This document shows, one piece after another, positions 1-54,537 of a stretch of 54,537 bases of DNA. Position 1 is the stretch's first letter; the number at the start of each line of letters is the position of its first letter. The stretch comes from Ferrithrix thermotolerans DSM 19514 (GTDB lineage: Bacteria; Actinomycetota; Acidimicrobiia; Acidimicrobiales; Ilumatobacteraceae). The notes beneath the pieces are model-generated. The model was not told the DNA's origin. It saw nothing but the letters and a program-made list of their open reading frames with translations, and did not search any database. The DNA is taken from contig CAMASN010000015.1 in assembly GCA_945861025.1 (NCBI GenBank), positions 1 through 54,537 on the forward strand, written 5' to 3'. The position numbers and the translations under genes were made by a program.

Positions 1-1316
1 AAGCCAAATGGAATGCGCGGCAGGTGTACCGATGCGATGGGCTCGTTGCTCATCGTGGCGGCGTCAAGGATGACCATCTCGCTGGTGTCGCTCGAGGCGT
101 TGTACACGTAGGTCATCAGGTAGCCGTCGTCTTCGTTCACGCCGCCAGCCGCTGGCACGAAAACCGATTCGCCGGGCATGCGTCCCTTGCCGAGCTCGAT
201 AGACGTGCGCTCGCCGGTGAGCCGGTCGTACTTTAGAATCGTGCCGTCGCACAGCGATGGGTTGGCGAACGCATCGTTCGAGGGCACTGCTGCCATGTAG
301 CCGTAGCGATGGAGCTGACCAATCACCGAGTCGGCCACGCGTGGGAACTCGGCGGGCGTGTCATCGATCTGCTCTTCCGCGACGCGACCGGTGACGGTGT
401 CGATGGTCCAGCGATGCAGCGATGGCGGTGGGAAGTCCATTGGACTGTCGCGCCAGATGTGATCGAGTCGAGCAACGTCGAGCACGATTTTTGTGCCGTC
501 TTCGTATGCGTTCATTGGATGGAACACGTAGCACGGGTTGATGTCGTACCACGTGACGTTCGAGTCGTTTCCGTTGCGCGGCATCACGCCAAGGCGCGCC
601 GGGTAGTTGTGTCCCCATGTGATGGGCATCTCGCCGCGGATGGCGAGGTCGATGTCGAACACGGCCGGCAGGTCCATGAAGATCACGTGGTTACGCGTGA
701 TGTTGAAGTCGTGCATCATCGTTGGGCCGCCAACAGTGATGTTCTCTTTCTGCACAAGCCTGCCGTCGGCGCTGACGCGCAGATAGGTGAGGTAGGGCTC
801 GAGCATCGAGTATCCAAAGGCAATCAGTTCGCCAGTGGCAGGACAGGTCTTGGGGTGCGCCGTGAATGGGCCGGTGAGCACGCCATCGAAACTTGTTGGC
901 CCGAGCGTGTCGAGGTTGCCGTTGAGCGCATAGGGGAAGTGGCCTTCTTCGAGCGCCAGGATCATGCCCGCGTGACCAATCACGTTGGTGTTCGCCTTCG
1001 ATTGGGTCATGTCGGTGAGGCTTGCGCCCATGTCGATGATGACTCGATCAGGGTCGCTCATAAACGGTGTCTGCACGTAGCGGTTGCGATACCACTCGGC
1101 ATTGCCATCGCGCAGGCGCACGCCGTGGATCATTCCGTCGCCCAGAAATGGGTGATCGCTCAACCCCGTGATTGGGTTGGCACCATTGCGCAAATAGCGG
1201 CCGTTGAGTTCGGCCGGAATGTGGCCGGTGACGCGCACGTTGGTGAGTGTCTGCTCTTCGTACACCGGGGCGCCGTTGCCGCGGAGATGAACGGGAAGGT
1301 CTTCGGTAGTTGACAT
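1..1316 (-). CDS. Carotenoid oxygenase family protein (3' end outside window)
   Basis: The reading frame enters from the left edge, so the C-terminus is missing; 438 residues are visible. It resembles the RPE65/CCD family, non-heme iron dioxygenases that cleave carotenoids or stilbenes. The four expected iron-binding histidines are all present: H154 (TAHPK), H202 (MHDF), H266 (HPMNAY) and H431 (VHLPRIPFG), with spacing close to known members. The ATG is preceded by GGAAG. It lies 43 nt downstream of a PNPOx-like gene and near a TetR gene on the same strand, so the three may be co-transcribed. The substrate cannot be told from sequence. Confidence 0.9.
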   Translation of the reverse strand, partial: MSTTEDLPVHLRGNGAPVYEEQTLTNVRVTGHIPAELNGRYLRNGANPITGLSDHPFLGDGMIHGVRLRDGNAEWYRNRYVQTPFMSDPDRVIIDMGASLTDMTQSKANTNVIGHAGMILALEEGHFPYALNGNLDTLGPTSFDGVLTGPFTAHPKTCPATGELIAFGYSMLEPYLTYLRVSADGRLVQKENITVGGPTMMHDFNITRNHVIFMDLPAVFDIDLAIRGEMPITWGHNYPARLGVMPRNGNDSNVTWYDINPCYVFHPMNAYEDGTKIVLDVARLDHIWRDSPMDFPPPSLHRWTIDTVTGRVAEEQIDDTPAEFPRVADSVIGQLHRYGYMAAVPSNDAFANPSLCDGTILKYDRLTGERTSIELGKGRMPGESVFVPAAGGVNEDDGYLMTYVYNASSDTSEMVILDAATMSNEPIASVHLPRIPFG

Positions 1317-1359
1317 GGCTTCCTTCGCAGTGGTTGTAGTTGACGTGGGTTGTTTGTAA

Positions 1360-1869
1360 TCAGCCTTGAGATTGTTCTGAAGCAACGACTTCAGGTGAGC
1401 GACTCCACATCAGCGACGCATCGAAGCTGAGTGTGTAATCAGGCACGAACTCGATGATGACCCGATGTGGTGAGTCGAGGAAGTTCTGGAAGACGGCGGC
1501 CGCATTGGCGTCGTCGGAGCGCAGGAAGTTGGCGAACTCTGGGTAGAACCAGTCTTTGGTGGCACGATCGTCGTGGACGATGCACGAACCCTTGTAGCTC
1601 ACAGTGCGCCCGCCGCCCATGCGTGATCCACTGCTGTTGATGCATACGGCGGCGCGAGGAAAGCGGCGAATGGCGTTGATGCGCTTGCGTTGCTCGGCTG
1701 CAGTGAGCCAGAGGCGTCCGTCTTTGGGGAGATACGACATCACGACGCCGAATGCTTCGCCGGCGGTGTTGGTCCACATGAACACGCATTCGCGTTGGGT
1801 GGCAACCAACTTTTGTTCGAGTTCGGCAGAGAGCGCGCACTCGGTGAGGTCTTCGTAATCCCCTGACAT
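1360..1869 (-). CDS. Pyridoxamine 5'-phosphate oxidase-like FMN/F420-binding protein
   Basis: This 169-residue protein has the split-barrel pattern of the PNPOx-like superfamily. An N-terminal strand pair (ECVFMWTN, FGVVMSYLP) is followed by the LWLTAAEQRKRINAIRRFPRAAV-type core, split here as LWLTAA and KRINAIRR, and then a SYKGSCIVHDD strand. Members bind FMN, F420 or heme-like cofactors and are often single-domain reductases. It sits between a TetR gene and a carotenoid oxygenase on the same strand. The exact cofactor is not evident. Family assignment is fairly secure, function is open. Confidence 0.75.
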   Translation of the reverse strand: MSGDYEDLTECALSAELEQKLVATQRECVFMWTNTAGEAFGVVMSYLPKDGRLWLTAAEQRKRINAIRRFPRAAVCINSSGSRMGGGRTVSYKGSCIVHDDRATKDWFYPEFANFLRSDDANAAAVFQNFLDSPHRVIIEFVPDYTLSFDASLMWSRSPEVVASEQSQG

Positions 1870-1926
1870 GAAGGGACAGTAACACGCTGCGAGCGCAGAA
1901 TCTACCCTCGGTAAGTTGTTTCGCCG

Positions 1927-2544
1927 TTATGCGATGGGCGGTGTGCGGAGCCCGCTCCACAGCAGCTCAGCGAGTTGCTCGGCAAGGCCGTGAGCCGTGA
2001 GCTCTACCTGATTGAGCCACCACAATGACGTGAGCTGCAGCATGCCGACGATTGCGTAGGACCATGCTTCGGCAACCGCCGGATCGTGTCCGGTGGCAGT
2101 GCGCCATTGGCCGAGTTGAGCGGCAAGTGGCGCCGCCGACTGACTGGCGAGATAGAGCGATCGCTGCGGAGAATCATCCGACGAACCGCCGGTGGCATAC
2201 AGAAAGAGTTCGCGGTTGGCTGCAACGGTCTCAAGGTTGGCGGCGAGAAACAACACGAGTGCCGAGCGGCCGACTGGCTGGCCTGCGATTGCGCTGAGCA
2301 CCGATTGAACGATGCGCTCGGCCAGTCGAGCCGACAATGCGTTCGACAATTCAGTGCGCCCACCAATGCGCGCATAGATCACTGGTTTGGTCACGCCAGC
2401 CTCGAGCGCGATGGCTTCGAGCGATACCAGTGGGCCGTCGCGGCGGATAGCGCGCTCGGCCGCGTCGAGCACGAGCTCGCGATCGACAACTTGCTTACCT
2501 CCGGCTGGACGGCCGGGGCGGCGGCCGCTGGAGACTGTCACCAT
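1927..2544 (-). CDS. TetR/AcrR family transcriptional regulator
   Basis: The 205-residue protein has an N-terminal basic arm (GRRPGRPAGGK) and a TetR helix-turn-helix at about residues 20-66 (VLDAAERAIRRDG, LEAIALEAGVTKPVIYARIG). The C-terminal ligand-binding domain is variable and gives no effector. It is divergent from the SDR-MDR operon starting at 2638. A perfect inverted repeat at 2591-2607 lies between the two starts, so it probably represses that operon and itself. It could also act on the PNPOx-carotenoid oxygenase genes that follow it on the same strand. Confidence 0.88.
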   Translation of the reverse strand: MVTVSSGRRPGRPAGGKQVVDRELVLDAAERAIRRDGPLVSLEAIALEAGVTKPVIYARIGGRTELSNALSARLAERIVQSVLSAIAGQPVGRSALVLFLAANLETVAANRELFLYATGGSSDDSPQRSLYLASQSAAPLAAQLGQWRTATGHDPAVAEAWSYAIVGMLQLTSLWWLNQVELTAHGLAEQLAELLWSGLRTPPIA

Positions 2545-2566
2545 GATCGTGAGTGGCCTGTGGCGC

Positions 2567-2595
2567 TTGAGGTCGGCGTCATGAGCGCATACGTA
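2567..2595 (+). promoter_or_regulatory. Candidate sigma-70-type promoter for the SDR-MDR operon
   Basis: TTGAGG (2567-2572), a 17-nt spacer and TACGTA (2590-2595) form a plausible -35/-10 pair 43 nt before the SDR start codon. The -10 box overlaps the palindromic operator at 2591-2607, as expected for repression by the divergent TetR. Confidence 0.5.
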
Positions 2596-2607
2596 CCTAC
2601 AGTACGT
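2591..2607. promoter_or_regulatory. Perfect inverted repeat, probable TetR operator
   Basis: ACGTAC-CTACA-GTACGT is a perfect 6-bp inverted repeat with a 5-bp centre in the 93-bp gap between the divergent TetR (2544) and SDR (2638) starts. Position, symmetry and overlap with a -10 box fit a TetR-family operator. Binding is inferred. Confidence 0.65.
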
Positions 2608-2637
2608 TTACCCATCGATGTCACAAGGATGCCAACC

Positions 2638-3396
2638 ATGAGCACGACCCTATTCGATTTGTCCGACGACGTAGCTGTTGTCACGGGCGCCGGTCGCGGA
2701 ATCGGCGAGGGCATTGCGACAACGCTGGCCGATGCTGGCGCCGCGGTGGTGTGCGCTGCTCGTCGCCTCGACGAGGTGGAGCGCGTGGCCAAGGGCATTC
2801 GCGACCGCGGTGGTCGCGCTATTGCCGTGCAAACAGATGTCACCAACAACGATGCCGTTGAAGCGCTTGCGCAAGCAGCGATCAATGAGTTCGGTCACCT
2901 CGATATTTGGGTCAACAATGCCGGTGGGTCGCCAGTGCAATCGCCACTCACCAAGCTTGATCCCAACGAGTGGAATGCAACGATGGCGCTCAATCTCACG
3001 GCCGTGTGGGTGTGCACGAACACCGCTGCGCGTCACATGCGTGATGGAGGGCGAGTGGTCAACATCTCGTCTCGCGCCGCAGTGTCGCCCATTGTTGGAA
3101 GCGGTCACTACGCGGCCGCGAAAGCAGCGGTGAACTCGCTCACCCAAACCTTCGCGAAGGAGCTTGGTCCTCGCATCCGCGTGAACTGCATCATGCCTGG
3201 GGCCGTGCCAACCGAGATTATGATGACGGCTTTGCAACTCAGTGACAACGATCTGCCGTCGCTCGAGAAGCGGCTGCGCTTGCCCATGCGCCGCCTTGGC
3301 ACTCCGGGCGATCTTGGCGCCGCCGTGCTGTACTTCGTGTCGCCCGCCTCAAGTTGGGTCACCGGTCAGATCTTGTCAGTCGATGGCGGCATGTGA
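2638..3396 (+). CDS. SDR family oxidoreductase (short-chain dehydrogenase)
   Basis: A classical 252-residue SDR with the nucleotide-binding motif TGAGRGIG (residues 16-23), the NNAG motif, a catalytic serine in ISSRAA and YxxxK (YAAAK). It ends in the usual GQILSVDGGM. The start ATG at 2638 is preferred over 2629 because AAGGA lies 8 nt before it. Its stop TGA overlaps the ATG of the next oxidoreductase by one base, so the two form an operon. The divergent TetR probably controls it. The substrate is unknown. Confidence 0.93.
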   Translation: MSTTLFDLSDDVAVVTGAGRGIGEGIATTLADAGAAVVCAARRLDEVERVAKGIRDRGGRAIAVQTDVTNNDAVEALAQAAINEFGHLDIWVNNAGGSPVQSPLTKLDPNEWNATMALNLTAVWVCTNTAARHMRDGGRVVNISSRAAVSPIVGSGHYAAAKAAVNSLTQTFAKELGPRIRVNCIMPGAVPTEIMMTALQLSDNDLPSLEKRLRLPMRRLGTPGDLGAAVLYFVSPASSWVTGQILSVDGGM

Positions 3397-4409
3397 TGGC
3401 CGATCAGTATGTGAATCGCCGTATGGTTCTCGCCGCTCGGCCAGTCGGGTTGCCAGCCGATTCTGACTTCGAGTTCATCGAGCAAGTCGTTGAACCGTTG
3501 GCTCCCGGCATGGTGTTGGTCGAAGTCAACACGTTGTCGATTGATGCCTTCATCCGCACAGTGCTCGACGAAGGCAGCTATCACCAGTCGGTGAAACTTG
3601 GTGGCACGGTCACGGCGTTGGGTGTCGGGCGGGTGCTCGAAAGTATGGTGCCCCAACTTGTGCCGGGCGACTACGTGTTCGGACCTCTCGGCGCACAGAC
3701 CTTCGCCAGCTTGCCCGCGACGACGTTGCGTAAGCTCGACACTTCGGTGGTTGCACCCTCGGCGTATCTCGGTGCGTTAGGCATGACCACCGGACTCACT
3801 GCTTATTTCGGCATCTTCGAAGTTGGCGCGGTGAAGCCTGGCGACAACGTGGTGGTGTCTGGGGCCGCAGGCGCGGTTGGTTCAGTGGCTGGTCAATTGG
3901 CGCGCATCGCCGGAGCATCAACGGTCATCGGCATCGCAGGCGGCCCGCATAAAGCTGCGTTTCTGGTCGACGAGCTTGGCTTCGACTTCGCCATCGATTA
4001 CAAAAACGAAGATGTCAGCGCACGCTTGCGCGAGGTAGCTCCCAAGGGCGTCAACGTGATGTTCGACAATGTTGGCGGCGACATTCTCGACGCAGTGCTC
4101 GAGCAAATTGCCCAGGGCGCGCGCATCGTCATCTGCGGTGCGATGTCGCAGTACGGGCAGATGCAACACGTGAGCGGGCCGCGCAACTACTTGAAGCTGG
4201 CCGAACGCCACTCGCGTATGGAGGGCTTTGCCGTAACGCACTTTGGCAGTCGCTTCGGCGAAGCCGAGCAGGCATTGGGCGGCTGGCTTGGCGATGGTCG
4301 GCTCGTCGTTCGTGAACACATCGAGCATGGGCTCGACAGCTTTCCCGCCACCTTGCGAATGCTGTTCACCGGCGGTCATCACGGCAAGCTCTTACTCAGC
4401 GTCAGCTGA
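3396..4409 (+). CDS. MDR-superfamily NADP-dependent oxidoreductase (CurA/leukotriene B4 dehydrogenase-like)
   Basis: A 337-residue zinc-independent medium-chain reductase. The N-terminal GroES-like domain is followed by a Rossmann domain with GAAGAVGSVAGQLA. The pattern (FDNVGGDILDAVL, GARIVICGAMSQYG, MEGF) is that of curcumin/prostaglandin reductases, which reduce enone double bonds with NADPH. The ATG is fused to the preceding SDR stop (TGATG), indicating translational coupling. An SDR plus an enone reductase suggests a two-step reduction/oxidation of one carbonyl compound under TetR control (inference). A strong hairpin follows the stop. Confidence 0.9.
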   Translation: MADQYVNRRMVLAARPVGLPADSDFEFIEQVVEPLAPGMVLVEVNTLSIDAFIRTVLDEGSYHQSVKLGGTVTALGVGRVLESMVPQLVPGDYVFGPLGAQTFASLPATTLRKLDTSVVAPSAYLGALGMTTGLTAYFGIFEVGAVKPGDNVVVSGAAGAVGSVAGQLARIAGASTVIGIAGGPHKAAFLVDELGFDFAIDYKNEDVSARLREVAPKGVNVMFDNVGGDILDAVLEQIAQGARIVICGAMSQYGQMQHVSGPRNYLKLAERHSRMEGFAVTHFGSRFGEAEQALGGWLGDGRLVVREHIEHGLDSFPATLRMLFTGGHHGKLLLSVS

Positions 4410-4412
4410 TCT

Positions 4413-4457
4413 CCAGCAAGCGTGAGCGCACGGTCAACGTGCGCTCACGCTTGCTGG
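4413..4457. terminator. 20-bp perfect inverted repeat, hairpin family copy 1
   Basis: Arms at 4413-4432 and 4438-4457 are perfectly complementary with loop GTCAA. It begins 3 nt after the MDR stop codon, so it probably terminates that transcript. There is no U-tract. The core AAGCGTGAGCGCACG is close to the cores of the hairpins at 6514-6556 and 7568-7610, so these are members of one repeat family. Confidence 0.75.
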
Positions 4458-4495
4458 CGTCGCGAGACCCACAGCGTCGAACGTGGCAGCACCAC

Positions 4496-4501
4496 TAACA
4501 T
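4496..4501 (+). promoter_or_regulatory. -10 box of a probable leaderless promoter
   Basis: TAACAT ends 7 nt before the aldo/keto reductase ATG and no Shine-Dalgarno is present. This places the transcription start at or next to the start codon. Confidence 0.4.
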
Positions 4502-4508
4502 CACCGCC

Positions 4509-5432
4509 ATGACTATCCAAGGCAATCTTGTGAACGGCCAACAGCGCGAGCTTGGTGCTTTGGGTACAAAGGTCGGTGCCGTTTCGTTTGGATGTTGGCG
4601 CTTCACCGGATCCGATGTGCAGGGCGACACTGCGCTGATTGAGCATGCGCTCGACCTCGGAATGAATCTGGTCGACACGGCCGATGTGTACGGCCTCGAT
4701 TGGGGCGGTTCCGGCTTCGGAGCCAACGAGACTGCGCTTGGCGATGTGCTGCGCGGCACCCCCTCGCTGCGCGATCGCATGGTGCTGGCCACCAAGGTGG
4801 GCATCGTTCCCGGTGTCCCATATGTATCGGATCCGGCGTATCTCGTAGAGGCAACGGAGGCGTCTCTGCAGCGCTTGGGTACTGACCATGTCGACTTGTT
4901 GCAGGTGCATCGACCTGATCCGTTCACTCACCCATCACTGGTTGCCGAGGCCCTCGCTGGTCTCTGTCAACGAGGTCTGGTTCGCTCTGTTGGGGTGTCG
5001 AACCACACCCCAGCACAGGTGCGTGCGCTCGCAGCGCATCTTGCCCAGCGGGGTTTGTCGTTGGCCACGAGTCAGCCTGAGTTCTCAGCACTGCGCCTGA
5101 ACGCAATGCGCGATGGCTCGTTCGATATCTGCATGGAGCTTGGTGTCACGCCGATGGCATGGAGCCCGTTGTCGGGTGGTCGGCTCGCTACGGGTCACAA
5201 CGTTCCAAAAGCGCTCAACGCCTTGCTTCGTCAGCTTGCCTCGCGCGAAGGCGTGAGTCCTGCGGTCATTGCCGTGGCGTTTGTTCTTGCGCATCCGGCG
5301 CGATTGGTTGCAGTGGTTGGCTCGCAGAATCCCGAGCGCCTCACCGAACTGGCCCGCGCCACAACCGTGCATCTCGATCGCACCGATGTGTACGCCATCA
5401 TCCAGGCCAGCGACGGAGCCTCGTTGCCGTGA
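4509..5432 (+). CDS. Aldo/keto reductase
   Basis: A 307-residue TIM-barrel NADPH-dependent reductase. The AKR tetrad is visible: Asp and Tyr in VDTADVYG, Lys in LATKVG and His in LLQVHRPDP. The C-terminal cofactor loop VVGSQNPERLTEL is also recognisable. The start at 4509 follows a TAACAT box and gives the normal AKR N-terminus. An in-frame upstream extension to 4422 runs through the hairpin at 4413-4457 and is rejected. The downstream monooxygenase overlaps by 4 nt (GTGA), so the pair is an operon. Confidence 0.92.
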   Translation: MTIQGNLVNGQQRELGALGTKVGAVSFGCWRFTGSDVQGDTALIEHALDLGMNLVDTADVYGLDWGGSGFGANETALGDVLRGTPSLRDRMVLATKVGIVPGVPYVSDPAYLVEATEASLQRLGTDHVDLLQVHRPDPFTHPSLVAEALAGLCQRGLVRSVGVSNHTPAQVRALAAHLAQRGLSLATSQPEFSALRLNAMRDGSFDICMELGVTPMAWSPLSGGRLATGHNVPKALNALLRQLASREGVSPAVIAVAFVLAHPARLVAVVGSQNPERLTELARATTVHLDRTDVYAIIQASDGASLP

Positions 5433-6547
5433 GTTCAGCTGATGCAACGCCCTGCGAGGTCAGTTGGTTCGCTGCGCTCTGCGACGACGACTATGCCCAA
5501 CTCGGAGTCGCCGACCTCAGCTTGCGCAGCAGTCTCGAGCACTGCGGCGACATCGTGCGCACGGCCGAGTCCGTTGGCTTCGACAACGTGTTGCTTCCAT
5601 CGGGCTATGCGTTAGGAATCGACTCAATCGCGTTTGCCGCTGCGATGGCACCGGTCATCGATCGCATGAGCATGCTGGTTGCGGTGCGCACTGGAGAAAT
5701 GTGGGTGCCGCAGTTGGCGCGCCAGATCGCCACGCTCGATCAGATGATGCAGGGCCGACTCACGGTCAACATCATCTCGTCCGATCTTCCGGGTCAGGCC
5801 TTGGCCAGCGCGCCGCGCTACCAACGCACGCTCGAAGTGATGACTGCGTTGCGAACGCTGCTCGATGGCAACCGCGTCGATATCGATGGTGAGTTCGTGC
5901 AACTACATCTCGATCCGCCGCGTGTTGGCACGGTGAGCGGACGTTGTCCACCGTTGTATTTTGGCGGGCTTTCTGACGATGCGCGTGATGTGGCTGCTGC
6001 TGCTGCCGATGTGTATCTCATGTGGCCCGACACGCTCGATGGCGTCGCCGATCTTGTGGGCGATATGCGCGCCCGTGCTGCGCGTCACGGTCGCACGCTG
6101 CGGTTCGGATACCGCGTGCATGTCATCGTGCGCAACACCGAGGCCGAAGCTCACGCGGCAGCAGCGCATCTGGTTGCCGCCCTCGATGATGACGAGGGCG
6201 CGCGCATTCGCGCCCTATCGCTCGACAGTCAGTCGGTAGGTGTTCGACGCCAGGCCGAACTTCGCGAAGCCGCGAATCTCGATGGCTTCATCGAGGACAA
6301 CTTGTGGACCGGCATTGGCCGAGCGCGTAGCGGATGCGGCGCTGCTCTCGTTGGCGACCCCGATCAGATCCTCGCCAAGCTTCAGCGATATCGCGAACTC
6401 GGCATCGACGCCTTCATCTTGTCGGGCTATCCGCATCGCGACGAAGCCGAGTGGTTCGGCCGACTCGTGCTGCCGCGCCTGCCCCACTCCCCACTTCAGC
6501 GCGAGCCGTCCTCCGTAAAGCATCAGCGCACGTCAACCGTGCGCTGA
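5429..6547 (+). CDS. LLM-class FMN-dependent monooxygenase, alkanesulfonate monooxygenase (SsuD)-like
   Basis: The GTG start overlaps the AKR stop and gives 372 residues, about SsuD length. SsuD-like segments are VHVIVRNTEAEAHAAA, NLWTGIGRARSGCGAALVGD and ILSGYPHRDEAEWFG. SsuD uses FMNH2 and oxygen to release sulfite from alkanesulfonates. No flavin reductase or sulfonate ABC transporter is adjacent, so the substrate could differ. The last 11 sense codons and the TGA lie inside the hairpin at 6514-6556, giving the odd tail SSVKHQRTSTVR after the usual LPRLP end. Confidence 0.85.
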   Translation: MSSADATPCEVSWFAALCDDDYAQLGVADLSLRSSLEHCGDIVRTAESVGFDNVLLPSGYALGIDSIAFAAAMAPVIDRMSMLVAVRTGEMWVPQLARQIATLDQMMQGRLTVNIISSDLPGQALASAPRYQRTLEVMTALRTLLDGNRVDIDGEFVQLHLDPPRVGTVSGRCPPLYFGGLSDDARDVAAAAADVYLMWPDTLDGVADLVGDMRARAARHGRTLRFGYRVHVIVRNTEAEAHAAAAHLVAALDDDEGARIRALSLDSQSVGVRRQAELREAANLDGFIEDNLWTGIGRARSGCGAALVGDPDQILAKLQRYRELGIDAFILSGYPHRDEAEWFGRLVLPRLPHSPLQREPSSVKHQRTSTVR

Positions 6548-6556
6548 CGCTTTACG
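6514..6556. terminator. 19-bp inverted repeat, hairpin family copy 2
   Basis: Arms 6514-6532 and 6538-6556 pair with a single A-C mismatch and loop TCAAC. The stop codon of the SsuD-like gene (6545-6547) lies in the right arm. It probably terminates the AKR-SsuD operon. The stem is nearly identical to copy 3 at 7568-7610. Confidence 0.75.
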
Positions 6557-6606
6557 AAGGAATTGGAGTTGGCGACCGACGCTTTCGGCCGTAGCGTCCG
6601 AGGCCT

Positions 6607-7572
6607 ATGACCCGCAGCGTCGCCTTAGGCGCCGTCGGCGAGTTTGCAGCCGCTCACCACGGTGCCTTCACCAGAAGCCAGGCTGCCGAGTTCGATCTGC
6701 ACCGAGGACCAATCGCTCGTCTGAAAGCGCGCGGAGTCCTTGCTGAGCCGGTCCCAAATGTTTTGGTCGTCGTTGGCGCTCCGCCCACGTGGCAGCAACG
6801 GTTGTTCATTGCGACGTTGGCCGGAGGCGCTCCGGGCATCGCGTGTGGTCCTTCGGCCGCGCGCCTGCATCGATTCGACGGATTCGAAGTCGATCAGCGC
6901 GTCAACGTCGCCAAGCCACCTGGGGGGAGAGTGCTGCTCAAGCACGTTCAGGTTTCGCAGACCTTAGCGAGCTATGCGCGTCGTGACATCATTCAGATCG
7001 ATGGCATCCGATCGGCGAGCGCAGCCCGAACGGTGTGCGACCTCTACAACTTTCAGGGCCCGGCGGTTGGAGAACGAGCACTCGACGACTTCCAGCGCCG
7101 GGGCATGAGCCTCGCGTGGTTGAACGACGTAACGAATCGAGTTCAACAGGACAAGGGCCGTGGTCTCACGCGCTTATTGACCGAGCTCGAAGTGCGTCGC
7201 AGTCCAACGCCGGTTCGCGATTCGTGGTTCGAGAAGTTGGTCGAGCAGTGCCTGCAGTCGGTTCGAATTCCTGGGCTGGTTCGACAGCACACCATTCGCG
7301 ATTCGCGTGGTCGATTCGTTGCGCGAGTGGACTTGGCCGTGCCAGCGGTGCGCTTAGGAATCGAAGCGCATAGCAAGCGCTTCCATTCGGGTCCTCGACA
7401 AGAGGCGCTCGACCAACGGCGCGACAACGCCGTGGCACTGCAAGGTTGGGAACTGATCTACGTGGGTTACGACGATGCGAAGCGCACCCCTCGACAGGTG
7501 CGTGAGTACATCGAGCTCTTGGTGAAGCGACGCGCGCTCGACCTTGGGGTTGTTCTGCCCTTGGCTTCATAA
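6607..7572 (+). CDS. AbiEi-like N-terminal domain plus Vsr/DUF559-like nuclease-type C-terminal domain protein
   Basis: This 321-residue protein resembles a common actinobacterial family. Residues about 10-60 (EFAAAHHGAFTRSQAAE, LKARGVLAEP) look like the winged-helix domain of AbiEi antitoxins. The C-terminal part (VARVDLAVPAVRLGIE, ALDQRRDNAVALQGWELI) resembles the Vsr/DUF559 endonuclease-like fold, with D and E in the right setting. No AbiEii toxin partner is present. The TAA stop is supplied by the hairpin at 7568-7610, and the gene is bracketed by two nearly identical hairpins. Role unknown; possibly defence or DNA repair. Confidence 0.65.
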   Translation: MTRSVALGAVGEFAAAHHGAFTRSQAAEFDLHRGPIARLKARGVLAEPVPNVLVVVGAPPTWQQRLFIATLAGGAPGIACGPSAARLHRFDGFEVDQRVNVAKPPGGRVLLKHVQVSQTLASYARRDIIQIDGIRSASAARTVCDLYNFQGPAVGERALDDFQRRGMSLAWLNDVTNRVQQDKGRGLTRLLTELEVRRSPTPVRDSWFEKLVEQCLQSVRIPGLVRQHTIRDSRGRFVARVDLAVPAVRLGIEAHSKRFHSGPRQEALDQRRDNAVALQGWELIYVGYDDAKRTPRQVREYIELLVKRRALDLGVVLPLAS

Positions 7573-7610
7573 AGCGTCAGCGCACGTCGACCGTGCGCTG
7601 ACGCTTTATG
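7568..7610. terminator. 19-bp perfect inverted repeat, hairpin family copy 3 (bidirectional terminator)
   Basis: Arms 7568-7586 and 7592-7610 are perfectly complementary with loop TCGAC. The left arm holds the TAA of the plus-strand gene ending at 7572. The right arm holds the TAA of the minus-strand hydrolase ending at 7606. One palindrome thus serves as stop codon and likely terminator for both convergent genes. Confidence 0.8.
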
Positions 7611-8349
7611 GGCCGAACGCGGGGCGGGCCGGGCGTGAGAGCCCGAGGGCTTCGGGCAGCCACTGCTCGAGGCGCTCGAACATCATCGGCCCGCTCTTGG
7701 CAAGCAGGTGGCCATCGTTGGGGCACACAACAAGCTCGCCGGTGCCGGCAATGGCACGTACCACTTCGCTCGCCTGCATCGGCAGAATTTCGTCGCGGTC
7801 GCCGTGGAAAAGCAGTAGTGGCTTTCCGGCCAATCCGCCAGCAACTTCGCATCCTGCCGATTGTGTGGCGAACGTGACGACGCCCGCCACCACCTCGGAA
7901 AATCCGACGCCGACTCGAATTGCCACGGCTCCACCAAAGCTGTGGCCCATCAGCACCACCCGCTGCGCGCCGCCACCAGTAACGGCCAGCTGAACTGCGG
8001 CCGCTAGGTCGATGTAACACGCATCCATATCGTTGGGCCGCCGATAGCTCACCCGGATGACAGGCACCCCACGAGCGGCCCACAGCTCGCCGAGCTGGTG
8101 GTAGAGACCATCTGCGGGTCCGAGGAGTCCGCCCATCGCGCCTCCGCACGCAACGATGGCTGCAGGTGCGACGGGTGTGTTATCCGCGGGCTCGTGCCAC
8201 AGCAACGTGAGTAGGCCGCGCATCGTGAAGAACTCGGCGTGGCGCAGCGTGGGGGTGATCATCACGCTCTGGCTGGCCATAATTGCGAGTGCATCGAGCG
8301 GAGTTTGCATCCCGCTGTCGCGAGCTGAGTAGTCAGTCGGGTCTGCCAC
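7606..8349 (-). CDS. Alpha/beta hydrolase (dienelactone hydrolase-like)
   Basis: A 247-residue alpha/beta hydrolase with the nucleophile elbow GHSFGG (S137), an acid in HGDRDEILP (D184 or D186) and histidine in PNDGH (H214), so the triad is complete. Segment order resembles dienelactone hydrolases and small esterases. It is divergent from a MarR gene that starts at 8370, only 20 nt from its own start, so the two probably share control sequences. The substrate is not evident. Confidence 0.82.
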   Translation of the reverse strand: MADPTDYSARDSGMQTPLDALAIMASQSVMITPTLRHAEFFTMRGLLTLLWHEPADNTPVAPAAIVACGGAMGGLLGPADGLYHQLGELWAARGVPVIRVSYRRPNDMDACYIDLAAAVQLAVTGGGAQRVVLMGHSFGGAVAIRVGVGFSEVVAGVVTFATQSAGCEVAGGLAGKPLLLFHGDRDEILPMQASEVVRAIAGTGELVVCPNDGHLLAKSGPMMFERLEQWLPEALGLSRPARPAFGP

Positions 8350-8355
8350 GAGTTG

Positions 8356-8361
8356 TACCCT
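8356..8361 (+). promoter_or_regulatory. -10 box of a probable leaderless promoter
   Basis: TACCCT lies 8 nt before the MarR ATG with no Shine-Dalgarno. The same TACCCT-N8-ATG arrangement recurs before the phosphatase gene at 38981. Confidence 0.35.
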
Positions 8362-8369
8362 ACGTGCCC

Positions 8370-8879
8370 ATGGCGACTCCCCCCGTAGCGGTCGATCTCA
8401 GCTCACCAGCTGACCGCGATGTTGCTGTTCGTATTGGCTTGGCGTGGCGCGAGATGCGTCGCGGGGCCAGCACCGTGGCGCTGCGCGATTACATGTTCGG
8501 AAACGCTGACGATGCGCTCGATGCCGGCCAGATGGACAGCCTCGATGTATTGGCATTTCGCCCATTATGGAGAATGAGCGAGTTGGCCGAGGCGCTTCGT
8601 GTCGATCCGTCAACTGCCACCCGTGCGGTGCAGCGACTCGTCAAAGATGGCCTGGCCGAACGTCGTGCCGACCTTGATGACGGACGAGTCGTAATGGTGA
8701 GCATCACCGACAAGGGCCGCATGCAACACCAAGACATCGATCGCCGTCGTGGTCGGGTCATCCGCCGACTGATGGGTGCCTTCACTCCCCAAGAGCGCGC
8801 CGACTTTGCCGAACTGCTCTCGCGCTTCGTGAAGCAACTTGATGTCGTTGTTGACGACATGCCCACCACTACCGACTGA
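8370..8879 (+). CDS. MarR family transcriptional regulator
   Basis: A 169-residue winged-helix regulator. The recognition region is [19 protein letters not shown], followed by the wing with the family signature [16 protein letters not shown]. The start at 8370 is preferred because a TACCCT box sits 8 nt upstream and the longer 8283 form would run into the divergent hydrolase. It is divergent from the alpha/beta hydrolase and directly upstream of the sigR-rsrA pair. Its target is probably the hydrolase or itself (inference from position). Confidence 0.88.
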
Positions 8880-8932
8880 CTCCATCGAAATCCGCGAAAA
8901 TTGCCGGTGGGTTGGCAACTAAGGTCTCGTGT

Positions 8933-9541
8933 ATGGCCGATCGAGTGGAGTTTGCAGAACAAGCCATGCAGTTCGCCCCCCAGTTGTATTCGGCAGCGCT
9001 TCGTCTCACTCGTAACTCGGCCGATGCCGAAGATCTGGTGCAAGAGACCTACTTGCGTGCTTGGCGAAGCTTCGCCGGCTTCGAGCAGGGCTCCAACCTT
9101 CGTGCGTGGTTGTACCGCATTCTCACCAACACATTCATCAACAAGTACCGCGCTGCGCAGCGCCGACCCACCGAAACCGGTCTCGACAACATCGAAGACC
9201 TGTACCTGTATCGCCACCTCGGCAGCCTTGATGCCTCGCGCAGTAACCGCAGCGCCGAAGACACCATGTTCGATCTCTTCACCGACGATGAAGTGAAGGC
9301 TGCGCTCGAAGAACTACCCGAGAAGTTTCGCCTGCCCGTGCTGCTTGCCGACGTTGAGGGCTTTGCCTATAAAGAGATTGCCAGCATGCTCGATGTGCCG
9401 GAGGGAACCGTGATGAGTCGTTTGCATCGGGGAAGAAAAGCGATGCACAAGTTGTTGTATGACTTCGCCAGCGAGCGCGGCCTGATTTCCTCTGATCCGG
9501 TTGGCGCTGAACCACACACCGCCGACGGAATTCAACAATGA
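8933..9541 (+). CDS. sigR: ECF RNA polymerase sigma factor, SigR/SigH (redox stress) type
   Basis: A 202-residue ECF sigma factor with region 2 ([34 protein letters not shown]) and region 4 ([32 protein letters not shown]). The NTFINKYR segment and the overlapping zinc anti-sigma identify the SigR/SigH/ECF12 group, which controls thiol-oxidative stress genes in actinobacteria. The ATG at 8933 has AAGG 8 nt upstream. The inverted repeat TTGCC-N8-GGCAA (8901-8918) is just upstream. No clear SigR autoregulatory GGAAT-N18-GTT promoter was seen. Confidence 0.92.
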
Positions 9542-9789
9542 CTGATTGCAACGACACGCTTCGCGAACTACAAACGTTTCTTGATCGTGAAATGTCCGAG
9601 ACGGCTCGCAGCGTGATTCATTCGCACCTCGAGGGTTGCCCCGACTGCCTTGAAGCCTTCGATTTTCACGCTGAACTCCGGGTGGTGATTGCCGCCAAGT
9701 GCCGCAATGACGAGATGCCCGAGAGCCTGCTCGCAAAGATCAAGCAGTGCTTCGGCGAGGACCCCGAAGTCGAAGTTTCTACCCACTGA
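9538..9789 (+). CDS. rsrA: Zinc-containing redox-sensing anti-sigma factor (RsrA/RshA family)
   Basis: This 83-residue protein overlaps the sigma gene by ATGA. It has the ZAS motif: C4, H30, C34 and C37 (HLEGCPDC). The C4-to-H30 spacing of 26 residues matches C11-H37 in RsrA of Streptomyces. In that family, thiol oxidation forms a disulfide, expels zinc and releases the sigma factor. Further cysteines (CRNDE, QCFGE) may form other disulfides. The pairing fits a mycothiol organism, and mshA is at 36.6-37.8 kb. Confidence 0.92.
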
Positions 9790-9868
9790 GATCCACTGCG
9801 GGATACTTGTTGCAGAGATCACGTCGCTAGATTCAGACGTCGAGCGCCTCTCTGGCTATGCTCTTTGC

Positions 9869-10012
9869 GTGATCGCAGTAATTTTCCATTGGTGGCTCGG
9901 CCTACTGCTCCTTCTCGGTGGCGGCGGCGTTACGTTGGCCCTTGTGGGTCTGTATCTCAAGACCGTTACGGCCGCAAAGTACCCGAACGGCAAGCGTCGT
10001 CGCGAAGACTGA
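9869..10012 (+). CDS. Small single-pass membrane protein
   Basis: Starting at GTG 9869 gives 47 residues: one hydrophobic segment (WWLGLLLLLGGGGVTLALVG) and a basic tail KYPNGKRRRED. A TATGCT box (9857-9862) lies 6 nt before the GTG, so a leaderless transcript is likely. The longer frame from 9689 overlaps rsrA and is rejected. It lies between rsrA and tilS. Function not recognised. Confidence 0.6.
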   Translation: MIAVIFHWWLGLLLLLGGGGVTLALVGLYLKTVTAAKYPNGKRRRED

Positions 10013-10034
10013 ATCAGTTGACGGTCACGATCAC

Positions 10035-10937
10035 ATGTCGTCGCCCGTCGATCTGAGTCAATTCAACCGGCATCCACTTGTGGTGTCGATGCTCGTGCGT
10101 TGTCCGCAACTCATTGCCCACCAACACGTTGTGTGCGCCGTTTCTGGCGGCCCCGACTCGATGGCGTTGCTCGTGCTCGCAGCCGCAGCAGGTTGTCGTG
10201 TCACAGCTGTTCATGTGGACCATGGCCTGCGGGAAGGCTCGACCACCGAAGCGTCAGTCGTTGCCGTTGCAGCATCGCTTGTAGGCGCCGAGTTTCGTAG
10301 CGAACAGGTTCACGTAACCCCCGGGCCCAACCAAGAAGCGCGGGCGCGTGCTGCTCGCTATGGCGCGCTTGGCCCAGATGCGCTCACCGGACACACCGCC
10401 GATGACCAGGCCGAGACGATGTTGCTAAACCTGTTGCGGGGTGGCGCGCTCAACGGGCTCAGCGGGATGCGCCCCCACCGCCATCCTTTGTTGCAGATTC
10501 GGCGCCACGAAACGCACGAACTATGCCGTCAGCTCAGCCTCGATCTGGTTGATGACCCCTCGAACCGTTCTGCGGTGCACATGCGCAATCGTGTGCGCGG
10601 CGAACTGCTACCGCTGATGAACGATTTGGCCCAGCGAGACTTGGCGCCGCTGCTCACTCGGCAGGCCGAGGTGTGGCGTGCCGACGCCGACCTGCTCGAC
10701 CAGCTCGCTGCGGCGCTTGACCCCACTGACTGCAAGGCGCTTGCCACTGCGCCGATGCCGTTGGCCCGCCGTGCGGTTCGCACCTGGCTGACCGGCGAGC
10801 ATCCGCCCGACCTCGCCACGATCGAGCGCGTGTTGGCCGTTGCGCGGGGTGAAGCCGCCGGTTGTGAGACCAACGACGGTCGACGAATTCGCCGCAGCAA
10901 TCAGCGCCTCTCGCTTGATGGGCGGTCGCTCCGCTAG
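10035..10937 (+). CDS. tilS: tRNA(Ile)-lysidine synthetase TilS
   Basis: A 300-residue enzyme with the N-type ATP pyrophosphatase loop SGGPDS, then TAVHVDHGLR and HTADDQAETMLLNLLRG, all diagnostic of TilS. It puts lysidine at position 34 of the tRNA-Ile CAU anticodon, making it read AUA. The length is typical of actinobacterial forms with a reduced C-terminal domain. The ATG at 10035 gives the conserved N-terminus; the extension to 9918 overlaps the small membrane protein. The usual neighbours hpt and ftsH are absent here. Confidence 0.93.
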   Translation: MSSPVDLSQFNRHPLVVSMLVRCPQLIAHQHVVCAVSGGPDSMALLVLAAAAGCRVTAVHVDHGLREGSTTEASVVAVAASLVGAEFRSEQVHVTPGPNQEARARAARYGALGPDALTGHTADDQAETMLLNLLRGGALNGLSGMRPHRHPLLQIRRHETHELCRQLSLDLVDDPSNRSAVHMRNRVRGELLPLMNDLAQRDLAPLLTRQAEVWRADADLLDQLAAALDPTDCKALATAPMPLARRAVRTWLTGEHPPDLATIERVLAVARGEAAGCETNDGRRIRRSNQRLSLDGRSLR

Positions 10938-11005
10938 TCTTGCAATTCGATGCTCCGCCTTGCTGTTGTTGCGAACCTGATGCTGCCCTGCAGTGAGGTG
11001 AACTA

Positions 11006-11512
11006 GTGCCACCGCGCCTGCGTGGCAAGTGGGCTCTTGGCATCACACCGCGCAACTTCACGTGGGTGCTCAAGGACAAGCTTGCGGTGTGCGAGCGTCC
11101 GGGTGGCTACGGCGAGAACCATCGTCGGGTACGTCGCCAAGAAGAAATCATCTGGGTTCGCGAAAACGGTTTTGGCTGTCTGATCTCGATCATTCCTGCG
11201 CCGCACAACCTGCACAACTACGAAGAACTCGGCGTGAACTACCGGCATCGTCCGTTCACGGGCGAAGATCTGGCTCTGTGGCTCAAGGCGTTTTACACCG
11301 AACTCCATGCCCTGCTTGATGCAGGCGTGAAGGTCATCGTGCATAACGAAGAAGTGGGCGACCGCATTATCGGCATCATGGGCGGCTACATCCGCTGGAG
11401 TGGGCTCGTTGAAGACAGTTCGCAGGCGATCATGATTACCGAGCGCATTGCCGAGCGTCAGCTCGATCCTTTCGCTCGTGAGGTCATCCTGATGGCACAC
11501 ACTCTTCGTTGA
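11006..11512 (+). CDS. Dual-specificity-phosphatase-like protein lacking the catalytic cysteine
   Basis: This 168-residue protein starts at GTG. The arrangement follows DSP-type phosphatases: a strand ending in LISIIPAPHNLHNYEELG, a helix (LALWLKAFYTELHALLDAG), then VKVIVHNEEVGDRIIGIMGGYIRWSG. It is split here as VIVHNEEVGDR and GGYIRWSG. The P-loop position reads H113-N114-x5-R120 where active enzymes have H-C-x5-R, so the nucleophile is Asn. That predicts a pseudophosphatase that may still bind phosphorylated ligands. Family assignment by P-loop geometry is inference. Confidence 0.6.
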   Translation: MPPRLRGKWALGITPRNFTWVLKDKLAVCERPGGYGENHRRVRRQEEIIWVRENGFGCLISIIPAPHNLHNYEELGVNYRHRPFTGEDLALWLKAFYTELHALLDAGVKVIVHNEEVGDRIIGIMGGYIRWSGLVEDSSQAIMITERIAERQLDPFAREVILMAHTLR

Positions 11513-11514
11513 TC

Positions 11515-11520
11515 TAGGGT
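11515..11520 (+). promoter_or_regulatory. -10 box of a probable leaderless promoter
   Basis: TAGGGT lies 7 nt before the ATG of the DUF2510/scramblase-like gene, with no Shine-Dalgarno between. Confidence 0.4.
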
Positions 11521-11527
11521 TCGTGCT

Positions 11528-12385
11528 ATGAGCACGTCGCCTGCGAATTGGTATCCCGATCCAATGAAGCGCCATCAGGTGCGCTACTGGGACGGCACGG
11601 TGTGGACCCATCACGTGAGCAACAACGGTGTCACGGGAATCGATCCGCCGAACTCGACCCGCCTCGATCGCTTTGAGCAAGGGCTCACCGTGGGCAACGA
11701 GGGTGACCCTGACAAGATCAATCGCCAGGTCTCAGCTACTGGATACAAGGGTGCCGGGATTCAGAACGCTGCCTTTGAAGGGGCCGGCACTCTGTTCACC
11801 GAGCCGATCCTCGTGGTGAATCAAAAGGCCAAGATCATTGAGCTCAGCAACCAGTATTCGGTCTTCAATGCTCAGGGGCTGCAGGTGGCCGCGGTGAACG
11901 AGGTGGGCCAGTCCGCCGTAAAAAAGGCGGTGCGTTTACTGACGAGCTGGGACCAGTTCCTCACCCACCGCTACGTCATCGCCGACGCCAGCGGAACCAC
12001 ACTGCTGCAGATCACTCGTCCTGCGAAACTGATGAAGTCGAGCATCATTGTGAGCGACCCTGCTGGCGCAGAGATCGGTCGCATCGTGCAGCAAAACATG
12101 TTCGGCAAGATTCGGTTCGGCCTCGAGGCCGGTGGTGCCGCAGTGGGCTCAATCAACGCGGAGAACTGGCGAGCTTGGAACTTCCGTATCGAGGATCACA
12201 CGGGCGCCGAAGTAGCCCGCATCACTAAGACATTTGAGGGCATTGCAAGAACGATGTTCACGAGTGCCGACAACTATGTGGTGCAACTGCACGATCACAT
12301 TCCTCAGCCGTTGTTGTCGCTTGTTGTGGCCGCTGCGCTTTCGGTAGATACAGCGCTCAAGCAAGACTCTCGTGGCCTCGGCTGA
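11528..12385 (+). CDS. DUF2510 and phospholipid-scramblase-related domain protein
   Basis: A 285-residue protein. Residues about 6-30 (NWYPDPMKRHQVRYWDGTVW) are a DUF2510 domain, common on actinobacterial membrane-linked proteins. The rest (LFTEPILVVNQKAK, IADASGTTLLQITRP, KIRFGLEAGGAAVG, WRAWNFRIEDHTGAEVARI) matches the LURP-one/scramblase-related beta-barrel fold. No clear membrane span apart from a hydrophobic C-terminal helix (PLLSLVVAAALSVDTAL). The stop codon is inside a 9-bp tandem repeat. It is convergent with the M23 gene. Confidence 0.75.
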   Translation: MSTSPANWYPDPMKRHQVRYWDGTVWTHHVSNNGVTGIDPPNSTRLDRFEQGLTVGNEGDPDKINRQVSATGYKGAGIQNAAFEGAGTLFTEPILVVNQKAKIIELSNQYSVFNAQGLQVAAVNEVGQSAVKKAVRLLTSWDQFLTHRYVIADASGTTLLQITRPAKLMKSSIIVSDPAGAEIGRIVQQNMFGKIRFGLEAGGAAVGSINAENWRAWNFRIEDHTGAEVARITKTFEGIARTMFTSADNYVVQLHDHIPQPLLSLVVAAALSVDTALKQDSRGLG

Positions 12386-12405
12386 GTCGGCTGAGTCGGC
12401 TGAGT
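12379..12405. repeat. Three tandem copies of a 9-bp unit between convergent genes
   Basis: CGGCTGAGT is repeated three times without change, followed by a partial CGG. The first copy contains the TGA of the plus-strand gene, and the array ends beside the minus-strand TAA at 12410-12412. It probably arose by slippage in the 24-bp intergenic space. Confidence 0.8.
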
Positions 12406-12409
12406 CGGT

Positions 12410-14266
12410 TTAGCCCACGGCCACGATGTCGGCCAAGACGTGAACAGGCGCGTTGCTTGCGAGGCAGAACCTGCCATCGGCGATGTTGGTCATGATCGAG
12501 AACGTGGCTTGGCGATTTGGTGTCACCACCGCAATCGAACCCTCTGGCCGAGGCCGAGCACATGGCCACATGAACACGGAAGCGCCGTTGGCTCCACCGA
12601 TCAAGGTGAGGCTCACTTGGGCAGCAGTTACGTTCGCCGGAGCGCCTGCGAGTGGCCCGAGCACAACCGGTGTTGGCGCGGCGCCGAGCGGCACGTTCAA
12701 CGTGCGTGAATCGAACCGACGAGTCGCTGTGATGGGGAACACGCCCGGCGCATCTTGACGCCACACGGTGGTGACATCTACGAGCACGTTCATGGCGACT
12801 GTTGGCTTCAGGCATAGGCCGGTTGAATTCATCCGAACCACCATGCTGAACGAGGTCATCCGTGAGGCAACAAATGGTGCCTTCACTTCGCTACCTCCAC
12901 ATGGGGTGATCAACAGCGTGCCCGCCGAAGCAGGGTCAATCACGGTGAAGGTGGCGGTTAACGCTTGGCTATCGGCCGATGCCCCAAGCATCTCTGGAGT
13001 GAGCGTGACCAACTGGTTCGCTGCGAGGCGCTTGGTGGTGCGTGTATCGATGACCCGATGCGTTGCTACAGGAAGGGCGCCGGCGCCCGCCGACTCAAGC
13101 TGTGCGACGACTGTGATGCGTGCTTGAGCTGCACCGGTGCTAGTGGCACAGATCTGACCCTCGGTGACCGCCACGGTGGCGTATCCGATGGCCATAGGTC
13201 CGGCCTCAACCGTTAACGAGGTCGCCGCTGGGACGGGTGCGCCGCATGGGTGCACGACGATGCTGGCTGGCTGCTTGCTTGTGGCCGAGATGCGAACGAC
13301 GACTGCTGCTGCTGTTTTGCTGAGTCCGTTGACACCGGCGACCTTGATCTTCTTGGTGACGGTTGGCTTCAGGGCCGATGCAGACGAGGCGGTGAGCACT
13401 GCAACTGGAGTGATGAAGTGCCAGCGCAGCGCTGGGTCATAGCTGAGGCCAGGAACGGCTGGAGAAGGAGGTGCCGTGGTGGTTGTGGTTGTCGTGGTTG
13501 TGGTTGTCGTGGTGGTTGCGGGAACGGTGGTCGTGGTGGTTGGCGAAGTCGGTGGAGCGGTGCCCGTCAGCGTTGTTGTTGAAGAGAGCGCAATCGCTGC
13601 AGCTGGTAAGTCGGTGGTCTTGCAACCATTCACGGCGATGACGCTTTGGGTTGGGTTGATTGGCCGCCCGCCTTGAGGATGAATCTCGAAGTGAAGGTGC
13701 GGCGTGCCTGCGTTGCCGGAGGCTCCGATGTATCCGATGATCTGGCCAGCCACCACGGTTGAGCCAACCGACAATCCATCGGCGAAGGCCGACATGTGGG
13801 CGTAGAAGTAGTACGTGCCATCGGCAGTCGTGAGCCGCCATCCATTGCCGGCGAGTTGGCCGACTCGGTCGACGTAGCGCTTGGTCAGCGTGCCGTCGTT
13901 CACGGCATAGATGTTGAGACCCTTTTTGGCGATGATGTCGACACCCTCATGGCTGCGACCGCCCGAACGACTTGCGCCATATGAGTCCACGAAATCGCAC
14001 ATACCTTGTACCGGAAACTGAGCGAGGACGATGGTTGGCCCGGCGACGGTTGTGGTTGTGTTGGTTGACTTCTTGTTCGCTTTCTTGGTTGTCGTTGGGC
14101 CCGCAGCGCCAGCGTCGACAGAGGGGGTGACACCGGTTACCACCGCCAGGCTTGAGACCATCGCGAGCAACGAGCACACCAGCCCCACCCTGAGGCGGCG
14201 ACGGCGAACAACAATGAAAGGGGCGCGAACTTGTTGATGTGATCTACGCGACTGATTGGCCAACAC
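12410..14266 (-). CDS. Secreted M23-family peptidase with Thr/Pro linker and three C-terminal repeat domains
   Basis: GTG at 14266 is chosen because GGAAGGAGG lies 6 nt upstream; a longer frame would begin inside the promoter. The protein has 618 residues. A signal/anchor segment (VGLVCSLLAMVSSLAVVTGV) is followed by an M23 domain with SHEGVDI and HLHFEIHP zinc ligands. A Thr/Pro linker with 14 consecutive Thr leads to three tandem beta-type repeats, each with a cysteine pair (HPCG/GQIC, TPCG/GLC, WPCA/GRFC) and two opening with HRVIDTR or RRFDSR. It is probably a cell-wall remodelling or surface protein under a WhiG-type promoter. Confidence 0.88.
   Translation of the reverse strand: MLANQSRRSHQQVRAPFIVVRRRRLRVGLVCSLLAMVSSLAVVTGVTPSVDAGAAGPTTTKKANKKSTNTTTTVAGPTIVLAQFPVQGMCDFVDSYGASRSGGRSHEGVDIIAKKGLNIYAVNDGTLTKRYVDRVGQLAGNGWRLTTADGTYYFYAHMSAFADGLSVGSTVVAGQIIGYIGASGNAGTPHLHFEIHPQGGRPINPTQSVIAVNGCKTTDLPAAAIALSSTTTLTGTAPPTSPTTTTTVPATTTTTTTTTTTTTTAPPSPAVPGLSYDPALRWHFITPVAVLTASSASALKPTVTKKIKVAGVNGLSKTAAAVVVRISATSKQPASIVVHPCGAPVPAATSLTVEAGPMAIGYATVAVTEGQICATSTGAAQARITVVAQLESAGAGALPVATHRVIDTRTTKRLAANQLVTLTPEMLGASADSQALTATFTVIDPASAGTLLITPCGGSEVKAPFVASRMTSFSMVVRMNSTGLCLKPTVAMNVLVDVTTVWRQDAPGVFPITATRRFDSRTLNVPLGAAPTPVVLGPLAGAPANVTAAQVSLTLIGGANGASVFMWPCARPRPEGSIAVVTPNRQATFSIMTNIADGRFCLASNAPVHVLADIVAVG
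13475..13516. repeat. Low-complexity threonine-codon tract
   Basis: Fourteen consecutive Thr codons, read on the minus strand as ACC/ACG/ACA, form the linker of the M23 protein. The tract may vary in length between strains. Confidence 0.85.
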
Positions 14267-14292
14267 GGCGCCTCCTTCCTGCTTCACAAGAG

Positions 14293-14320
14293 GTATCGGC
14301 ACGCATCACTGTGGTCTTGA
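14293..14320 (-). promoter_or_regulatory. FliA/WhiG-type promoter of the M23 gene
   Basis: Reading the minus strand: TCAA (14320-14317), 16-nt spacer, GCCGATAC (14300-14293). The consensus for FliA/WhiG sigma factors is TAAA-N15/16-GCCGATAA. A start near 14286 would give a leader of about 20 nt holding the strong Shine-Dalgarno. The flanks CTCAAG and GCGTGCCGAT.CCTCTT are shared with the promoter at 42784-42811. Confidence 0.7.
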
Positions 14321-14370
14321 GGGGTAGGTAGACCTATTCGCCATAACCCGTTCCGACGGGACTGCCCCGA

Positions 14371-14376
14371 TATCGT
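14371..14376 (+). promoter_or_regulatory. -10 box of a probable leaderless promoter
   Basis: TATCGT ends 7 nt before the epimerase-like ATG at 14384. The same TATCGT-N6/7-start occurs before the genes at 29167 and 45693. Confidence 0.45.
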
Positions 14377-14383
14377 TGGCGAG

Positions 14384-15376
14384 ATGAAAGGGCGCCGCGT
14401 TCTGGTCACTGGCATGGGTAGCGAACTCGGTTCGCTTGTGGCCGCGATGCTTGAAGCTGAGCCATGGGTTGGCGAACTCGAAGGAATCGATGTGGATCCG
14501 CCTCGCCGCCGTCTACGCAAAGCAGTGTTCCATCGCATCGATGCGAACAATCGCAGTCACGTTGTCGATGTCGTGTCGCGTTTCAACCCGCATGTGCTGA
14601 TCCACATTGCCGTGTGGGAGCCCGACGCCCGAGTCAACACCCGGCATGCCGTTGCCTTCACACAGCAAGCGGCAACGTCGTTCCTTGGTGCTGCAGCCGA
14701 GTGCCCAGCGCTTGAGCACATCGTGCTCCGCAGCGCTGCGTCGGTCTACGGCCGAGCGCGTGGTGCGCTCACTCGTCCCGACGAATCCGCACCCATCAAC
14801 CCGACCACCGAGTTCGGTCGTATGGCCGCTCGTCTTGAGGTCATTGCAAACGATGTTGGCCAACGTGCGGGCGTCACAGTTGGCGCCTTGCGCTTAGCTC
14901 CAGTGCTTGGCCCGCATGTGCCGAGTCCGCTTGGCCGCCTTCTGCGCCTTCCTGTGGTGCCGTTTAGCGCGCTCGCCGACCCTCCGTTTGCGGTGCTTCG
15001 CGATGCCGATGCTGCGCAAGCACTCGTGGCGGCGGCCCGCGTTGGTTTAGCCGAACCCGTCAACGTGGTGGCACCCGAGGCGATTACTGCGTGGCAAGCC
15101 ATCCTGCGTGGCCGCCGCTTGCCGTTGCCGTTGCTCGGTCCCGAATGGGCTCTGGCGCGAAGGATCAGCCATTTCGTGGGCGCTCCTGTGCCCGATCACG
15201 TGATCGAACTGTTGCACCGCGGCCGACTCGTCGACGGCGGCCGCGCACTTGAGTTGCTTGGGGTTACTCCCGCGCAAAGTACACCCGAAGTCATCGATCG
15301 TCTGTATGCATGGCCATCGGTTGTGCATGTGCGACCCGCCATACCCGCACCGTGGCAGCAAGGTCTCGCGTCATGA
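14384..15376 (+). CDS. Extended SDR / NAD-dependent epimerase-like protein with degenerate active site
   Basis: A 330-residue extended SDR. The Rossmann motif VTGMGSELG is at residues 8-16, and LRSAASVYGRARG aligns with the catalytic serine strand. Where YxxxK is expected the sequence is EFGRMAAR, so Tyr and Lys are both missing. The gene order (epimerase-like, then acyltransferase-like) resembles the Rv0501-Rv0502 pair of mycobacteria. ATGA overlap with the next gene shows coupling. It may bind nucleotide without catalysis, or use other residues. Confidence 0.8.
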   Translation: MKGRRVLVTGMGSELGSLVAAMLEAEPWVGELEGIDVDPPRRRLRKAVFHRIDANNRSHVVDVVSRFNPHVLIHIAVWEPDARVNTRHAVAFTQQAATSFLGAAAECPALEHIVLRSAASVYGRARGALTRPDESAPINPTTEFGRMAARLEVIANDVGQRAGVTVGALRLAPVLGPHVPSPLGRLLRLPVVPFSALADPPFAVLRDADAAQALVAAARVGLAEPVNVVAPEAITAWQAILRGRRLPLPLLGPEWALARRISHFVGAPVPDHVIELLHRGRLVDGGRALELLGVTPAQSTPEVIDRLYAWPSVVHVRPAIPAPWQQGLAS

Positions 15377-16110
15377 GCGTCCACTTGGCCGAGTCGTCGA
15401 GCAGGTCTGTCACCGAGATCCCGAGCATTCGTCGCGACCCCATCGCGCAGGTTGTGCGACTTGCTACGCGTCCGGTGTCGGTGGTGTGGCCTCGGCCAAC
15501 GGTCGATCATTGGGGCCGCGATCAGCGCCTCGTTGAGGCCATTGCTCCATGGGCCAACCTGCGTTGGGACGTGAGTGTTGGTGGCGAGCAGTTGTTGCCT
15601 CGTGGTGGCGCGCTCATCATTGTGAACACCCGTCGATTTGCGCTCACACCGATCTCTACGGCGTTCGCTCTCGGCGAGTCATTGCACCGGCCGGTGCGCT
15701 TTGTCGGTCGCCCCGACACGGTTCCGTTTGGTCCGCTGCTGCGTCGCGTTGGTGGCTTGTTGGCGCAGCCCGAAGAAATCGCTGGCGCATTGCGCGATGG
15801 TCAACTGGTGGTTCTCGGAGCCCATGGATCGGCCAACCCGCGCTATGCGGGTGCGGTAGACCCCCAACTCGTGGGCGCTGCCATTCGCGAAAATGCTCCG
15901 GTGCACGTGGCTGCCACACTGAGCACGATGGTCAGTCGTCAAGCCCGTGTCGAAGTTGTTGCAGCGTTGCGGTCGCGTAAGAAGCGTCGTGGTCCGCTTG
16001 CCGAAGTTGAGTTGGCAGAACATGCCCAACGGCGACTGCAAGATCTGCTCGACGAGCTGGGTGGCACACGCACCGGGGTCCCCGGTCTCGGATGGCTGGG
16101 CGAGGGCTGA
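15373..16110 (+). CDS. PlsC-like lysophospholipid acyltransferase family protein lacking the HX4D motif
   Basis: Starting at ATG 15373 (ATGA overlap with the epimerase-like gene) gives 245 residues. Layout follows PlsC/LPLAT proteins: LLPRGGALIIVNTRRFALTP, RFVGRPDTVPFGPLLRRVGG (split here) and LVVLGAHGSANPRYAG. At the position of NHxSxxD the sequence is NTRRFALT, so the catalytic His and Asp are absent. It belongs with the degenerate SDR upstream and an alpha/beta hydrolase 3 nt downstream. Assignment rests on overall pattern and the mycobacterial gene-order parallel. Confidence 0.65.
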   Translation: MSVHLAESSSRSVTEIPSIRRDPIAQVVRLATRPVSVVWPRPTVDHWGRDQRLVEAIAPWANLRWDVSVGGEQLLPRGGALIIVNTRRFALTPISTAFALGESLHRPVRFVGRPDTVPFGPLLRRVGGLLAQPEEIAGALRDGQLVVLGAHGSANPRYAGAVDPQLVGAAIRENAPVHVAATLSTMVSRQARVEVVAALRSRKKRRGPLAEVELAEHAQRRLQDLLDELGGTRTGVPGLGWLGEG

Positions 16111-16113
16111 GCA

Positions 16114-16980
16114 ATGACATACGCACGCGCAGCCGACGGAGTCCGTTTGCACTATCAGGCCGTCGGTCGTCGCCATGGTCCGCCTGTGTTGATGGTGCAA
16201 GGTCTTGGAGCCGACAAGCACGGATGGGACATGCAGCGTCTTGCGCTTGCGTCGCGCTATCAGGTGATTGCGCTCGATAACCGCGGTGCCGGCCGCAGCG
16301 ATAAACCGTTTGGCGTGTATTCCATTGAGCAGATGGCCGACGATGCTGTCGCCGTGCTCGACCACGCCGGTATCGAGTCGGCGCACGTTGTTGGCGCATC
16401 AATGGGCGGAGTCATCAGCCAGTTCATTGCGCTCAAGTATCCCGAGCGAGTTCGTTCGCTCACGCTTGCGTGTACTGCGTGTCGCAATCATCCGTGGCGA
16501 CGCGAGTTGCTCAGCAGCTGGGCATCAACCGCAAGTGAGCGCGGTATGGGTGCGATGGCCAACGAGGCCACTCGATGGGTCATCGGGCCGCGTTCATTTC
16601 GTCGTGCCACGCCGATGCTTGGTTGGCTTGGGCCGATGGCGTTCGGCCGTCCAACTCATGCGTTCGTGGCGCAGGTGCGTGCGATTCTGTCGGCCGATGA
16701 GTCGATGGCCGATGAGCTCACCAAACTCAATGTGCCAACGCTGATCATGGTGGGCAACCAAGACATCCTCACGCCTCGCGGTGACTCAGAAGAGCTTGCT
16801 GAGCTCATCCCGTTCGCCGAGCTTGCCGTGATCTCGGGCGCGGCTCATGGGCTGATGGTCGAGCACGCCAGCACCTTCAATCGGTTGCTACTCAATTTCC
16901 TTGGTCGTTGTGTCGCGGCCGAACACGCGGCAACGTTGGCCACTGGCATGGCGTCCGATGCCACCGAACTTGCGTCGTAA
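16114..16980 (+). CDS. Alpha/beta hydrolase
   Basis: A 288-residue hydrolase with HG-type oxyanion region (VQGLGADKHGWD), the GASMGG elbow (S96), acid in NQDILTP (D217) and histidine in GAAHGL (H245). The triad is complete. It begins 3 nt after the acyltransferase-like gene and is followed after 6 nt by a renalase-like flavoprotein, so all four are probably one operon. The sequence resembles 3-oxoadipate enol-lactonase-type hydrolases, but the context suggests lipid or envelope metabolism. Substrate unknown. Confidence 0.87.
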   Translation: MTYARAADGVRLHYQAVGRRHGPPVLMVQGLGADKHGWDMQRLALASRYQVIALDNRGAGRSDKPFGVYSIEQMADDAVAVLDHAGIESAHVVGASMGGVISQFIALKYPERVRSLTLACTACRNHPWRRELLSSWASTASERGMGAMANEATRWVIGPRSFRRATPMLGWLGPMAFGRPTHAFVAQVRAILSADESMADELTKLNVPTLIMVGNQDILTPRGDSEELAELIPFAELAVISGAAHGLMVEHASTFNRLLLNFLGRCVAAEHAATLATGMASDATELAS

Positions 16981-16986
16981 TCGCTG

Positions 16987-17943
16987 ATGCGCGTTGTCGT
17001 CGTTGGGGCCGGTCTCGCAGGGTTGACCGCCGCTCGCAAGCTCAACGATGCGGGTCATCACGTTGTTGTCTTCGACAAAGGCCGTTCGCCCGGAGGCCGC
17101 TTGGCCACGCGTCGCATCGGGTCGTCTCGGTTCGATCACGGCGCTCAGTTCTTCACGATTCGTAGCGACGAATTCGCGGCCCTTGTTCAGCCGCACCTTG
17201 ATGCAGGGCTGGCGTTCGAGTGGTGCCGCGGCTTTTCGGCGCAGGGCGATGGTTACCCGCGCTACGCAGTGCGCGCTGGCATGAGCGCCTGGGCGAAGGC
17301 GCTGGCCGTTGGCCTCGATGTGCGCTGCGACACCTTGGTGTTCGCAATCCGACCCGGCGTAGCCAACAGCGGCGCAGCATGGGAGGTTGCGCTCGACGAT
17401 GGCACCTCGGTGGCTGCCGATGCGTTGGTCGTGACGTGCCCGTTGGCGCAGTCGTATTCGTTGATCGTGTCGGCCGAGGTGGCCTTACCAGAAGAGCTTG
17501 TGCGCACCGAATACGACCGCACGATCGCGCTGCTGGCTGTGCTCGATAGCGCTCCCACCGTCGGCGAACCAGGCGGCCTCAACAACCCGACCGACACATT
17601 GAGTTTCGTTGCCGACAATCAGCGCAAAGGAATTAGCGATGCTCCAGCGCTCACGGTGCACGCAGCGGCTGGCTGGTCCGACCAACACTGGGACCGATCG
17701 AGTGACGAACTCATTGCCGACCTCCGCGCTGCCGCTGGCGAGTACATCGGCTCGGCGAACATCGTCGAGGTGCAGTTGAAGAAGTGGCGCTTTGCTACAC
17801 CGCGGGTCATCTGGCCCGAACCGTGTTGGGTGGCTGCCGAATCGGCGGGTCCGTTGGTGCTGGCTGGCGATGCCTTTGCAGGCCCACGGGTAGAAGGCGC
17901 TGTGCTGTCGGGTCTGGCTGCGGCCAACGCATTGCTGCACTAG
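16987..17943 (+). CDS. Renalase-like FAD-dependent NAD(P)H/amine oxidase
   Basis: A 318-residue flavoprotein. The dinucleotide motif VVGAGLAGLTAARKL is followed by FDKGRSPGGRLATRR and RFDHGAQFF, which are hallmarks of the renalase family. The C-terminal FAD-closing segment is LVLAGDAFAGPRVEGAVLSG. Bacterial renalases oxidise aberrant isomers of NAD(P)H. It ends an operon with the SDR-like, acyltransferase-like and hydrolase genes and is convergent with the protein at 17976-18581. Confidence 0.87.
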   Translation: MRVVVVGAGLAGLTAARKLNDAGHHVVVFDKGRSPGGRLATRRIGSSRFDHGAQFFTIRSDEFAALVQPHLDAGLAFEWCRGFSAQGDGYPRYAVRAGMSAWAKALAVGLDVRCDTLVFAIRPGVANSGAAWEVALDDGTSVAADALVVTCPLAQSYSLIVSAEVALPEELVRTEYDRTIALLAVLDSAPTVGEPGGLNNPTDTLSFVADNQRKGISDAPALTVHAAAGWSDQHWDRSSDELIADLRAAAGEYIGSANIVEVQLKKWRFATPRVIWPEPCWVAAESAGPLVLAGDAFAGPRVEGAVLSGLAAANALLH

Positions 17944-17975
17944 GCGCAAGTAACGGCACAACAGTGGGGCCGTAC

Positions 17976-18581
17976 TTAGCTGCTTGCGGTGACCTCGGGC
18001 GAACACTGCACGGCGGTGACGCGCTGTTTGGTGACATCGATGGTCGTGGTGCTCTTCGGCCCGAACTTCGACACGAACTCTGAGAGTGATCCGGTTTCTT
18101 GCGGGCAGTTGTAGTCGACGCTGGTGGCGGTTCTCACGATCCACCCGTTGGAGAGCTGCACCACGCCATTGCCCAGCAGCGACTCGACCGGTGGCACGGT
18201 CACTTTTGAGCCAGTCTCTGCGGGAACCAGCGCGAACCACACCACTGCTTCGCCGAGTAAGTCGGCGAACACCACGCACGCGCTGACCTCGGTGATGTTT
18301 GTGCACGAGTTTGAGCCGAGGGTTCCATCGACAATATGCATGGTGCGATTGCCATCGATGACAGCATCGGCCGAGCCGCGAACCACGCCGTCGGTCACCG
18401 AGAAATCGGGTGACGGCTGTAGTTGAAACACGGGCGCCATGAAGTCGATCGTTCGCGCCGAGGCGCCAGACACAACAGCGTCATCCTTGCTTGCCGACGG
18501 AAGGATTGTCTTCAGCGCGAAGGCGAGTGCGATCAACGCAGCGAAGGCAGCCCAGATTCGCCACGAAAAGAACTGCCGCAT
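17976..18581 (-). CDS. Hypothetical N-terminally anchored exported protein
   Basis: A 201-residue protein with one N-terminal hydrophobic segment (IWAAFAALIALAFAL) after an MRQFFSWR positive end, so it is probably anchored outside the membrane. The soluble part has three or four cysteines (NSCTN, SACVVF, NCPQE, QCSPE) that could form disulfides. No known domain recognised. It lies 41 nt upstream of the 3' neighbour boundary of hemL on the same strand orientation, but there is no overlap or evident functional tie. Confidence 0.7.
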   Translation of the reverse strand: MRQFFSWRIWAAFAALIALAFALKTILPSASKDDAVVSGASARTIDFMAPVFQLQPSPDFSVTDGVVRGSADAVIDGNRTMHIVDGTLGSNSCTNITEVSACVVFADLLGEAVVWFALVPAETGSKVTVPPVESLLGNGVVQLSNGWIVRTATSVDYNCPQETGSLSEFVSKFGPKSTTTIDVTKQRVTAVQCSPEVTASS

Positions 18582-18622
18582 TCCGACGAGCGTATGCCAG
18601 TGGGTGTGCGTTCGAGTGTCAG

Positions 18623-19966
18623 TTAGGCGAGCGAACGCATTGCAGCGGCCGCAGCGCGATGCGCGGCAACTGAGATTTGATCAAGGACTGTGTCGTCGTG
18701 GCCAAGCCCAACGAACAGTGCTTCGTATGCGCCGGGGGCCAAAGCGATGCCCTCAGCGAGCGCTGCACGAAACAGCGCGGCGTAGGTGGGCTCGCTGGTT
18801 GTCTTGGCTTGGTCGAAGTTGGTGGGCAGCGGACCATCGCCCAGATACATACCCACGAGCGTGCCGACAACCGGGAACTGAGCGACCAAACCCGCCGACG
18901 AACACGCGTCGCTCAAGAGCGATGACAGCAACAGCGCGCGTCGACCAAGTTCGGCGTACACGTCGGGGGTGAGTTCGTTGAGCACCGCAAGACCGGCCGC
19001 AGTGGCGATGGGGTTGCCGGCCAGCGTGCCCGCATGGAACACCTTGCCGATTGGCGTGAGCACTTCCATCAGATCGGCGCGCCCGCCGACAGCGCCAATG
19101 GGTAGTCCGCCACCGATGACTTTGCCGAAGCAGGTGAGGTCGGGTCGGACACCGAAATGATGCTGGGCGCCGCCCGAGCCAAGGCGGAAACCGGTGATCA
19201 CTTCGTCGAAGATGAGCAGTGCGCCAACGCGGTCGCACTCGGCGCGCAGGCCGCTGAGAAAGCCAGCCACCGGCGCAACGACACCCATGTTGGCGGCCAC
19301 TGGTTCGACAATGACGGCGGCGACTTGATCGTCGAGCTGGGGCACCACGTTGTATGGCGCAACGATGGTGTTGGCCACGGTGGCGTTGGGGATGCCAGCA
19401 GTGCCGGGCAACCCAAGCGTGGCCAGACCGCTGCCGCCGGCCACAAGCAATGCGTCGGTGGCACCGTGAAAGTTGCCCGAGAATGTGACGATGCGATCGC
19501 GGCCTGTGGCGCCGCGAGCCAAACGAATGGCCGTGCTGGTGGCTTCGGTGCCGCTGTTCATCAGCCGCACTCGCTCGCAACTTGGCACGCGTTCGCGGAT
19601 GGCCTCGGCCAGTTTCATCTCGCGGGGTGTGGGAGCCCCGAACGAGGTGCCATCGGCCGCCGCAGCGGTGATGGCCGCGGTAATAGCCGGGTGGCCGTGA
19701 CCCACGATGACAGCGCCGTAGCTCTGCACAAGATCGATGTAGCGCTTGCCCTCGACATCGAACACGTATGGACCTTGGGCGCGAGCCACCACGTATGGGG
19801 ATCCGCCCACTGACTTGAACGCGCGGATTGATGAGTTGACTCCACCAGGAATAGCGGCGCACGAACGATCGAAGAGTTCGCGGTTTGATGGCATGCCACT
19901 GCCGGTGCACACGGTGGGCACGCATCCGGCGGCTTCGCATTTCGAGGCATCGCAATAGGGGATCAT
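18623..19966 (-). CDS. hemL: Glutamate-1-semialdehyde 2,1-aminomutase HemL with Cys-rich N-terminal extension
   Basis: HemL converts glutamate-1-semialdehyde to 5-aminolevulinate with PLP. Family motifs include PGGVNSSIRAF, NSGTEA, IFDEVITGFR and the PLP lysine K282 in FGKVIGGGLP. Start 19966 overlaps the hemB stop (ATGA), indicating coupling, and adds 24 residues before the usual MPSNRELFD start. That extension has C5, C10, C15 and C20, a strict C-x4-C-x4-C-x4-C spacing not expected in HemL. The alternative start at 19894 has no obvious Shine-Dalgarno. Confidence 0.93.
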   Translation of the reverse strand: MIPYCDASKCEAAGCVPTVCTGSGMPSNRELFDRSCAAIPGGVNSSIRAFKSVGGSPYVVARAQGPYVFDVEGKRYIDLVQSYGAVIVGHGHPAITAAITAAAADGTSFGAPTPREMKLAEAIRERVPSCERVRLMNSGTEATSTAIRLARGATGRDRIVTFSGNFHGATDALLVAGGSGLATLGLPGTAGIPNATVANTIVAPYNVVPQLDDQVAAVIVEPVAANMGVVAPVAGFLSGLRAECDRVGALLIFDEVITGFRLGSGGAQHHFGVRPDLTCFGKVIGGGLPIGAVGGRADLMEVLTPIGKVFHAGTLAGNPIATAAGLAVLNELTPDVYAELGRRALLLSSLLSDACSSAGLVAQFPVVGTLVGMYLGDGPLPTNFDQAKTTSEPTYAALFRAALAEGIALAPGAYEALFVGLGHDDTVLDQISVAAHRAAAAAMRSLA

Positions 19967-20988
19967 GATGGCGACCCAGTAGCAGTAGTGCTGCCGTTGG
20001 CGCGCTCAGCGAACCACCGAGTGAAGTAGGTGAGTATCACGTCGGCGCCGGCACGCTTGATCGCGGTGAGTTGCTCGAGCGCCACGGTGTCGTGGTCGAT
20101 CCAACCGTTGGCTGCGGCCGCTTTGATCATCGCGTATTCGCCACTGACGTGATACGCCGCGACGGGCAAGTTGGTGATGGCTCGCACGGCCACGATGACA
20201 TCGAGATACGACAGTGCTGGCTTGACCATCACCATGTCGGCGCCCTGCGCGATGTCGGCTTCAACTTCGGTGAGGGCCTCACGCGCGTTGCGCCAATCTT
20301 GTTGGTAACCCTTGCGATCGCCGCCACCAACGATTTGCACATCTACTGCGTCGCGGAAGGGGCCGTAGAGGCCGCTCGCATACTTGGCCGAGTAGGCCAA
20401 GATTGCAACGTCGGTGTGCCCGGCAGCGTCGAGCGCGCTGCGAATAGCGGCCACCTGTCCGTCCATCATGCCGCTGGGTGCAACGACGTGGGCGCCAGCG
20501 TTGGCTTGGGCCACGGCTGCCTTTGCGTAAATCTCGAGCGTGAGGTCGTTGTCGACATCGCCATGTGAGTCGAGAACTCCGCAGTGACCATGATCTGTGT
20601 ATTCATCGACGCATAGGTCGGCCATCAGCACAACAGAATCGGCGAACTCGCTGCGCAGTTGTCGCAGAGCCACTTGCACGATGCCCTGCGGATCGAAGGC
20701 ACCTGACCCGACGGCATCTTTATGAGCTGGAACGCCAAACAAGATGACGGCCCTCACGCCGAGAGCGACAAGCTCGCGAACCTCGGTGCACAGGCTCTCG
20801 ACCGTGTGCTGCATGACGCCAGGCAACGACACAATTGGAAGCGGTGCCGCGATGCCTTCGCGAACGAAGAGCGGGGCGACAAGATCGTTGACCGACAGAC
20901 GGGTCTCTGCAACGAGTTCACGAAGCGCCGAAGTGCGACGGAGGCGGCGAGGCCGAGCGATGGGGAAGTGTGCAACCACGTACGCCAT
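19963..20988 (-). CDS. hemB: Delta-aminolevulinic acid dehydratase (porphobilinogen synthase) HemB
   Basis: A 341-residue enzyme joining two 5-aminolevulinates into porphobilinogen. Both Schiff-base lysine regions are present (AYSAKYASGLYGPFRDA and MVMVKPALSYLD). The metal loop reads ADLCVDEYTDHGHCG: two of the three cysteines of zinc enzymes (CxC...C) are kept, but the middle one is Asp, an intermediate between zinc and magnesium types. It is coupled to hemL by ATGA overlap and follows the HAD gene boundary by 9 nt. Confidence 0.94.
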   Translation of the reverse strand: MAYVVAHFPIARPRRLRRTSALRELVAETRLSVNDLVAPLFVREGIAAPLPIVSLPGVMQHTVESLCTEVRELVALGVRAVILFGVPAHKDAVGSGAFDPQGIVQVALRQLRSEFADSVVLMADLCVDEYTDHGHCGVLDSHGDVDNDLTLEIYAKAAVAQANAGAHVVAPSGMMDGQVAAIRSALDAAGHTDVAILAYSAKYASGLYGPFRDAVDVQIVGGGDRKGYQQDWRNAREALTEVEADIAQGADMVMVKPALSYLDVIVAVRAITNLPVAAYHVSGEYAMIKAAAANGWIDHDTVALEQLTAIKRAGADVILTYFTRWFAERANGSTTATGSPS

Positions 20989-20997
20989 CGTAGGGGT

Positions 20998-21669
20998 TCA
21001 CGGTCGAACGGCACGCCCTAGATCGGTGAGGCTGAGTTCGGCGTGCGAGTCGATGATCTGGTGGGCAGCCGAGAGATCGTGCCCAGCGCTGAGCGCAACC
21101 GGACAGGCGATGGTGTAGAGCCCCGCAGCGCGTGCCGAGGTGGTGCCGGTGGTGCTGTCTTCGAATGCGATCGACCGAGCCGGCACCGCATCGACTGCAG
21201 CGCATGCCTCGAGGTACGGGTGCGGATACGGCTTGGGATGCGAAGCAATGTCGATGGTGATGATCGCGTTGAAAAAGTCGCGCAACCCAAGGTCGCCTAA
21301 GCGAGCTTCGGCCCACGCCATCGTGGAGTTTGAGGCAACGGCCAATGGCACGCCAGCGGCCGAAGCCTGCTTGATCAACGCCACGATGCCGGGCCGTGCG
21401 CTGAGAGTGCTCAGCAGTTGGGTACGCACTTGGTCGTAGTGCTCTCGGGCGACCGAGGCGTTTACGGGGCGACCTGTTAACGCTTCGAGCTCGTAATGCC
21501 AATTGGCGGCAGAGCTGGTGCCGATGACTTGTTCGAACCGAGTGATGGTGTAATCGGCGCCATGACTGGCCCATACCTGTCGAATCGATTCGTACTCGAT
21601 GGACTCAGTGTCGACGATGGTGCCGTCGAGATCGAAAACAAGAGCGTCGGGAAGATCGATGGGACCCAC
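20998..21669 (-). CDS. HAD-superfamily hydrolase, beta-phosphoglucomutase-like
   Basis: A 223-residue HAD phosphatase with DLDGT (D13 nucleophile, D15 acid/base), motif II Ser in ASNST, motif III Lys in HPKPYPHPYLEA and motif IV in FEDSTTG. The alpha-helical cap after motif I makes it subfamily I (PGMB/phosphatase type). It sits 9 nt upstream of hemB on the same strand and is probably transcribed with hemB-hemL. A role in heme synthesis is not implied; the substrate is unknown. Confidence 0.88.
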   Translation of the reverse strand: MGPIDLPDALVFDLDGTIVDTESIEYESIRQVWASHGADYTITRFEQVIGTSSAANWHYELEALTGRPVNASVAREHYDQVRTQLLSTLSARPGIVALIKQASAAGVPLAVASNSTMAWAEARLGDLGLRDFFNAIITIDIASHPKPYPHPYLEACAAVDAVPARSIAFEDSTTGTTSARAAGLYTIACPVALSAGHDLSAAHQIIDSHAELSLTDLGRAVRP

Positions 21670-21703
21670 GAGACACGACGCTACCGGCTAACGTCGGCGA
21701 ACG

Positions 21704-22924
21704 ATGGCGGCTCAAGCTCAGTTCTCAGTGTCCGATCTCGAGTTGCAACCCGGCGACACCGAGACGTTGCAACTTACAGTCACCAATCTTGGTAATCGCA
21801 CCGAGACGTTCACGATCATTCCGGCCGGACTCGTCGCCGGTTGGGTTCGTTTGTCGCCACCGGTGGTCACGTTGTTTGGCGGCTCGTCAGAGATCGTCAC
21901 GGTAACTTTGCGCCCACCGCGGCTGCCGTCTACGGCGGCGGGGTCAACGCCTCTCACGGTGCGAATCATCCCGCAGACCGAACCCGATGAAGTCACCGTT
22001 GCCGAGAGCACCGTTCAGATCGGTGCCTTCCACGATCGTCGCGTGCTGGCTTTGCAGCCGGTGATGCGCGGCCACCGTCGGGCCACCTTCGATTTCTTGG
22101 TCGAGAACCACGGCAACGTACAGGCGAGTTGTCGGCTGCATCTCATCGACACCTCGCAACGACTCGACGGCGACTTCGACCCGCCCGCAGTGGGTGTTGA
22201 GCCCGGCGCGAAAAGTGTTGCGCGGTTGCGACTCAAGGCAGTGCATCGTCATTGGCGATCGCAGGCACGCGCGCTTCCCTTTTCGATCGAGGCCGACCAA
22301 CAGGGTTTTGAGACTGCAGTGGCAGAGGCCACCTTTGTGCAGACCGCGATTGTGCCCGAGACCATCGAACGAAATCTTGCGGGCGTCGTCGCAGTAGTCC
22401 TGCTTGCGGCGTTGGCGTGGTTTGTGGTGGCCAAGCCGGCCATCGAAAACGTTGCCAAAGATGCAGTCGGTTCGGGTGGTTCGTCGGCAACAGCCACCAC
22501 GAACCCGGGCGACGCAACTGACTCGTCGTTACCTATCGAAGGCTCGGTGCCCATCGACAACAACTCGGCCGCGGTCAACGGCGAAGCGTTCAGTCAGCGA
22601 CTGGTGCTCAGGGTTGCCCCAAGCGATTCGGACTCGCTGCAGTACGTGGTGCCCAGCGGCAAGTTGCTCCGTATCACCGACGTGATGTTGCAGAACCCGA
22701 ACCTCGATTCGGGTGCGGCCACATTGTCACGAGACGACGTTGTGTTGATCCCGTGGCGCCTCGAAAACTCCACTGGCAACGAGAGCGTGGCGTTGGTGAG
22801 TCCGTTGGTGTTTCAATCGGGCGAGAAAGTGGTCTTCACGTTTGCTTGTAGCGGCGTTGGCGACCCCACAGTTGGTGCGTGCGTGCCGGCGGTGTTGCTG
22901 AGCGGCACCCTGATCAATAACTGA
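21704..22924 (+). CDS. Single-pass membrane protein with N-terminal Ig-like (CARDB-type) domains
   Basis: A 406-residue protein. Residues 1-210 are two beta-sandwich repeats typical of COG1470/CARDB modules (LELQPGDTETLQLTVTNLGN and FDFLVENHGNVQASCRL-type strands). A transmembrane helix (LAGVVAVVLLAALAWFVVA, about 227-246) follows, and then a Ser/Thr/Asn-rich linker and a C-terminal beta domain with one Cys pair (TFACSGVG, VGACVP). No signal peptide is apparent, so topology is uncertain: the N-terminal domains may be cytoplasmic. It is convergent with the WD40/TolB-like gene, leaving 9 nt. Confidence 0.75.
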   Translation: MAAQAQFSVSDLELQPGDTETLQLTVTNLGNRTETFTIIPAGLVAGWVRLSPPVVTLFGGSSEIVTVTLRPPRLPSTAAGSTPLTVRIIPQTEPDEVTVAESTVQIGAFHDRRVLALQPVMRGHRRATFDFLVENHGNVQASCRLHLIDTSQRLDGDFDPPAVGVEPGAKSVARLRLKAVHRHWRSQARALPFSIEADQQGFETAVAEATFVQTAIVPETIERNLAGVVAVVLLAALAWFVVAKPAIENVAKDAVGSGGSSATATTNPGDATDSSLPIEGSVPIDNNSAAVNGEAFSQRLVLRVAPSDSDSLQYVVPSGKLLRITDVMLQNPNLDSGAATLSRDDVVLIPWRLENSTGNESVALVSPLVFQSGEKVVFTFACSGVGDPTVGACVPAVLLSGTLINN

Positions 22925-22933
22925 CCGAGCGAG

Positions 22934-25468
22934 CTAGGGCCTCGGCCAAGCAGCTGAGCCCGGTGCCAACGTTTTGGATCGGTCGATGGTGACCGTGGTG
23001 GTGGCCAGCGGGCCGCCCAAGACTTGGGCGACCAAAGCGCGTGGGCCTGGATGTTCGTTCTTGAGTACGAGCACGTTGGCCACGAACGATCCGGTGATGT
23101 CAGTAATTGCGATCGCTGGCCGGCCGCTGCCATCGCTCCAGCCAATGAGCACTCCTGCGTTTGCTGGGAAGCCGCGGCCATAGATGCCGAGCTTGCGACC
23201 CGGCGCAACCCGAGTTGCGGTGGTGATGACCGACGGGTTGTAGAGGCCCTCGCCGCTGAGGAAGATGCTGGTGTATTGGCCAGCTGCGATACCCACGTTC
23301 AGGGTGGCGGTGCGTCGACCGCCAGCAGTTGGGTTAAACGAGACCTCGATGGGGCAGCCCGTTGGCGCGATGACCTGTGCGTTGCAGCCGTTGACGCCGA
23401 TCGTGAAATCGTCGGGGTTCTGTCCGGCGATCTTGACCATTCGCACCGTGGCCGCAGTGATGTGCACGCTGATGATGTTCGTGGACGACACGGTGGTGTA
23501 CTGGCCCACCACCGTTGGCGCAAAATCGAGGCCGGCCGGTACGGCTTCGAGCGCTGGTTGGCCGCCCGCGCCGGTGAGTGGGGTCGAAATCGAGAGTGCG
23601 CCGAAGCCCGCTTCGGCAACCGTGAGCGTGCCCGTGCGAGCCCCGGTGGCCGATGGCGTGAGCATGACGTTGACCGAGCAACTCTTGCCCGCAGGCACAG
23701 CAGATCGATCGAGGCACGAACCGCCAGAGACAGCAAAGTCGGTGTTGTCGCTTGTGACAGCATCTGGCACGAATGCGCCGGGGCCATCGTTGACAACGTT
23801 CACGTACCACTCGGGGCCGGGCACGTTCACAGTGACGGTGCCGAGATCGGCGTGTGCCATTGACAAGGTGGGAGCGAACGAGACAGCGACAACGTGTCGA
23901 CCAACGATGGCTGGGTTGGTGAGCAGTTGGTTGGCGACGATGGTGTCGGCCACGAGCACGCGTCCGTTGGCCGACAGGCGTGCGTTGGCGTGAGCCCCTG
24001 CTGCGGGCGAAGGACCATCGAATGCGCGGTGCAAGTTGAATGTGCCCAAGTCGGCCACGATGAGGTCGCCGTCATTGAGGTCGCCGCCACCGGGGGTGCG
24101 CACAGCGAGCAGGTTTGTTGCTTGTGTGGAGAAGGCAATCGTGTTTCCGTCGCCGGACATCGTGGGCCAGTTCGAATCGCCGTCGGCAGCGATGATCGGC
24201 TGGCCTGGCGCTGCTGGAACGCGACTGACCAGTGAGATTGATGTGCCGGCCGTTGTCTCAGTGACGCTGGGTGCAGTTGGCGTGGCTGGGGTGATCACCG
24301 TGGAGTCGGTCTCATCGAACACGAAGTTGTTGTTGGCGTCGCGGTCTACGGCGTAGATCTGCGACGGGCACGCCTTGCCGCACGCATCGAGGCTTGGCGA
24401 GCTCACCAGGTTGGTGGCCTGAGAGGCGAACGATACGAGTCGTCCGTCGGCCGACACCGTTGGGTTGCTGGCGCTTGCGTTAGCGGGTCCAGTAGGCCCG
24501 TGAGAGATGAGTGCAACTGCGGTGAAGGGATCGGCGTTGGTGCGGTCCCATGCGAAGATTTGGCCGACGGCCGAAGTGGAGCCGACGGCAGGATTGACCC
24601 ACTCGGGTACGGCCTCGTTTGACGTTGCGTCAGAACTGAAGACCACGAAGCGGCCGTCGCCCGAGAGCGCTGGGTTGCGCTGGCCGAGATAAATGGCGCT
24701 GTTGCCCGAAGTTTCGGCGGGCAGTCCGGCTGCTTGGGTCGAGTGCCCAGGCTGCTCGGCGAGGGTGGAGAGATCAACAACCTCTATGGCCGACGGGCGA
24801 TGCATGCGATCGTCGCGACCCGACAGCGACTTGAACGGACGGGCGTAGGCAACGATTGAGCCGCTACTGGAAACTGCCGCTGGCTGGGTGGGGTCAACGT
24901 CGCCGCGGGCCTGACCCTGACCATCGGTGAACGAAACGGACGACACAAGTTGCCAGTCGTTGAGTTTTCCGCCGCACTGGGTGAGCGTTGCGCGGTAGAT
25001 GTCCCATCGCTTGCCAGCGTCATCGTCGCGGAAAAGATCGAATGCCATCTCGGTGGTGACCACCACGGCACAACCGTCGGCGCTGATAACTGGAGCGACG
25101 CTGTTGCCAATGCGGACGCCGTTTTTGAGATTGGTGAGTTGGGTCAACGCCCCAGTGGTGCGGTCGCTGAGCCACACGCTGCTCGCTCTGCCATCGGCAA
25201 CTGCTGGCGCAGAGGCGAACACAACGAAGCGACCATCGGCTGACACAGACGGGTTGGTGGCAACTGCCGGAGAGATCAACGAGACCGACGCAGTGGTGAG
25301 AACAACCCGTGCTGAAGCGGTATCGGGCATGACAAATGCAGCGACGGTTGCAACTGCAAGTGCCGCCACTGCTCCACCCAGGCCCCACGCCCGCGCTGTC
25401 TGTCGAACTGTCTTCACGTGTCTGTGTGCCTTGTCGTGTTTGTTGTCCGTGTGATTCACCCGCTGCAC
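22934..25468 (-). CDS. Secreted TolB-like beta-propeller protein with HYDIN/ASPM-type choice-of-anchor domains
   Basis: An 844-residue exported protein. The signal segment (LGGAVAALAVATVAAFVM) is followed by repeated propeller blades marked by PSVSADGRFVVFAS, PALSGDGRFVVFSS, PTVSADGRLVSFAS and PTMSGDGNTIAFST. Two beta-sandwich domains of the ASPM-SPD2-Hydin type follow (CSVNVMLTPSATGARTGTL, CPIEVSFNPTAGGRRTATL, each about 19 residues). The C-terminal domain (ISGRGFPANAGVLIGW-like) resembles IPT/TIG folds. It is probably a surface or envelope protein. It begins just after hemD and interrupts the heme cluster. Confidence 0.82.
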   Translation of the reverse strand: MQRVNHTDNKHDKAHRHVKTVRQTARAWGLGGAVAALAVATVAAFVMPDTASARVVLTTASVSLISPAVATNPSVSADGRFVVFASAPAVADGRASSVWLSDRTTGALTQLTNLKNGVRIGNSVAPVISADGCAVVVTTEMAFDLFRDDDAGKRWDIYRATLTQCGGKLNDWQLVSSVSFTDGQGQARGDVDPTQPAAVSSSGSIVAYARPFKSLSGRDDRMHRPSAIEVVDLSTLAEQPGHSTQAAGLPAETSGNSAIYLGQRNPALSGDGRFVVFSSDATSNEAVPEWVNPAVGSTSAVGQIFAWDRTNADPFTAVALISHGPTGPANASASNPTVSADGRLVSFASQATNLVSSPSLDACGKACPSQIYAVDRDANNNFVFDETDSTVITPATPTAPSVTETTAGTSISLVSRVPAAPGQPIIAADGDSNWPTMSGDGNTIAFSTQATNLLAVRTPGGGDLNDGDLIVADLGTFNLHRAFDGPSPAAGAHANARLSANGRVLVADTIVANQLLTNPAIVGRHVVAVSFAPTLSMAHADLGTVTVNVPGPEWYVNVVNDGPGAFVPDAVTSDNTDFAVSGGSCLDRSAVPAGKSCSVNVMLTPSATGARTGTLTVAEAGFGALSISTPLTGAGGQPALEAVPAGLDFAPTVVGQYTTVSSTNIISVHITAATVRMVKIAGQNPDDFTIGVNGCNAQVIAPTGCPIEVSFNPTAGGRRTATLNVGIAAGQYTSIFLSGEGLYNPSVITTATRVAPGRKLGIYGRGFPANAGVLIGWSDGSGRPAIAITDITGSFVANVLVLKNEHPGPRALVAQVLGGPLATTTVTIDRSKTLAPGSAAWPRP

Positions 25469-25480
25469 GCCGGTGGAAGG

Positions 25481-26212
25481 CTAACTGAGTCTGAGAAAAT
25501 AGGCCCTCAGGCAGTCGACCAATCCGTCCAGAGAATGATCGGCTGCAACGGCGGTCACCTTGAGGCCTAATTGGTGCGCTACCTGCGCTGTTGCTGGTCC
25601 GATGGCAAATACCGGAGGTGAAACTTCGGCTCCAAAGACATCGACCCACGCGCTCACTGCAGAGCCACTCGCAAACAACACGGCGTCGGCGCCGAGCGCT
25701 TCCGATTGCTCATCGGGCGTGGGAATGCGCGGCTGAGTGCGATAGGCGGACGCGACGGTGAGGTTCCAGCCCTTTGCGACCAAGCCAAGCGCCAAGGCCG
25801 GGCGTGCTTGCTCGGCTTGAGCCAACAGCACAGTGCCGCTGCCGTCGGGGAACTCGGCGAGGAGTCCCTCGGCGATCTGGCGCCGCGGCACGAGATCGGC
25901 GGGCACCGAGAGCGCAGCGGCGGTGGCGGTGCCGACTGCGGCAACGAGCGGACGATGTTCGCCGAGTTGCTGCAGAGCCTCGGCCACGCGGACGGCTCCG
26001 TTTGGCGAGCTGAGTACCAGCCAGTCGAACGTGTCGAGTGTTTCGAGAGCGTTGCGTAATGCGGCGCCGCCGTCGGAGGGCTCAGCGATGTCGATGAGCG
26101 ACAATGCGATTGGCTCGGCGCCGAGGGCACGCAGCCGTTGCGCCAGCGGCTCAATCTGATCGACCGCTCGAGTCATGACGACTCGGCGGTGAGCCAGCGG
26201 CAGTTCGGTCAA
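25481..26212 (-). CDS. hemD: Uroporphyrinogen-III synthase HemD
   Basis: HemD closes hydroxymethylbilane into uroporphyrinogen III. The start is probably TTG 26212, overlapping the hemC stop as TTGA. It gives a normal N-terminus ending in PLAHRRVVMTRA and 243 residues. ATG 26176 would cut off the first strand. Family traits are WLVLSSPNGAVRVAEAL, VAAVGTATAAAL and DAVLFASGSAVSAWVDVFG. Sequence identity in this family is low, but the position after hemC is decisive. It is the last heme gene of the rex-hemA-hemC-hemD cluster. Confidence 0.88.
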   Translation of the reverse strand: MTELPLAHRRVVMTRAVDQIEPLAQRLRALGAEPIALSLIDIAEPSDGGAALRNALETLDTFDWLVLSSPNGAVRVAEALQQLGEHRPLVAAVGTATAAALSVPADLVPRRQIAEGLLAEFPDGSGTVLLAQAEQARPALALGLVAKGWNLTVASAYRTQPRIPTPDEQSEALGADAVLFASGSAVSAWVDVFGAEVSPPVFAIGPATAQVAHQLGLKVTAVAADHSLDGLVDCLRAYFLRLS

Positions 26213-27093
26213 CGCTGGATCTCTGCGTGCATTGCTCGAGCGGTGTCGACGGCCGTAGCGGACCAGTCGTGACCGAGCCGAATGGTTGATTGCAGCGAAC
26301 GGTGATTGTCGTTGGCCAAGAACGCAGTGAGGTGGCCGTGGTGAACATGGGCCCCAATGGGCAACGAACAACCCGACCCCAATTCGGCAAGGAAGGCGCG
26401 TTCGGCGCTCACGGCTTGCCGGCTTGGCGAGTGATCGATGGCGGCTAGAGCGGCGATGGTGCCTGGGTCGTTGGATCTGCACTCGACGGCGACACATCCT
26501 TGGCCTACGGCGGGCACCATCGTGTCGGCATCCATGATCTGCGCGATGCGGTCGGTGAGACCAAGAATCTCAAGTGCCGCAACGGCCATCACGATGGCGC
26601 CGTTGTCGGGCACCTTCGACAATCGGGTGCTGATATTGCCGCGCAACTCGATGAAATGCAGATCGGGGCGGATGGCGTAGAGCTGAGCTCGGCGGCGCAC
26701 CGAACCGGTGGCCACGGTGGCCCCAAGCCGTAAACCGTCGAGCGTGCTGCCCACTAACGCGTCGCGAGCATCGCGTCGCTCGGTGAACGCACCGATCACA
26801 AGCATGGCGCCTGTGTCGCAAACAGCGGGCTGAGACGGAAGGTCTTTGGCGCTGTGCACGGCGATGTCTGCGTGGCCATCGAATACGGCCCGTTGCACCT
26901 CTTTCACAAACACGCCTTGACCGCCAATGGAGTGCAATGGAACGTCTTGGCGTTGATCGCCGAGCGTGTCGATGAACACCAACTCGGTGCGACAGCCAGG
27001 GTTTGCGGCCTCGAGTGATGCGGCAATCACTTCGGCTTGCGTGCGCGCCTGCGCGCTCGATCGAGTTGCGATGCGCAGGGTGAAATCGGACAT
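26209..27093 (-). CDS. hemC: Porphobilinogen deaminase (hydroxymethylbilane synthase) HemC
   Basis: A 294-residue enzyme polymerising four porphobilinogens. The catalytic aspartate D84 (HSAKDLP) and the dipyrromethane-cofactor cysteine C242 (LGSGCSLPIGA) fall at the same numbers as in E. coli HemC. The arginine-rich substrate motifs TGSVRRRAQL and LRGNISTRL are present. It lies 9 nt after hemA and overlaps hemD, so hemA-hemC-hemD are one transcript. Confidence 0.95.
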   Translation of the reverse strand: MSDFTLRIATRSSAQARTQAEVIAASLEAANPGCRTELVFIDTLGDQRQDVPLHSIGGQGVFVKEVQRAVFDGHADIAVHSAKDLPSQPAVCDTGAMLVIGAFTERRDARDALVGSTLDGLRLGATVATGSVRRRAQLYAIRPDLHFIELRGNISTRLSKVPDNGAIVMAVAALEILGLTDRIAQIMDADTMVPAVGQGCVAVECRSNDPGTIAALAAIDHSPSRQAVSAERAFLAELGSGCSLPIGAHVHHGHLTAFLANDNHRSLQSTIRLGHDWSATAVDTARAMHAEIQR

Positions 27094-27102
27094 GGCCCGA
27101 GA

Positions 27103-28362
27103 TCAGCTCAGGTCGAACAGGTCGCGCACAGCGGAGGCGTTGCGCTCGCCGCTCGGGGTGCCCACGTCTTCTTTGAGTCGAACACTGGGGGCATGTAACA
27201 GCTTGGCAATGATGCCCTTCGTAACGGCCTCGACGGCTGCGCGCTGGGCAGGTTCGAGTGCGGCGAGGCGCGATGCGAAACGATCGAGTTCGGCGAGTCG
27301 GATTGACTCGGCGTGTTCGTGCAGTTGGGCCACGAGTGGCGCCGCCTGACGAGCAGTGACATCGATGCTGAAGCGTTCGACTTCTTCGCTCACGATGACG
27401 CGCACGAGGTCTGCTTCAGCGGCTCGTTTTTCGATGCCCTTTGCAGCCCAGTCGCGTAGGTTGTCGAGATCGAGCAGCGTGACTCCGTCGAGCAAGGCTG
27501 CGGCGCTATCGACATCGCGAGGTACTGCAATATCGACGATGAGCAATTCGGCGTTGATGCCAACACGGGCGGTGCGCACTGTGTCGCTATCGATGATGAC
27601 CGAGCCGGCGCCAGTACAGGTGAGCAGTACGTCGACCTGAGCAATGATTTGAGTGAGTTCGTGGAACGGAACGACTCGTCCGTGAACGCGAGCAGCCAGT
27701 TGCTCGGCACGAGCCTCGGTGCGGTTGGTGACCGTGATGTCGCTGGCGCCTGCGGAAACGAGAGCGGCCGCGATGCCTTCGCCCATTTCGCCAGCACCGA
27801 CCACGAGCACTCGGCGGCCCTGCAGGGTGCCCAATCGTTCGGTGGCCATCTCGACGGCAGCGTGGCTGACGCTGGTTGTTGAGCGACTGATGCCGGTCTC
27901 GGTGCGTGCCCGTTTGCCGGTTTCGAGTGCGTGGCGGAACAACAAGTTGAGGGTTGCCTTGGCGCCGCCCTCGGCTTGGGCAAGTTCCCAGGCGTTGCGC
28001 ACTTGACCGAGAATTTCGGTCTCCCCGAGCACCGCAGAATCGAGGCCACTGGCCACTTCGAACAGGTGCGCAACGGCAGCCTCATCGTGCTGGCTGTAGA
28101 GGTGCGGGTGCAGTTCGTCGGGCGACAAACCGCCGAGTTCGCACAAGAAGTCGCGAATGTCTGAGTACGCGCCGTGGAAGCGTTCGGCAACGGCGTAGAC
28201 CTCGGTGCGGTTGCAGGTGCTGAGCACCACAGCCTCACGAATGTTGACTCGACTGGTGAGGCCGGCAATGGCCTTGGGAAGCGATTCGACGGTAACGGAC
28301 ACGCGCTCAAGCAGTGCCAGTGGCCCCGTACGGTGATTCACGCCAATAACCACGATGGACAC
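27103..28362 (-). CDS. hemA: Glutamyl-tRNA reductase HemA
   Basis: HemA reduces Glu-tRNA to glutamate-1-semialdehyde, the first committed step of the C5 heme route. With GTG 28362 the protein has 419 residues and opens with VSIVVIGVNHRTGPLALLE-type sequence (VNHRTGP). The catalytic cysteine then falls at C50 (STCNRTE), as in the family. The NADPH motif is VVGAGEMG. GGAAAGG lies 11 nt before this GTG. A longer frame to 28449 overlaps rex and is rejected. Confidence 0.94.
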   Translation of the reverse strand: MSIVVIGVNHRTGPLALLERVSVTVESLPKAIAGLTSRVNIREAVVLSTCNRTEVYAVAERFHGAYSDIRDFLCELGGLSPDELHPHLYSQHDEAAVAHLFEVASGLDSAVLGETEILGQVRNAWELAQAEGGAKATLNLLFRHALETGKRARTETGISRSTTSVSHAAVEMATERLGTLQGRRVLVVGAGEMGEGIAAALVSAGASDITVTNRTEARAEQLAARVHGRVVPFHELTQIIAQVDVLLTCTGAGSVIIDSDTVRTARVGINAELLIVDIAVPRDVDSAAALLDGVTLLDLDNLRDWAAKGIEKRAAEADLVRVIVSEEVERFSIDVTARQAAPLVAQLHEHAESIRLAELDRFASRLAALEPAQRAAVEAVTKGIIAKLLHAPSVRLKEDVGTPSGERNASAVRDLFDLS

Positions 28363-28396
28363 GTGTTCGGCAACCTTTCCTGCTTGTGGTGAAACT

Positions 28397-29092
28397 TTAC
28401 GCGCTTGCTCCGCGGCCAGGGTCACGCAACCCAATGGCTTGCAGACCAACGCCCATTCGGCGCTGCTCGTAGCAACTCAAAATCTGTAGTTCGACGGCTA
28501 GGTCGACCTTGCGTACGCTAATGCCGTTGGGCACGGCAAGCACAACAGGGGCGAAGTTCAGGATGCTTGTCACACCTGCCCGGGTGAGCCGATCGGCTGC
28601 ATCTTGGGCGGCCGACGGAGGGGTAGCGACCACGCCGATGTTCACTTGGCGGGTCTGAACGATCTGATCAAGGTCGTCGATGTGGCGCACACGGACGCCG
28701 GCGATGACGCTGCCAACCTTGGATGGATCAATATCGACAACACCGGCCACGGGAAAGCCGCGCTGACCAAAGCCGCCGTAGCCAGCAAGTGCCTGGCCGA
28801 GGTTGCCAGCGCCAACGATGACAACTGGCCAATCGTGGGTGAGGCCGAGCTCCCGGCGAATTTGATACGCCAAAAAGGCGACTTCGTAGCCAACGCCACG
28901 GGTTCCGTAACTGCCGAGATACGAGAGGTCTTTACGGACCTTGGCAGCGTTTACGCCAGCGAGTTCGGCGAGGCCGTCGCTGCTGATGCTTTCGATTTCT
29001 TCGTTGGTCTGCTCGATCAAGATGCGCAGATACACCGGCAGCCGAGCCACGGTGGCCTCGGGGATGCGGCGGCGGGGGCGTTCTATTGGCAT
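28397..29092 (-). CDS. rex: Redox-sensing transcriptional repressor Rex
   Basis: A 231-residue Rex protein: N-terminal winged helix (YLRILIEQTNEEIESISSDG, then LAGVNAAKVRKDLSYLGSYGTRGVGY split by family convention) and a Rossmann domain (VVIVGAGNLGQALAGYGGF, VATPPSAAQDAAD). Rex senses the NADH/NAD ratio and represses respiratory and heme genes. Rex-hemA-hemC-hemD order matches Streptomyces. A Rex-operator-like sequence lies at 29113-29130, 21 nt upstream, suggesting autoregulation. Confidence 0.94.
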   Translation of the reverse strand: MPIERPRRRIPEATVARLPVYLRILIEQTNEEIESISSDGLAELAGVNAAKVRKDLSYLGSYGTRGVGYEVAFLAYQIRRELGLTHDWPVVIVGAGNLGQALAGYGGFGQRGFPVAGVVDIDPSKVGSVIAGVRVRHIDDLDQIVQTRQVNIGVVATPPSAAQDAADRLTRAGVTSILNFAPVVLAVPNGISVRKVDLAVELQILSCYEQRRMGVGLQAIGLRDPGRGASA

Positions 29093-29112
29093 GCGAAGTA
29101 CACGCTAGGCAT

Positions 29113-29130
29113 TCGTGCGCGCGTTCACAA
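29113..29130. promoter_or_regulatory. Candidate Rex operator (ROP)
   Basis: Read on the minus strand this is TTGTGAAC-GC-GCGCACGA. The left half-site is exact to the Rex consensus TTGTGAAC-N2-GTTCACAA and 5 of 8 right half-site bases match. It lies between the divergent rex start (29092) and the membrane-protein start (29167). Confidence 0.6.
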
Positions 29131-29154
29131 AGTCCGCCACGGGTGCCGACCCAC

Positions 29155-29160
29155 TATCGT
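29155..29160 (+). promoter_or_regulatory. -10 box of a probable leaderless promoter
   Basis: TATCGT ends 6 nt before GTG 29167. It is 25 nt from the candidate Rex operator, so Rex could affect this gene too. Confidence 0.4.
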
Positions 29161-29166
29161 GTCGCT

Positions 29167-29919
29167 GTGACCACCAACGCCGCGCTTGCAGCTGCCGCAA
29201 CTCTGGTTGCGTTGGCCTTTGCACTCAGCACGCTCGACCGTTGGCTCCGACGCTCTCGCCTGCACGAACTGGCGTGGACCGTTTCTCTGGCGATGTTCGC
29301 CGCTGGCGCATTGTCGCTGTGGTGGGCCGAATCTCACGGCTGGGGAACGGCCATATTCCGGTTGTTTTTTCTCACTGGGGCCGTGCTCAACGTGCCGTGG
29401 CTGGCACTTGGCACCGTGTATCTGTTGGTCGGACCCGTATGGGGAAACCGCGTTCGCACGTGGCTCATTGCGCTCTCGGGTGTTGCCACCGGGGTGGTGC
29501 TTACAGCTCCAACTCGGGCGGCGGTCTCTGGGCGCGATCTGCCTCAGGGCAGCGAGATCTTTGGTGTAGCGCCGCGGGTTTTCGCCGCCGTGGGCTCAGG
29601 CGTCTCGGCGTTGGTCATCATCGTCGGTGCGCTGTGGTCGGCCTGGCGAGTGATGCGCGGCCGGCCGCCGGTTATTGCCGCGGGTGCTCGGCGAACGGTG
29701 TCACAGCCCAAGCGGTTGGCGTTGGGCAATGTGCTCATTGCGGCGGGCACTGTGGTGCTGTCGGCCAGTGGCACGGTTGCAGGTCGTCTCGGCAAAGATC
29801 GAGCCTTTGCGCTCACGCTGCTGGTTGGCGTTTGCATTCTGTTCGCCGGATTCTTGGTGGCCAGTGGTGGCTCAAGCCGACGCGTTGGCCTTGCCGAATC
29901 ACATCAGCGAGCGGCGTAG
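29167..29919 (+). CDS. Multi-pass membrane protein of unknown function
   Basis: Starting at GTG 29167 gives 250 residues with about seven hydrophobic segments (for example ALAAAATLVALAFAL, LAWTVSLAMFAAGALSLWW, VLNVPWLALGTVYLLVG, LIALSGVATGVVL, VSALVIIVGALWSAW, LIAAGTVVLSASGTVAG, LTLLVGVCILFAGFLVA). No catalytic motif is visible. It is divergent from rex and its 3' end overlaps the convergent acyl-CoA ligase gene by 21 nt. The 29086 start seen as an open frame overlaps rex and is rejected. Confidence 0.78.
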   Translation: MTTNAALAAAATLVALAFALSTLDRWLRRSRLHELAWTVSLAMFAAGALSLWWAESHGWGTAIFRLFFLTGAVLNVPWLALGTVYLLVGPVWGNRVRTWLIALSGVATGVVLTAPTRAAVSGRDLPQGSEIFGVAPRVFAAVGSGVSALVIIVGALWSAWRVMRGRPPVIAAGARRTVSQPKRLALGNVLIAAGTVVLSASGTVAGRLGKDRAFALTLLVGVCILFAGFLVASGGSSRRVGLAESHQRAA

Positions 29920-31386
29920 CAACTTTCCGGTGATGTTGCGCGGTAACTCGTCGACAAAGAGCACCTTGGTGGGGCACTTGTACCGAGCAAGCTCGCCATT
30001 GCAGTAGGCAATGAGTTCGTCTTCGTCGAGGTGCACGCCGCGTTCGGGAACGATGAATGCCTTCACGGCTTCGCCGGTGTGTGGATGCGCCACGCCGATG
30101 ACACCGACTTGGGCGACCCCAGCGTGGGCCAGCAATACTTCTTCGACTTCGGCGGGGAACACGTTGAACCCACTCACGATGATGAGGTCTTTGGCGCGAT
30201 CGACGAGATACACGAAACCGTCGCTGTCGGTGGTGCCGATGTCGCCGGTGCGCAGCCAACCATCGGCGGTGAGCACTTTGGCGGTGCCTTCGGGATCATC
30301 GAGGTAACCCTGAAACACGTTGGGGCCTGAGACCCAGATCTCGCCGGTGTCGCCGTCGAGAGTGTCTTCGCCAAACTCGTCGACGATGCGCATGTGTACG
30401 CCATCGATGACCTTGCCCACAGAGCCAGGTCGGCGGGCGCCGTGGCCCGATGAGGTGACGATGGGAGATGCCTCGGTGAGGCCGTAGCCCTCGGCCAACT
30501 TGACGCCGAAGCGTTCGTCGAGTCTGCGCATGGCATCTTCGGGCATCTTCGCTGCGCCGGTGAGCGCCGTGCGCACAGTGGCAAATGCATCGACGGGCGC
30601 ATCGACCATCGAGAAGTCGACCCACATTGGTGGTGCGCCGGGAACAACGGTGACCTTGCGGTCGCGGATCGTCTCGAGCGCAGTAGCCGGATCGAAACGC
30701 TGAACGAGCACAGCGGTAGCGCCTACGGCCAGCGAGATGCCAAGCACGACGTTGAGGCCCATGATGTGGAACATCGGAAGCACTGCGTAGACAATGTCGG
30801 AGGCATGGATTGAGTCGTCGGTGCCGATGACTTGATTGATGTTCGATAACAGGTTGCCGTGGCTCAGCATGGCGGCGCGAGGCGAGCCTGCGGTGCCACT
30901 GGTGAACATGAGCACTGCAAGGTGGTCGCCGGCAACATCGACCACGGGCACGGGTGTGGAGCTGATGAGGTCGGTGAGCGTCGCTGCGTCGTCGATGTCG
31001 TGGCCCTCGGTGGCGATGACTTGTTGCACCAGCGGCACGTGGGCGCGGTCGATGCTGCGCCATGCGTTGACGGCGGCGGGGCCAATGATGACCGTGGATG
31101 CGCCGACCGTGACAAGTTCACGGGTGAGCTCTGGGGCTGGGCTCGATGGGTTGAGCGGAACGGCAACTGCGCCAAGCCCAACGATGGCCAGATACGAAAC
31201 CACGAAGAAGCGGCTGTTGCCAACAATGAGGGCAACTCGGTCGCCTTGTTGCACGCCAAGCTCGGTGAGTCCGCCGCGCAGACCAGCGACCTGATCGACG
31301 AGCGTGCCGTAGGTGGTGGCGCGGTTACGACTGATGATCGCCACGTTTTCGGGCGGATGCCCATTGATGATGTTTGCCAGATTCAC
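29899..31386 (-). CDS. Acyl-CoA synthetase (AMP-binding, long-chain fatty acid-CoA ligase-like)
   Basis: A 495-residue ANL-superfamily ligase that activates a carboxylic acid as acyl-AMP and then acyl-CoA. The P-loop motif MFTSGTAGSPRAAMLSH, GYGLTEAS, the hinge WLRTGDIG and the C-terminal catalytic lysine in PRNITGKLLRR are all present. The acid specificity cannot be read off. It follows a putative 27-residue membrane peptide gene and the SAM hydroxide adenosyltransferase on the same strand. Confidence 0.92.
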   Translation of the reverse strand: MNLANIINGHPPENVAIISRNRATTYGTLVDQVAGLRGGLTELGVQQGDRVALIVGNSRFFVVSYLAIVGLGAVAVPLNPSSPAPELTRELVTVGASTVIIGPAAVNAWRSIDRAHVPLVQQVIATEGHDIDDAATLTDLISSTPVPVVDVAGDHLAVLMFTSGTAGSPRAAMLSHGNLLSNINQVIGTDDSIHASDIVYAVLPMFHIMGLNVVLGISLAVGATAVLVQRFDPATALETIRDRKVTVVPGAPPMWVDFSMVDAPVDAFATVRTALTGAAKMPEDAMRRLDERFGVKLAEGYGLTEASPIVTSSGHGARRPGSVGKVIDGVHMRIVDEFGEDTLDGDTGEIWVSGPNVFQGYLDDPEGTAKVLTADGWLRTGDIGTTDSDGFVYLVDRAKDLIIVSGFNVFPAEVEEVLLAHAGVAQVGVIGVAHPHTGEAVKAFIVPERGVHLDEDELIAYCNGELARYKCPTKVLFVDELPRNITGKLLRRSLM

Positions 31387-31432
31387 AGGCTTGTACCCCC
31401 GGCCGTGGATGTTAGCTCTCGGAGCAGTAGGG

Positions 31433-31516
31433 CTAGAGCCGAAGCAGCGACAACGTGCCGGCGAGGAGAATCACCAAGAGCAGTAGGCCAAGGGCGAGTG
31501 TGGTAGCTGGGCGCAT
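31433..31516 (-). CDS. Putative 27-residue single-pass membrane peptide
   Basis: An ATG-to-TAG frame of 28 codons fills most of the gap between the SAM-hydrolase-type gene (stop 31526-31528) and the acyl-CoA ligase. Its product begins MRPATTLALG, has a strongly hydrophobic middle (LLLLVILLAG) and ends LSLLRL: a typical one-helix micropeptide. There is no clear Shine-Dalgarno; translation could be coupled to the gene 9 nt upstream. It could be chance, but gap-filling and composition favour a real gene. Confidence 0.45.
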   Translation of the reverse strand: MRPATTLALGLLLLVILLAGTLSLLRL

Positions 31517-31525
31517 GACGCAACG

Positions 31526-32410
31526 CTAACGGTTGATTCGCAGGTTCACCGGAATTGACAGCCCGGGGCTGGCGGCGGGGTCGTTGTCACCGACAGGCTC
31601 GAGCACCACTTGATCGGATGGTCCGATGCCAAGCTCTACTGCGGCCGAGCGGCGATCGAAGCACAGCGCCAACATGCCATACGAGTCGGTGACGAGACCA
31701 ACAGCACCCACGCCGAGTTCGGCGAAATTGGCTGACATCGCTGCGACGCGTGTGGTTGGTGCGCCGTTGAGTTCGCCGACGGTGACCTTGATGCGATCGC
31801 CGAGGTGGGCGACATCGGCTGGGCCGACGTTGAGTTGGCAGTTACCAAAACGATCGACCCACAGAACCTCGGTGACTAACGCGAGGCCCTCATTGCGCGG
31901 CAGCGGGATGACGCCCGGAATGAGCAACTCGGCATCGATGGGATCGCCGAGTTCGTACAGGTCGACGCCGTTGCAGAGGTGTGCTGCGGCAGGGGCGAAG
32001 ATGTCGCGGCCGGCAAACGTGGTGCCAGGTGCCACCAATTGGTAGGTCTCGTTCGAGAGCACCACGGCGCGACCTGCGCCTCCGGCCATCGCAACGGCTG
32101 GAGCTAGCAGACCGTTGTTGGGTCCGATGAGCACGCCCTCGCCATCGCCAACCTCGACGGCGATGGCCAACCGGTTGGTGCCAACGCCAGGATCGACAAC
32201 CGCTAGCACGATGCCCGACGGCACGTACGAAATGGCTCGGGCAAGGGTGAGTGACCCAGCGCGCACATCGAACGGAGGCACCTCGTGGGTGATGTCGATG
32301 ACGGTGACGTGGTTGGCGAGATCGCGCACGACGCTCTTGACGACCCCGACGAACTCATCGACCGTGCCGTAGTCGGTAAGGAATGAGATGGTGTCGTAGC
32401 GGCGTGCCAT
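31526..32410 (-). CDS. S-adenosyl-L-methionine hydroxide adenosyltransferase (DUF62/SAM chlorinase-fluorinase family)
   Basis: A 294-residue member of the family that splits SAM to adenosine and methionine using water. The catalytic Asp-Arg-His set is recognisable: D in FLTDYGT, H in DITHEVPPFD and R in FAGRDIFAP. VVDPGVGT and IGPNNGLL complete the N-terminal domain. The halide-specific residues of true fluorinases are not evident. It is probably the first gene of the transcript including the micropeptide and the acyl-CoA ligase. Confidence 0.9.
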   Translation of the reverse strand: MARRYDTISFLTDYGTVDEFVGVVKSVVRDLANHVTVIDITHEVPPFDVRAGSLTLARAISYVPSGIVLAVVDPGVGTNRLAIAVEVGDGEGVLIGPNNGLLAPAVAMAGGAGRAVVLSNETYQLVAPGTTFAGRDIFAPAAAHLCNGVDLYELGDPIDAELLIPGVIPLPRNEGLALVTEVLWVDRFGNCQLNVGPADVAHLGDRIKVTVGELNGAPTTRVAAMSANFAELGVGAVGLVTDSYGMLALCFDRRSAAVELGIGPSDQVVLEPVGDNDPAASPGLSIPVNLRINR

Positions 32411-32738
32411 GCGAGCGAGGTTACCGCTCAGCGGTAGTGAGGCTGCGGGCGAACCGAGAAACGACTTGGGTTGGTGTCAACCCCCCGACGACACCATCCC
32501 AAGTCGGCGCTTCCCGGTAGGGCGCGACTCTCGCTTGCTTGCGCAATGGAGGTCTTGAGAACCTCTGAACCAGAGAGTAGTCCGAAGATGTCACGTGAGA
32601 AAAGGGTCACACCAAAGAAAAGACAAAAACTTTATCTACACCGTTTTTCGCAAAATGCCTGTACACGGTTCTGCCCACCCATGTTGGGGTATCACGAATT
32701 ACCGCGCATTGTGGTGGTCGACAACAGCGTGTTGTGGG
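32411..32738. other. Intergenic region of 328 nt without a supported gene
   Basis: Between the SAM hydroxide adenosyltransferase start and the proC stop. It holds a 17-bp stem hairpin (32462-32506), a smaller hairpin GAGGT-N7-ACCTC near 32548 and an unusually A-rich stretch (about 32590-32660) that contrasts with its GC-rich surroundings. Short frames here lack RBS and protein-like composition. It may carry the proC terminator and the promoter or leader of the downstream gene. Confidence 0.5.
32462..32506. terminator. Hairpin, possible terminator or leader structure
   Basis: Arms 32462-32478 and 32490-32506 pair over 17 bp with one T-T mismatch and an 11-nt C-rich loop. It sits 52 nt upstream of the minus-strand SAM-hydrolase-type gene, so it could end proC transcription or lie in that gene's leader. 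Confidence 0.5.
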
Positions 32739-33539
32739 TTATTGCGCTGGGCGACCAAGTTCGCGACTGCGCTCGGTGGCGGCAACAACGGCCGATTGCA
32801 TCGCCGCGCGGACGGCGAGATCTTCGAGCACTTTGAGACCCGCGGCCGTTGTGCCGCCCGGTGAGGTGACCATCGCCCGTAACTGCGCCGGGTTGCCGCG
32901 CTGGCTGAGCATGGCCGCTGAGCCAAGGAACAGTTGGCTCACTAACGCCTCTGATGCGGCGCGGGAGAGCCCGTTCAATACGCCTGCATCGATCAGCGCC
33001 TCGGCGATGAGAAACAAGAACGCTGGGCCGCTGCCAACGAGACCGGTGATGGCATCGAGTTGATATTCGGGAACGACCTCGACGGTGCCGACCGCCGTGA
33101 GGATGCTTGTTGCCCATTCGATATCGGCGGTGCTCGCAGCAGAGCCTCCGGCCATGCCCGCCGCACCGAGGCCCACCAGTGCCGGCGTGTTGGGCATTGA
33201 ACGGATGACTGCCACGCCTGCCCCCGCTGCGGCCTCAAGCGTTGCGAGCGAGACGCCAGCGGCGATGGACAACAAGCGTGACGCACCGGCAGTCGTGGCG
33301 GCTGTAGCGGCCGCTGGTGCGTCGGGTGGCTTCACGGCGATGACGGCAGCGACACAAGGCGGCACGGTGTCTACGACCGATACACCAGGAAACTGTTGGG
33401 ACAACCGCTCGCGTTGTTCGGCGAGTACTTCGACAATGGCGACATCGGCAGGGTCAATCCAGCCCGACGAAATCAGGCCGCCGACGAGGGCGATGCCCAT
33501 GTTGCCGCCACCGATAACTGCGAGTGCGTGTGTCTTCAT
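32739..33539 (-). CDS. proC: Pyrroline-5-carboxylate reductase ProC
   Basis: A 266-residue enzyme making proline from pyrroline-5-carboxylate with NAD(P)H. The Rossmann motif VIGGGNMGIALVGG, the strand VIRSMPNTPALVG and the C-terminal signature ALVSQLFLGSA, TSPGGTTAAGLKVLE are typical. ATG 33539 gives the normal MKTHALAVIGGGN start; the open extension to 33623 has no family match. The bldC-like and bS22 genes often found beside proC in actinobacteria are not in the adjacent gap. Confidence 0.94.
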   Translation of the reverse strand: MKTHALAVIGGGNMGIALVGGLISSGWIDPADVAIVEVLAEQRERLSQQFPGVSVVDTVPPCVAAVIAVKPPDAPAAATAATTAGASRLLSIAAGVSLATLEAAAGAGVAVIRSMPNTPALVGLGAAGMAGGSAASTADIEWATSILTAVGTVEVVPEYQLDAITGLVGSGPAFLFLIAEALIDAGVLNGLSRAASEALVSQLFLGSAAMLSQRGNPAQLRAMVTSPGGTTAAGLKVLEDLAVRAAMQSAVVAATERSRELGRPAQ

Positions 33540-33606
33540 GGCGCACAACCTATTCGCTCGGCACTCGTAGATCGGCGAGCTTTGATTGGTCGCCTGCGAC
33601 ACAGTT

Positions 33607-33654
33607 GCCGGCGTGGGCTCCACAATCGTCTTCCCCGATCAGGCCCACGCCGGC
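33607..33654 (-). terminator. 12-bp perfect inverted repeat with nested stem, probable terminator
   Basis: GCCGGCGTGGGC (33607-33618) pairs perfectly with 33643-33654. A nested ATCG/CGAT stem lies in the loop. It is 52 nt beyond the CoA-transferase stop on the minus strand and upstream of proC, a natural place to end the epimerase/CoA-transferase transcript. No U-tract. Confidence 0.6.
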
Positions 33655-33706
33655 GTTCGACTCTGTGCTTCGAGTTCAACGCCGGGGAAACCGTGACCCG
33701 ATTGGG

Positions 33707-34924
33707 TTACGAGACTGCGCCGCTGGTGCGCAATGCGGCGATTGCAGTGGCATCGCAACCGAGTTCGCCAAGCAACTCGTCGGTGTGCTGACCAAGCGTT
33801 GGGGCGCCGCCGCTGAGCGCTGCTGGGGTGCCGCTGAACTGTGCCGGGTGCCTTGGCTGACGCAGCCGTCCGGCCGTTGGGTGCACCGAATCTTCGAGCA
33901 GACCAATGGCTTGCACATGGGCATCGCTCGACAAGGCAGCGGGCGACAGCACTACGCCTGCCGGCACATTGTGAGCCTCAAAGCGAGCCATGACTTCGGC
34001 GGTGGTCATCGTGGCGGCTGCTGCACGAACGCGCAGCATGATCTCGTTCACTAACGCAGCGTTGCTGCGTCGAGCCACGATTCCGGCGACGCGCGGATCG
34101 TCGTAGCCGTCGACATCGAGTGCACGACACATGCCCGCGAAGTCGGCATCAGAGGTGGGGGTGCAGATGCCCCAACCATCGGCGAACCGAAACGGCTTGA
34201 ACGAGCCCGTGAAGCTTGAGGGCATGCTCAAGTCTGAGTCGAGCATCACTTCGTTGCCCGCAGCATCGGCCCACAAGAACGACACCACCGAGTCGAGCAT
34301 CGAGAGTTCAACGTGTTGACCGTGGTCGCCGCGCTCGCGAGCAAACAGCGCCGCTGTGATTGCCTGCACCGCATACATCGCCGTGATCTTGTCGGCGGCT
34401 ACTTGCTGCAAGAAGCGCGGCTCGCCGGTCTCGATGTCGGCCTGGCTGGCACCGAGTCCGCCGTAGGCCTGAATCACTGTGTCGTATGCACCCTTGGTGG
34501 CGTAGGGACCGGTGGGCCCAAAGCCCGACAGCGATACATAGATCAGGTCGGTGCGATCGCCGCGCACTGTGTCGTAGCCGAGGCCGAGTTTGTCCATCAC
34601 GCCGGGACGAAAGTTTTGAATGACGACGTCGGCTTGGTCGATGAGTTGGCGAGCGATATCGCGACCTTGCTCGCTGTTGAGGTCGAGCGCGATTGAGCGC
34701 TTGCCGCGGTTGCAGGTCTGGAACAGCGCCGACATGCCACCCACCGAGACACCGATCCAGCGGGCGATGTCGCCGAAGCCGGGTCGCTCGACCTTGACCA
34801 CCGATGCACCCTGATCGCTGAGCAGGGCGGCGGCGTATGGGCCGGTGAGCGCGATGGAGAAGTCGACGATGCGAATGCCGCGCATTGGTCCGGTAGAGGT
34901 GACGGCTGAGGTGGCGGTGGTCAT
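33707..34924 (-). CDS. CaiB/BaiF family (class III) CoA transferase
   Basis: A 405-residue class III CoA transferase. The conserved start is MRGIRIVDFSIALTGPYAA-like, followed by VVKVERPGFGD, NRGKRSIALDL and the catalytic aspartate in KGAYDTVIQAYGG. These enzymes move CoA between acids through an aspartyl-CoA thioester. ATG 34924 overlaps the stop of the upstream epimerase-like gene (ATGA), so the pair is coupled. Substrates unknown; an acyl-CoA pathway is likely, given the acyl-CoA ligase 2.3 kb away. Confidence 0.93.
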   Translation of the reverse strand: MTTATSAVTSTGPMRGIRIVDFSIALTGPYAAALLSDQGASVVKVERPGFGDIARWIGVSVGGMSALFQTCNRGKRSIALDLNSEQGRDIARQLIDQADVVIQNFRPGVMDKLGLGYDTVRGDRTDLIYVSLSGFGPTGPYATKGAYDTVIQAYGGLGASQADIETGEPRFLQQVAADKITAMYAVQAITAALFARERGDHGQHVELSMLDSVVSFLWADAAGNEVMLDSDLSMPSSFTGSFKPFRFADGWGICTPTSDADFAGMCRALDVDGYDDPRVAGIVARRSNAALVNEIMLRVRAAAATMTTAEVMARFEAHNVPAGVVLSPAALSSDAHVQAIGLLEDSVHPTAGRLRQPRHPAQFSGTPAALSGGAPTLGQHTDELLGELGCDATAIAALRTSGAVS

Positions 34925-36066
34925 TCGACGAACTCCTGTTGTGAGCGTGGTCGGCCACCAGGACCGCTGTAGGCAAGGCCGTAGCCAGGGGCTCGGCGAG
35001 CTTCGCCCGATGGTGTGAGCGATGCGGCAACTTGGGCTGCAGTCGCAGACATCGATGAGCGCAGGGCTGACCACGCGTCGATGAGGGCATCTTCGGCCGC
35101 ATAGTCGAACGGATCAGTGAGCACGGTTTCAGCGATTCCTCCGGGTTCGGGTTGGTTCGCAGTGAGCCAACGCGCGGTGAGGCCAACCGCTGTGCGGGCG
35201 GGCACTACATCGGCGTAACCGAGATCGTTCACGATTCGCCCAAGGTCGAGCACGCGATGGGTGTTGGCAGGCTGCGTCAGCATCGGCAACGCCGGAGTAG
35301 CGAACTCGAATGGCATCGAGATGATTTCGATTTCGTGGTCGAGTTCGGCGCAAATCAGTTCGATGACTTGGCGCACGGTGAGCACCTCGGTGTCGCCGAC
35401 ATTGAAGATCTTGCCGGCGGCTGCATCGGGTTTGTCGATAGCAAGCAGCAGCGCCTCGGCAAGGTTCTCGGTATAGCCGTGGTGATGCAGGGTGAGGCCG
35501 TCGTCGGCCACGATGATGCGTCGCCGACCATCGAGTACCCGGCGAACCACGCACCACTCGCGCGGTGCAAGTTGGTGTGGGCCATACACATATGGGTAGC
35601 GCACATGCGCTGCACCGGGGTGCGCCTCGAACACCGCTTGTTCGGTGCGCACAATGCGGAAACCCTTTTCGTCTTCTTCGGCAACCGCAACCGTCGCAGC
35701 GCCTTCGGCCGTTGGCACTGGCAGCCCGCGAGGCTCGAACGACCACGGGTTCATCCATCCGCGATAGGCCGGAACTCCGCCGACCGACAAGAAGCGTCCG
35801 GTGCGTCCGACCATCAGTTCGGCGATGCGGCGCAGCCTGCCATACATCACGATGGTTACATCGAAGGTGTGCCCTTCGAGCGCCGCGCCAAGCGACGCAA
35901 TGTCGTAGGGGTCGGCGTGAATGTGCGCGACTGTGGTGGGTGTTTCGTCGTGCTCGTGAATGCCGCGATGAAGAATGGTGACGTGATGACCGCGGGCTAC
36001 GAGGCCACGAACGAGCGGAAGCCCTGTGGGTCCGGTACCGCCGATGACCAGTACGCGTTCGACCAT
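34921..36066 (-). CDS. NAD-dependent epimerase/dehydratase family protein
   Basis: A 381-residue atypical extended SDR with VLVIGGTGPTGLPLVRGL at residues 5-22 (GGTGPTG). ILHRG and the promoter-side strand RFLSVGGVPAYRGW follow. The typical YxxxK is not evident: the region reads VPAYRGWMNPW. RIVRTEQAVFE and VRYPYVYGPHQL are typical of the mRNA-binding-like/atypical SDR group. The C-terminal half adds about 90 residues beyond the SDR core. Start 36066 gives the Rossmann N-terminus. It is coupled to the CaiB gene. Confidence 0.83.
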   Translation of the reverse strand: MVERVLVIGGTGPTGLPLVRGLVARGHHVTILHRGIHEHDETPTTVAHIHADPYDIASLGAALEGHTFDVTIVMYGRLRRIAELMVGRTGRFLSVGGVPAYRGWMNPWSFEPRGLPVPTAEGAATVAVAEEDEKGFRIVRTEQAVFEAHPGAAHVRYPYVYGPHQLAPREWCVVRRVLDGRRRIIVADDGLTLHHHGYTENLAEALLLAIDKPDAAAGKIFNVGDTEVLTVRQVIELICAELDHEIEIISMPFEFATPALPMLTQPANTHRVLDLGRIVNDLGYADVVPARTAVGLTARWLTANQPEPGGIAETVLTDPFDYAAEDALIDAWSALRSSMSATAAQVAASLTPSGEARRAPGYGLAYSGPGGRPRSQQEFVE

Positions 36067-36088
36067 GGCCGTGACAGTAGTACGGCGC

Positions 36089-36547
36089 TTACGCGAAGTG
36101 GCTGGCGAACCCGATGCGTAGCAGGCCTTGGAAGCATTGCTCGGCGGTGGCGTACAGCGAGCCAATCACGCGATCGAGTTCGTTTTCGCTGAGGGCCACC
36201 AGCGGGAGATCGCCGCGAAGGAACACCGCATCTTCGACTCCGATTGCGAAGTGAACCCCGATGAGTCGTTCGTTGCGACGCAGCAGGTTTTCGAACAGGG
36301 CCTCGATGTTTTCTTCGGGGGCGGGCATCACGTATGCCTCGTAGCGAAGCGTGCGCTGGCCCAGCGTGAGCCACACAGTGGTGAACTCTTTTTCTTCGCC
36401 ACGCATGCGCACATACCAGCGGGTGTCGTCGCCGTCGCCGCGGTCGATGGCCACAATGGCTGGGTTTACCACGGCGAAACCGGCGAGCCATTCGTCGATG
36501 TGACGCTCGATGACCACGAGCGAGGAATTGTCGTAGAGGTTAGTCAT
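36089..36547 (-). CDS. YbjN domain-containing protein (type III secretion chaperone-like fold)
   Basis: A 152-residue protein of the YbjN family: VIERHIDEWLAGFAV, WYVRMRGEEKEFTTVWLTLG-type strands, RYEAYVMPAPEENIEALFE (split here) and FAIGVEDAVFLRGDLPL. The fold resembles T3SS chaperones. In mycobacteria a YbjN protein directly follows mshA, as it does here with a 9-nt gap, so the two are probably functionally linked. Molecular role unknown. AGGA lies 8 nt before the ATG. Confidence 0.83.
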   Translation of the reverse strand: MTNLYDNSSLVVIERHIDEWLAGFAVVNPAIVAIDRGDGDDTRWYVRMRGEEKEFTTVWLTLGQRTLRYEAYVMPAPEENIEALFENLLRRNERLIGVHFAIGVEDAVFLRGDLPLVALSENELDRVIGSLYATAEQCFQGLLRIGFASHFA

Positions 36548-36556
36548 GAGCCGATC

Positions 36557-37768
36557 CTACGAACAGGCCACGAGTTCGCGAACAGCGAGGTCTGAATAGA
36601 CCCGGCGTAGGCGGGCGGCAGCGAAGCTCCAGGTGTACCGACGAGCCCGCTCTGCGGCCCGCACACTCATTGATGCGGCAAGCGCTGGGTCGTTGAGGAT
36701 TGAGGCGATGCGTTGAGCGAAGTGTGATGGGTCGCGGCCGGCCACGAGATAGCCCGTGAGGCCGTCGTCGACCAGAGTGAGCAGACCGCCAACTGCGCTG
36801 GCGACAACTGGCGTGCCGCATGCGGCTGCTTCGAGCGCGACCAGCCCGAAGCTCTCGCTGCGACTCGGCACCACCACGACATCTGCGGCCCGATAGTACG
36901 TGGACAAAATGTGGTGCGGCTGCGGCTCGACGAAGCGAACTTGATCGCTCACGCCGAGTTGGTCGATGAGCGACATGATGCGAGCGACTTCGCTGCCGCC
37001 TTCGAGACCGCTCGCGCCCCCGACTACCAGCAGTACTGCATCGGGCCGACGAAGTTCGGCAAGGGCGCGCACGGCAACATCGAGACCCTTGAGGGGCTGC
37101 AGGCGTCCGACGAACAACAGCAATGGCCCGGCCGCGAGGTCGAGGGCGCGTCGTGCGCCGCTGCGATCGCCGGGGGCGAAGAACGCATGCTCGACACCCG
37201 GAGCCACAATCTCAATGCGACCCTGGGGGTTTCCGTAGAGGCGCCGAAACTGGCTCTCTTCTTCGGTGCAGCTGACACAAATTGCGTCGGCGCAATTGAT
37301 GATCTCGGCTTCGGCGCGCTCGCGCCACGCGGGCTCTGGATCGCCACCCTCGGCCTTGACGCGAGCCAAGGTGTGAAAGGTGCTCACGAACGGCAACTCG
37401 AGTTCGTGCTTCACGCGGTGCGCCACGAGGCCGCTGAGCCAATAGTTGGCATGCACGACATCGACACCGGGTCCGTTGCGGATGTGCTCGATAACTGCAT
37501 CGCCGAACTCTTCGACCACATGAGGAAGATCTTCTTTGGCGAGATCGAATGGGCCAGCCGGTAGATGCACCACGCGATGGCCGGGCTCTACTTGAACCAC
37601 CTCAGGCAGGCCGGGCCGTGATGCTCGGGTGTAGGTGGTGCAATCAACGCCGGCTTGCGCCAACGCTGAGACCAACTCGCGCACGTAGACATTCATTCCG
37701 CCACTGTCGCCTGAGCCGGGTTGGGCTAACGGCGACGTGTGAAGAGAGAAGACGGCGACCCTTTGCAC
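36557..37768 (-). CDS. mshA: D-inositol-3-phosphate glycosyltransferase MshA (mycothiol synthesis)
   Basis: A 403-residue GT-B enzyme (GT4) that transfers GlcNAc from UDP-GlcNAc to inositol-3-phosphate, the first step of mycothiol synthesis. MshA hallmarks are SLHTSPLAQPGSGDSGGMN at the N-terminus, VVHANYWLSGLVAH, STFHTLARVK and the GT4 sugar-nucleotide motif SRSESFGLVALEAAACGTP. Length and the following YbjN gene match mycobacteria. Mycothiol reduces the RsrA-type anti-sigma system encoded at 8.9-9.8 kb. Confidence 0.93.
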   Translation of the reverse strand: MQRVAVFSLHTSPLAQPGSGDSGGMNVYVRELVSALAQAGVDCTTYTRASRPGLPEVVQVEPGHRVVHLPAGPFDLAKEDLPHVVEEFGDAVIEHIRNGPGVDVVHANYWLSGLVAHRVKHELELPFVSTFHTLARVKAEGGDPEPAWRERAEAEIINCADAICVSCTEEESQFRRLYGNPQGRIEIVAPGVEHAFFAPGDRSGARRALDLAAGPLLLFVGRLQPLKGLDVAVRALAELRRPDAVLLVVGGASGLEGGSEVARIMSLIDQLGVSDQVRFVEPQPHHILSTYYRAADVVVVPSRSESFGLVALEAAACGTPVVASAVGGLLTLVDDGLTGYLVAGRDPSHFAQRIASILNDPALAASMSVRAAERARRYTWSFAAARLRRVYSDLAVRELVACS

Positions 37769-37805
37769 AGATCAAAAACCATACCGAGTTGGTCGGCATT
37801 TCGGG

Positions 37806-38201
37806 CTAAATCGATTGGGCGACGAAGCTCTCGTACACGTTGAGCAGGGCTTGCTTTTGCTCTGGTGTCAACAATTGGTCGGTGCCGATGGCCTCACGTA
37901 CGCCGACCACCGTGTTGAGATCGTCGGGAAGGATGCCCGCCCGCACATACAGCGACTCGACCGAGATCTTGAGGGCCTTGGCGATCTGCTGCAGAATTTC
38001 GGCTGAGGGACGGCGAAGGCCTCGCTCGATCTGCGACAGATAGGTGTTTGAGACGCTGGCCACATCGGCCAAACCACGCACCGACATACGCGCCGTTTCG
38101 CGCTGATTGCGAATGAACTCGCCCACATCGGCGAGTCGGTTGCCGAGTTCGTTGCGCAGTGCAGGCCTGGCGTCGGGAGCAGTGCCAGACGATGGTTTCA
38201 C
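37806..38201 (-). CDS. XRE-family helix-turn-helix regulator
   Basis: GTG 38201 overlaps the stop of the RsiG-like gene (GTGA) and gives 131 residues. The HTH at about residues 30-85 reads RMSVRGLADVASVSNTYLSQ, ERGLRRPSAEILQQIAKAL. The C-terminal part (LTPEQKQALLNVYESF) is conserved in the actinobacterial family. Coupling to the RsiG-like anti-sigma puts it in the same WhiG-type transcript. Its targets are unknown. A longer frame to 38402 lies inside the overlapping gene and is rejected. Confidence 0.88.
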   Translation of the reverse strand: MKPSSGTAPDARPALRNELGNRLADVGEFIRNQRETARMSVRGLADVASVSNTYLSQIERGLRRPSAEILQQIAKALKISVESLYVRAGILPDDLNTVVGVREAIGTDQLLTPEQKQALLNVYESFVAQSI

Positions 38202-38692
38202 TCGTCGGCCAGCAGGTCGTCGACCTTGGCCTCGCCGTCGCGGTAGCGGCGCACCAGTTCGGCGCTGAGGGCATCGATGGTGCCAAACAACTCGCGCCGT
38301 TCGCTCGAACGAGCGTGCTCGAACGCCTGCAGGGCGTCGCTGAGCGCAGTGAGTTCGGTGTCGTTGAGTTCGGTGATGTGATGGGCCCCGAGGCTGCTGC
38401 ACAGTTCGTCAAGTTCGACAGCGATCGGGTGATCGCTGAGGTCGACGGTGGGGCGAGGTGGGCGTGCAGGACCGCTATTGAGATGGCGACCCAAGATGGC
38501 CGGCAGATCGTCGGACACGGTGCGGTCGTTGCCGTTGTCGCGCCGCTTCTGCTCGGCCGAAACAAGGTCGAGTCGGGCCTGCACCAAACGCCGCACGTAG
38601 CTGATGGCGTCTTCGGCGGCCTGCTGCTGCGAACGCAGTTCGCGAAGGTCGGCGAGCGAGAGTGTGGTTGGGTCAACTGATGGGTTATTCAT
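38198..38692 (-). CDS. rsiG: RsiG-like c-di-GMP-binding anti-sigma factor (anti-WhiG type)
   Basis: A 164-residue, highly charged, helical protein. Residues 27-42 read E27-x3-S31-x2-R34-x3-Q38-x3-D42, exactly the c-di-GMP-binding signature of Streptomyces RsiG. Residues 125-140 repeat it as E125-x3-S129-x2-R132-x3-F136-x3-D140, with Gln replaced by Phe. In Streptomyces, RsiG with c-di-GMP binds and inactivates sigma-WhiG; both motifs lie on an antiparallel coiled coil. AGGAG lies 5 nt before the ATG. A FliA/WhiG-type promoter 71 nt upstream suggests autoregulation. The sigma factor is not in this window. Confidence 0.8.
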   Translation of the reverse strand: MNNPSVDPTTLSLADLRELRSQQQAAEDAISYVRRLVQARLDLVSAEQKRRDNGNDRTVSDDLPAILGRHLNSGPARPPRPTVDLSDHPIAVELDELCSSLGAHHITELNDTELTALSDALQAFEHARSSERRELFGTIDALSAELVRRYRDGEAKVDDLLADE

Positions 38693-38701
38693 AAAGTCTC
38701 C

Positions 38702-38944
38702 TCAGACCGCTCCACCCGAAACGGGTGGCAGAACAGCCACTTCGTCGCGGGCCGAAATGACAGTATCGGCATCGGCCGATTCTCCGTTTACCCAGATTTT
38801 GCAACTGCCGAGCACAGCGGTGAACGCCGAGCCGTAACGACCTTGGGCTACTGCGAGCAATTCGCCAACCGTGTGCCCAGGCAGTTCGTCGCGACCGACG
38901 CCCGCTGCCTCGCGGGCAGATGCGAAGAGTCGCAGAATGGCCAC
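38702..38944 (-). CDS. MoaD/ThiS-family sulfur carrier protein
   Basis: An 80-residue beta-grasp protein: AILRLFASAREAAG at the N-terminus, IWVNGESADADTVISARDEV and VAVLPPVSGG near the end. MoaD donates sulfur to molybdopterin from a C-terminal GG thiocarboxylate. Here two residues (Ala-Val) follow the GG, so it would need trimming or would be inactive as a donor. No other moa gene is present. Its coding sequence holds the promoter of the rsiG-like gene. Confidence 0.82.
   Translation of the reverse strand: MAILRLFASAREAAGVGRDELPGHTVGELLAVAQGRYGSAFTAVLGSCKIWVNGESADADTVISARDEVAVLPPVSGGAV
38763..38790 (-). promoter_or_regulatory. FliA/WhiG-type promoter upstream of the RsiG-like gene
   Basis: Minus strand: TAAA (38790-38787), 16-nt spacer, GCCGATAC (38770-38763). 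It matches TAAA-N15/16-GCCGATAA at 11 of 12 bases, the best site in the window. It is inside moaD coding sequence; a start near 38756 leaves a 64-nt leader before the rsiG ATG. Confidence 0.7.
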
Positions 38945-38966
38945 GCCCAGATCGTAGCGGTGCCGC

Positions 38967-38972
38967 TACCCT
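38967..38972 (+). promoter_or_regulatory. -10 box of a probable leaderless promoter
   Basis: TACCCT is 8 nt before ATG 38981, in the 36-nt gap between the divergent moaD-like and phosphatase genes. Confidence 0.35.
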
Positions 38973-38980
38973 CGCCGTGG

Positions 38981-39595
38981 ATGCCTGCACAACGCAATGC
39001 CGAACTCTTGCCGACCCGACTGCTTGTTGCGCGTCATGGCCAAAGCGAATGGAACGCGGTGGGTCGCTGGCAGGGTCAAGCCGATGCGCCGCTCAGCGAC
39101 GAAGGCATGCGTCAGGCTGCCGATGCCGGCCTTGTTCTTGGCACCTTCGATTCGGTGTGGGCCAGCGATCTGCAACGAGCGTCGCTCACCGCAAACATCA
39201 TCGCTGAGATCATCGGTATCGGCCCCGTGCTTGTCGACCCGCGCTTGCGCGAGACCGATGTTGGGCCGTGGCAGGGATTAACCCATGACGAAGTCGAACA
39301 CGGGTGGCCTGGCTACTTGGCCGATCATCGTCGGCCCGAAGGATTCGAGCCCTACGACGACGCAGCCGAGCGGATGATGGCCGCGTTTCGCGACATCGCT
39401 CGGGCCAATCCGGGCGGCGAGGTACTGGTGGTGAGCCACGGCGGTGCCATCCGCGCCGTTCGCCGCTTGCTCGGCGCCAGCGATGGTCGCATCCCCAACT
39501 TGGGCGCAAGTTGGTTTACGGTTCGCGGCGACAACGTCATCGCTGGTGACTTTGTGTTGCTGATTAACACCGAACCCACCGGCGCTGCTCTGTAG
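38981..39595 (+). CDS. Histidine phosphatase family protein (phosphoglycerate-mutase-like)
   Basis: A 204-residue histidine phosphatase with the phosphohistidine loop LVARHGQSEWN, a second arginine/glutamate set (LRETDVGPWQG) and the C-terminal catalytic SHGGAIRA. The small size and lack of the dPGM insertion favour a broad-specificity phosphatase of the CobC/GpmB type over a glycolytic mutase. In mycobacteria a gpm gene lies near mshA, a loose parallel. ATG 38981 is favoured by a TACCCT box; the longer frame overlaps moaD. Confidence 0.88.
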   Translation: MPAQRNAELLPTRLLVARHGQSEWNAVGRWQGQADAPLSDEGMRQAADAGLVLGTFDSVWASDLQRASLTANIIAEIIGIGPVLVDPRLRETDVGPWQGLTHDEVEHGWPGYLADHRRPEGFEPYDDAAERMMAAFRDIARANPGGEVLVVSHGGAIRAVRRLLGASDGRIPNLGASWFTVRGDNVIAGDFVLLINTEPTGAAL

Positions 39596-39626
39596 TGGGG
39601 CATCAGTTGGCGAAGGAGGTCCGACC

Positions 39627-40205
39627 GTGAACAACGAGCTACGTCTTTTCGAAGACCACGAATACACCGAAACCTCTGTCGAATCCCTAACGGTCGAAAC
39701 CGTTTCCGAAGCTGCGGCAGGCCCGGCGTTTGTTGTAGAGATCGAACGATCCGCACGCCGCAAGCGAACGGTTGGCGCGCAACTCGTTGGCGGTGTTCTC
39801 AAAATCGTGATCCCATCGTGGATGAGCCGAGTCGAGCAACAGCATTGGGTCGATGTCATGAGCCGACGCTTCGAGCGCAAGATGTCTACCGACCGCGTCG
39901 ACCTCGTTGAACGAGCGCTCACGTTGGCGCGTCGTCACGACCTGCCTCGCGCTCGAGAGATTTCTTGGTCCGACAACATGTTGTCGCGATGGGGGTCGTG
40001 CACGCCGACTACCGGATGCATCCGCATCAGCACGCGCCTCGCTTCGTTTCCCGACTGGGTGCTCGACTACGTCATCGTGCACGAACTCGCCCATCTTGAG
40101 GTTGGCGATCACTCAGCCGAGTTTTGGCGTCTCGCCCATCGCTACCCAAAGGCCGAGCGGGCGATTGGCTATCTCATTGCGAAATCGGGCGACGAACACG
40201 ACTAG
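39627..40205 (+). CDS. YgjP/SprT-like zinc metallopeptidase (DUF45/M48-type)
   Basis: A 192-residue protein. The signature VIVHELAHLEVGDHSAEFW holds the zinc-binding HExxH and downstream His of the YgjP-like family. The preceding WGSCTPTTGCIRISTRL matches the family core. GTG 39627 has a near-perfect Shine-Dalgarno AAGGAGGT at 39613-39620. The N-terminal 60 residues are acidic and variable. The 3' end overlaps the convergent glycosyltransferase-like gene by 32 nt. Substrate unknown. Confidence 0.88.
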   Translation: MNNELRLFEDHEYTETSVESLTVETVSEAAAGPAFVVEIERSARRKRTVGAQLVGGVLKIVIPSWMSRVEQQHWVDVMSRRFERKMSTDRVDLVERALTLARRHDLPRAREISWSDNMLSRWGSCTPTTGCIRISTRLASFPDWVLDYVIVHELAHLEVGDHSAEFWRLAHRYPKAERAIGYLIAKSGDEHD

Positions 40206-42702
40206 CGGGTGCTGATGACAACATCACGCTTCCCGCGAGCATTGCAACCATCAACAGCACCATCAGCACCGAGAAGTTGCCACCTGTCGTTTGCGGGCTG
40301 GTGTCAATCTGCTGGCTCGACGGCGCGGGCAGGTTCCTCATCTGGGGAGCTCCCGCAACTGTCACTGCGCGCAAGGTGCCTTGGGTTGCATTCGTCCCGT
40401 TTGATGGATTGGCAATGGCTGTGTCTGTATCGATGCCATTGGTCATCGCTGCGGGCGCCATGGTGATCGTGCCGGTTCCGCTGAGGTTGATCACAGCTGG
40501 ATTTTCGGCGAGCTCGTTCACGGGCATCTGGGCCACAATGACCGGCTGGCTATCTGGAAGCGGTGGCTCTACCGAGAGCCAGCAGGCCTCCCCGGTTACG
40601 TCGAGGCCATATTGACCCAGCGCATCGGTGGTCGTGCTGAGAACTGTTCCGTATGCATCGTCGGCTGTTCCGAAGGCCCCATCGGGCCCGGCGTTGGTTG
40701 AGCACACAGCAACGACAGGAATGCCACTGACCGATTCAGCTGACGTTTCATCGGCAACAACCGTGCCGACGACACGGCGTGTCACCGGAGCGGTGGCCTC
40801 TACATCAATCGGGGCGATCGACAGTACGACGGCGAGCAACGCGAACAACGTTGCAACTCGAAGTGCGACACGGCCAGGACTCGCTACCGCGGCGATGGGT
40901 ATGTTGACTTGACGGACACCGACCTGCGAACCGGCCATGCTTGCCCGAGCGGGAATGACGGCGCAGCTCTCAGCGAGCGCATTCATTGCCCACTGATCTG
41001 CATCGTAGAACTCAACACCGATGCGCCATGCTCCGGCCATGTCGGCACGAACATTGCGCACGACACAAGGAATGTCGAGCGACGTGATACCCGATTCGCT
41101 TGGGACGGTGAACGACAAGCGATGCCTGCCGCCTTCGCGAACTCGTACTGACTGATCGGCGAGCAAGCCGGCACCGAACATGGTGATGTCCGATACGTAC
41201 AGCCCGTACTCGTCGAGGCGAGCGGTACCCGATGCCTGAAGGCGAAGTGCCCGCCTGCTGTGGCGGCGCCACGTGAGGAGCCGCATCGAGTCGAGCGCAG
41301 CACCGAGTAGCCACAGCGCTACCGCCGTAAGACCGATCTGGATGTCCTTGTCCATCGGACGCAGTGCGTGGGTGAAACGGTCAGAGATACCGCGGATCAA
41401 CAGCACAGCGTTGATTGCCATGATCAAGATCATCGACACGTTCAGCGAACGCACGGAGTTACGAACCCGGTCACCAGGGCGCAAGGCCCCGTTTGACAAC
41501 AGGGTCAACGCTGCCGACGACGTCACGAACATCGGCAGCCAGAGGCAGGCCATCGCAGGAATTGACAGATTGAACGGAGCTCGCCCGGCGAGTAGTGACC
41601 CGAAGATGATGGCCGTCAAGACAACGCGGCGAACACGGTCGGCTGATCGCATTGACCACGCTGCGAGCGCAAGACGGTCACGGAGATGAACGCCGCGAGC
41701 CCGAACCGCGCCATTCTTGCCGACAAGCAACTGCCACCCGGCGCTTGCAACGGCGGCGCGGTTTGCGGCGACTGTGGATGAAGCGATCAGCGGCGTTTCG
41801 ACGACTACTGCGACGCCTGACGCACCGACAACGCGGATGCCGTTCGCCGCGAGGCGAGGCATCAGTTCGAACAGCGTTTGATGCCGAGTTCCGGTACACA
41901 GGTCGAGATCTGTCAACGCGCTACGGCGTACGAGGGCGCCGCTACCGGTGACAATGCCCGTGCCCCTGCGGCCAAGGCCCGGGTTGAGTGCTGTGCGTTC
42001 GAAAGTGAGTTCATGGCGAGCGCTCGGTGCATTTTCGGATGCGACACCAGGTACCGAACCAACAACACCTTGCACCACACCAATCGAGCTATCGCTCACC
42101 CAGTGCGTCAACGTCTGCACTGCGTCGACTGCAGGAACGTCGCCTGCGTTCAGCAGGAGAAAGAACTCGTGCTCCGAGGCAGCGAAGGCGGCGGCCAATC
42201 CCGTGGTGTCGTTGGCTGCGGAGTCTTGGAACGTTGCCCCAAACTCAAGAGCAATCCGAACGATGTCGTTGCGGGCAGCGAGGTCGACCACGATCGCTTT
42301 CGGCGACGATGGATCGTGCTGCAGAGAAACCAGAGTGGCTCGAAGATCTTGCGCGGTGCTTGCAGTGGCGATAACGACCACGTCGTGATCAAGCTTCATT
42401 GGACGCTCAAACGTTGGGGCGACCGAGTCGTCAGCGCCCGATCGCCACAGTGCCCAGACGAACACGGCCACAGTGGCGACGCCGGAAATTTCGAGTGCGA
42501 GCGCTGGAATGGCCAGCCACCATGTGACCACACCGGTCGTGCTGTGCAGCGACCACACGCTGCGCCAGACGAGATAGCCGACACTCACGAAGAGAGCGAT
42601 AACACTGAGCTGACGACCGGCGCGGTGTAGCTGCGCGGGGTGCAACGAGGTTGCCGCCTGGTTCTCGTGATGCTGTTGAAGTGAGTCTGTGGTCCGACTC
42701 AT
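40174..42702 (-). CDS. Membrane GT2-like protein with PilZ domain and C-terminal SdrD/CarboxypepD-like domain
   Basis: An 842-residue protein laid out like bacterial cellulose-synthase subunits. Two N-terminal membrane helices (about 33-50, 62-86) precede a GT2-like domain (105-330), more helices (360-470) and a PilZ domain with R483-x3-R487 and D505-x-T507-x2-G510. Then come a helix, a secreted beta domain (GPDGAFGTADDAYG) and a C-terminal helix. GT2 signature residues are degenerate: LLLNAGD for D-x-D, no TED and no QxxRW. It may be a c-di-GMP-responsive, non-catalytic exporter or sensor. A FliA/WhiG-type promoter is upstream. Confidence 0.8.
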   Translation of the reverse strand: MSRTTDSLQQHHENQAATSLHPAQLHRAGRQLSVIALFVSVGYLVWRSVWSLHSTTGVVTWWLAIPALALEISGVATVAVFVWALWRSGADDSVAPTFERPMKLDHDVVVIATASTAQDLRATLVSLQHDPSSPKAIVVDLAARNDIVRIALEFGATFQDSAANDTTGLAAAFAASEHEFFLLLNAGDVPAVDAVQTLTHWVSDSSIGVVQGVVGSVPGVASENAPSARHELTFERTALNPGLGRRGTGIVTGSGALVRRSALTDLDLCTGTRHQTLFELMPRLAANGIRVVGASGVAVVVETPLIASSTVAANRAAVASAGWQLLVGKNGAVRARGVHLRDRLALAAWSMRSADRVRRVVLTAIIFGSLLAGRAPFNLSIPAMACLWLPMFVTSSAALTLLSNGALRPGDRVRNSVRSLNVSMILIMAINAVLLIRGISDRFTHALRPMDKDIQIGLTAVALWLLGAALDSMRLLTWRRHSRRALRLQASGTARLDEYGLYVSDITMFGAGLLADQSVRVREGGRHRLSFTVPSESGITSLDIPCVVRNVRADMAGAWRIGVEFYDADQWAMNALAESCAVIPARASMAGSQVGVRQVNIPIAAVASPGRVALRVATLFALLAVVLSIAPIDVEATAPVTRRVVGTVVADETSAESVSGIPVVAVCSTNAGPDGAFGTADDAYGTVLSTTTDALGQYGLDVTGEACWLSVEPPLPDSQPVIVAQMPVNELAENPAVINLSGTGTITMAPAAMTNGIDTDTAIANPSNGTNATQGTLRAVTVAGAPQMRNLPAPSSQQIDTSPQTTGGNFSVLMVLLMVAMLAGSVMLSSAPASRVRRPISQ

Positions 42703-42783
42703 GTTCTTGCGTCCTGCATGATCGTGCTGTCTCGCTCTTGGTCTTCGAGGTGTGATGTCTCACAGCGTGAATGCTGCAAAGAG

Positions 42784-42811
42784 GCATCGGCACGCAACGT
42801 CATGTCCTTGA
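42784..42811 (-). promoter_or_regulatory. FliA/WhiG-type promoter of the PilZ-GT2-like gene
   Basis: Minus strand: TCAA (42811-42808), 16-nt spacer, GCCGATGC (42791-42784), 81 nt before the ATG. The flanks match the M23 promoter closely: both have CTCAAG, then a 16-nt spacer ending in TGCGT, GCCGAT, one variable base and CCTCTT. Confidence 0.65.
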
Positions 42812-42909
42812 GCAGTTCTTGTCGATTCACGATCGGCACCCGCCCGAGGGGTTGCCGATGTCTTGACGAAGAGCGTTGCTTTGAACGCCATCGGCGAGGA
42901 ATTACGGAC

Positions 42910-42915
42910 TAACGT
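42910..42915 (+). promoter_or_regulatory. -10 box of a probable leaderless promoter
   Basis: TAACGT is 8 nt before GTG 42924 of the cyclophilin gene. Confidence 0.35.
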
Positions 42916-42923
42916 GCCAACCC

Positions 42924-43784
42924 GTGGGAACAGACAAACGCGAACGCCAGAAAGCCAATCGTCAGCTCAAGCTTCAAGAGATGGTGCGCGATGCGCGCAA
43001 GTCTCAGGTGAAGAAGCGCTCTCTGCAGATCGGCATCGGTGTGCCGCTTGCGATCGCAGCAGTGTTCCTTCTGGTGTGGCTCACCGGCGGCGACAGCGAC
43101 AGCGGCACAACCACAACGGCCTCCACTACGTCAGTAGCCAGCGCGGTCGGCACCACCACTACCGCAGCACCAATCGTCACTGTCCTCGGCACGGCACCTA
43201 CTCCTGATGCATCGGGTGCCTACCCATGCCCGGCCGCCGACGGCTCAGCCGGTCGCGTGGTTGTGTTCAAGGCCAATCCGCCGGAGTGCCTCACCGAAGG
43301 CAAGACCTATACCGCCGAGGTTGAGACCAACAAGGGCAGCTACACGATTGCTCTCGATCGGGCGAATTCGCCAGCCAACGTGAACATGTTCGTGTATCTG
43401 GCTCGCTACCACTTCTACGACAACACTCCGTGCCATCGCATCATCAAGGACTTCATGTTCCAGTGCGGCGACCCAACGGGCACCGGCTCGGGCGGCGCAG
43501 GCATGTCGGTACCGGTCGAGGCACCAAAGAGCGGCACATACGAAGTCGCATCCGTTGCTATGGCCAAGGTTGGCGGTGCTACAACCAACGACAGCCAGTT
43601 CTTCGTGGTCACCGGCGCACAGGGCGCTGGCCTGCCGGCCGACTACTCCTTGTTGGGTTCGGTAACTGCCGGGTTCGATACCACGGCCCGCGCTATCGAA
43701 GCCGCCGCTGATCCAGCTGCGTCAAATGGCGTGCCTCCGCTCGAGCCAGTGACCATTCTCAAGGTGACCATTACCGAAAGCTGA
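42924..43784 (+). CDS. Membrane-anchored cyclophilin-type peptidyl-prolyl isomerase
   Basis: A 286-residue protein starting at GTG. Basic N-terminus (DKRERQKANRQLKLQ) and one transmembrane helix (IGIGVPLAIAAVFLLVWL) are followed by a Ser/Thr linker. The cyclophilin domain has NMFVYLARYHFYDNTPCHRI-type sequence (split here), MFQCGDPTGTGSGG, GGATTNDSQFFVVTG and YSLLGSVTAGFDT. It is expected to fold exported proteins. Two cysteine pairs in the external domain may form disulfides. It is divergent from the PilZ-GT2-like gene and ends at the hairpin 43797-43813. Confidence 0.9.
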   Translation: MGTDKRERQKANRQLKLQEMVRDARKSQVKKRSLQIGIGVPLAIAAVFLLVWLTGGDSDSGTTTTASTTSVASAVGTTTTAAPIVTVLGTAPTPDASGAYPCPAADGSAGRVVVFKANPPECLTEGKTYTAEVETNKGSYTIALDRANSPANVNMFVYLARYHFYDNTPCHRIIKDFMFQCGDPTGTGSGGAGMSVPVEAPKSGTYEVASVAMAKVGGATTNDSQFFVVTGAQGAGLPADYSLLGSVTAGFDTTARAIEAAADPAASNGVPPLEPVTILKVTITES

Positions 43785-43796
43785 AGTGGCTCAGCG

Positions 43797-43813
43797 GGTT
43801 GGCTCAGCCAACC
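43797..43813. terminator. Hairpin between convergent genes carrying a stop codon
   Basis: GGTTGGC-TCA-GCCAACC, 7-bp perfect stem with 3-nt loop, 12 nt after the cyclophilin stop. The loop TCA is the TGA stop of the minus-strand S51 gene. The arrangement parallels the hairpin at 7568-7610. Confidence 0.55.
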
Positions 43814-44433
43814 AGATCGCCGTGCACTTCTACTGAACCAACGCGCTCCCACGCAGCGTTGGCGTGCAGCAGCGCGCTTCCCGTGGGCATCACACCAACA
43901 GCGAATCCCCGCGCCAACTTCAGCGAACGATGGATGCGCTCGGGTGACCAGGTTTCGGCTTCGGTGAGCAACGCAAGGCCACTCACGAAATCGAGACCCA
44001 AGGTGAATGCGCCGCCACGTGGGTCGGTCATTGGGTCGCACAAACAGGCTGCGCTGGCTCCGACCGCAGCGACGACTCCGCCGTTTGCAATCACTGATTC
44101 GAGCGCCTCGAACATCGCCGTGTTCTTGAGCACCGAGCGCAGATGCAACGGCGAATCGCCAACGAGGTAGACCATGCGGGCGTGCTCGACGGCGTGCACA
44201 TGCTGTAAGTCGTTGGCGTCGGCGCGACGCAACACGAGGCGTCCGTCGATGGCGACGCCCAACCGCTCGCCCCAGACGCGAGCGCTGTCGATTGCCCGAC
44301 TTGGGTGCTCGAATGCGTCGGCGGTAGGCAGCACAACAACTTCAGTTGCTCCTGCCGATGCGATGAGTCGACGGTCGAGATCGTCGTTGGCGGTGAAGGG
44401 GCCGCCACCGAGCAGGGCAAGAGTTCCGGTCAT
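43804..44433 (-). CDS. Peptidase S51 / type 1 glutamine amidotransferase-like protein
   Basis: A 209-residue protein beginning TGTLALLGGGPFT and with the S51 elbow AAVGASAACLCDP, where the Ser is the nucleophile. VVLPTADAF and MVYLVGDSPLHLRSVL follow the dipeptidase E/cyanophycinase pattern. The downstream DPRGGAFTLGLDFV is usual. Substrate unknown; these enzymes often act on aspartyl peptides. The ATG overlaps the nhaA stop (ATGA), so it is translated from the nhaA transcript. Confidence 0.78.
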   Translation of the reverse strand: MTGTLALLGGGPFTANDDLDRRLIASAGATEVVVLPTADAFEHPSRAIDSARVWGERLGVAIDGRLVLRRADANDLQHVHAVEHARMVYLVGDSPLHLRSVLKNTAMFEALESVIANGGVVAAVGASAACLCDPMTDPRGGAFTLGLDFVSGLALLTEAETWSPERIHRSLKLARGFAVGVMPTGSALLHANAAWERVGSVEVHGDLVG

Positions 44434-45617
44434 GGGCGTTCACTGTATGCGACAGCGCGCAACGCCACGACACCGATGAGGCCGGCCACGATTGAGGCGA
44501 TGAGTACGCCGAACTTTGCTTGGCCGAGTTGGTCCGCTTGTTTGAAGGCGAGCTCGGAGACGAACAGGCTGACCGTGAAGCCAATGCCGGCAACGGCACC
44601 CACGGCCGCAACGTGTGCGAGGCGCACGCCCGTGGGGTATTCGGCGATTCCAGCACGTACAGCGAGCCACGATGCCAGCGCGATGCCTACGGGCTTGCCG
44701 ATAACGAGACCGATCACCACACCCCAGAACGCGCGCGAACTCAGCACGCCATCAAGCAGTGAATTGTCGAACTGGATGCCTGCGTTCGAAATTGCAAACA
44801 GCGGCACGATGAGAAAGCTGGTGAACGGATGCAGGCCGTGCTCAAGTCGCTCGACCACGCTGACCATATTTGGCCCGGGTGGAGCAGCGGTGGGTGCAAG
44901 CAGTCCCATGATGACGCCGGCGATGGTGGCGTGAACACCGGCCTCGTGGAGCGAGAGCCACATGGCGAGTCCGATGGCTACGAACGGCCACATTGCGGTG
45001 ACGCGCAGGCGCCGCAGCAACACCGCGAACGCCACCATTGCGGCGGCCGCTGCAAGCCACGTGACCTCGATGCCGTTGCCGTAGAACACTGCGATAACCA
45101 CGATCGCGCCGATGTCGTCGACGATGGCGATGGCGAGAAGAAACAACGACAGCGATGGCGGCACGATGTGGCGACCGAGCAACGCGATCACGCCAAGCGC
45201 GAGCGCAATATCGGTAGCCATAGGCACTCCCCAGCCGCGGCTGGTATCTGTACCCGAGTTAATCACCGCAAACAGTGCCGCTGGGATGACCATGCCGCCG
45301 ATGGCGGCCGCAATTGGAAGCGCGGCGCGGCGCAACACTCGAAGCTCGCCCAGCACGAGCTCGCGTTTGATCTCGAGCCCTACCACCAAAAAGAACAGCG
45401 CCATCAGAGCGTCGTTCACCCAATGCTTGAGCGAGAGTTGCAGCGCATGGTTACCGAGCGAGATCGAGAGCTCGTGCGACCACAACGAGTTGTAGCTATG
45501 CGGTGCCACGTTGACCCAGATGATTGCGGCTACAGCGCCGCCAACGGCCAAAATGCCGCCCGCTGATTCGGTGGCGAGAAAATTGCGCAAGGGTCGAAAT
45601 GGTTGCCGTTTGGCCAT
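44430..45617 (-). CDS. nhaA: Na+/H+ antiporter NhaA
   Basis: A 395-residue, about 11-12-helix antiporter. Family motifs are LATESAGGILAV at the start, MALFFLVVGLEIKREL, ATDIALALGVIALLG and the ion-binding Asp pair in LLAIAIVDDIGAIVVIA. NhaA exchanges cytoplasmic Na+ for external protons, relevant to a marine or brackish habitat but also common in freshwater bacteria. It is coupled to the S51 gene by ATGA. It is divergent from the dehydrogenase at 45693. Confidence 0.95.
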   Translation of the reverse strand: MAKRQPFRPLRNFLATESAGGILAVGGAVAAIIWVNVAPHSYNSLWSHELSISLGNHALQLSLKHWVNDALMALFFLVVGLEIKRELVLGELRVLRRAALPIAAAIGGMVIPAALFAVINSGTDTSRGWGVPMATDIALALGVIALLGRHIVPPSLSLFLLAIAIVDDIGAIVVIAVFYGNGIEVTWLAAAAAMVAFAVLLRRLRVTAMWPFVAIGLAMWLSLHEAGVHATIAGVIMGLLAPTAAPPGPNMVSVVERLEHGLHPFTSFLIVPLFAISNAGIQFDNSLLDGVLSSRAFWGVVIGLVIGKPVGIALASWLAVRAGIAEYPTGVRLAHVAAVGAVAGIGFTVSLFVSELAFKQADQLGQAKFGVLIASIVAGLIGVVALRAVAYSERP

Positions 45618-45679
45618 CGAGGGAGCCTACGCGTAATGGCCGATCTCACTTCGGCTTCGACGAGTTACCCATTGGTAGG

Positions 45680-45685
45680 TATCGT
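45680..45685 (+). promoter_or_regulatory. -10 box of a probable leaderless promoter
   Basis: TATCGT is 7 nt before ATG 45693, the same box and spacing as at 14371-14376. Confidence 0.45.
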
Positions 45686-45692
45686 CTCTGGA

Positions 45693-46550
45693 ATGAGCGA
45701 CATCAAATCAGTAGGCATCTTGGGTTCGGGCATTATGGGATCGGGCCTGGCCGAAGTGGCAGCCAAAGCCGGATACACCGTCATCGTGCGTTCGCGCACG
45801 CAGGCCACGGCCGACGCCATGGTCGCGTCGCTGGGCAAGAGCCTGGCCAAGCAGGTCGAACGCGGCAAGCTTGCCGACGAAGAGCGCACCGCCATTTTGG
45901 GCCGCGTCAGCGCCACTGATTCCCTCGGCGCCTTAAGCGGCTGCGACCTCATTATCGAAAGCGTCGTCGAAGACCTCGCCATCAAAAAGGCACTCTTCGC
46001 CGAACTCGAGCAGGTCGTGCAGCCCAACGCCATCTTCGCAACGAACACCAGCACCTTGGCTGTCGTCGAGTTGGCCATGGTCACGAATCGCCCCGACAAG
46101 GTCTGCGGCATTCACTTCTTCAACCCAGCGCCGGCCATGAAGCTTGTCGAGATCATTCGTCCGCTCACTGCCAGCGACGACACCATTGCTGCCGCCACCG
46201 CCTTTGCGGTTGCCTGTGGCAAAGACGCTGTCGAGGTCAAGGATCAGGCTGGTTTCATCGTCAACGCGTTGCTGTTCCCTTACCTCAACAACGCCGTTCG
46301 CTTGGCCGAGTCGGGAACCGCTTCGGTCGCCGACATCGACACCGCCATGAAGGGCGGCTGCAACTTCCCAATGGGTCCGTTCGCTCTGCTCGACCTGGTG
46401 GGCCTCGACACGTCGCTGGCCATCCTCGATGCGCTCTACGCCGAGTTCAGCGATCCCAACTATGCCGCTGTGCCACTGCTGCGTCGCATGGTCGCCGCAG
46501 GTCTTCTGGGGCGCAAGAGCGGTCGCGGGTTCTTCGACTACGCGCGCTAG
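45693..46550 (+). CDS. 3-hydroxybutyryl-CoA dehydrogenase (3-hydroxyacyl-CoA dehydrogenase family)
   Basis: A 285-residue dehydrogenase with the NAD motif GILGSGIMGSGLAEVAAKAG, FATNTSTLAV, the catalytic His in CGIHFFNPAPAMKLVEI and the C-terminal GPFALLDLVGLD. It interconverts 3-hydroxybutyryl-CoA and acetoacetyl-CoA (FadB2/Hbd/PaaH type). The start at 45693 gives the canonical N-terminus after a TATCGT box. With the ethylmalonyl-CoA mutase at 48.6 kb it would fit C4 acyl-CoA metabolism. The aat gene follows after 9 nt. Confidence 0.93.
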   Translation: MSDIKSVGILGSGIMGSGLAEVAAKAGYTVIVRSRTQATADAMVASLGKSLAKQVERGKLADEERTAILGRVSATDSLGALSGCDLIIESVVEDLAIKKALFAELEQVVQPNAIFATNTSTLAVVELAMVTNRPDKVCGIHFFNPAPAMKLVEIIRPLTASDDTIAAATAFAVACGKDAVEVKDQAGFIVNALLFPYLNNAVRLAESGTASVADIDTAMKGGCNFPMGPFALLDLVGLDTSLAILDALYAEFSDPNYAAVPLLRRMVAAGLLGRKSGRGFFDYAR

Positions 46551-46559
46551 GCGCCGCTC

Positions 46560-47243
46560 ATGTTCGGGCATGCTGGTGAAGTGCCCGTCTTCGACACCGA
46601 GCTGATCTGGCCGCCGCGCACTCGGTGGCAGCTGCCCGACCCTCGAACCGCCGATGCCGATGGCGTCGCCGCAGTCGGGGCCGATCTCGAACCTGGCACA
46701 TTGCTCGATGCTTATAGCTGCGGCATGTTTCCTATGCCCGCGGGCCGTCGCCGAATCTCATGGTGGTCGCCGGATCCGCGCGGCATCATTCCGCTCGATG
46801 GTCTGGTTGTGTCCTCCTCGCTTCGCAAGAGCTGCCGCCGCTTTGAGGTTCGCTTCAACACGTGCTTTCGCGAGGTGATGACACAGTGTGGCGATCCGCG
46901 TCGCCCGCACGGATGGATCAATCGTGAGTTCATCGATGCGTTCGAGCGGTTACACACGATGGGTTGGGCGCACAGCGTTGAGGTTTTCGACACCGAAAAT
47001 ACGCTCGTGGGTGGCCTCTACGGGGTGAAGATCAACCGCTTCTTTGCAGGCGAGAGCATGTTTTCTACAGCTCGTGACGCGTCAAAGGTGGCAATGGTGG
47101 CGCTGTTACGAGAGCTCAATGCAGCCAACGTGACCCTGTTCGATGTGCAGTGGACAACGGCGCATCTCACCTCGATGGGCGCGGTAGATGTGTCCCGCGT
47201 GCGCTATCTCGACCTGCTCGAAGAAGCGACACGGCCAGCGTGA
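46560..47243 (+). CDS. aat: Leucyl/phenylalanyl-tRNA-protein transferase Aat
   Basis: A 227-residue N-end-rule enzyme that adds Leu or Phe to N-terminal Arg/Lys of proteins for ClpS-ClpAP degradation. Signatures are LIWPPRTRW (family FPP), AYSCGMFPMP, ISWWSPDPRGIIPLD, HGWINREFIDAFERLH, LVGGLYGVKINRFFAGESMF and DVQWTTAHLTSMGAVDVSR (19 residues), all collinear. The 9-nt gap after the dehydrogenase indicates one transcript, which probably ends at the hairpins after 47267. Confidence 0.93.
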   Translation: MFGHAGEVPVFDTELIWPPRTRWQLPDPRTADADGVAAVGADLEPGTLLDAYSCGMFPMPAGRRRISWWSPDPRGIIPLDGLVVSSSLRKSCRRFEVRFNTCFREVMTQCGDPRRPHGWINREFIDAFERLHTMGWAHSVEVFDTENTLVGGLYGVKINRFFAGESMFSTARDASKVAMVALLRELNAANVTLFDVQWTTAHLTSMGAVDVSRVRYLDLLEEATRPA

Positions 47244-47266
47244 TGGCCATTTTCGCAACGAGGGGG

Positions 47267-47373
47267 GGATGGTTACCGGTGCCGGGGTGTTCCGCCACAT
47301 CCGACACCGGTAAACCATCCGAGAAGGGGACAAGCCCATCTTCTCGATCGACACACATGCCGTGTGTGTGTCG
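47267..47373 (-). ncRNA. Three-hairpin structured element, candidate small RNA or leader
   Basis: Three consecutive stems fill the gap after aat: 47267-47281 with 47305-47320 (one bulge); CGAGAAG 47320-47326 with 47340-47346 plus inner GGG/CCC; CGACACACA 47349-47357 with 47365-47373. A FliA/WhiG-type promoter at 47386-47412 on the minus strand would start RNA just before the first stem. On the plus strand the first stem could terminate aat and the rest be a leader for the metalloprotease. Strand and role are inferred; no known RNA class recognised. Confidence 0.45.
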
Positions 47374-48565
47374 GTACTGCAATAGGTATCGGCAGACCTT
47401 TGAGGAACTTGAGCGATTCTTTAGGAAATTCCTGAGATTCTTTTTCGGGTTTCTTGCGCTGCTCAGCGTGGGTGTTGGCGCCGCCGGATGTTCGCGGGTT
47501 GCTTCGCCCCCACCATCGAGCGCGGTTGCTCAAGCCGATTGGCCGCGCGCACTCAGGTTGATTGCCGGGGCGCATCATGCTTCGACCAACGATCAGTTCG
47601 AGGTGTTCATCTGCGATGTGCCGTTGACCACCAGCGACCCGATCTATGGGCGGCTCACGCAACGCCTGAAGTTGACCCCCGAAGACCTTGTGGTCCGGCT
47701 CAATGACAACGTCACGCCCTACTTCGTGACCCTGTCGCACAACCTGTATCACCCTCGGTTCGTGGCCGGGGACACGTTGTCTATGTCCGCAACCGAAACC
47801 CACGACGCCTGTGTCGAGCGGGCCATCGACAGCAGCGCACCCACCACGTCGGCGGTGATGGTGGTGGCCACGGCCGAGCATCTGCCCAATCAGGCCGGTG
47901 GTTGGGGGCGCGCTGGCGAAACGTGCAATGTCGATTTCTGCCCTGCCAGCCAGACCCGACGCGCGCTATATGTAGGCGCTTCCGATTTTCACGCTTCGTG
48001 GGGGGCGGTGCCAGCGGTTGATCTCACCGAGCATGAGATCGGGCACACGCTTGGGCTGCCGCATAGCGGCGATTCGCAAAGCGCCAACGAGCACGCCAGC
48101 GGTATCGACCTGATGAGCAACAGCGCGTCGCCACGCGATGTTTACCCCGAGCGTCGTAACGGGCCCGACACGTTGGCAATCAATCGGCTCGCGCTGGGTT
48201 GGATGACCGCCGACGATGTTGTTGTATCGGCCCCCGCAGGCGGTGCGTTCACCCTGTGGCCGTCTACAGGCGACAGCGGCTTGCGGTTGCTGGCGATTGG
48301 TCTCACCGACACTTCGTTTCTCACCATCGAATATTTGACCGCCGACGGATTCAACGATTTTCTTCCAGCGTCTGGCGTAGCGGTACATCTGATTGAGGGG
48401 TCGGGTCGGGTGAGCGAACGCACCCAGACAACGCTCGGCAGCGCGGCTCCGCATCTGCAGTTGCTGTCAAAATCGGGTTCGTCACTCGATCTGTATGGAT
48501 GGACAATCACCGTTGGCGCGCCAGGTTCCACCGTGCAGGTAGAAGTTCGGCCTACTCACAGGTAA
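47357..48565 (+). CDS. Secreted zinc metalloprotease with HEIGHTLGLPH motif (metzincin-like)
   Basis: A 402-residue protein with the zinc site HEIGHTLGLPH (HExxHxxGxxH), followed by an extended beta-rich C-terminal part. The N-terminal region has basic and aromatic residues and a hydrophobic stretch (FFFGFLALLSVGVGAAG) ending at C45, a weak lipobox, so it is probably exported or a lipoprotein. The start is uncertain: ATG 47357 lies in the third hairpin stem and has no Shine-Dalgarno. The TGATG start at 47243 would read through all hairpins and looks non-protein. Substrate unknown. Confidence 0.75.
   Translation: MPCVCRYCNRYRQTFEELERFFRKFLRFFFGFLALLSVGVGAAGCSRVASPPPSSAVAQADWPRALRLIAGAHHASTNDQFEVFICDVPLTTSDPIYGRLTQRLKLTPEDLVVRLNDNVTPYFVTLSHNLYHPRFVAGDTLSMSATETHDACVERAIDSSAPTTSAVMVVATAEHLPNQAGGWGRAGETCNVDFCPASQTRRALYVGASDFHASWGAVPAVDLTEHEIGHTLGLPHSGDSQSANEHASGIDLMSNSASPRDVYPERRNGPDTLAINRLALGWMTADDVVVSAPAGGAFTLWPSTGDSGLRLLAIGLTDTSFLTIEYLTADGFNDFLPASGVAVHLIEGSGRVSERTQTTLGSAAPHLQLLSKSGSSLDLYGWTITVGAPGSTVQVEVRPTHR
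47386..47412 (-). promoter_or_regulatory. FliA/WhiG-type promoter pointing into the three-hairpin element
   Basis: Minus strand: TCAA (47412-47409) in the same CTCAAG context as at 14.3 and 42.8 kb, 15-nt spacer, GCCGATAC (47393-47386). It overlaps the 5' coding part of the metalloprotease and fires away from it. Confidence 0.45.
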
Positions 48566-48575
48566 CACTTGCTGC

Positions 48576-50546
48576 ATGAACGACAGCAATGACGCCAACG
48601 CGCCACGCGACGAACCATGGTTGATGCGCACCTATTCGGGTCACTCGACCGCGCGAGCCTCGAACGAGTTGTATCGCACCAACCTTTCGAAGGGCCAGAC
48701 CGGCCTGTCGATTGCCTTCGATTTGCCCACCCAAACGGGTTATGACCCCGACGATGTGCTGGCCCGCGGCGAGGTCGGCAAGGTAGGTGTGCCGGTGTCG
48801 CACCTCGGCCATATGCGCACGCTGCTCGATTCGATTCCGCCCGACAAGATGAACACGTCGATGACCATCAACGCCCCAGCGGCGTGGATGCTGGCGCTCT
48901 ATGTGGCCAACGCCGACGAGCAAGGCATTGCGCCCGTGGCGCTGCGTGGCACCACCCAAAACGACATCGTCAAGGAATACCTCAGCCGAGGCACGTTCAT
49001 CTTCGCCCCCGAACCCTCGCGTCGACTCATTGTCGACATGGTGGCGTGGTGCGCGCAGAACGCGCCGAAGTGGAACCCAATGAACGTGTGCTCGTATCAC
49101 CTGCAAGAGGCTGGGGCCACGCCGGTACAAGAGATCGCGTACTCATTGGCCACCGCCATTGGTGTGCTCGATGCGGTTCGCGATAGCGGCCAAGTTGAGC
49201 CCGAGCAGTTCACCCAAGTCTTCGGATCCATCTCGTTCTTCGTGAATGCCGGCATCCGTTTCATCGAAGAAACCTGCAAGCTGCGGGCGTTCACCGAACT
49301 GTGGGAGCGCATCGGGCTCGAGCGTTATGGCGTCACCGACGCCAAGGCGCGTCGCTTCCGTTACGGCGTTCAGGTGAACTCGTTGGGTCTCACCGAGGCG
49401 CAGCCCGAGAACAACGTGCAGCGCATCGTGCTCGAAATGCTCGCGGTCACCTTGTCGAAGAATGCCCGGGCGCGCAGCGTGCAGCTCCCGGCATGGAACG
49501 AGGCACTTGGCTTGCCGCGACCGTGGGATCAGCAATGGTCGCTGCGAATGCAGCAAGTTTTGGCGTTCGAGACCGACCTGCTCGAGTACGAAGACATCTT
49601 TGATGGTTCGGTGGTCATCGAGGCCAAGACCAACGCAATGCGCGACGCCGCGTGGGCCGAGCTGCAAGATGTGCTCTCGCTCGGTGGCGCCTTCGAGGCG
49701 GTCGACGAACTCAAGGGTCGCTTGGTGCGCTCGATGGCAGAGCGCACCCGTCGCATCGAGTCGGGTGCGCAGACCGTGGTGGGCGTGAACAATTACGTAG
49801 AGACCACCGACAGCCCATTGGGTGGCGAAGGCAACATCATGGTTGTCGATCAAGGCGTTGAGCAAGAGGCCATCGACGACATTCGCGTGTGGCGCGCGAA
49901 CCGCAATAACGCAGCGGTCGAGACCGCTCTTGCGGCGTTGCGCGCGGCGGCCGAGGGCGACGAAAACATCATGCTCGCCTCCATCGAACTGGCACGCGCT
50001 GGCGGCACCACCGGCGAGTGGGCCAACGCGTTGCGCTCGGTATTCGGCGAATACCGAGCCCCAACGGGCGTGGCTGCAGCCGTCGGCAGGCGCACCCACG
50101 AACTCGCCTCTGTTGCTGAGTTCGTTCGCTCGATTCCTGGCGGACCTCCTAAGTTCTTGGTTGCCAAGCCCGGCCTCGATGGTCACTCCAATGGCGCTGA
50201 GCAGATTGCCGTGGCCGCCCGCGACGCAGGTATGGAAGTTGTCTACAGCGGCATTCGCCTGACTCCCGAGCAGATCGCAGCATCGGCCCGTGACGAAGAC
50301 CCCGATGTGATCGGCCTGTCGATTCTCAGTGGTTCGCACCTGGCGTTGGTGCCCGACGTGATGGCCTGCCTTGCGGCGCTCGGTGTCGATTCGCCAGTAG
50401 TGGTGGGTGGCATCATCCCCGAGGCGGACCAGCGGCGTCTCGCTGCAATCGGTGTCGCCCGGTGCTACACGCCAAAGGATTACGAAATCAGCCGCATCAT
50501 GCGCGACATCGCCGAGCTTGCCGCAAGCCACCGTTCAGGTGTTTGA
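48576..50546 (+). CDS. Methylmalonyl-CoA mutase family protein, ethylmalonyl-CoA mutase (Ecm/MeaA)-like
   Basis: A 656-residue B12-dependent mutase in one chain. The TIM-barrel part (RTYSGHSTARASNELYR, SIAFDLPTQTGYDPDD, GTTQNDIVKEYLSRGT, NVCSYHLQEAGATPVQE) and cobalamin domain with D535-x-H537-x2-G540 follow. Length and the opening sequence fit Ecm/MeaA of the ethylmalonyl-CoA pathway better than the 700+-residue methylmalonyl mutase large subunit. It would turn ethylmalonyl-CoA into methylsuccinyl-CoA. The partner ccr is not in the window. The following phosphatase overlaps its 3' end. Confidence 0.9.
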   Translation: MNDSNDANAPRDEPWLMRTYSGHSTARASNELYRTNLSKGQTGLSIAFDLPTQTGYDPDDVLARGEVGKVGVPVSHLGHMRTLLDSIPPDKMNTSMTINAPAAWMLALYVANADEQGIAPVALRGTTQNDIVKEYLSRGTFIFAPEPSRRLIVDMVAWCAQNAPKWNPMNVCSYHLQEAGATPVQEIAYSLATAIGVLDAVRDSGQVEPEQFTQVFGSISFFVNAGIRFIEETCKLRAFTELWERIGLERYGVTDAKARRFRYGVQVNSLGLTEAQPENNVQRIVLEMLAVTLSKNARARSVQLPAWNEALGLPRPWDQQWSLRMQQVLAFETDLLEYEDIFDGSVVIEAKTNAMRDAAWAELQDVLSLGGAFEAVDELKGRLVRSMAERTRRIESGAQTVVGVNNYVETTDSPLGGEGNIMVVDQGVEQEAIDDIRVWRANRNNAAVETALAALRAAAEGDENIMLASIELARAGGTTGEWANALRSVFGEYRAPTGVAAAVGRRTHELASVAEFVRSIPGGPPKFLVAKPGLDGHSNGAEQIAVAARDAGMEVVYSGIRLTPEQIAASARDEDPDVIGLSILSGSHLALVPDVMACLAALGVDSPVVVGGIIPEADQRRLAAIGVARCYTPKDYEISRIMRDIAELAASHRSGV

Positions 50547-51045
50547 GCGATCACGCCATGGCGGCGCCGACCGCATTCCACTGCCGCTTGATCAGGGCGC
50601 GCTGTGGTTGTGCGGCAAACATTTCATTGGCCCCGATGCTGAGGTTGCGATGCAACACGTTGGTGCTACCACGGTTGTGTGCCTGAATCAGCGCGCCGAA
50701 CTCGAGGTCCGCTATCCCCACTATGTCGAGTGGCTGCAGAATCAGACACCACAGCGCGTGGTGTGGTTTCCGATCCCCGACCTTGACGCTCCACCGATCG
50801 ACGCGTTTACGGCGTTGCTTGGCGACCTGCATGGCCGCATCGTGCGCGGCGACACGTTGTTGGTGCATTGCGGTGCTGGCATTGGTCGCGCCGGCACTAC
50901 GGCTGCAGCGTTGTTGATGGCAATGGGCTTCGAACGCGAACGGGCGGTGGCGCATGTTGGTGCGCATCGTCCGATGGCCGGGCCCGAAGCCGGGGCACAG
51001 CGCGAGTTGCTCGTGGCGCTCGAGCGGACGCTGCCGCGGTCGTAG
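50539..51045 (+). CDS. Dual-specificity protein phosphatase-like protein
   Basis: GTG 50539 overlaps the mutase stop and gives 168 residues. The catalytic P-loop VHCGAGIGRAG has C111 and R117, with D81 (PIPDLD) as likely general acid. So, in contrast to the protein at 11006-11512, this DSP is intact. WLCGKHFIGPDAEVAMQHVG and VVCLNQRAELE are typical of small DSPs. Substrate unknown; overlap with the mutase suggests co-translation rather than functional relation. Confidence 0.85.
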   Translation: MFERSRHGGADRIPLPLDQGALWLCGKHFIGPDAEVAMQHVGATTVVCLNQRAELEVRYPHYVEWLQNQTPQRVVWFPIPDLDAPPIDAFTALLGDLHGRIVRGDTLLVHCGAGIGRAGTTAAALLMAMGFERERAVAHVGAHRPMAGPEAGAQRELLVALERTLPRS

Positions 51046-51074
51046 CCGGAAGTCCTCACGATTGCGCGTGGGCG

Positions 51075-51776
51075 TTACGCGGAGACGCCGAGTTCGCGGT
51101 TGACCCATTGCTCGAGCACGGGCCCGCTCTCGAAGCTTGTGATCAGCGCGTAGCGAGCACAGGTGCCTGGGTGCACAACCACGTGCCACAGTCGTTGCGT
51201 GTCGACAACGAATCGGGCGCCGCGGTGCAGCGGCACGCGCACTTCGGTGGTGGGGTCGGGCAGGCCATCGGCGCCGTTGTCCATCAGCAACATGTAGCTG
51301 TCGGGGTTATCGGTGAGCTCGACCCATGAGCGCACCACCCATCCCTCATTGTCGGGATTAAAACGGTTGTTGTCGTCGCGATGAATGCTGCGGATTGCCT
51401 GCTCGCGGTCTTGCGGTTGCAGCTTGATGATTCGCACCCGACCGAAGTTGGCACCCACATCGGCGACGTAGTTCTTGAGCGTGGGGGCGAGCTCGGCGTT
51501 CGAGGTCCACAGCGCGTCTTTGTCGGTCTTGCCCTTGTCCCAAAAGCCGCGGCAATCGAGTTCGCCATCGGCAGACGCAAGCGGAGCAAAGTTGGTGTCG
51601 CCGCCGCTTTTCCAATCGAGATATTCGAGCGACTCGTACTCGACAGCCGGAACCTCGAACGGTGCTGGCGACAGCTGAACAAGACCGGTGGCATCAAGTG
51701 CAGACAACCGCGGATGCGGAGTGTGCAGCGGAATGCTGACTGACCAGTGCTCCTGTGTGGGCCAAAACGTCGTCAT
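51075..51776 (-). CDS. Aspartyl/asparaginyl beta-hydroxylase-like 2-oxoglutarate dioxygenase
   Basis: A 233-residue protein with a probable Fe(II) site H132-x-D134 (SIHRDDNNRF), distal His in RLWHVVVHPG (H198) and R208 (CARYALI) for 2-oxoglutarate, arranged on a cupin fold. RVRIIKLQP and FVVDTQRLWH resemble the aspartyl/asparaginyl hydroxylase family. It is convergent with the DSP gene. Target unknown; a peptidyl or small-molecule hydroxylase is equally possible. Confidence 0.6.
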   Translation of the reverse strand: MTTFWPTQEHWSVSIPLHTPHPRLSALDATGLVQLSPAPFEVPAVEYESLEYLDWKSGGDTNFAPLASADGELDCRGFWDKGKTDKDALWTSNAELAPTLKNYVADVGANFGRVRIIKLQPQDREQAIRSIHRDDNNRFNPDNEGWVVRSWVELTDNPDSYMLLMDNGADGLPDPTTEVRVPLHRGARFVVDTQRLWHVVVHPGTCARYALITSFESGPVLEQWVNRELGVSA

Positions 51777-51804
51777 GTACGCAGTGTAGAACGCGGCAGA
51801 GAGG

Positions 51805-52218
51805 TCACGGAGCAGCTGTGGTGGTGGCCGTTGGCACGGCTGTTGCGATGGTGACCTTCGGTGTGGTGGGCGCAGGTGGCGTTGTGGTGGGCACGGTTGC
51901 GCCGGGCTGGGGCAGGCTGATCACTTGCCCTGCCTCGATCTTGTCGGGATCGCTGATGTTGTTGAATGCAGCGAGGGCGGCGGCGCTGACCCCGAACAGT
52001 TTCGCGATCTCTGACAGCGAGTCACCTGACTGGATGACGTAGGTCTTGGGGATGGTGGTGGTGGTCTCGGGCACCGTTGTGGTGCTCGTAGTGGTGAGGA
52101 TGGGCGGCAACGTATCGTTCGCCAACCGGCCCGTATCGGCGCAGCCTGCAAACACTGCGGCGCAGGTGATGGCTGCGAAGAGTCCTACGGTGCGCTCGTA
52201 ATACCTCATTGCGGCCAT
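51805..52218 (-). CDS. LysM-domain lipoprotein
   Basis: A 137-residue protein with signal sequence and lipobox (LFAAITCAAVFAGC), Thr-rich linker and one LysM domain (YVIQSGDSLSEIAKLFGVSA, AAFNNISDPDKIEAGQVISL). It is expected to be lipid-anchored outside the membrane and bind peptidoglycan. The tail is Thr/Pro/Ala-rich. It is divergent from the hydrolase at 52237, with 18 nt between starts. Confidence 0.88.
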   Translation of the reverse strand: MAAMRYYERTVGLFAAITCAAVFAGCADTGRLANDTLPPILTTTSTTTVPETTTTIPKTYVIQSGDSLSEIAKLFGVSAAALAAFNNISDPDKIEAGQVISLPQPGATVPTTTPPAPTTPKVTIATAVPTATTTAAP

Positions 52219-52226
52219 GCTACGCG

Positions 52227-52232
52227 TAGATT
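52227..52232 (+). promoter_or_regulatory. -10 box of a probable leaderless promoter
   Basis: TAGATT is 4 nt before GTG 52237 and 7 nt before the in-frame GTG 52240. The latter matches the spacing seen elsewhere, so 52240 may be the true start. Confidence 0.4.
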
Positions 52233-52236
52233 CAAC

Positions 52237-53175
52237 GTGGTGCAGTCAAACTCTTCCTCTGACGCCCCGGTGGGCTACTACCCCGGTGCGCATGCGCCCG
52301 ATCGCGATTACTTCGTCTCTTCCGGACAGTTGAAGATTGCCGTTCACGAATGGGGCGACGAGCGCGCCGATCCGTTGTTCGTGGTTCATGGCGGTTTCGA
52401 TTTTGCGCGTACCTACGACGTGTTTGCGCCATTGCTCGCCGCTGCCGGTTGGCGTGTCATCAGCTGGGATCAGCGCGGCCACGGCGATAGCGATCACACA
52501 GAGCTCTATTCGTGGGACGGCGATATGCGCGACGCGATGGCGGTGATGGATCACATCACCACCAAAGCAGCGCCGGTGCTTGGCCACTCAAAGGGTGGCG
52601 CGCTGATGATTCAACTCGCCGACGCGCAGCCCTTTCGCTTTAGTCATCTGGTGAACATCGATGGCATTCCCTACAAACGTCGCATCCCCGATGTGTCCGA
52701 TCACGAGCGCACGCGCATGATGACTGGCGATGTGCAGCGTTGGCTCGACGACCGTCGCACCGTAAGCAGCGCTACACGCAAGCCAGGAACGCTCGAAGAT
52801 CTGGCCCGTCGCCGCGGCCGGATGAACCCACGGCTGTCGCATGAGTGGCTGTGCCATCTTGTGTCGGTTGGGGCGCGCCACGATGCCGATGGGTGGCGAT
52901 GGAAGATCGACCCCGCGATGCGATTTGGTGGGTTCGGACCGTGGCGTCCTGAGTGGACGATCTCGCGGTTGCCGGGCTTGCCGATGCCGTTCTTTGGCAT
53001 CTTGGGTCGCGAACTCGAAGAGATGGGTTGGGGCACGTTGCCACGTCACGTTGCCGCGTATCTTCCCGACGGTGGGCGTTGCGAGGTACTCGAAAACGTC
53101 GGCCATTTCGTTCACATTGAGCAGCCCGAACTTGTGTCGCGCATGGTTCTCGATTTCCTTGGTGGTGTCGCATGA
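52237..53175 (+). CDS. Alpha/beta hydrolase
   Basis: A 312-residue hydrolase with the oxyanion region FVVHGGFDFARTYDVF, the strand ISWDQRGHGDSDHT, the elbow VLGHSKGGAL with Ser nucleophile, and the catalytic His in ENVGHFVHIEQPE. The lid (about residues 150-240) is Arg-rich. It overlaps the next hydrolase-like gene by ATGA. The start may be GTG 52240. Substrate unknown. Confidence 0.87.
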   Translation: MVQSNSSSDAPVGYYPGAHAPDRDYFVSSGQLKIAVHEWGDERADPLFVVHGGFDFARTYDVFAPLLAAAGWRVISWDQRGHGDSDHTELYSWDGDMRDAMAVMDHITTKAAPVLGHSKGGALMIQLADAQPFRFSHLVNIDGIPYKRRIPDVSDHERTRMMTGDVQRWLDDRRTVSSATRKPGTLEDLARRRGRMNPRLSHEWLCHLVSVGARHDADGWRWKIDPAMRFGGFGPWRPEWTISRLPGLPMPFFGILGRELEEMGWGTLPRHVAAYLPDGGRCEVLENVGHFVHIEQPELVSRMVLDFLGGVA

Positions 53176-53825
53176 GCCGCCTATCGATGTTGCGTCACGG
53201 CAAGGCCTCGTTGGCTTTGCACCACTTGCGTGAGGGCGAAGGCCGCTCGCTGCTGTTGTTGCACAGCCTTGGTGATCACTCGCCAAGTGCAGAGCCGACG
53301 TGGTGCAGCGATTGGGCCGGTCCCATCGCTGCGCTCGACTTCACTGGGCATGGCCAATCGACAGTGCCTCGCGGCGGCGGATACAGCGCTGAGATGTTGT
53401 TAGCCGATGCCGATGCAGCGCTCGCTGCGCTGGGTGAGGTCACCGTGGTGGGCCGAGGACTCGGCGCCTACATTGCGCTGCAACTTGCCGGCGCTCGCGC
53501 TGCATCGGTGCGCGGCGCGGTGCTGGCCGACGGCCCTGGTTTGGCCGGAGGTGCGGTGCAACCCACGTCGTCGAGCTTTTTGGTGCTCGAGCCTCGCGCC
53601 ACGCCACCAGATCCGTACGTGTTGTTCGAGATGTCACGAGACCTGCGGCCGCCCGACTACGCAACGTTGTTCGTGCGCATGGCCGTAGAGGGTTCAGACA
53701 TCGACGAGCCAATCACGGTGGCAGCCGTGGTGCGCCCGCCATGGCTTGCCGCTGTTGCCGACGAAGTTGGCGTAGCCCAGTCCAGCGTTCGTGAGGCGTT
53801 GGCTGTCTATTCGCAGGTGCCGTAG
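53172..53825 (+). CDS. Alpha/beta hydrolase-like protein lacking the nucleophilic serine
   Basis: A 217-residue protein with alpha/beta-hydrolase pattern: LLLLHSLGDHSPS, AALDFTGHGQST and a nucleophile-elbow-like strand VTVVGRGLGAYIALQLAG. The elbow reads G-R-G-L-G with Gly96 where Ser is expected, and the lid is shortened. It overlaps the intact hydrolase upstream by 4 nt, suggesting the two proteins work together, perhaps as active and scaffolding partners (inference). Confidence 0.72.
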   Translation: MSRLSMLRHGKASLALHHLREGEGRSLLLLHSLGDHSPSAEPTWCSDWAGPIAALDFTGHGQSTVPRGGGYSAEMLLADADAALAALGEVTVVGRGLGAYIALQLAGARAASVRGAVLADGPGLAGGAVQPTSSSFLVLEPRATPPDPYVLFEMSRDLRPPDYATLFVRMAVEGSDIDEPITVAAVVRPPWLAAVADEVGVAQSSVREALAVYSQVP

Positions 53826-53847
53826 CGCCCCGCCCGCCCGGGCTTGA

Positions 53848-54537
53848 TTAGATGTCGCGCCAGCTCACGTAGTGGGCGAGCTGTGCCAGTTCGTCGCGTG
53901 CCTGCGCATTCAGCGCAATGGTCTCGAGCGAAGCAAGCGCAATGTCGGTGAGGTGGCTGATGTGTGCCTCGAGCTGAGCAAGCGCGCCAGTGTCGATGAT
54001 GACCTGTTGCACTGAAGCGATCTCTTCGCTGGTGAGCCCAGGCTCGCCAACGAGTTCGAGCACCGCGTTCTGCGCGGGTGTGGCCGCTGCGCAGGCCAAT
54101 GCCATCAGTGGAGTGGGCTTGCCTTCGCGGATGTCGTCGGCCACGGGCTTGCCGGTGACGAGCGTGTCGCCGTAGACGCCGAGCACGTCGTCGCGCATTT
54201 GAAATGCATCGCCCAAGGGAAGGCCAAACGCCGACAGGGGAGCGAGCAACTCGTCGGCCCGTTCGGGGGCTGCGAGCAATGCTCCCAAATGCAGCGGGCG
54301 CTCAATGGTGTACTTGCCGCTCTTGTAGCGACAGATCTGCGCAGCCTTCTCCCAGCGGCGTTCGCGGTGAGCCGACCCGACGATGTCGAGATACTGACCG
54401 ATGTTCAGCTCAATGCGCAGTTCGTTCCAGATGTCCCAAGCCGGGCCAGAGGCGCCGCGCATCAATTGATCGGCGTAGACAAACGTGAGGTCGCCCACGA
54501 GGATTGCGACACCCTCGCCGTATCGGCGTGACTCGCC
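53848..54537 (-). CDS. Polyprenyl diphosphate synthase (5' end outside window)
   Basis: The frame continues past the right edge; about 230 C-terminal residues are visible. YGEGVAILVGDLTFVYADQL, MRDDVLGVYGD (second Asp-rich motif), GKPVADDIREGKPTPLM and the K in YKSGKYTIERPLHLGA fit trans-isoprenyl diphosphate synthases (IdsA/GGPP-type). They extend allylic diphosphates with isopentenyl diphosphate for carotenoids or quinones. The first DDxxD is outside the window, so chain length cannot be judged. Confidence 0.9.
   Translation of the reverse strand, partial: GESRRYGEGVAILVGDLTFVYADQLMRGASGPAWDIWNELRIELNIGQYLDIVGSAHRERRWEKAAQICRYKSGKYTIERPLHLGALLAAPERADELLAPLSAFGLPLGDAFQMRDDVLGVYGDTLVTGKPVADDIREGKPTPLMALACAAATPAQNAVLELVGEPGLTSEEIASVQQVIIDTGALAQLEAHISHLTDIALASLETIALNAQARDELAQLAHYVSWRDI

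Follow-up and report, generated by a model that had tools for sequence, protein, structure and literature searches.

What does an anti-sigma factor of the kind that holds back sporulation in Streptomyces do in a bacterium whose lineage, to our knowledge, does not sporulate? This question is raised by one gene, rsiG, in a stretch of 54,537 nucleotides from Ferrithrix thermotolerans DSM 19514 (class Acidimicrobiia, family Ilumatobacteraceae), here called the window. For the Acidimicrobiia, the open-access literature that we searched holds no published answer as to what a twin-motif RsiG does outside the spore-formers, and the same search found nothing on the twin-motif switch or its regulon in Ilumatobacteraceae or Acidimicrobiia. 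The first RsiG paper is said to be that of Gallagher and others in 2020. RsiG homologues occur across the Actinobacteria, the twin-motif form was found in three of four Acidimicrobiales species, and, according to the discussion of the same paper, no sigma/anti-sigma pair other than RsiG-WhiG is known to be a c-di-GMP target (PMC8325347, PNAS 2021); in Streptomyces, RsiG is antagonised by the phosphodiesterase RmdB (PMC13232838). An earlier note on this DNA, made from the letters alone, had drawn attention to the twin motif in an actinobacterium other than Streptomyces; its occurrence stands, but not its novelty, given the published Acidimicrobiales cases (PMC8325347). RsiG itself is a member of a known family, and what is new is the aromatic second motif, together with a candidate regulon.

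The same note had taken the open reading frame for an anti-sigma homologue of the RsiG type, and this is borne out by the product, which matched the Pfam RsiG model PF22802 in two stretches with 94.4 bits (cut-off 27). The nearest solved protein by sequence was S. venezuelae RsiG (AmfC; 6pfj chain T, E 1.4e-16), in an alignment that spans residues 10-162 of the window protein, runs without gaps through both motifs, and includes the C-terminal tail RRYRDGEAKVDDLLA, which the Streptomyces protein shares almost letter for letter. Because of this gap-free course through both motifs, we regard the two proteins as homologous and dismiss a chance motif, and the window frame is, judged by its sequence, genuinely related to the protein that restrains sporulation in Streptomyces. 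Among the relatives, 80 named ones were retained out of 119 found; 18 of their labels read Ilumatobacteraceae or Ilumatobacter, and most of the remaining ones only Actinomycetota, Acidimicrobiaceae, or similar. A 99% identical RsiG copy is present in a metagenome-assembled genome from Lake Pavin (L148), and with these labels, the source of the window is probably a freshwater bacterium of the Ilumatobacteraceae. Four metagenome records titled Bifidobacterium breve (L190, L192, L211, and L214) also hold an Ilumatobacteraceae-like RsiG, 45-48% identical to that of the window, and these titles look wrong. Viral relatives were considered as well and rejected: nine stretches of viral contigs fit a pattern, and none of the nine encodes a relative.

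Both c-di-GMP motifs that had been read in the protein are confirmed: residues 27-42 follow E-x3-S-x2-R-x3-Q-x3-D exactly (E27, S31, R34, Q38, and D42), and residues 125-140 follow it save for Phe136 in the place of Gln (E125, S129, R132, F136, and D140), so that the Glu, Ser, Arg, and Asp that define the twin-motif class are all kept in both helices. In the six-frame segments of the window of at least 80 residues, amounting to about 61,000 residues, there is a single exact match to the motif (0.034 expected from residue shuffles), and when Q, H, F, or Y is allowed at its fourth position, there are two, both in the rsiG frame (0.094 expected from shuffles). A coiled coil carrying the motif residues on one face, which the note had left to structure prediction, was indeed predicted. 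AlphaFold2, supplied with an alignment of the window protein and 43 of the 80 relatives, in whose 44 rows F136 is invariant, modelled RsiG alone with a mean pLDDT of 86.1 and with two long helices, 13-53 and 111-151, each bearing one motif, as in an antiparallel two-helix coiled coil; the five motif residues of each helix span an arc of at most 80 degrees by simple arithmetic (100 degrees per residue). The fold search against the PDB returned 180 matches at E <=10, four of them at E <=0.001, all RsiG chains with TM scores of 0.69-0.77, and the top matches, 6pfv and 6pfj, are crystals of RsiG-WhiG-c-di-GMP. The single-motif homodimer of the Rubrobacter type does not apply, given that one chain holds the two motifs.

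An anti-sigma factor of this kind calls for its sigma, and the WhiG/FliA-type sigma that the earlier note had looked to find in the same genome is encoded there: the FliA/WhiG model gave a single match above its cut-off (C27:26585-27241; 254.9 bits vs. 189.6), while six further sigma matches are all weaker and fall below that cut-off. In the 16-kb stretch around whiG lie genes that we take by reading to be comM, dprA, xerC, rpsB, tsf, pyrH, and frr, along with an M23 peptidase gene recognised by Pfam; local synteny has been described for whiG-like genes (PMC4255298, a 2013 review). In S. venezuelae, the WhiG residues that touch c-di-GMP are K57, G61, and R62 (PMC8325347), and the WhiG of the window genome matches them with KFVAGR, that is, K-x3-G-R, a pattern seen at 30 of 31 inspected WhiG loci, with L065 as the one where it was not found. 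The two genes also travel together in the class. In our survey of 296 genomes, RsiG was present in 184 and a FliA/WhiG match at E <=1e-40 in 200, and as raw genome tallies that ignore shared ancestry, 179 genomes had both, five RsiG only, 21 WhiG only, and 91 neither; counted in the same raw way with the 186 strong WhiG matches (E <=~2e-69), these numbers become 176, 8, 10, and 102, respectively. Five of the eight RsiG-only genomes at the stricter threshold are below 90% complete, and G122, G205, and G236 are above. The genomes with RsiG and no FliA/WhiG match at E <=1e-40 (G122, G205, G119, G182, and G290) are either incomplete assemblies or hold orphan anti-sigmas.

In the case of the promoters, the published flagellar/Rubrobacter consensus TAAA-N15-GCCGATAA with up to two mismatches gave 84 sites in the genome vs. 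102 for its reversed control, and with no enrichment, it is uninformative in this genome. In the searched passages of the Actinoplanes papers, no FliA promoter consensus was found. Another motif, TCAAG-N15-GCCGATA, was taken from the DNA before a pair of genes for a roadblock protein and a Ras-like GTPase, where it stands at an equal distance in three genomes of the genus. Its exact form with N14/15 was searched in 16 genomes of our own choosing, counting only the -35 version TCAAG, and yielded 70 sites vs. 8 for the reversed pattern and 9 at N18/19. The ten genomes with RsiG and WhiG account for 40 sites vs. 4 at N18/19, and four relatives outside the RsiG/WhiG surveys (G304, G318, G329, and G330) for 29 vs. 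1, with RsiG seen at its locus in G318; the two genomes without RsiG and WhiG (G240 and G055) have one site vs. 4. The window genome alone has 7 sites vs. 2 at the wrong spacing, and some of these 7 look like chance, for example the one at 47387-47412 and that of a short-chain dehydrogenase gene, 165 nt ahead of it. In 25 of the 70 sites, the -10 is followed by an ATG or GTG at 7 nt, and in 11 at 6 nt, over a background of 2.3 per position, and 29 of these 36 start codons open frames of at least 70 codons; start codons played no part in the motif search, and the 36 include the three sites that defined the motif. A spacing-specific motif and such a start-codon peak are, as far as the letters of the DNA can tell, what genuine promoters of leaderless mRNAs would show, and the motif plus the start-codon rule makes a candidate regulon readable from sequence. 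When GCCGATA with a start codon at 6-7 nt was sought without requiring a -35, there were 4 cases in 1.26 Mb of other loci, three of them the roadblock promoter, which is too few for an independent derivation of the -35.

Two exact TCAAG-N14/15-GCCGATA sites were found in the window, with 0.01 expected from shuffles (Table 1). Behind one of them lies the M23 peptidase gene, whose homologue in G304 stands behind the same kind of site, and the other is either due to chance or gives a transcript antisense to the gene that ends at 47243. The PilZ gene, with its one-mismatch site, shares the strand of rsiG and terminates 1.5 kb upstream of it, and the PilZ domain of its product stands above the cut-off of 22.5 bits. 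The homologue of this 842-aa protein was sought in 11 genomes and found in six, near rsiG, with the corresponding site at one mismatch or fewer in G000, G161, G318, and G043 (one in G161, none in G318 and G043), at two in G051, and absent in G019. Being GT2-like besides having the PilZ domain, the protein is reminiscent of the c-di-GMP-activated polysaccharide synthases, with its glycosyltransferase-2 matches below the cut-off.

Table 1. Location of the features discussed; positions are those of the window unless a locus is named
Feature	Position	Strand	Detail
XRE-type helix-turn-helix regulator, 131 aa	37806..38201	(-)	GTG start; HTH_3 47.3 bits
rsiG, twin-motif RsiG-family anti-sigma, 164 aa	38198..38692	(-)	ATG start; PF22802, 6pfj_T, fold match
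c-di-GMP motif 2, residues 125-140	38273..38320	(-)	EHARSSERRELFGTID; Phe136 at the guanine-stacking position
c-di-GMP motif 1, residues 27-42, E-x3-S-x2-R-x3-Q-x3-D	38567..38614	(-)	EDAISYVRRLVQARLD
MoaD/ThiS-like protein, directly upstream of rsiG	38702..38944	(-)	ThiS 51.3 bits
WhiG-type site, two mismatches, inside the MoaD gene	38764-38790	(-)	71 nt before rsiG
PilZ-domain protein, 842 aa, candidate c-di-GMP effector and candidate WhiG target	40174..42702	(-)	PilZ 25.5 bits
WhiG-type promoter candidate, TCAAG-N15-GCCGATG, one mismatch	42785..42811	(-)	81 nt before the PilZ gene start
M23 peptidase gene, behind the 14294-14320 site	12410..14287	(-)	Peptidase_M23 74.3 bits
WhiG-type promoter candidate, TCAAG-N15-GCCGATA, exact	14294..14320	(-)	GTG 5 nt past the -10
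WhiG-type site, one mismatch	25537-25563	(-)	
WhiG-type site, exact	47387-47412	(-)	points against two plus-strand genes
Small protein without a Pfam match	L234:3042-3533	(-)	WhiG-type site L234:3609-3635 (-)
Roadblock/LC7 and Ras-like GTPase pair near type IV pilus genes	L234:15697-16722	(-)	WhiG-type promoter candidate

We sorted the genes behind the 70 sites into similarity groups and ran a Pfam scan on those that belong to 40 of the sites. Roadblock/LC7 proteins, a small protein without a Pfam match, and a membrane protein family each stand behind sites in five genomes, the last one in G304, G329, G318, G043, and G002; in the latter three, where its proximity to rsiG was looked at, it lies near that gene (in G002 by its coordinates). 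The roadblock/LC7 and Ras-like GTPase pair on L234 is presumably MglB/MglA-like, and its GTPase is present in 17 of 61 family genomes; on this contig, the gene of the small protein is found together with pilus genes. Enzymes with GGDEF or GGDEF-EAL domains make up one such group, with five sites (four of them scanned) spread over three genomes, and in the window genome, a FIST-domain gene with a site in front of it borders at its 3' end on a PAS-GGDEF-EAL gene, with which a feedback loop would close. HD_5 proteins and M23 peptidases follow two sites each, as do SpoIID-domain proteins (L263 and L307, in genomes G254 and G027), whose start codons lie 7 nt past the -10, and there is one NlpC/P60-LysM and one M15-type protein. 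On the surface side, PilT is behind two sites (one scanned, with the site about 250 nt ahead of the gene), a type IV pilin is behind one site in G161, and two Big_9/cadherin-like proteins and one sugar transferase also belong here, besides one OmpR-type response regulator. The targets include untidy ones too, namely the short-chain dehydrogenase, a UvrD-like helicase, a GDSL-like protein, and several without a match, and some of the 70 sites may be chance.

In Streptomyces, WhiG acts on regulators of sporulation, among them whiH (GntR-like) and whiI (response-regulator-like). The predicted targets here are, in contrast, surface, cell-wall, and c-di-GMP genes; no GntR match was found among the genes behind the 40 scanned sites out of 70, where the OmpR-type regulator and the two SpoIID proteins were seen. 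The genome has 8 GGDEF and 7 EAL matches, and one of its regions combines type IV pilus ATPases with a PilC-like gene. Flagella were considered as the output of the switch, but Flagellin_N has no match in the genome, which makes flagellar motility unlikely as such.

Promoters of the same kind were also sought before rsiG and whiG themselves. The site inside the MoaD gene has one mismatch in the nearest relatives, L149 and L150. Upstream of rsiG, the 80 related loci are no richer in the TAAA motif than shuffles or a control stretch, and the TCAAG motif with up to two mismatches was found within 300 bp in 12 of the 80 loci vs. 2 of 400 letter shuffles, with controls of 0/80 at N18/19, 7/80 at N10/11, and 9/78 in the stretch 1 kb upstream; with 12/80 so close to the latter two values, a WhiG-type promoter before rsiG, and with it autoregulation, is possible but not supported. 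Before whiG, no WhiG-type site was found, the best candidate having four mismatches.

As a full explanation of this locus, we consider a c-di-GMP-gated RsiG-WhiG switch with a TCAAG-N14/15-GCCGATA regulon highly probable. By homology with the solved complexes, we infer that the RsiG chain would double back to form an antiparallel coiled coil, and that, when c-di-GMP is high, two c-di-GMP held on both motif helices would glue RsiG to WhiG and thus keep WhiG off. When c-di-GMP is low, WhiG would be freed to transcribe the TCAAG-N14/15-GCCGATA promoters, about half of them giving leaderless mRNAs, and its targets would comprise the roadblock/Ras-like GTPase pair of the pilus region, the pilin (in a relative), peptidoglycan hydrolases, and the PilZ protein near rsiG, while the c-di-GMP enzymes among the targets would feed back on the switch. 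Phe136 is possibly the aromatic, family-wide version of the stacking residue, and it would stack on guanine.

It could be argued instead that RsiG is a WhiG anti-sigma that is constitutive or gated otherwise, independently of c-di-GMP, with its second motif decaying, and the earlier note had indeed described one copy as partly altered. The exchange of Gln136 for Phe is real, and Phe stands at this position here and in 20 of the 61 distinct homologues aligned (the window protein plus 69 loci, 29 of them the best-scoring ones of the class survey and 40 picked by us, partly overlapping, with identical copies merged); position 27 is Asp in 9 of the 16 aligned family members, and the published stacking residues are Gln, or His in the first motif, this Q-to-H change being the sole exception to otherwise well conserved motifs and His being still capable of guanine stacking (PMC8325347). 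Against this, Ser and Arg are invariant in both motifs in 61/61 homologues, with E125 kept in 60/61 and D140 in 59/61, and in the solved complex, it is Ser that touches the ribose, and Arg and Asp that read the guanine (PMC8325347). Position 136 itself is limited to H (33), F (20), Q (7), and Y (1), as the Gln position of the first motif is to Q (46) and H (15), and the 16 aligned members of the family to which the window belongs have F there in 15 cases and Y in one (22 family genomes had an RsiG match). Because an aromatic F/Y is family-wide, we hold a decay of motif 2 unlikely, so that the alteration stands as described but not as a partial loss, and the apparent defect is recast as a conserved variant; as only the Q-to-H change of the first motif is published in the consulted parts of PMC8325347, H/F/Y in motif 2 is an undescribed variant with respect to them. 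The WhiG contact residues are also kept, and enzymes for both the synthesis and the breakdown of c-di-GMP are encoded in the genome, for all of which we give a c-di-GMP-independent RsiG little credence. That RsiG kept its fold for another partner, such as the overlapping XRE regulator, leaving WhiG free, is to us very improbable: the start of the XRE gene does overlap the rsiG stop by 4 nt (GTGA), and 22 of the 40 homologous loci of the class have a homologue of it beside rsiG and in the same orientation, but none was detected in 17 of the 40 (similarity search at E 1e-5, which diverged ones could escape), RsiG occurs almost only alongside WhiG, and its tail RRYRDGEAKVDDLLA is nearly that of the Streptomyces protein. 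The XRE regulator may still be a second output or partner of RsiG.

The regulon, for its part, could lie outside the RsiG-WhiG switch, with TCAAG-N14/15-GCCGATA being read by another sigma. The -35 half does differ from the TAAA of the published consensus, the WhiG-less control consists of two genomes, and four of the other 14 lie outside the WhiG survey. The known flagellar-type -10 has, however, GCCGATA as its core (PMC8325347), WhiG is the sole match to the FliA/WhiG model above the cut-off in the genome, and the two WhiG-less genomes gave fewer sites (1) than their own spacing control (4), and we therefore think another sigma unlikely as the reader of these promoters.

Returning to the c-di-GMP-gated RsiG-WhiG switch, it resembles that of S. 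venezuelae (6pfj, 6pfv) in the family of its RsiG, in the two motifs on an antiparallel coiled coil, in the C-terminal tail, and in a WhiG with the same c-di-GMP-contact residues, and differs from it in the Phe136 that replaces Gln in motif 2. With the single-motif RsiG of Rubrobacter and the Thermoleophilia (7lq2-7lq4), it shares a host that is not known to sporulate and candidate targets among type IV pili and c-di-GMP enzymes, which make up the Rubrobacter regulon (PMC8325347); unlike that RsiG, which has one motif and forms a homodimer, the present one has two motifs in a single chain, and unlike the Rubrobacter regulon, ours has TCAAG and not TAAA at the -35, plus cell-wall hydrolases and the PilZ protein near rsiG. 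It is one more member alongside the twin-motif RsiG of the same order, Acidimicrobiales, for which the consulted parts of PMC8325347 give neither target genes nor a Phe variant.

We lean slightly towards a broader reading, in which the switch with the aromatic motif 2 serves the Ilumatobacteraceae-like Acidimicrobiia as a c-di-GMP-gated lifestyle switch, in bacteria that are not known to sporulate and, in the case of this genome, have no flagellin match, over largely leaderless polarity and pilus genes, peptidoglycan hydrolases, c-di-GMP enzymes, and the PilZ protein near rsiG. If this were so, then in the twin-motif switch, too, control of the surface would seem to predate that of sporulation, and the PilZ/GT-like protein would be gated by c-di-GMP twice, once in its transcription and once in its activity.
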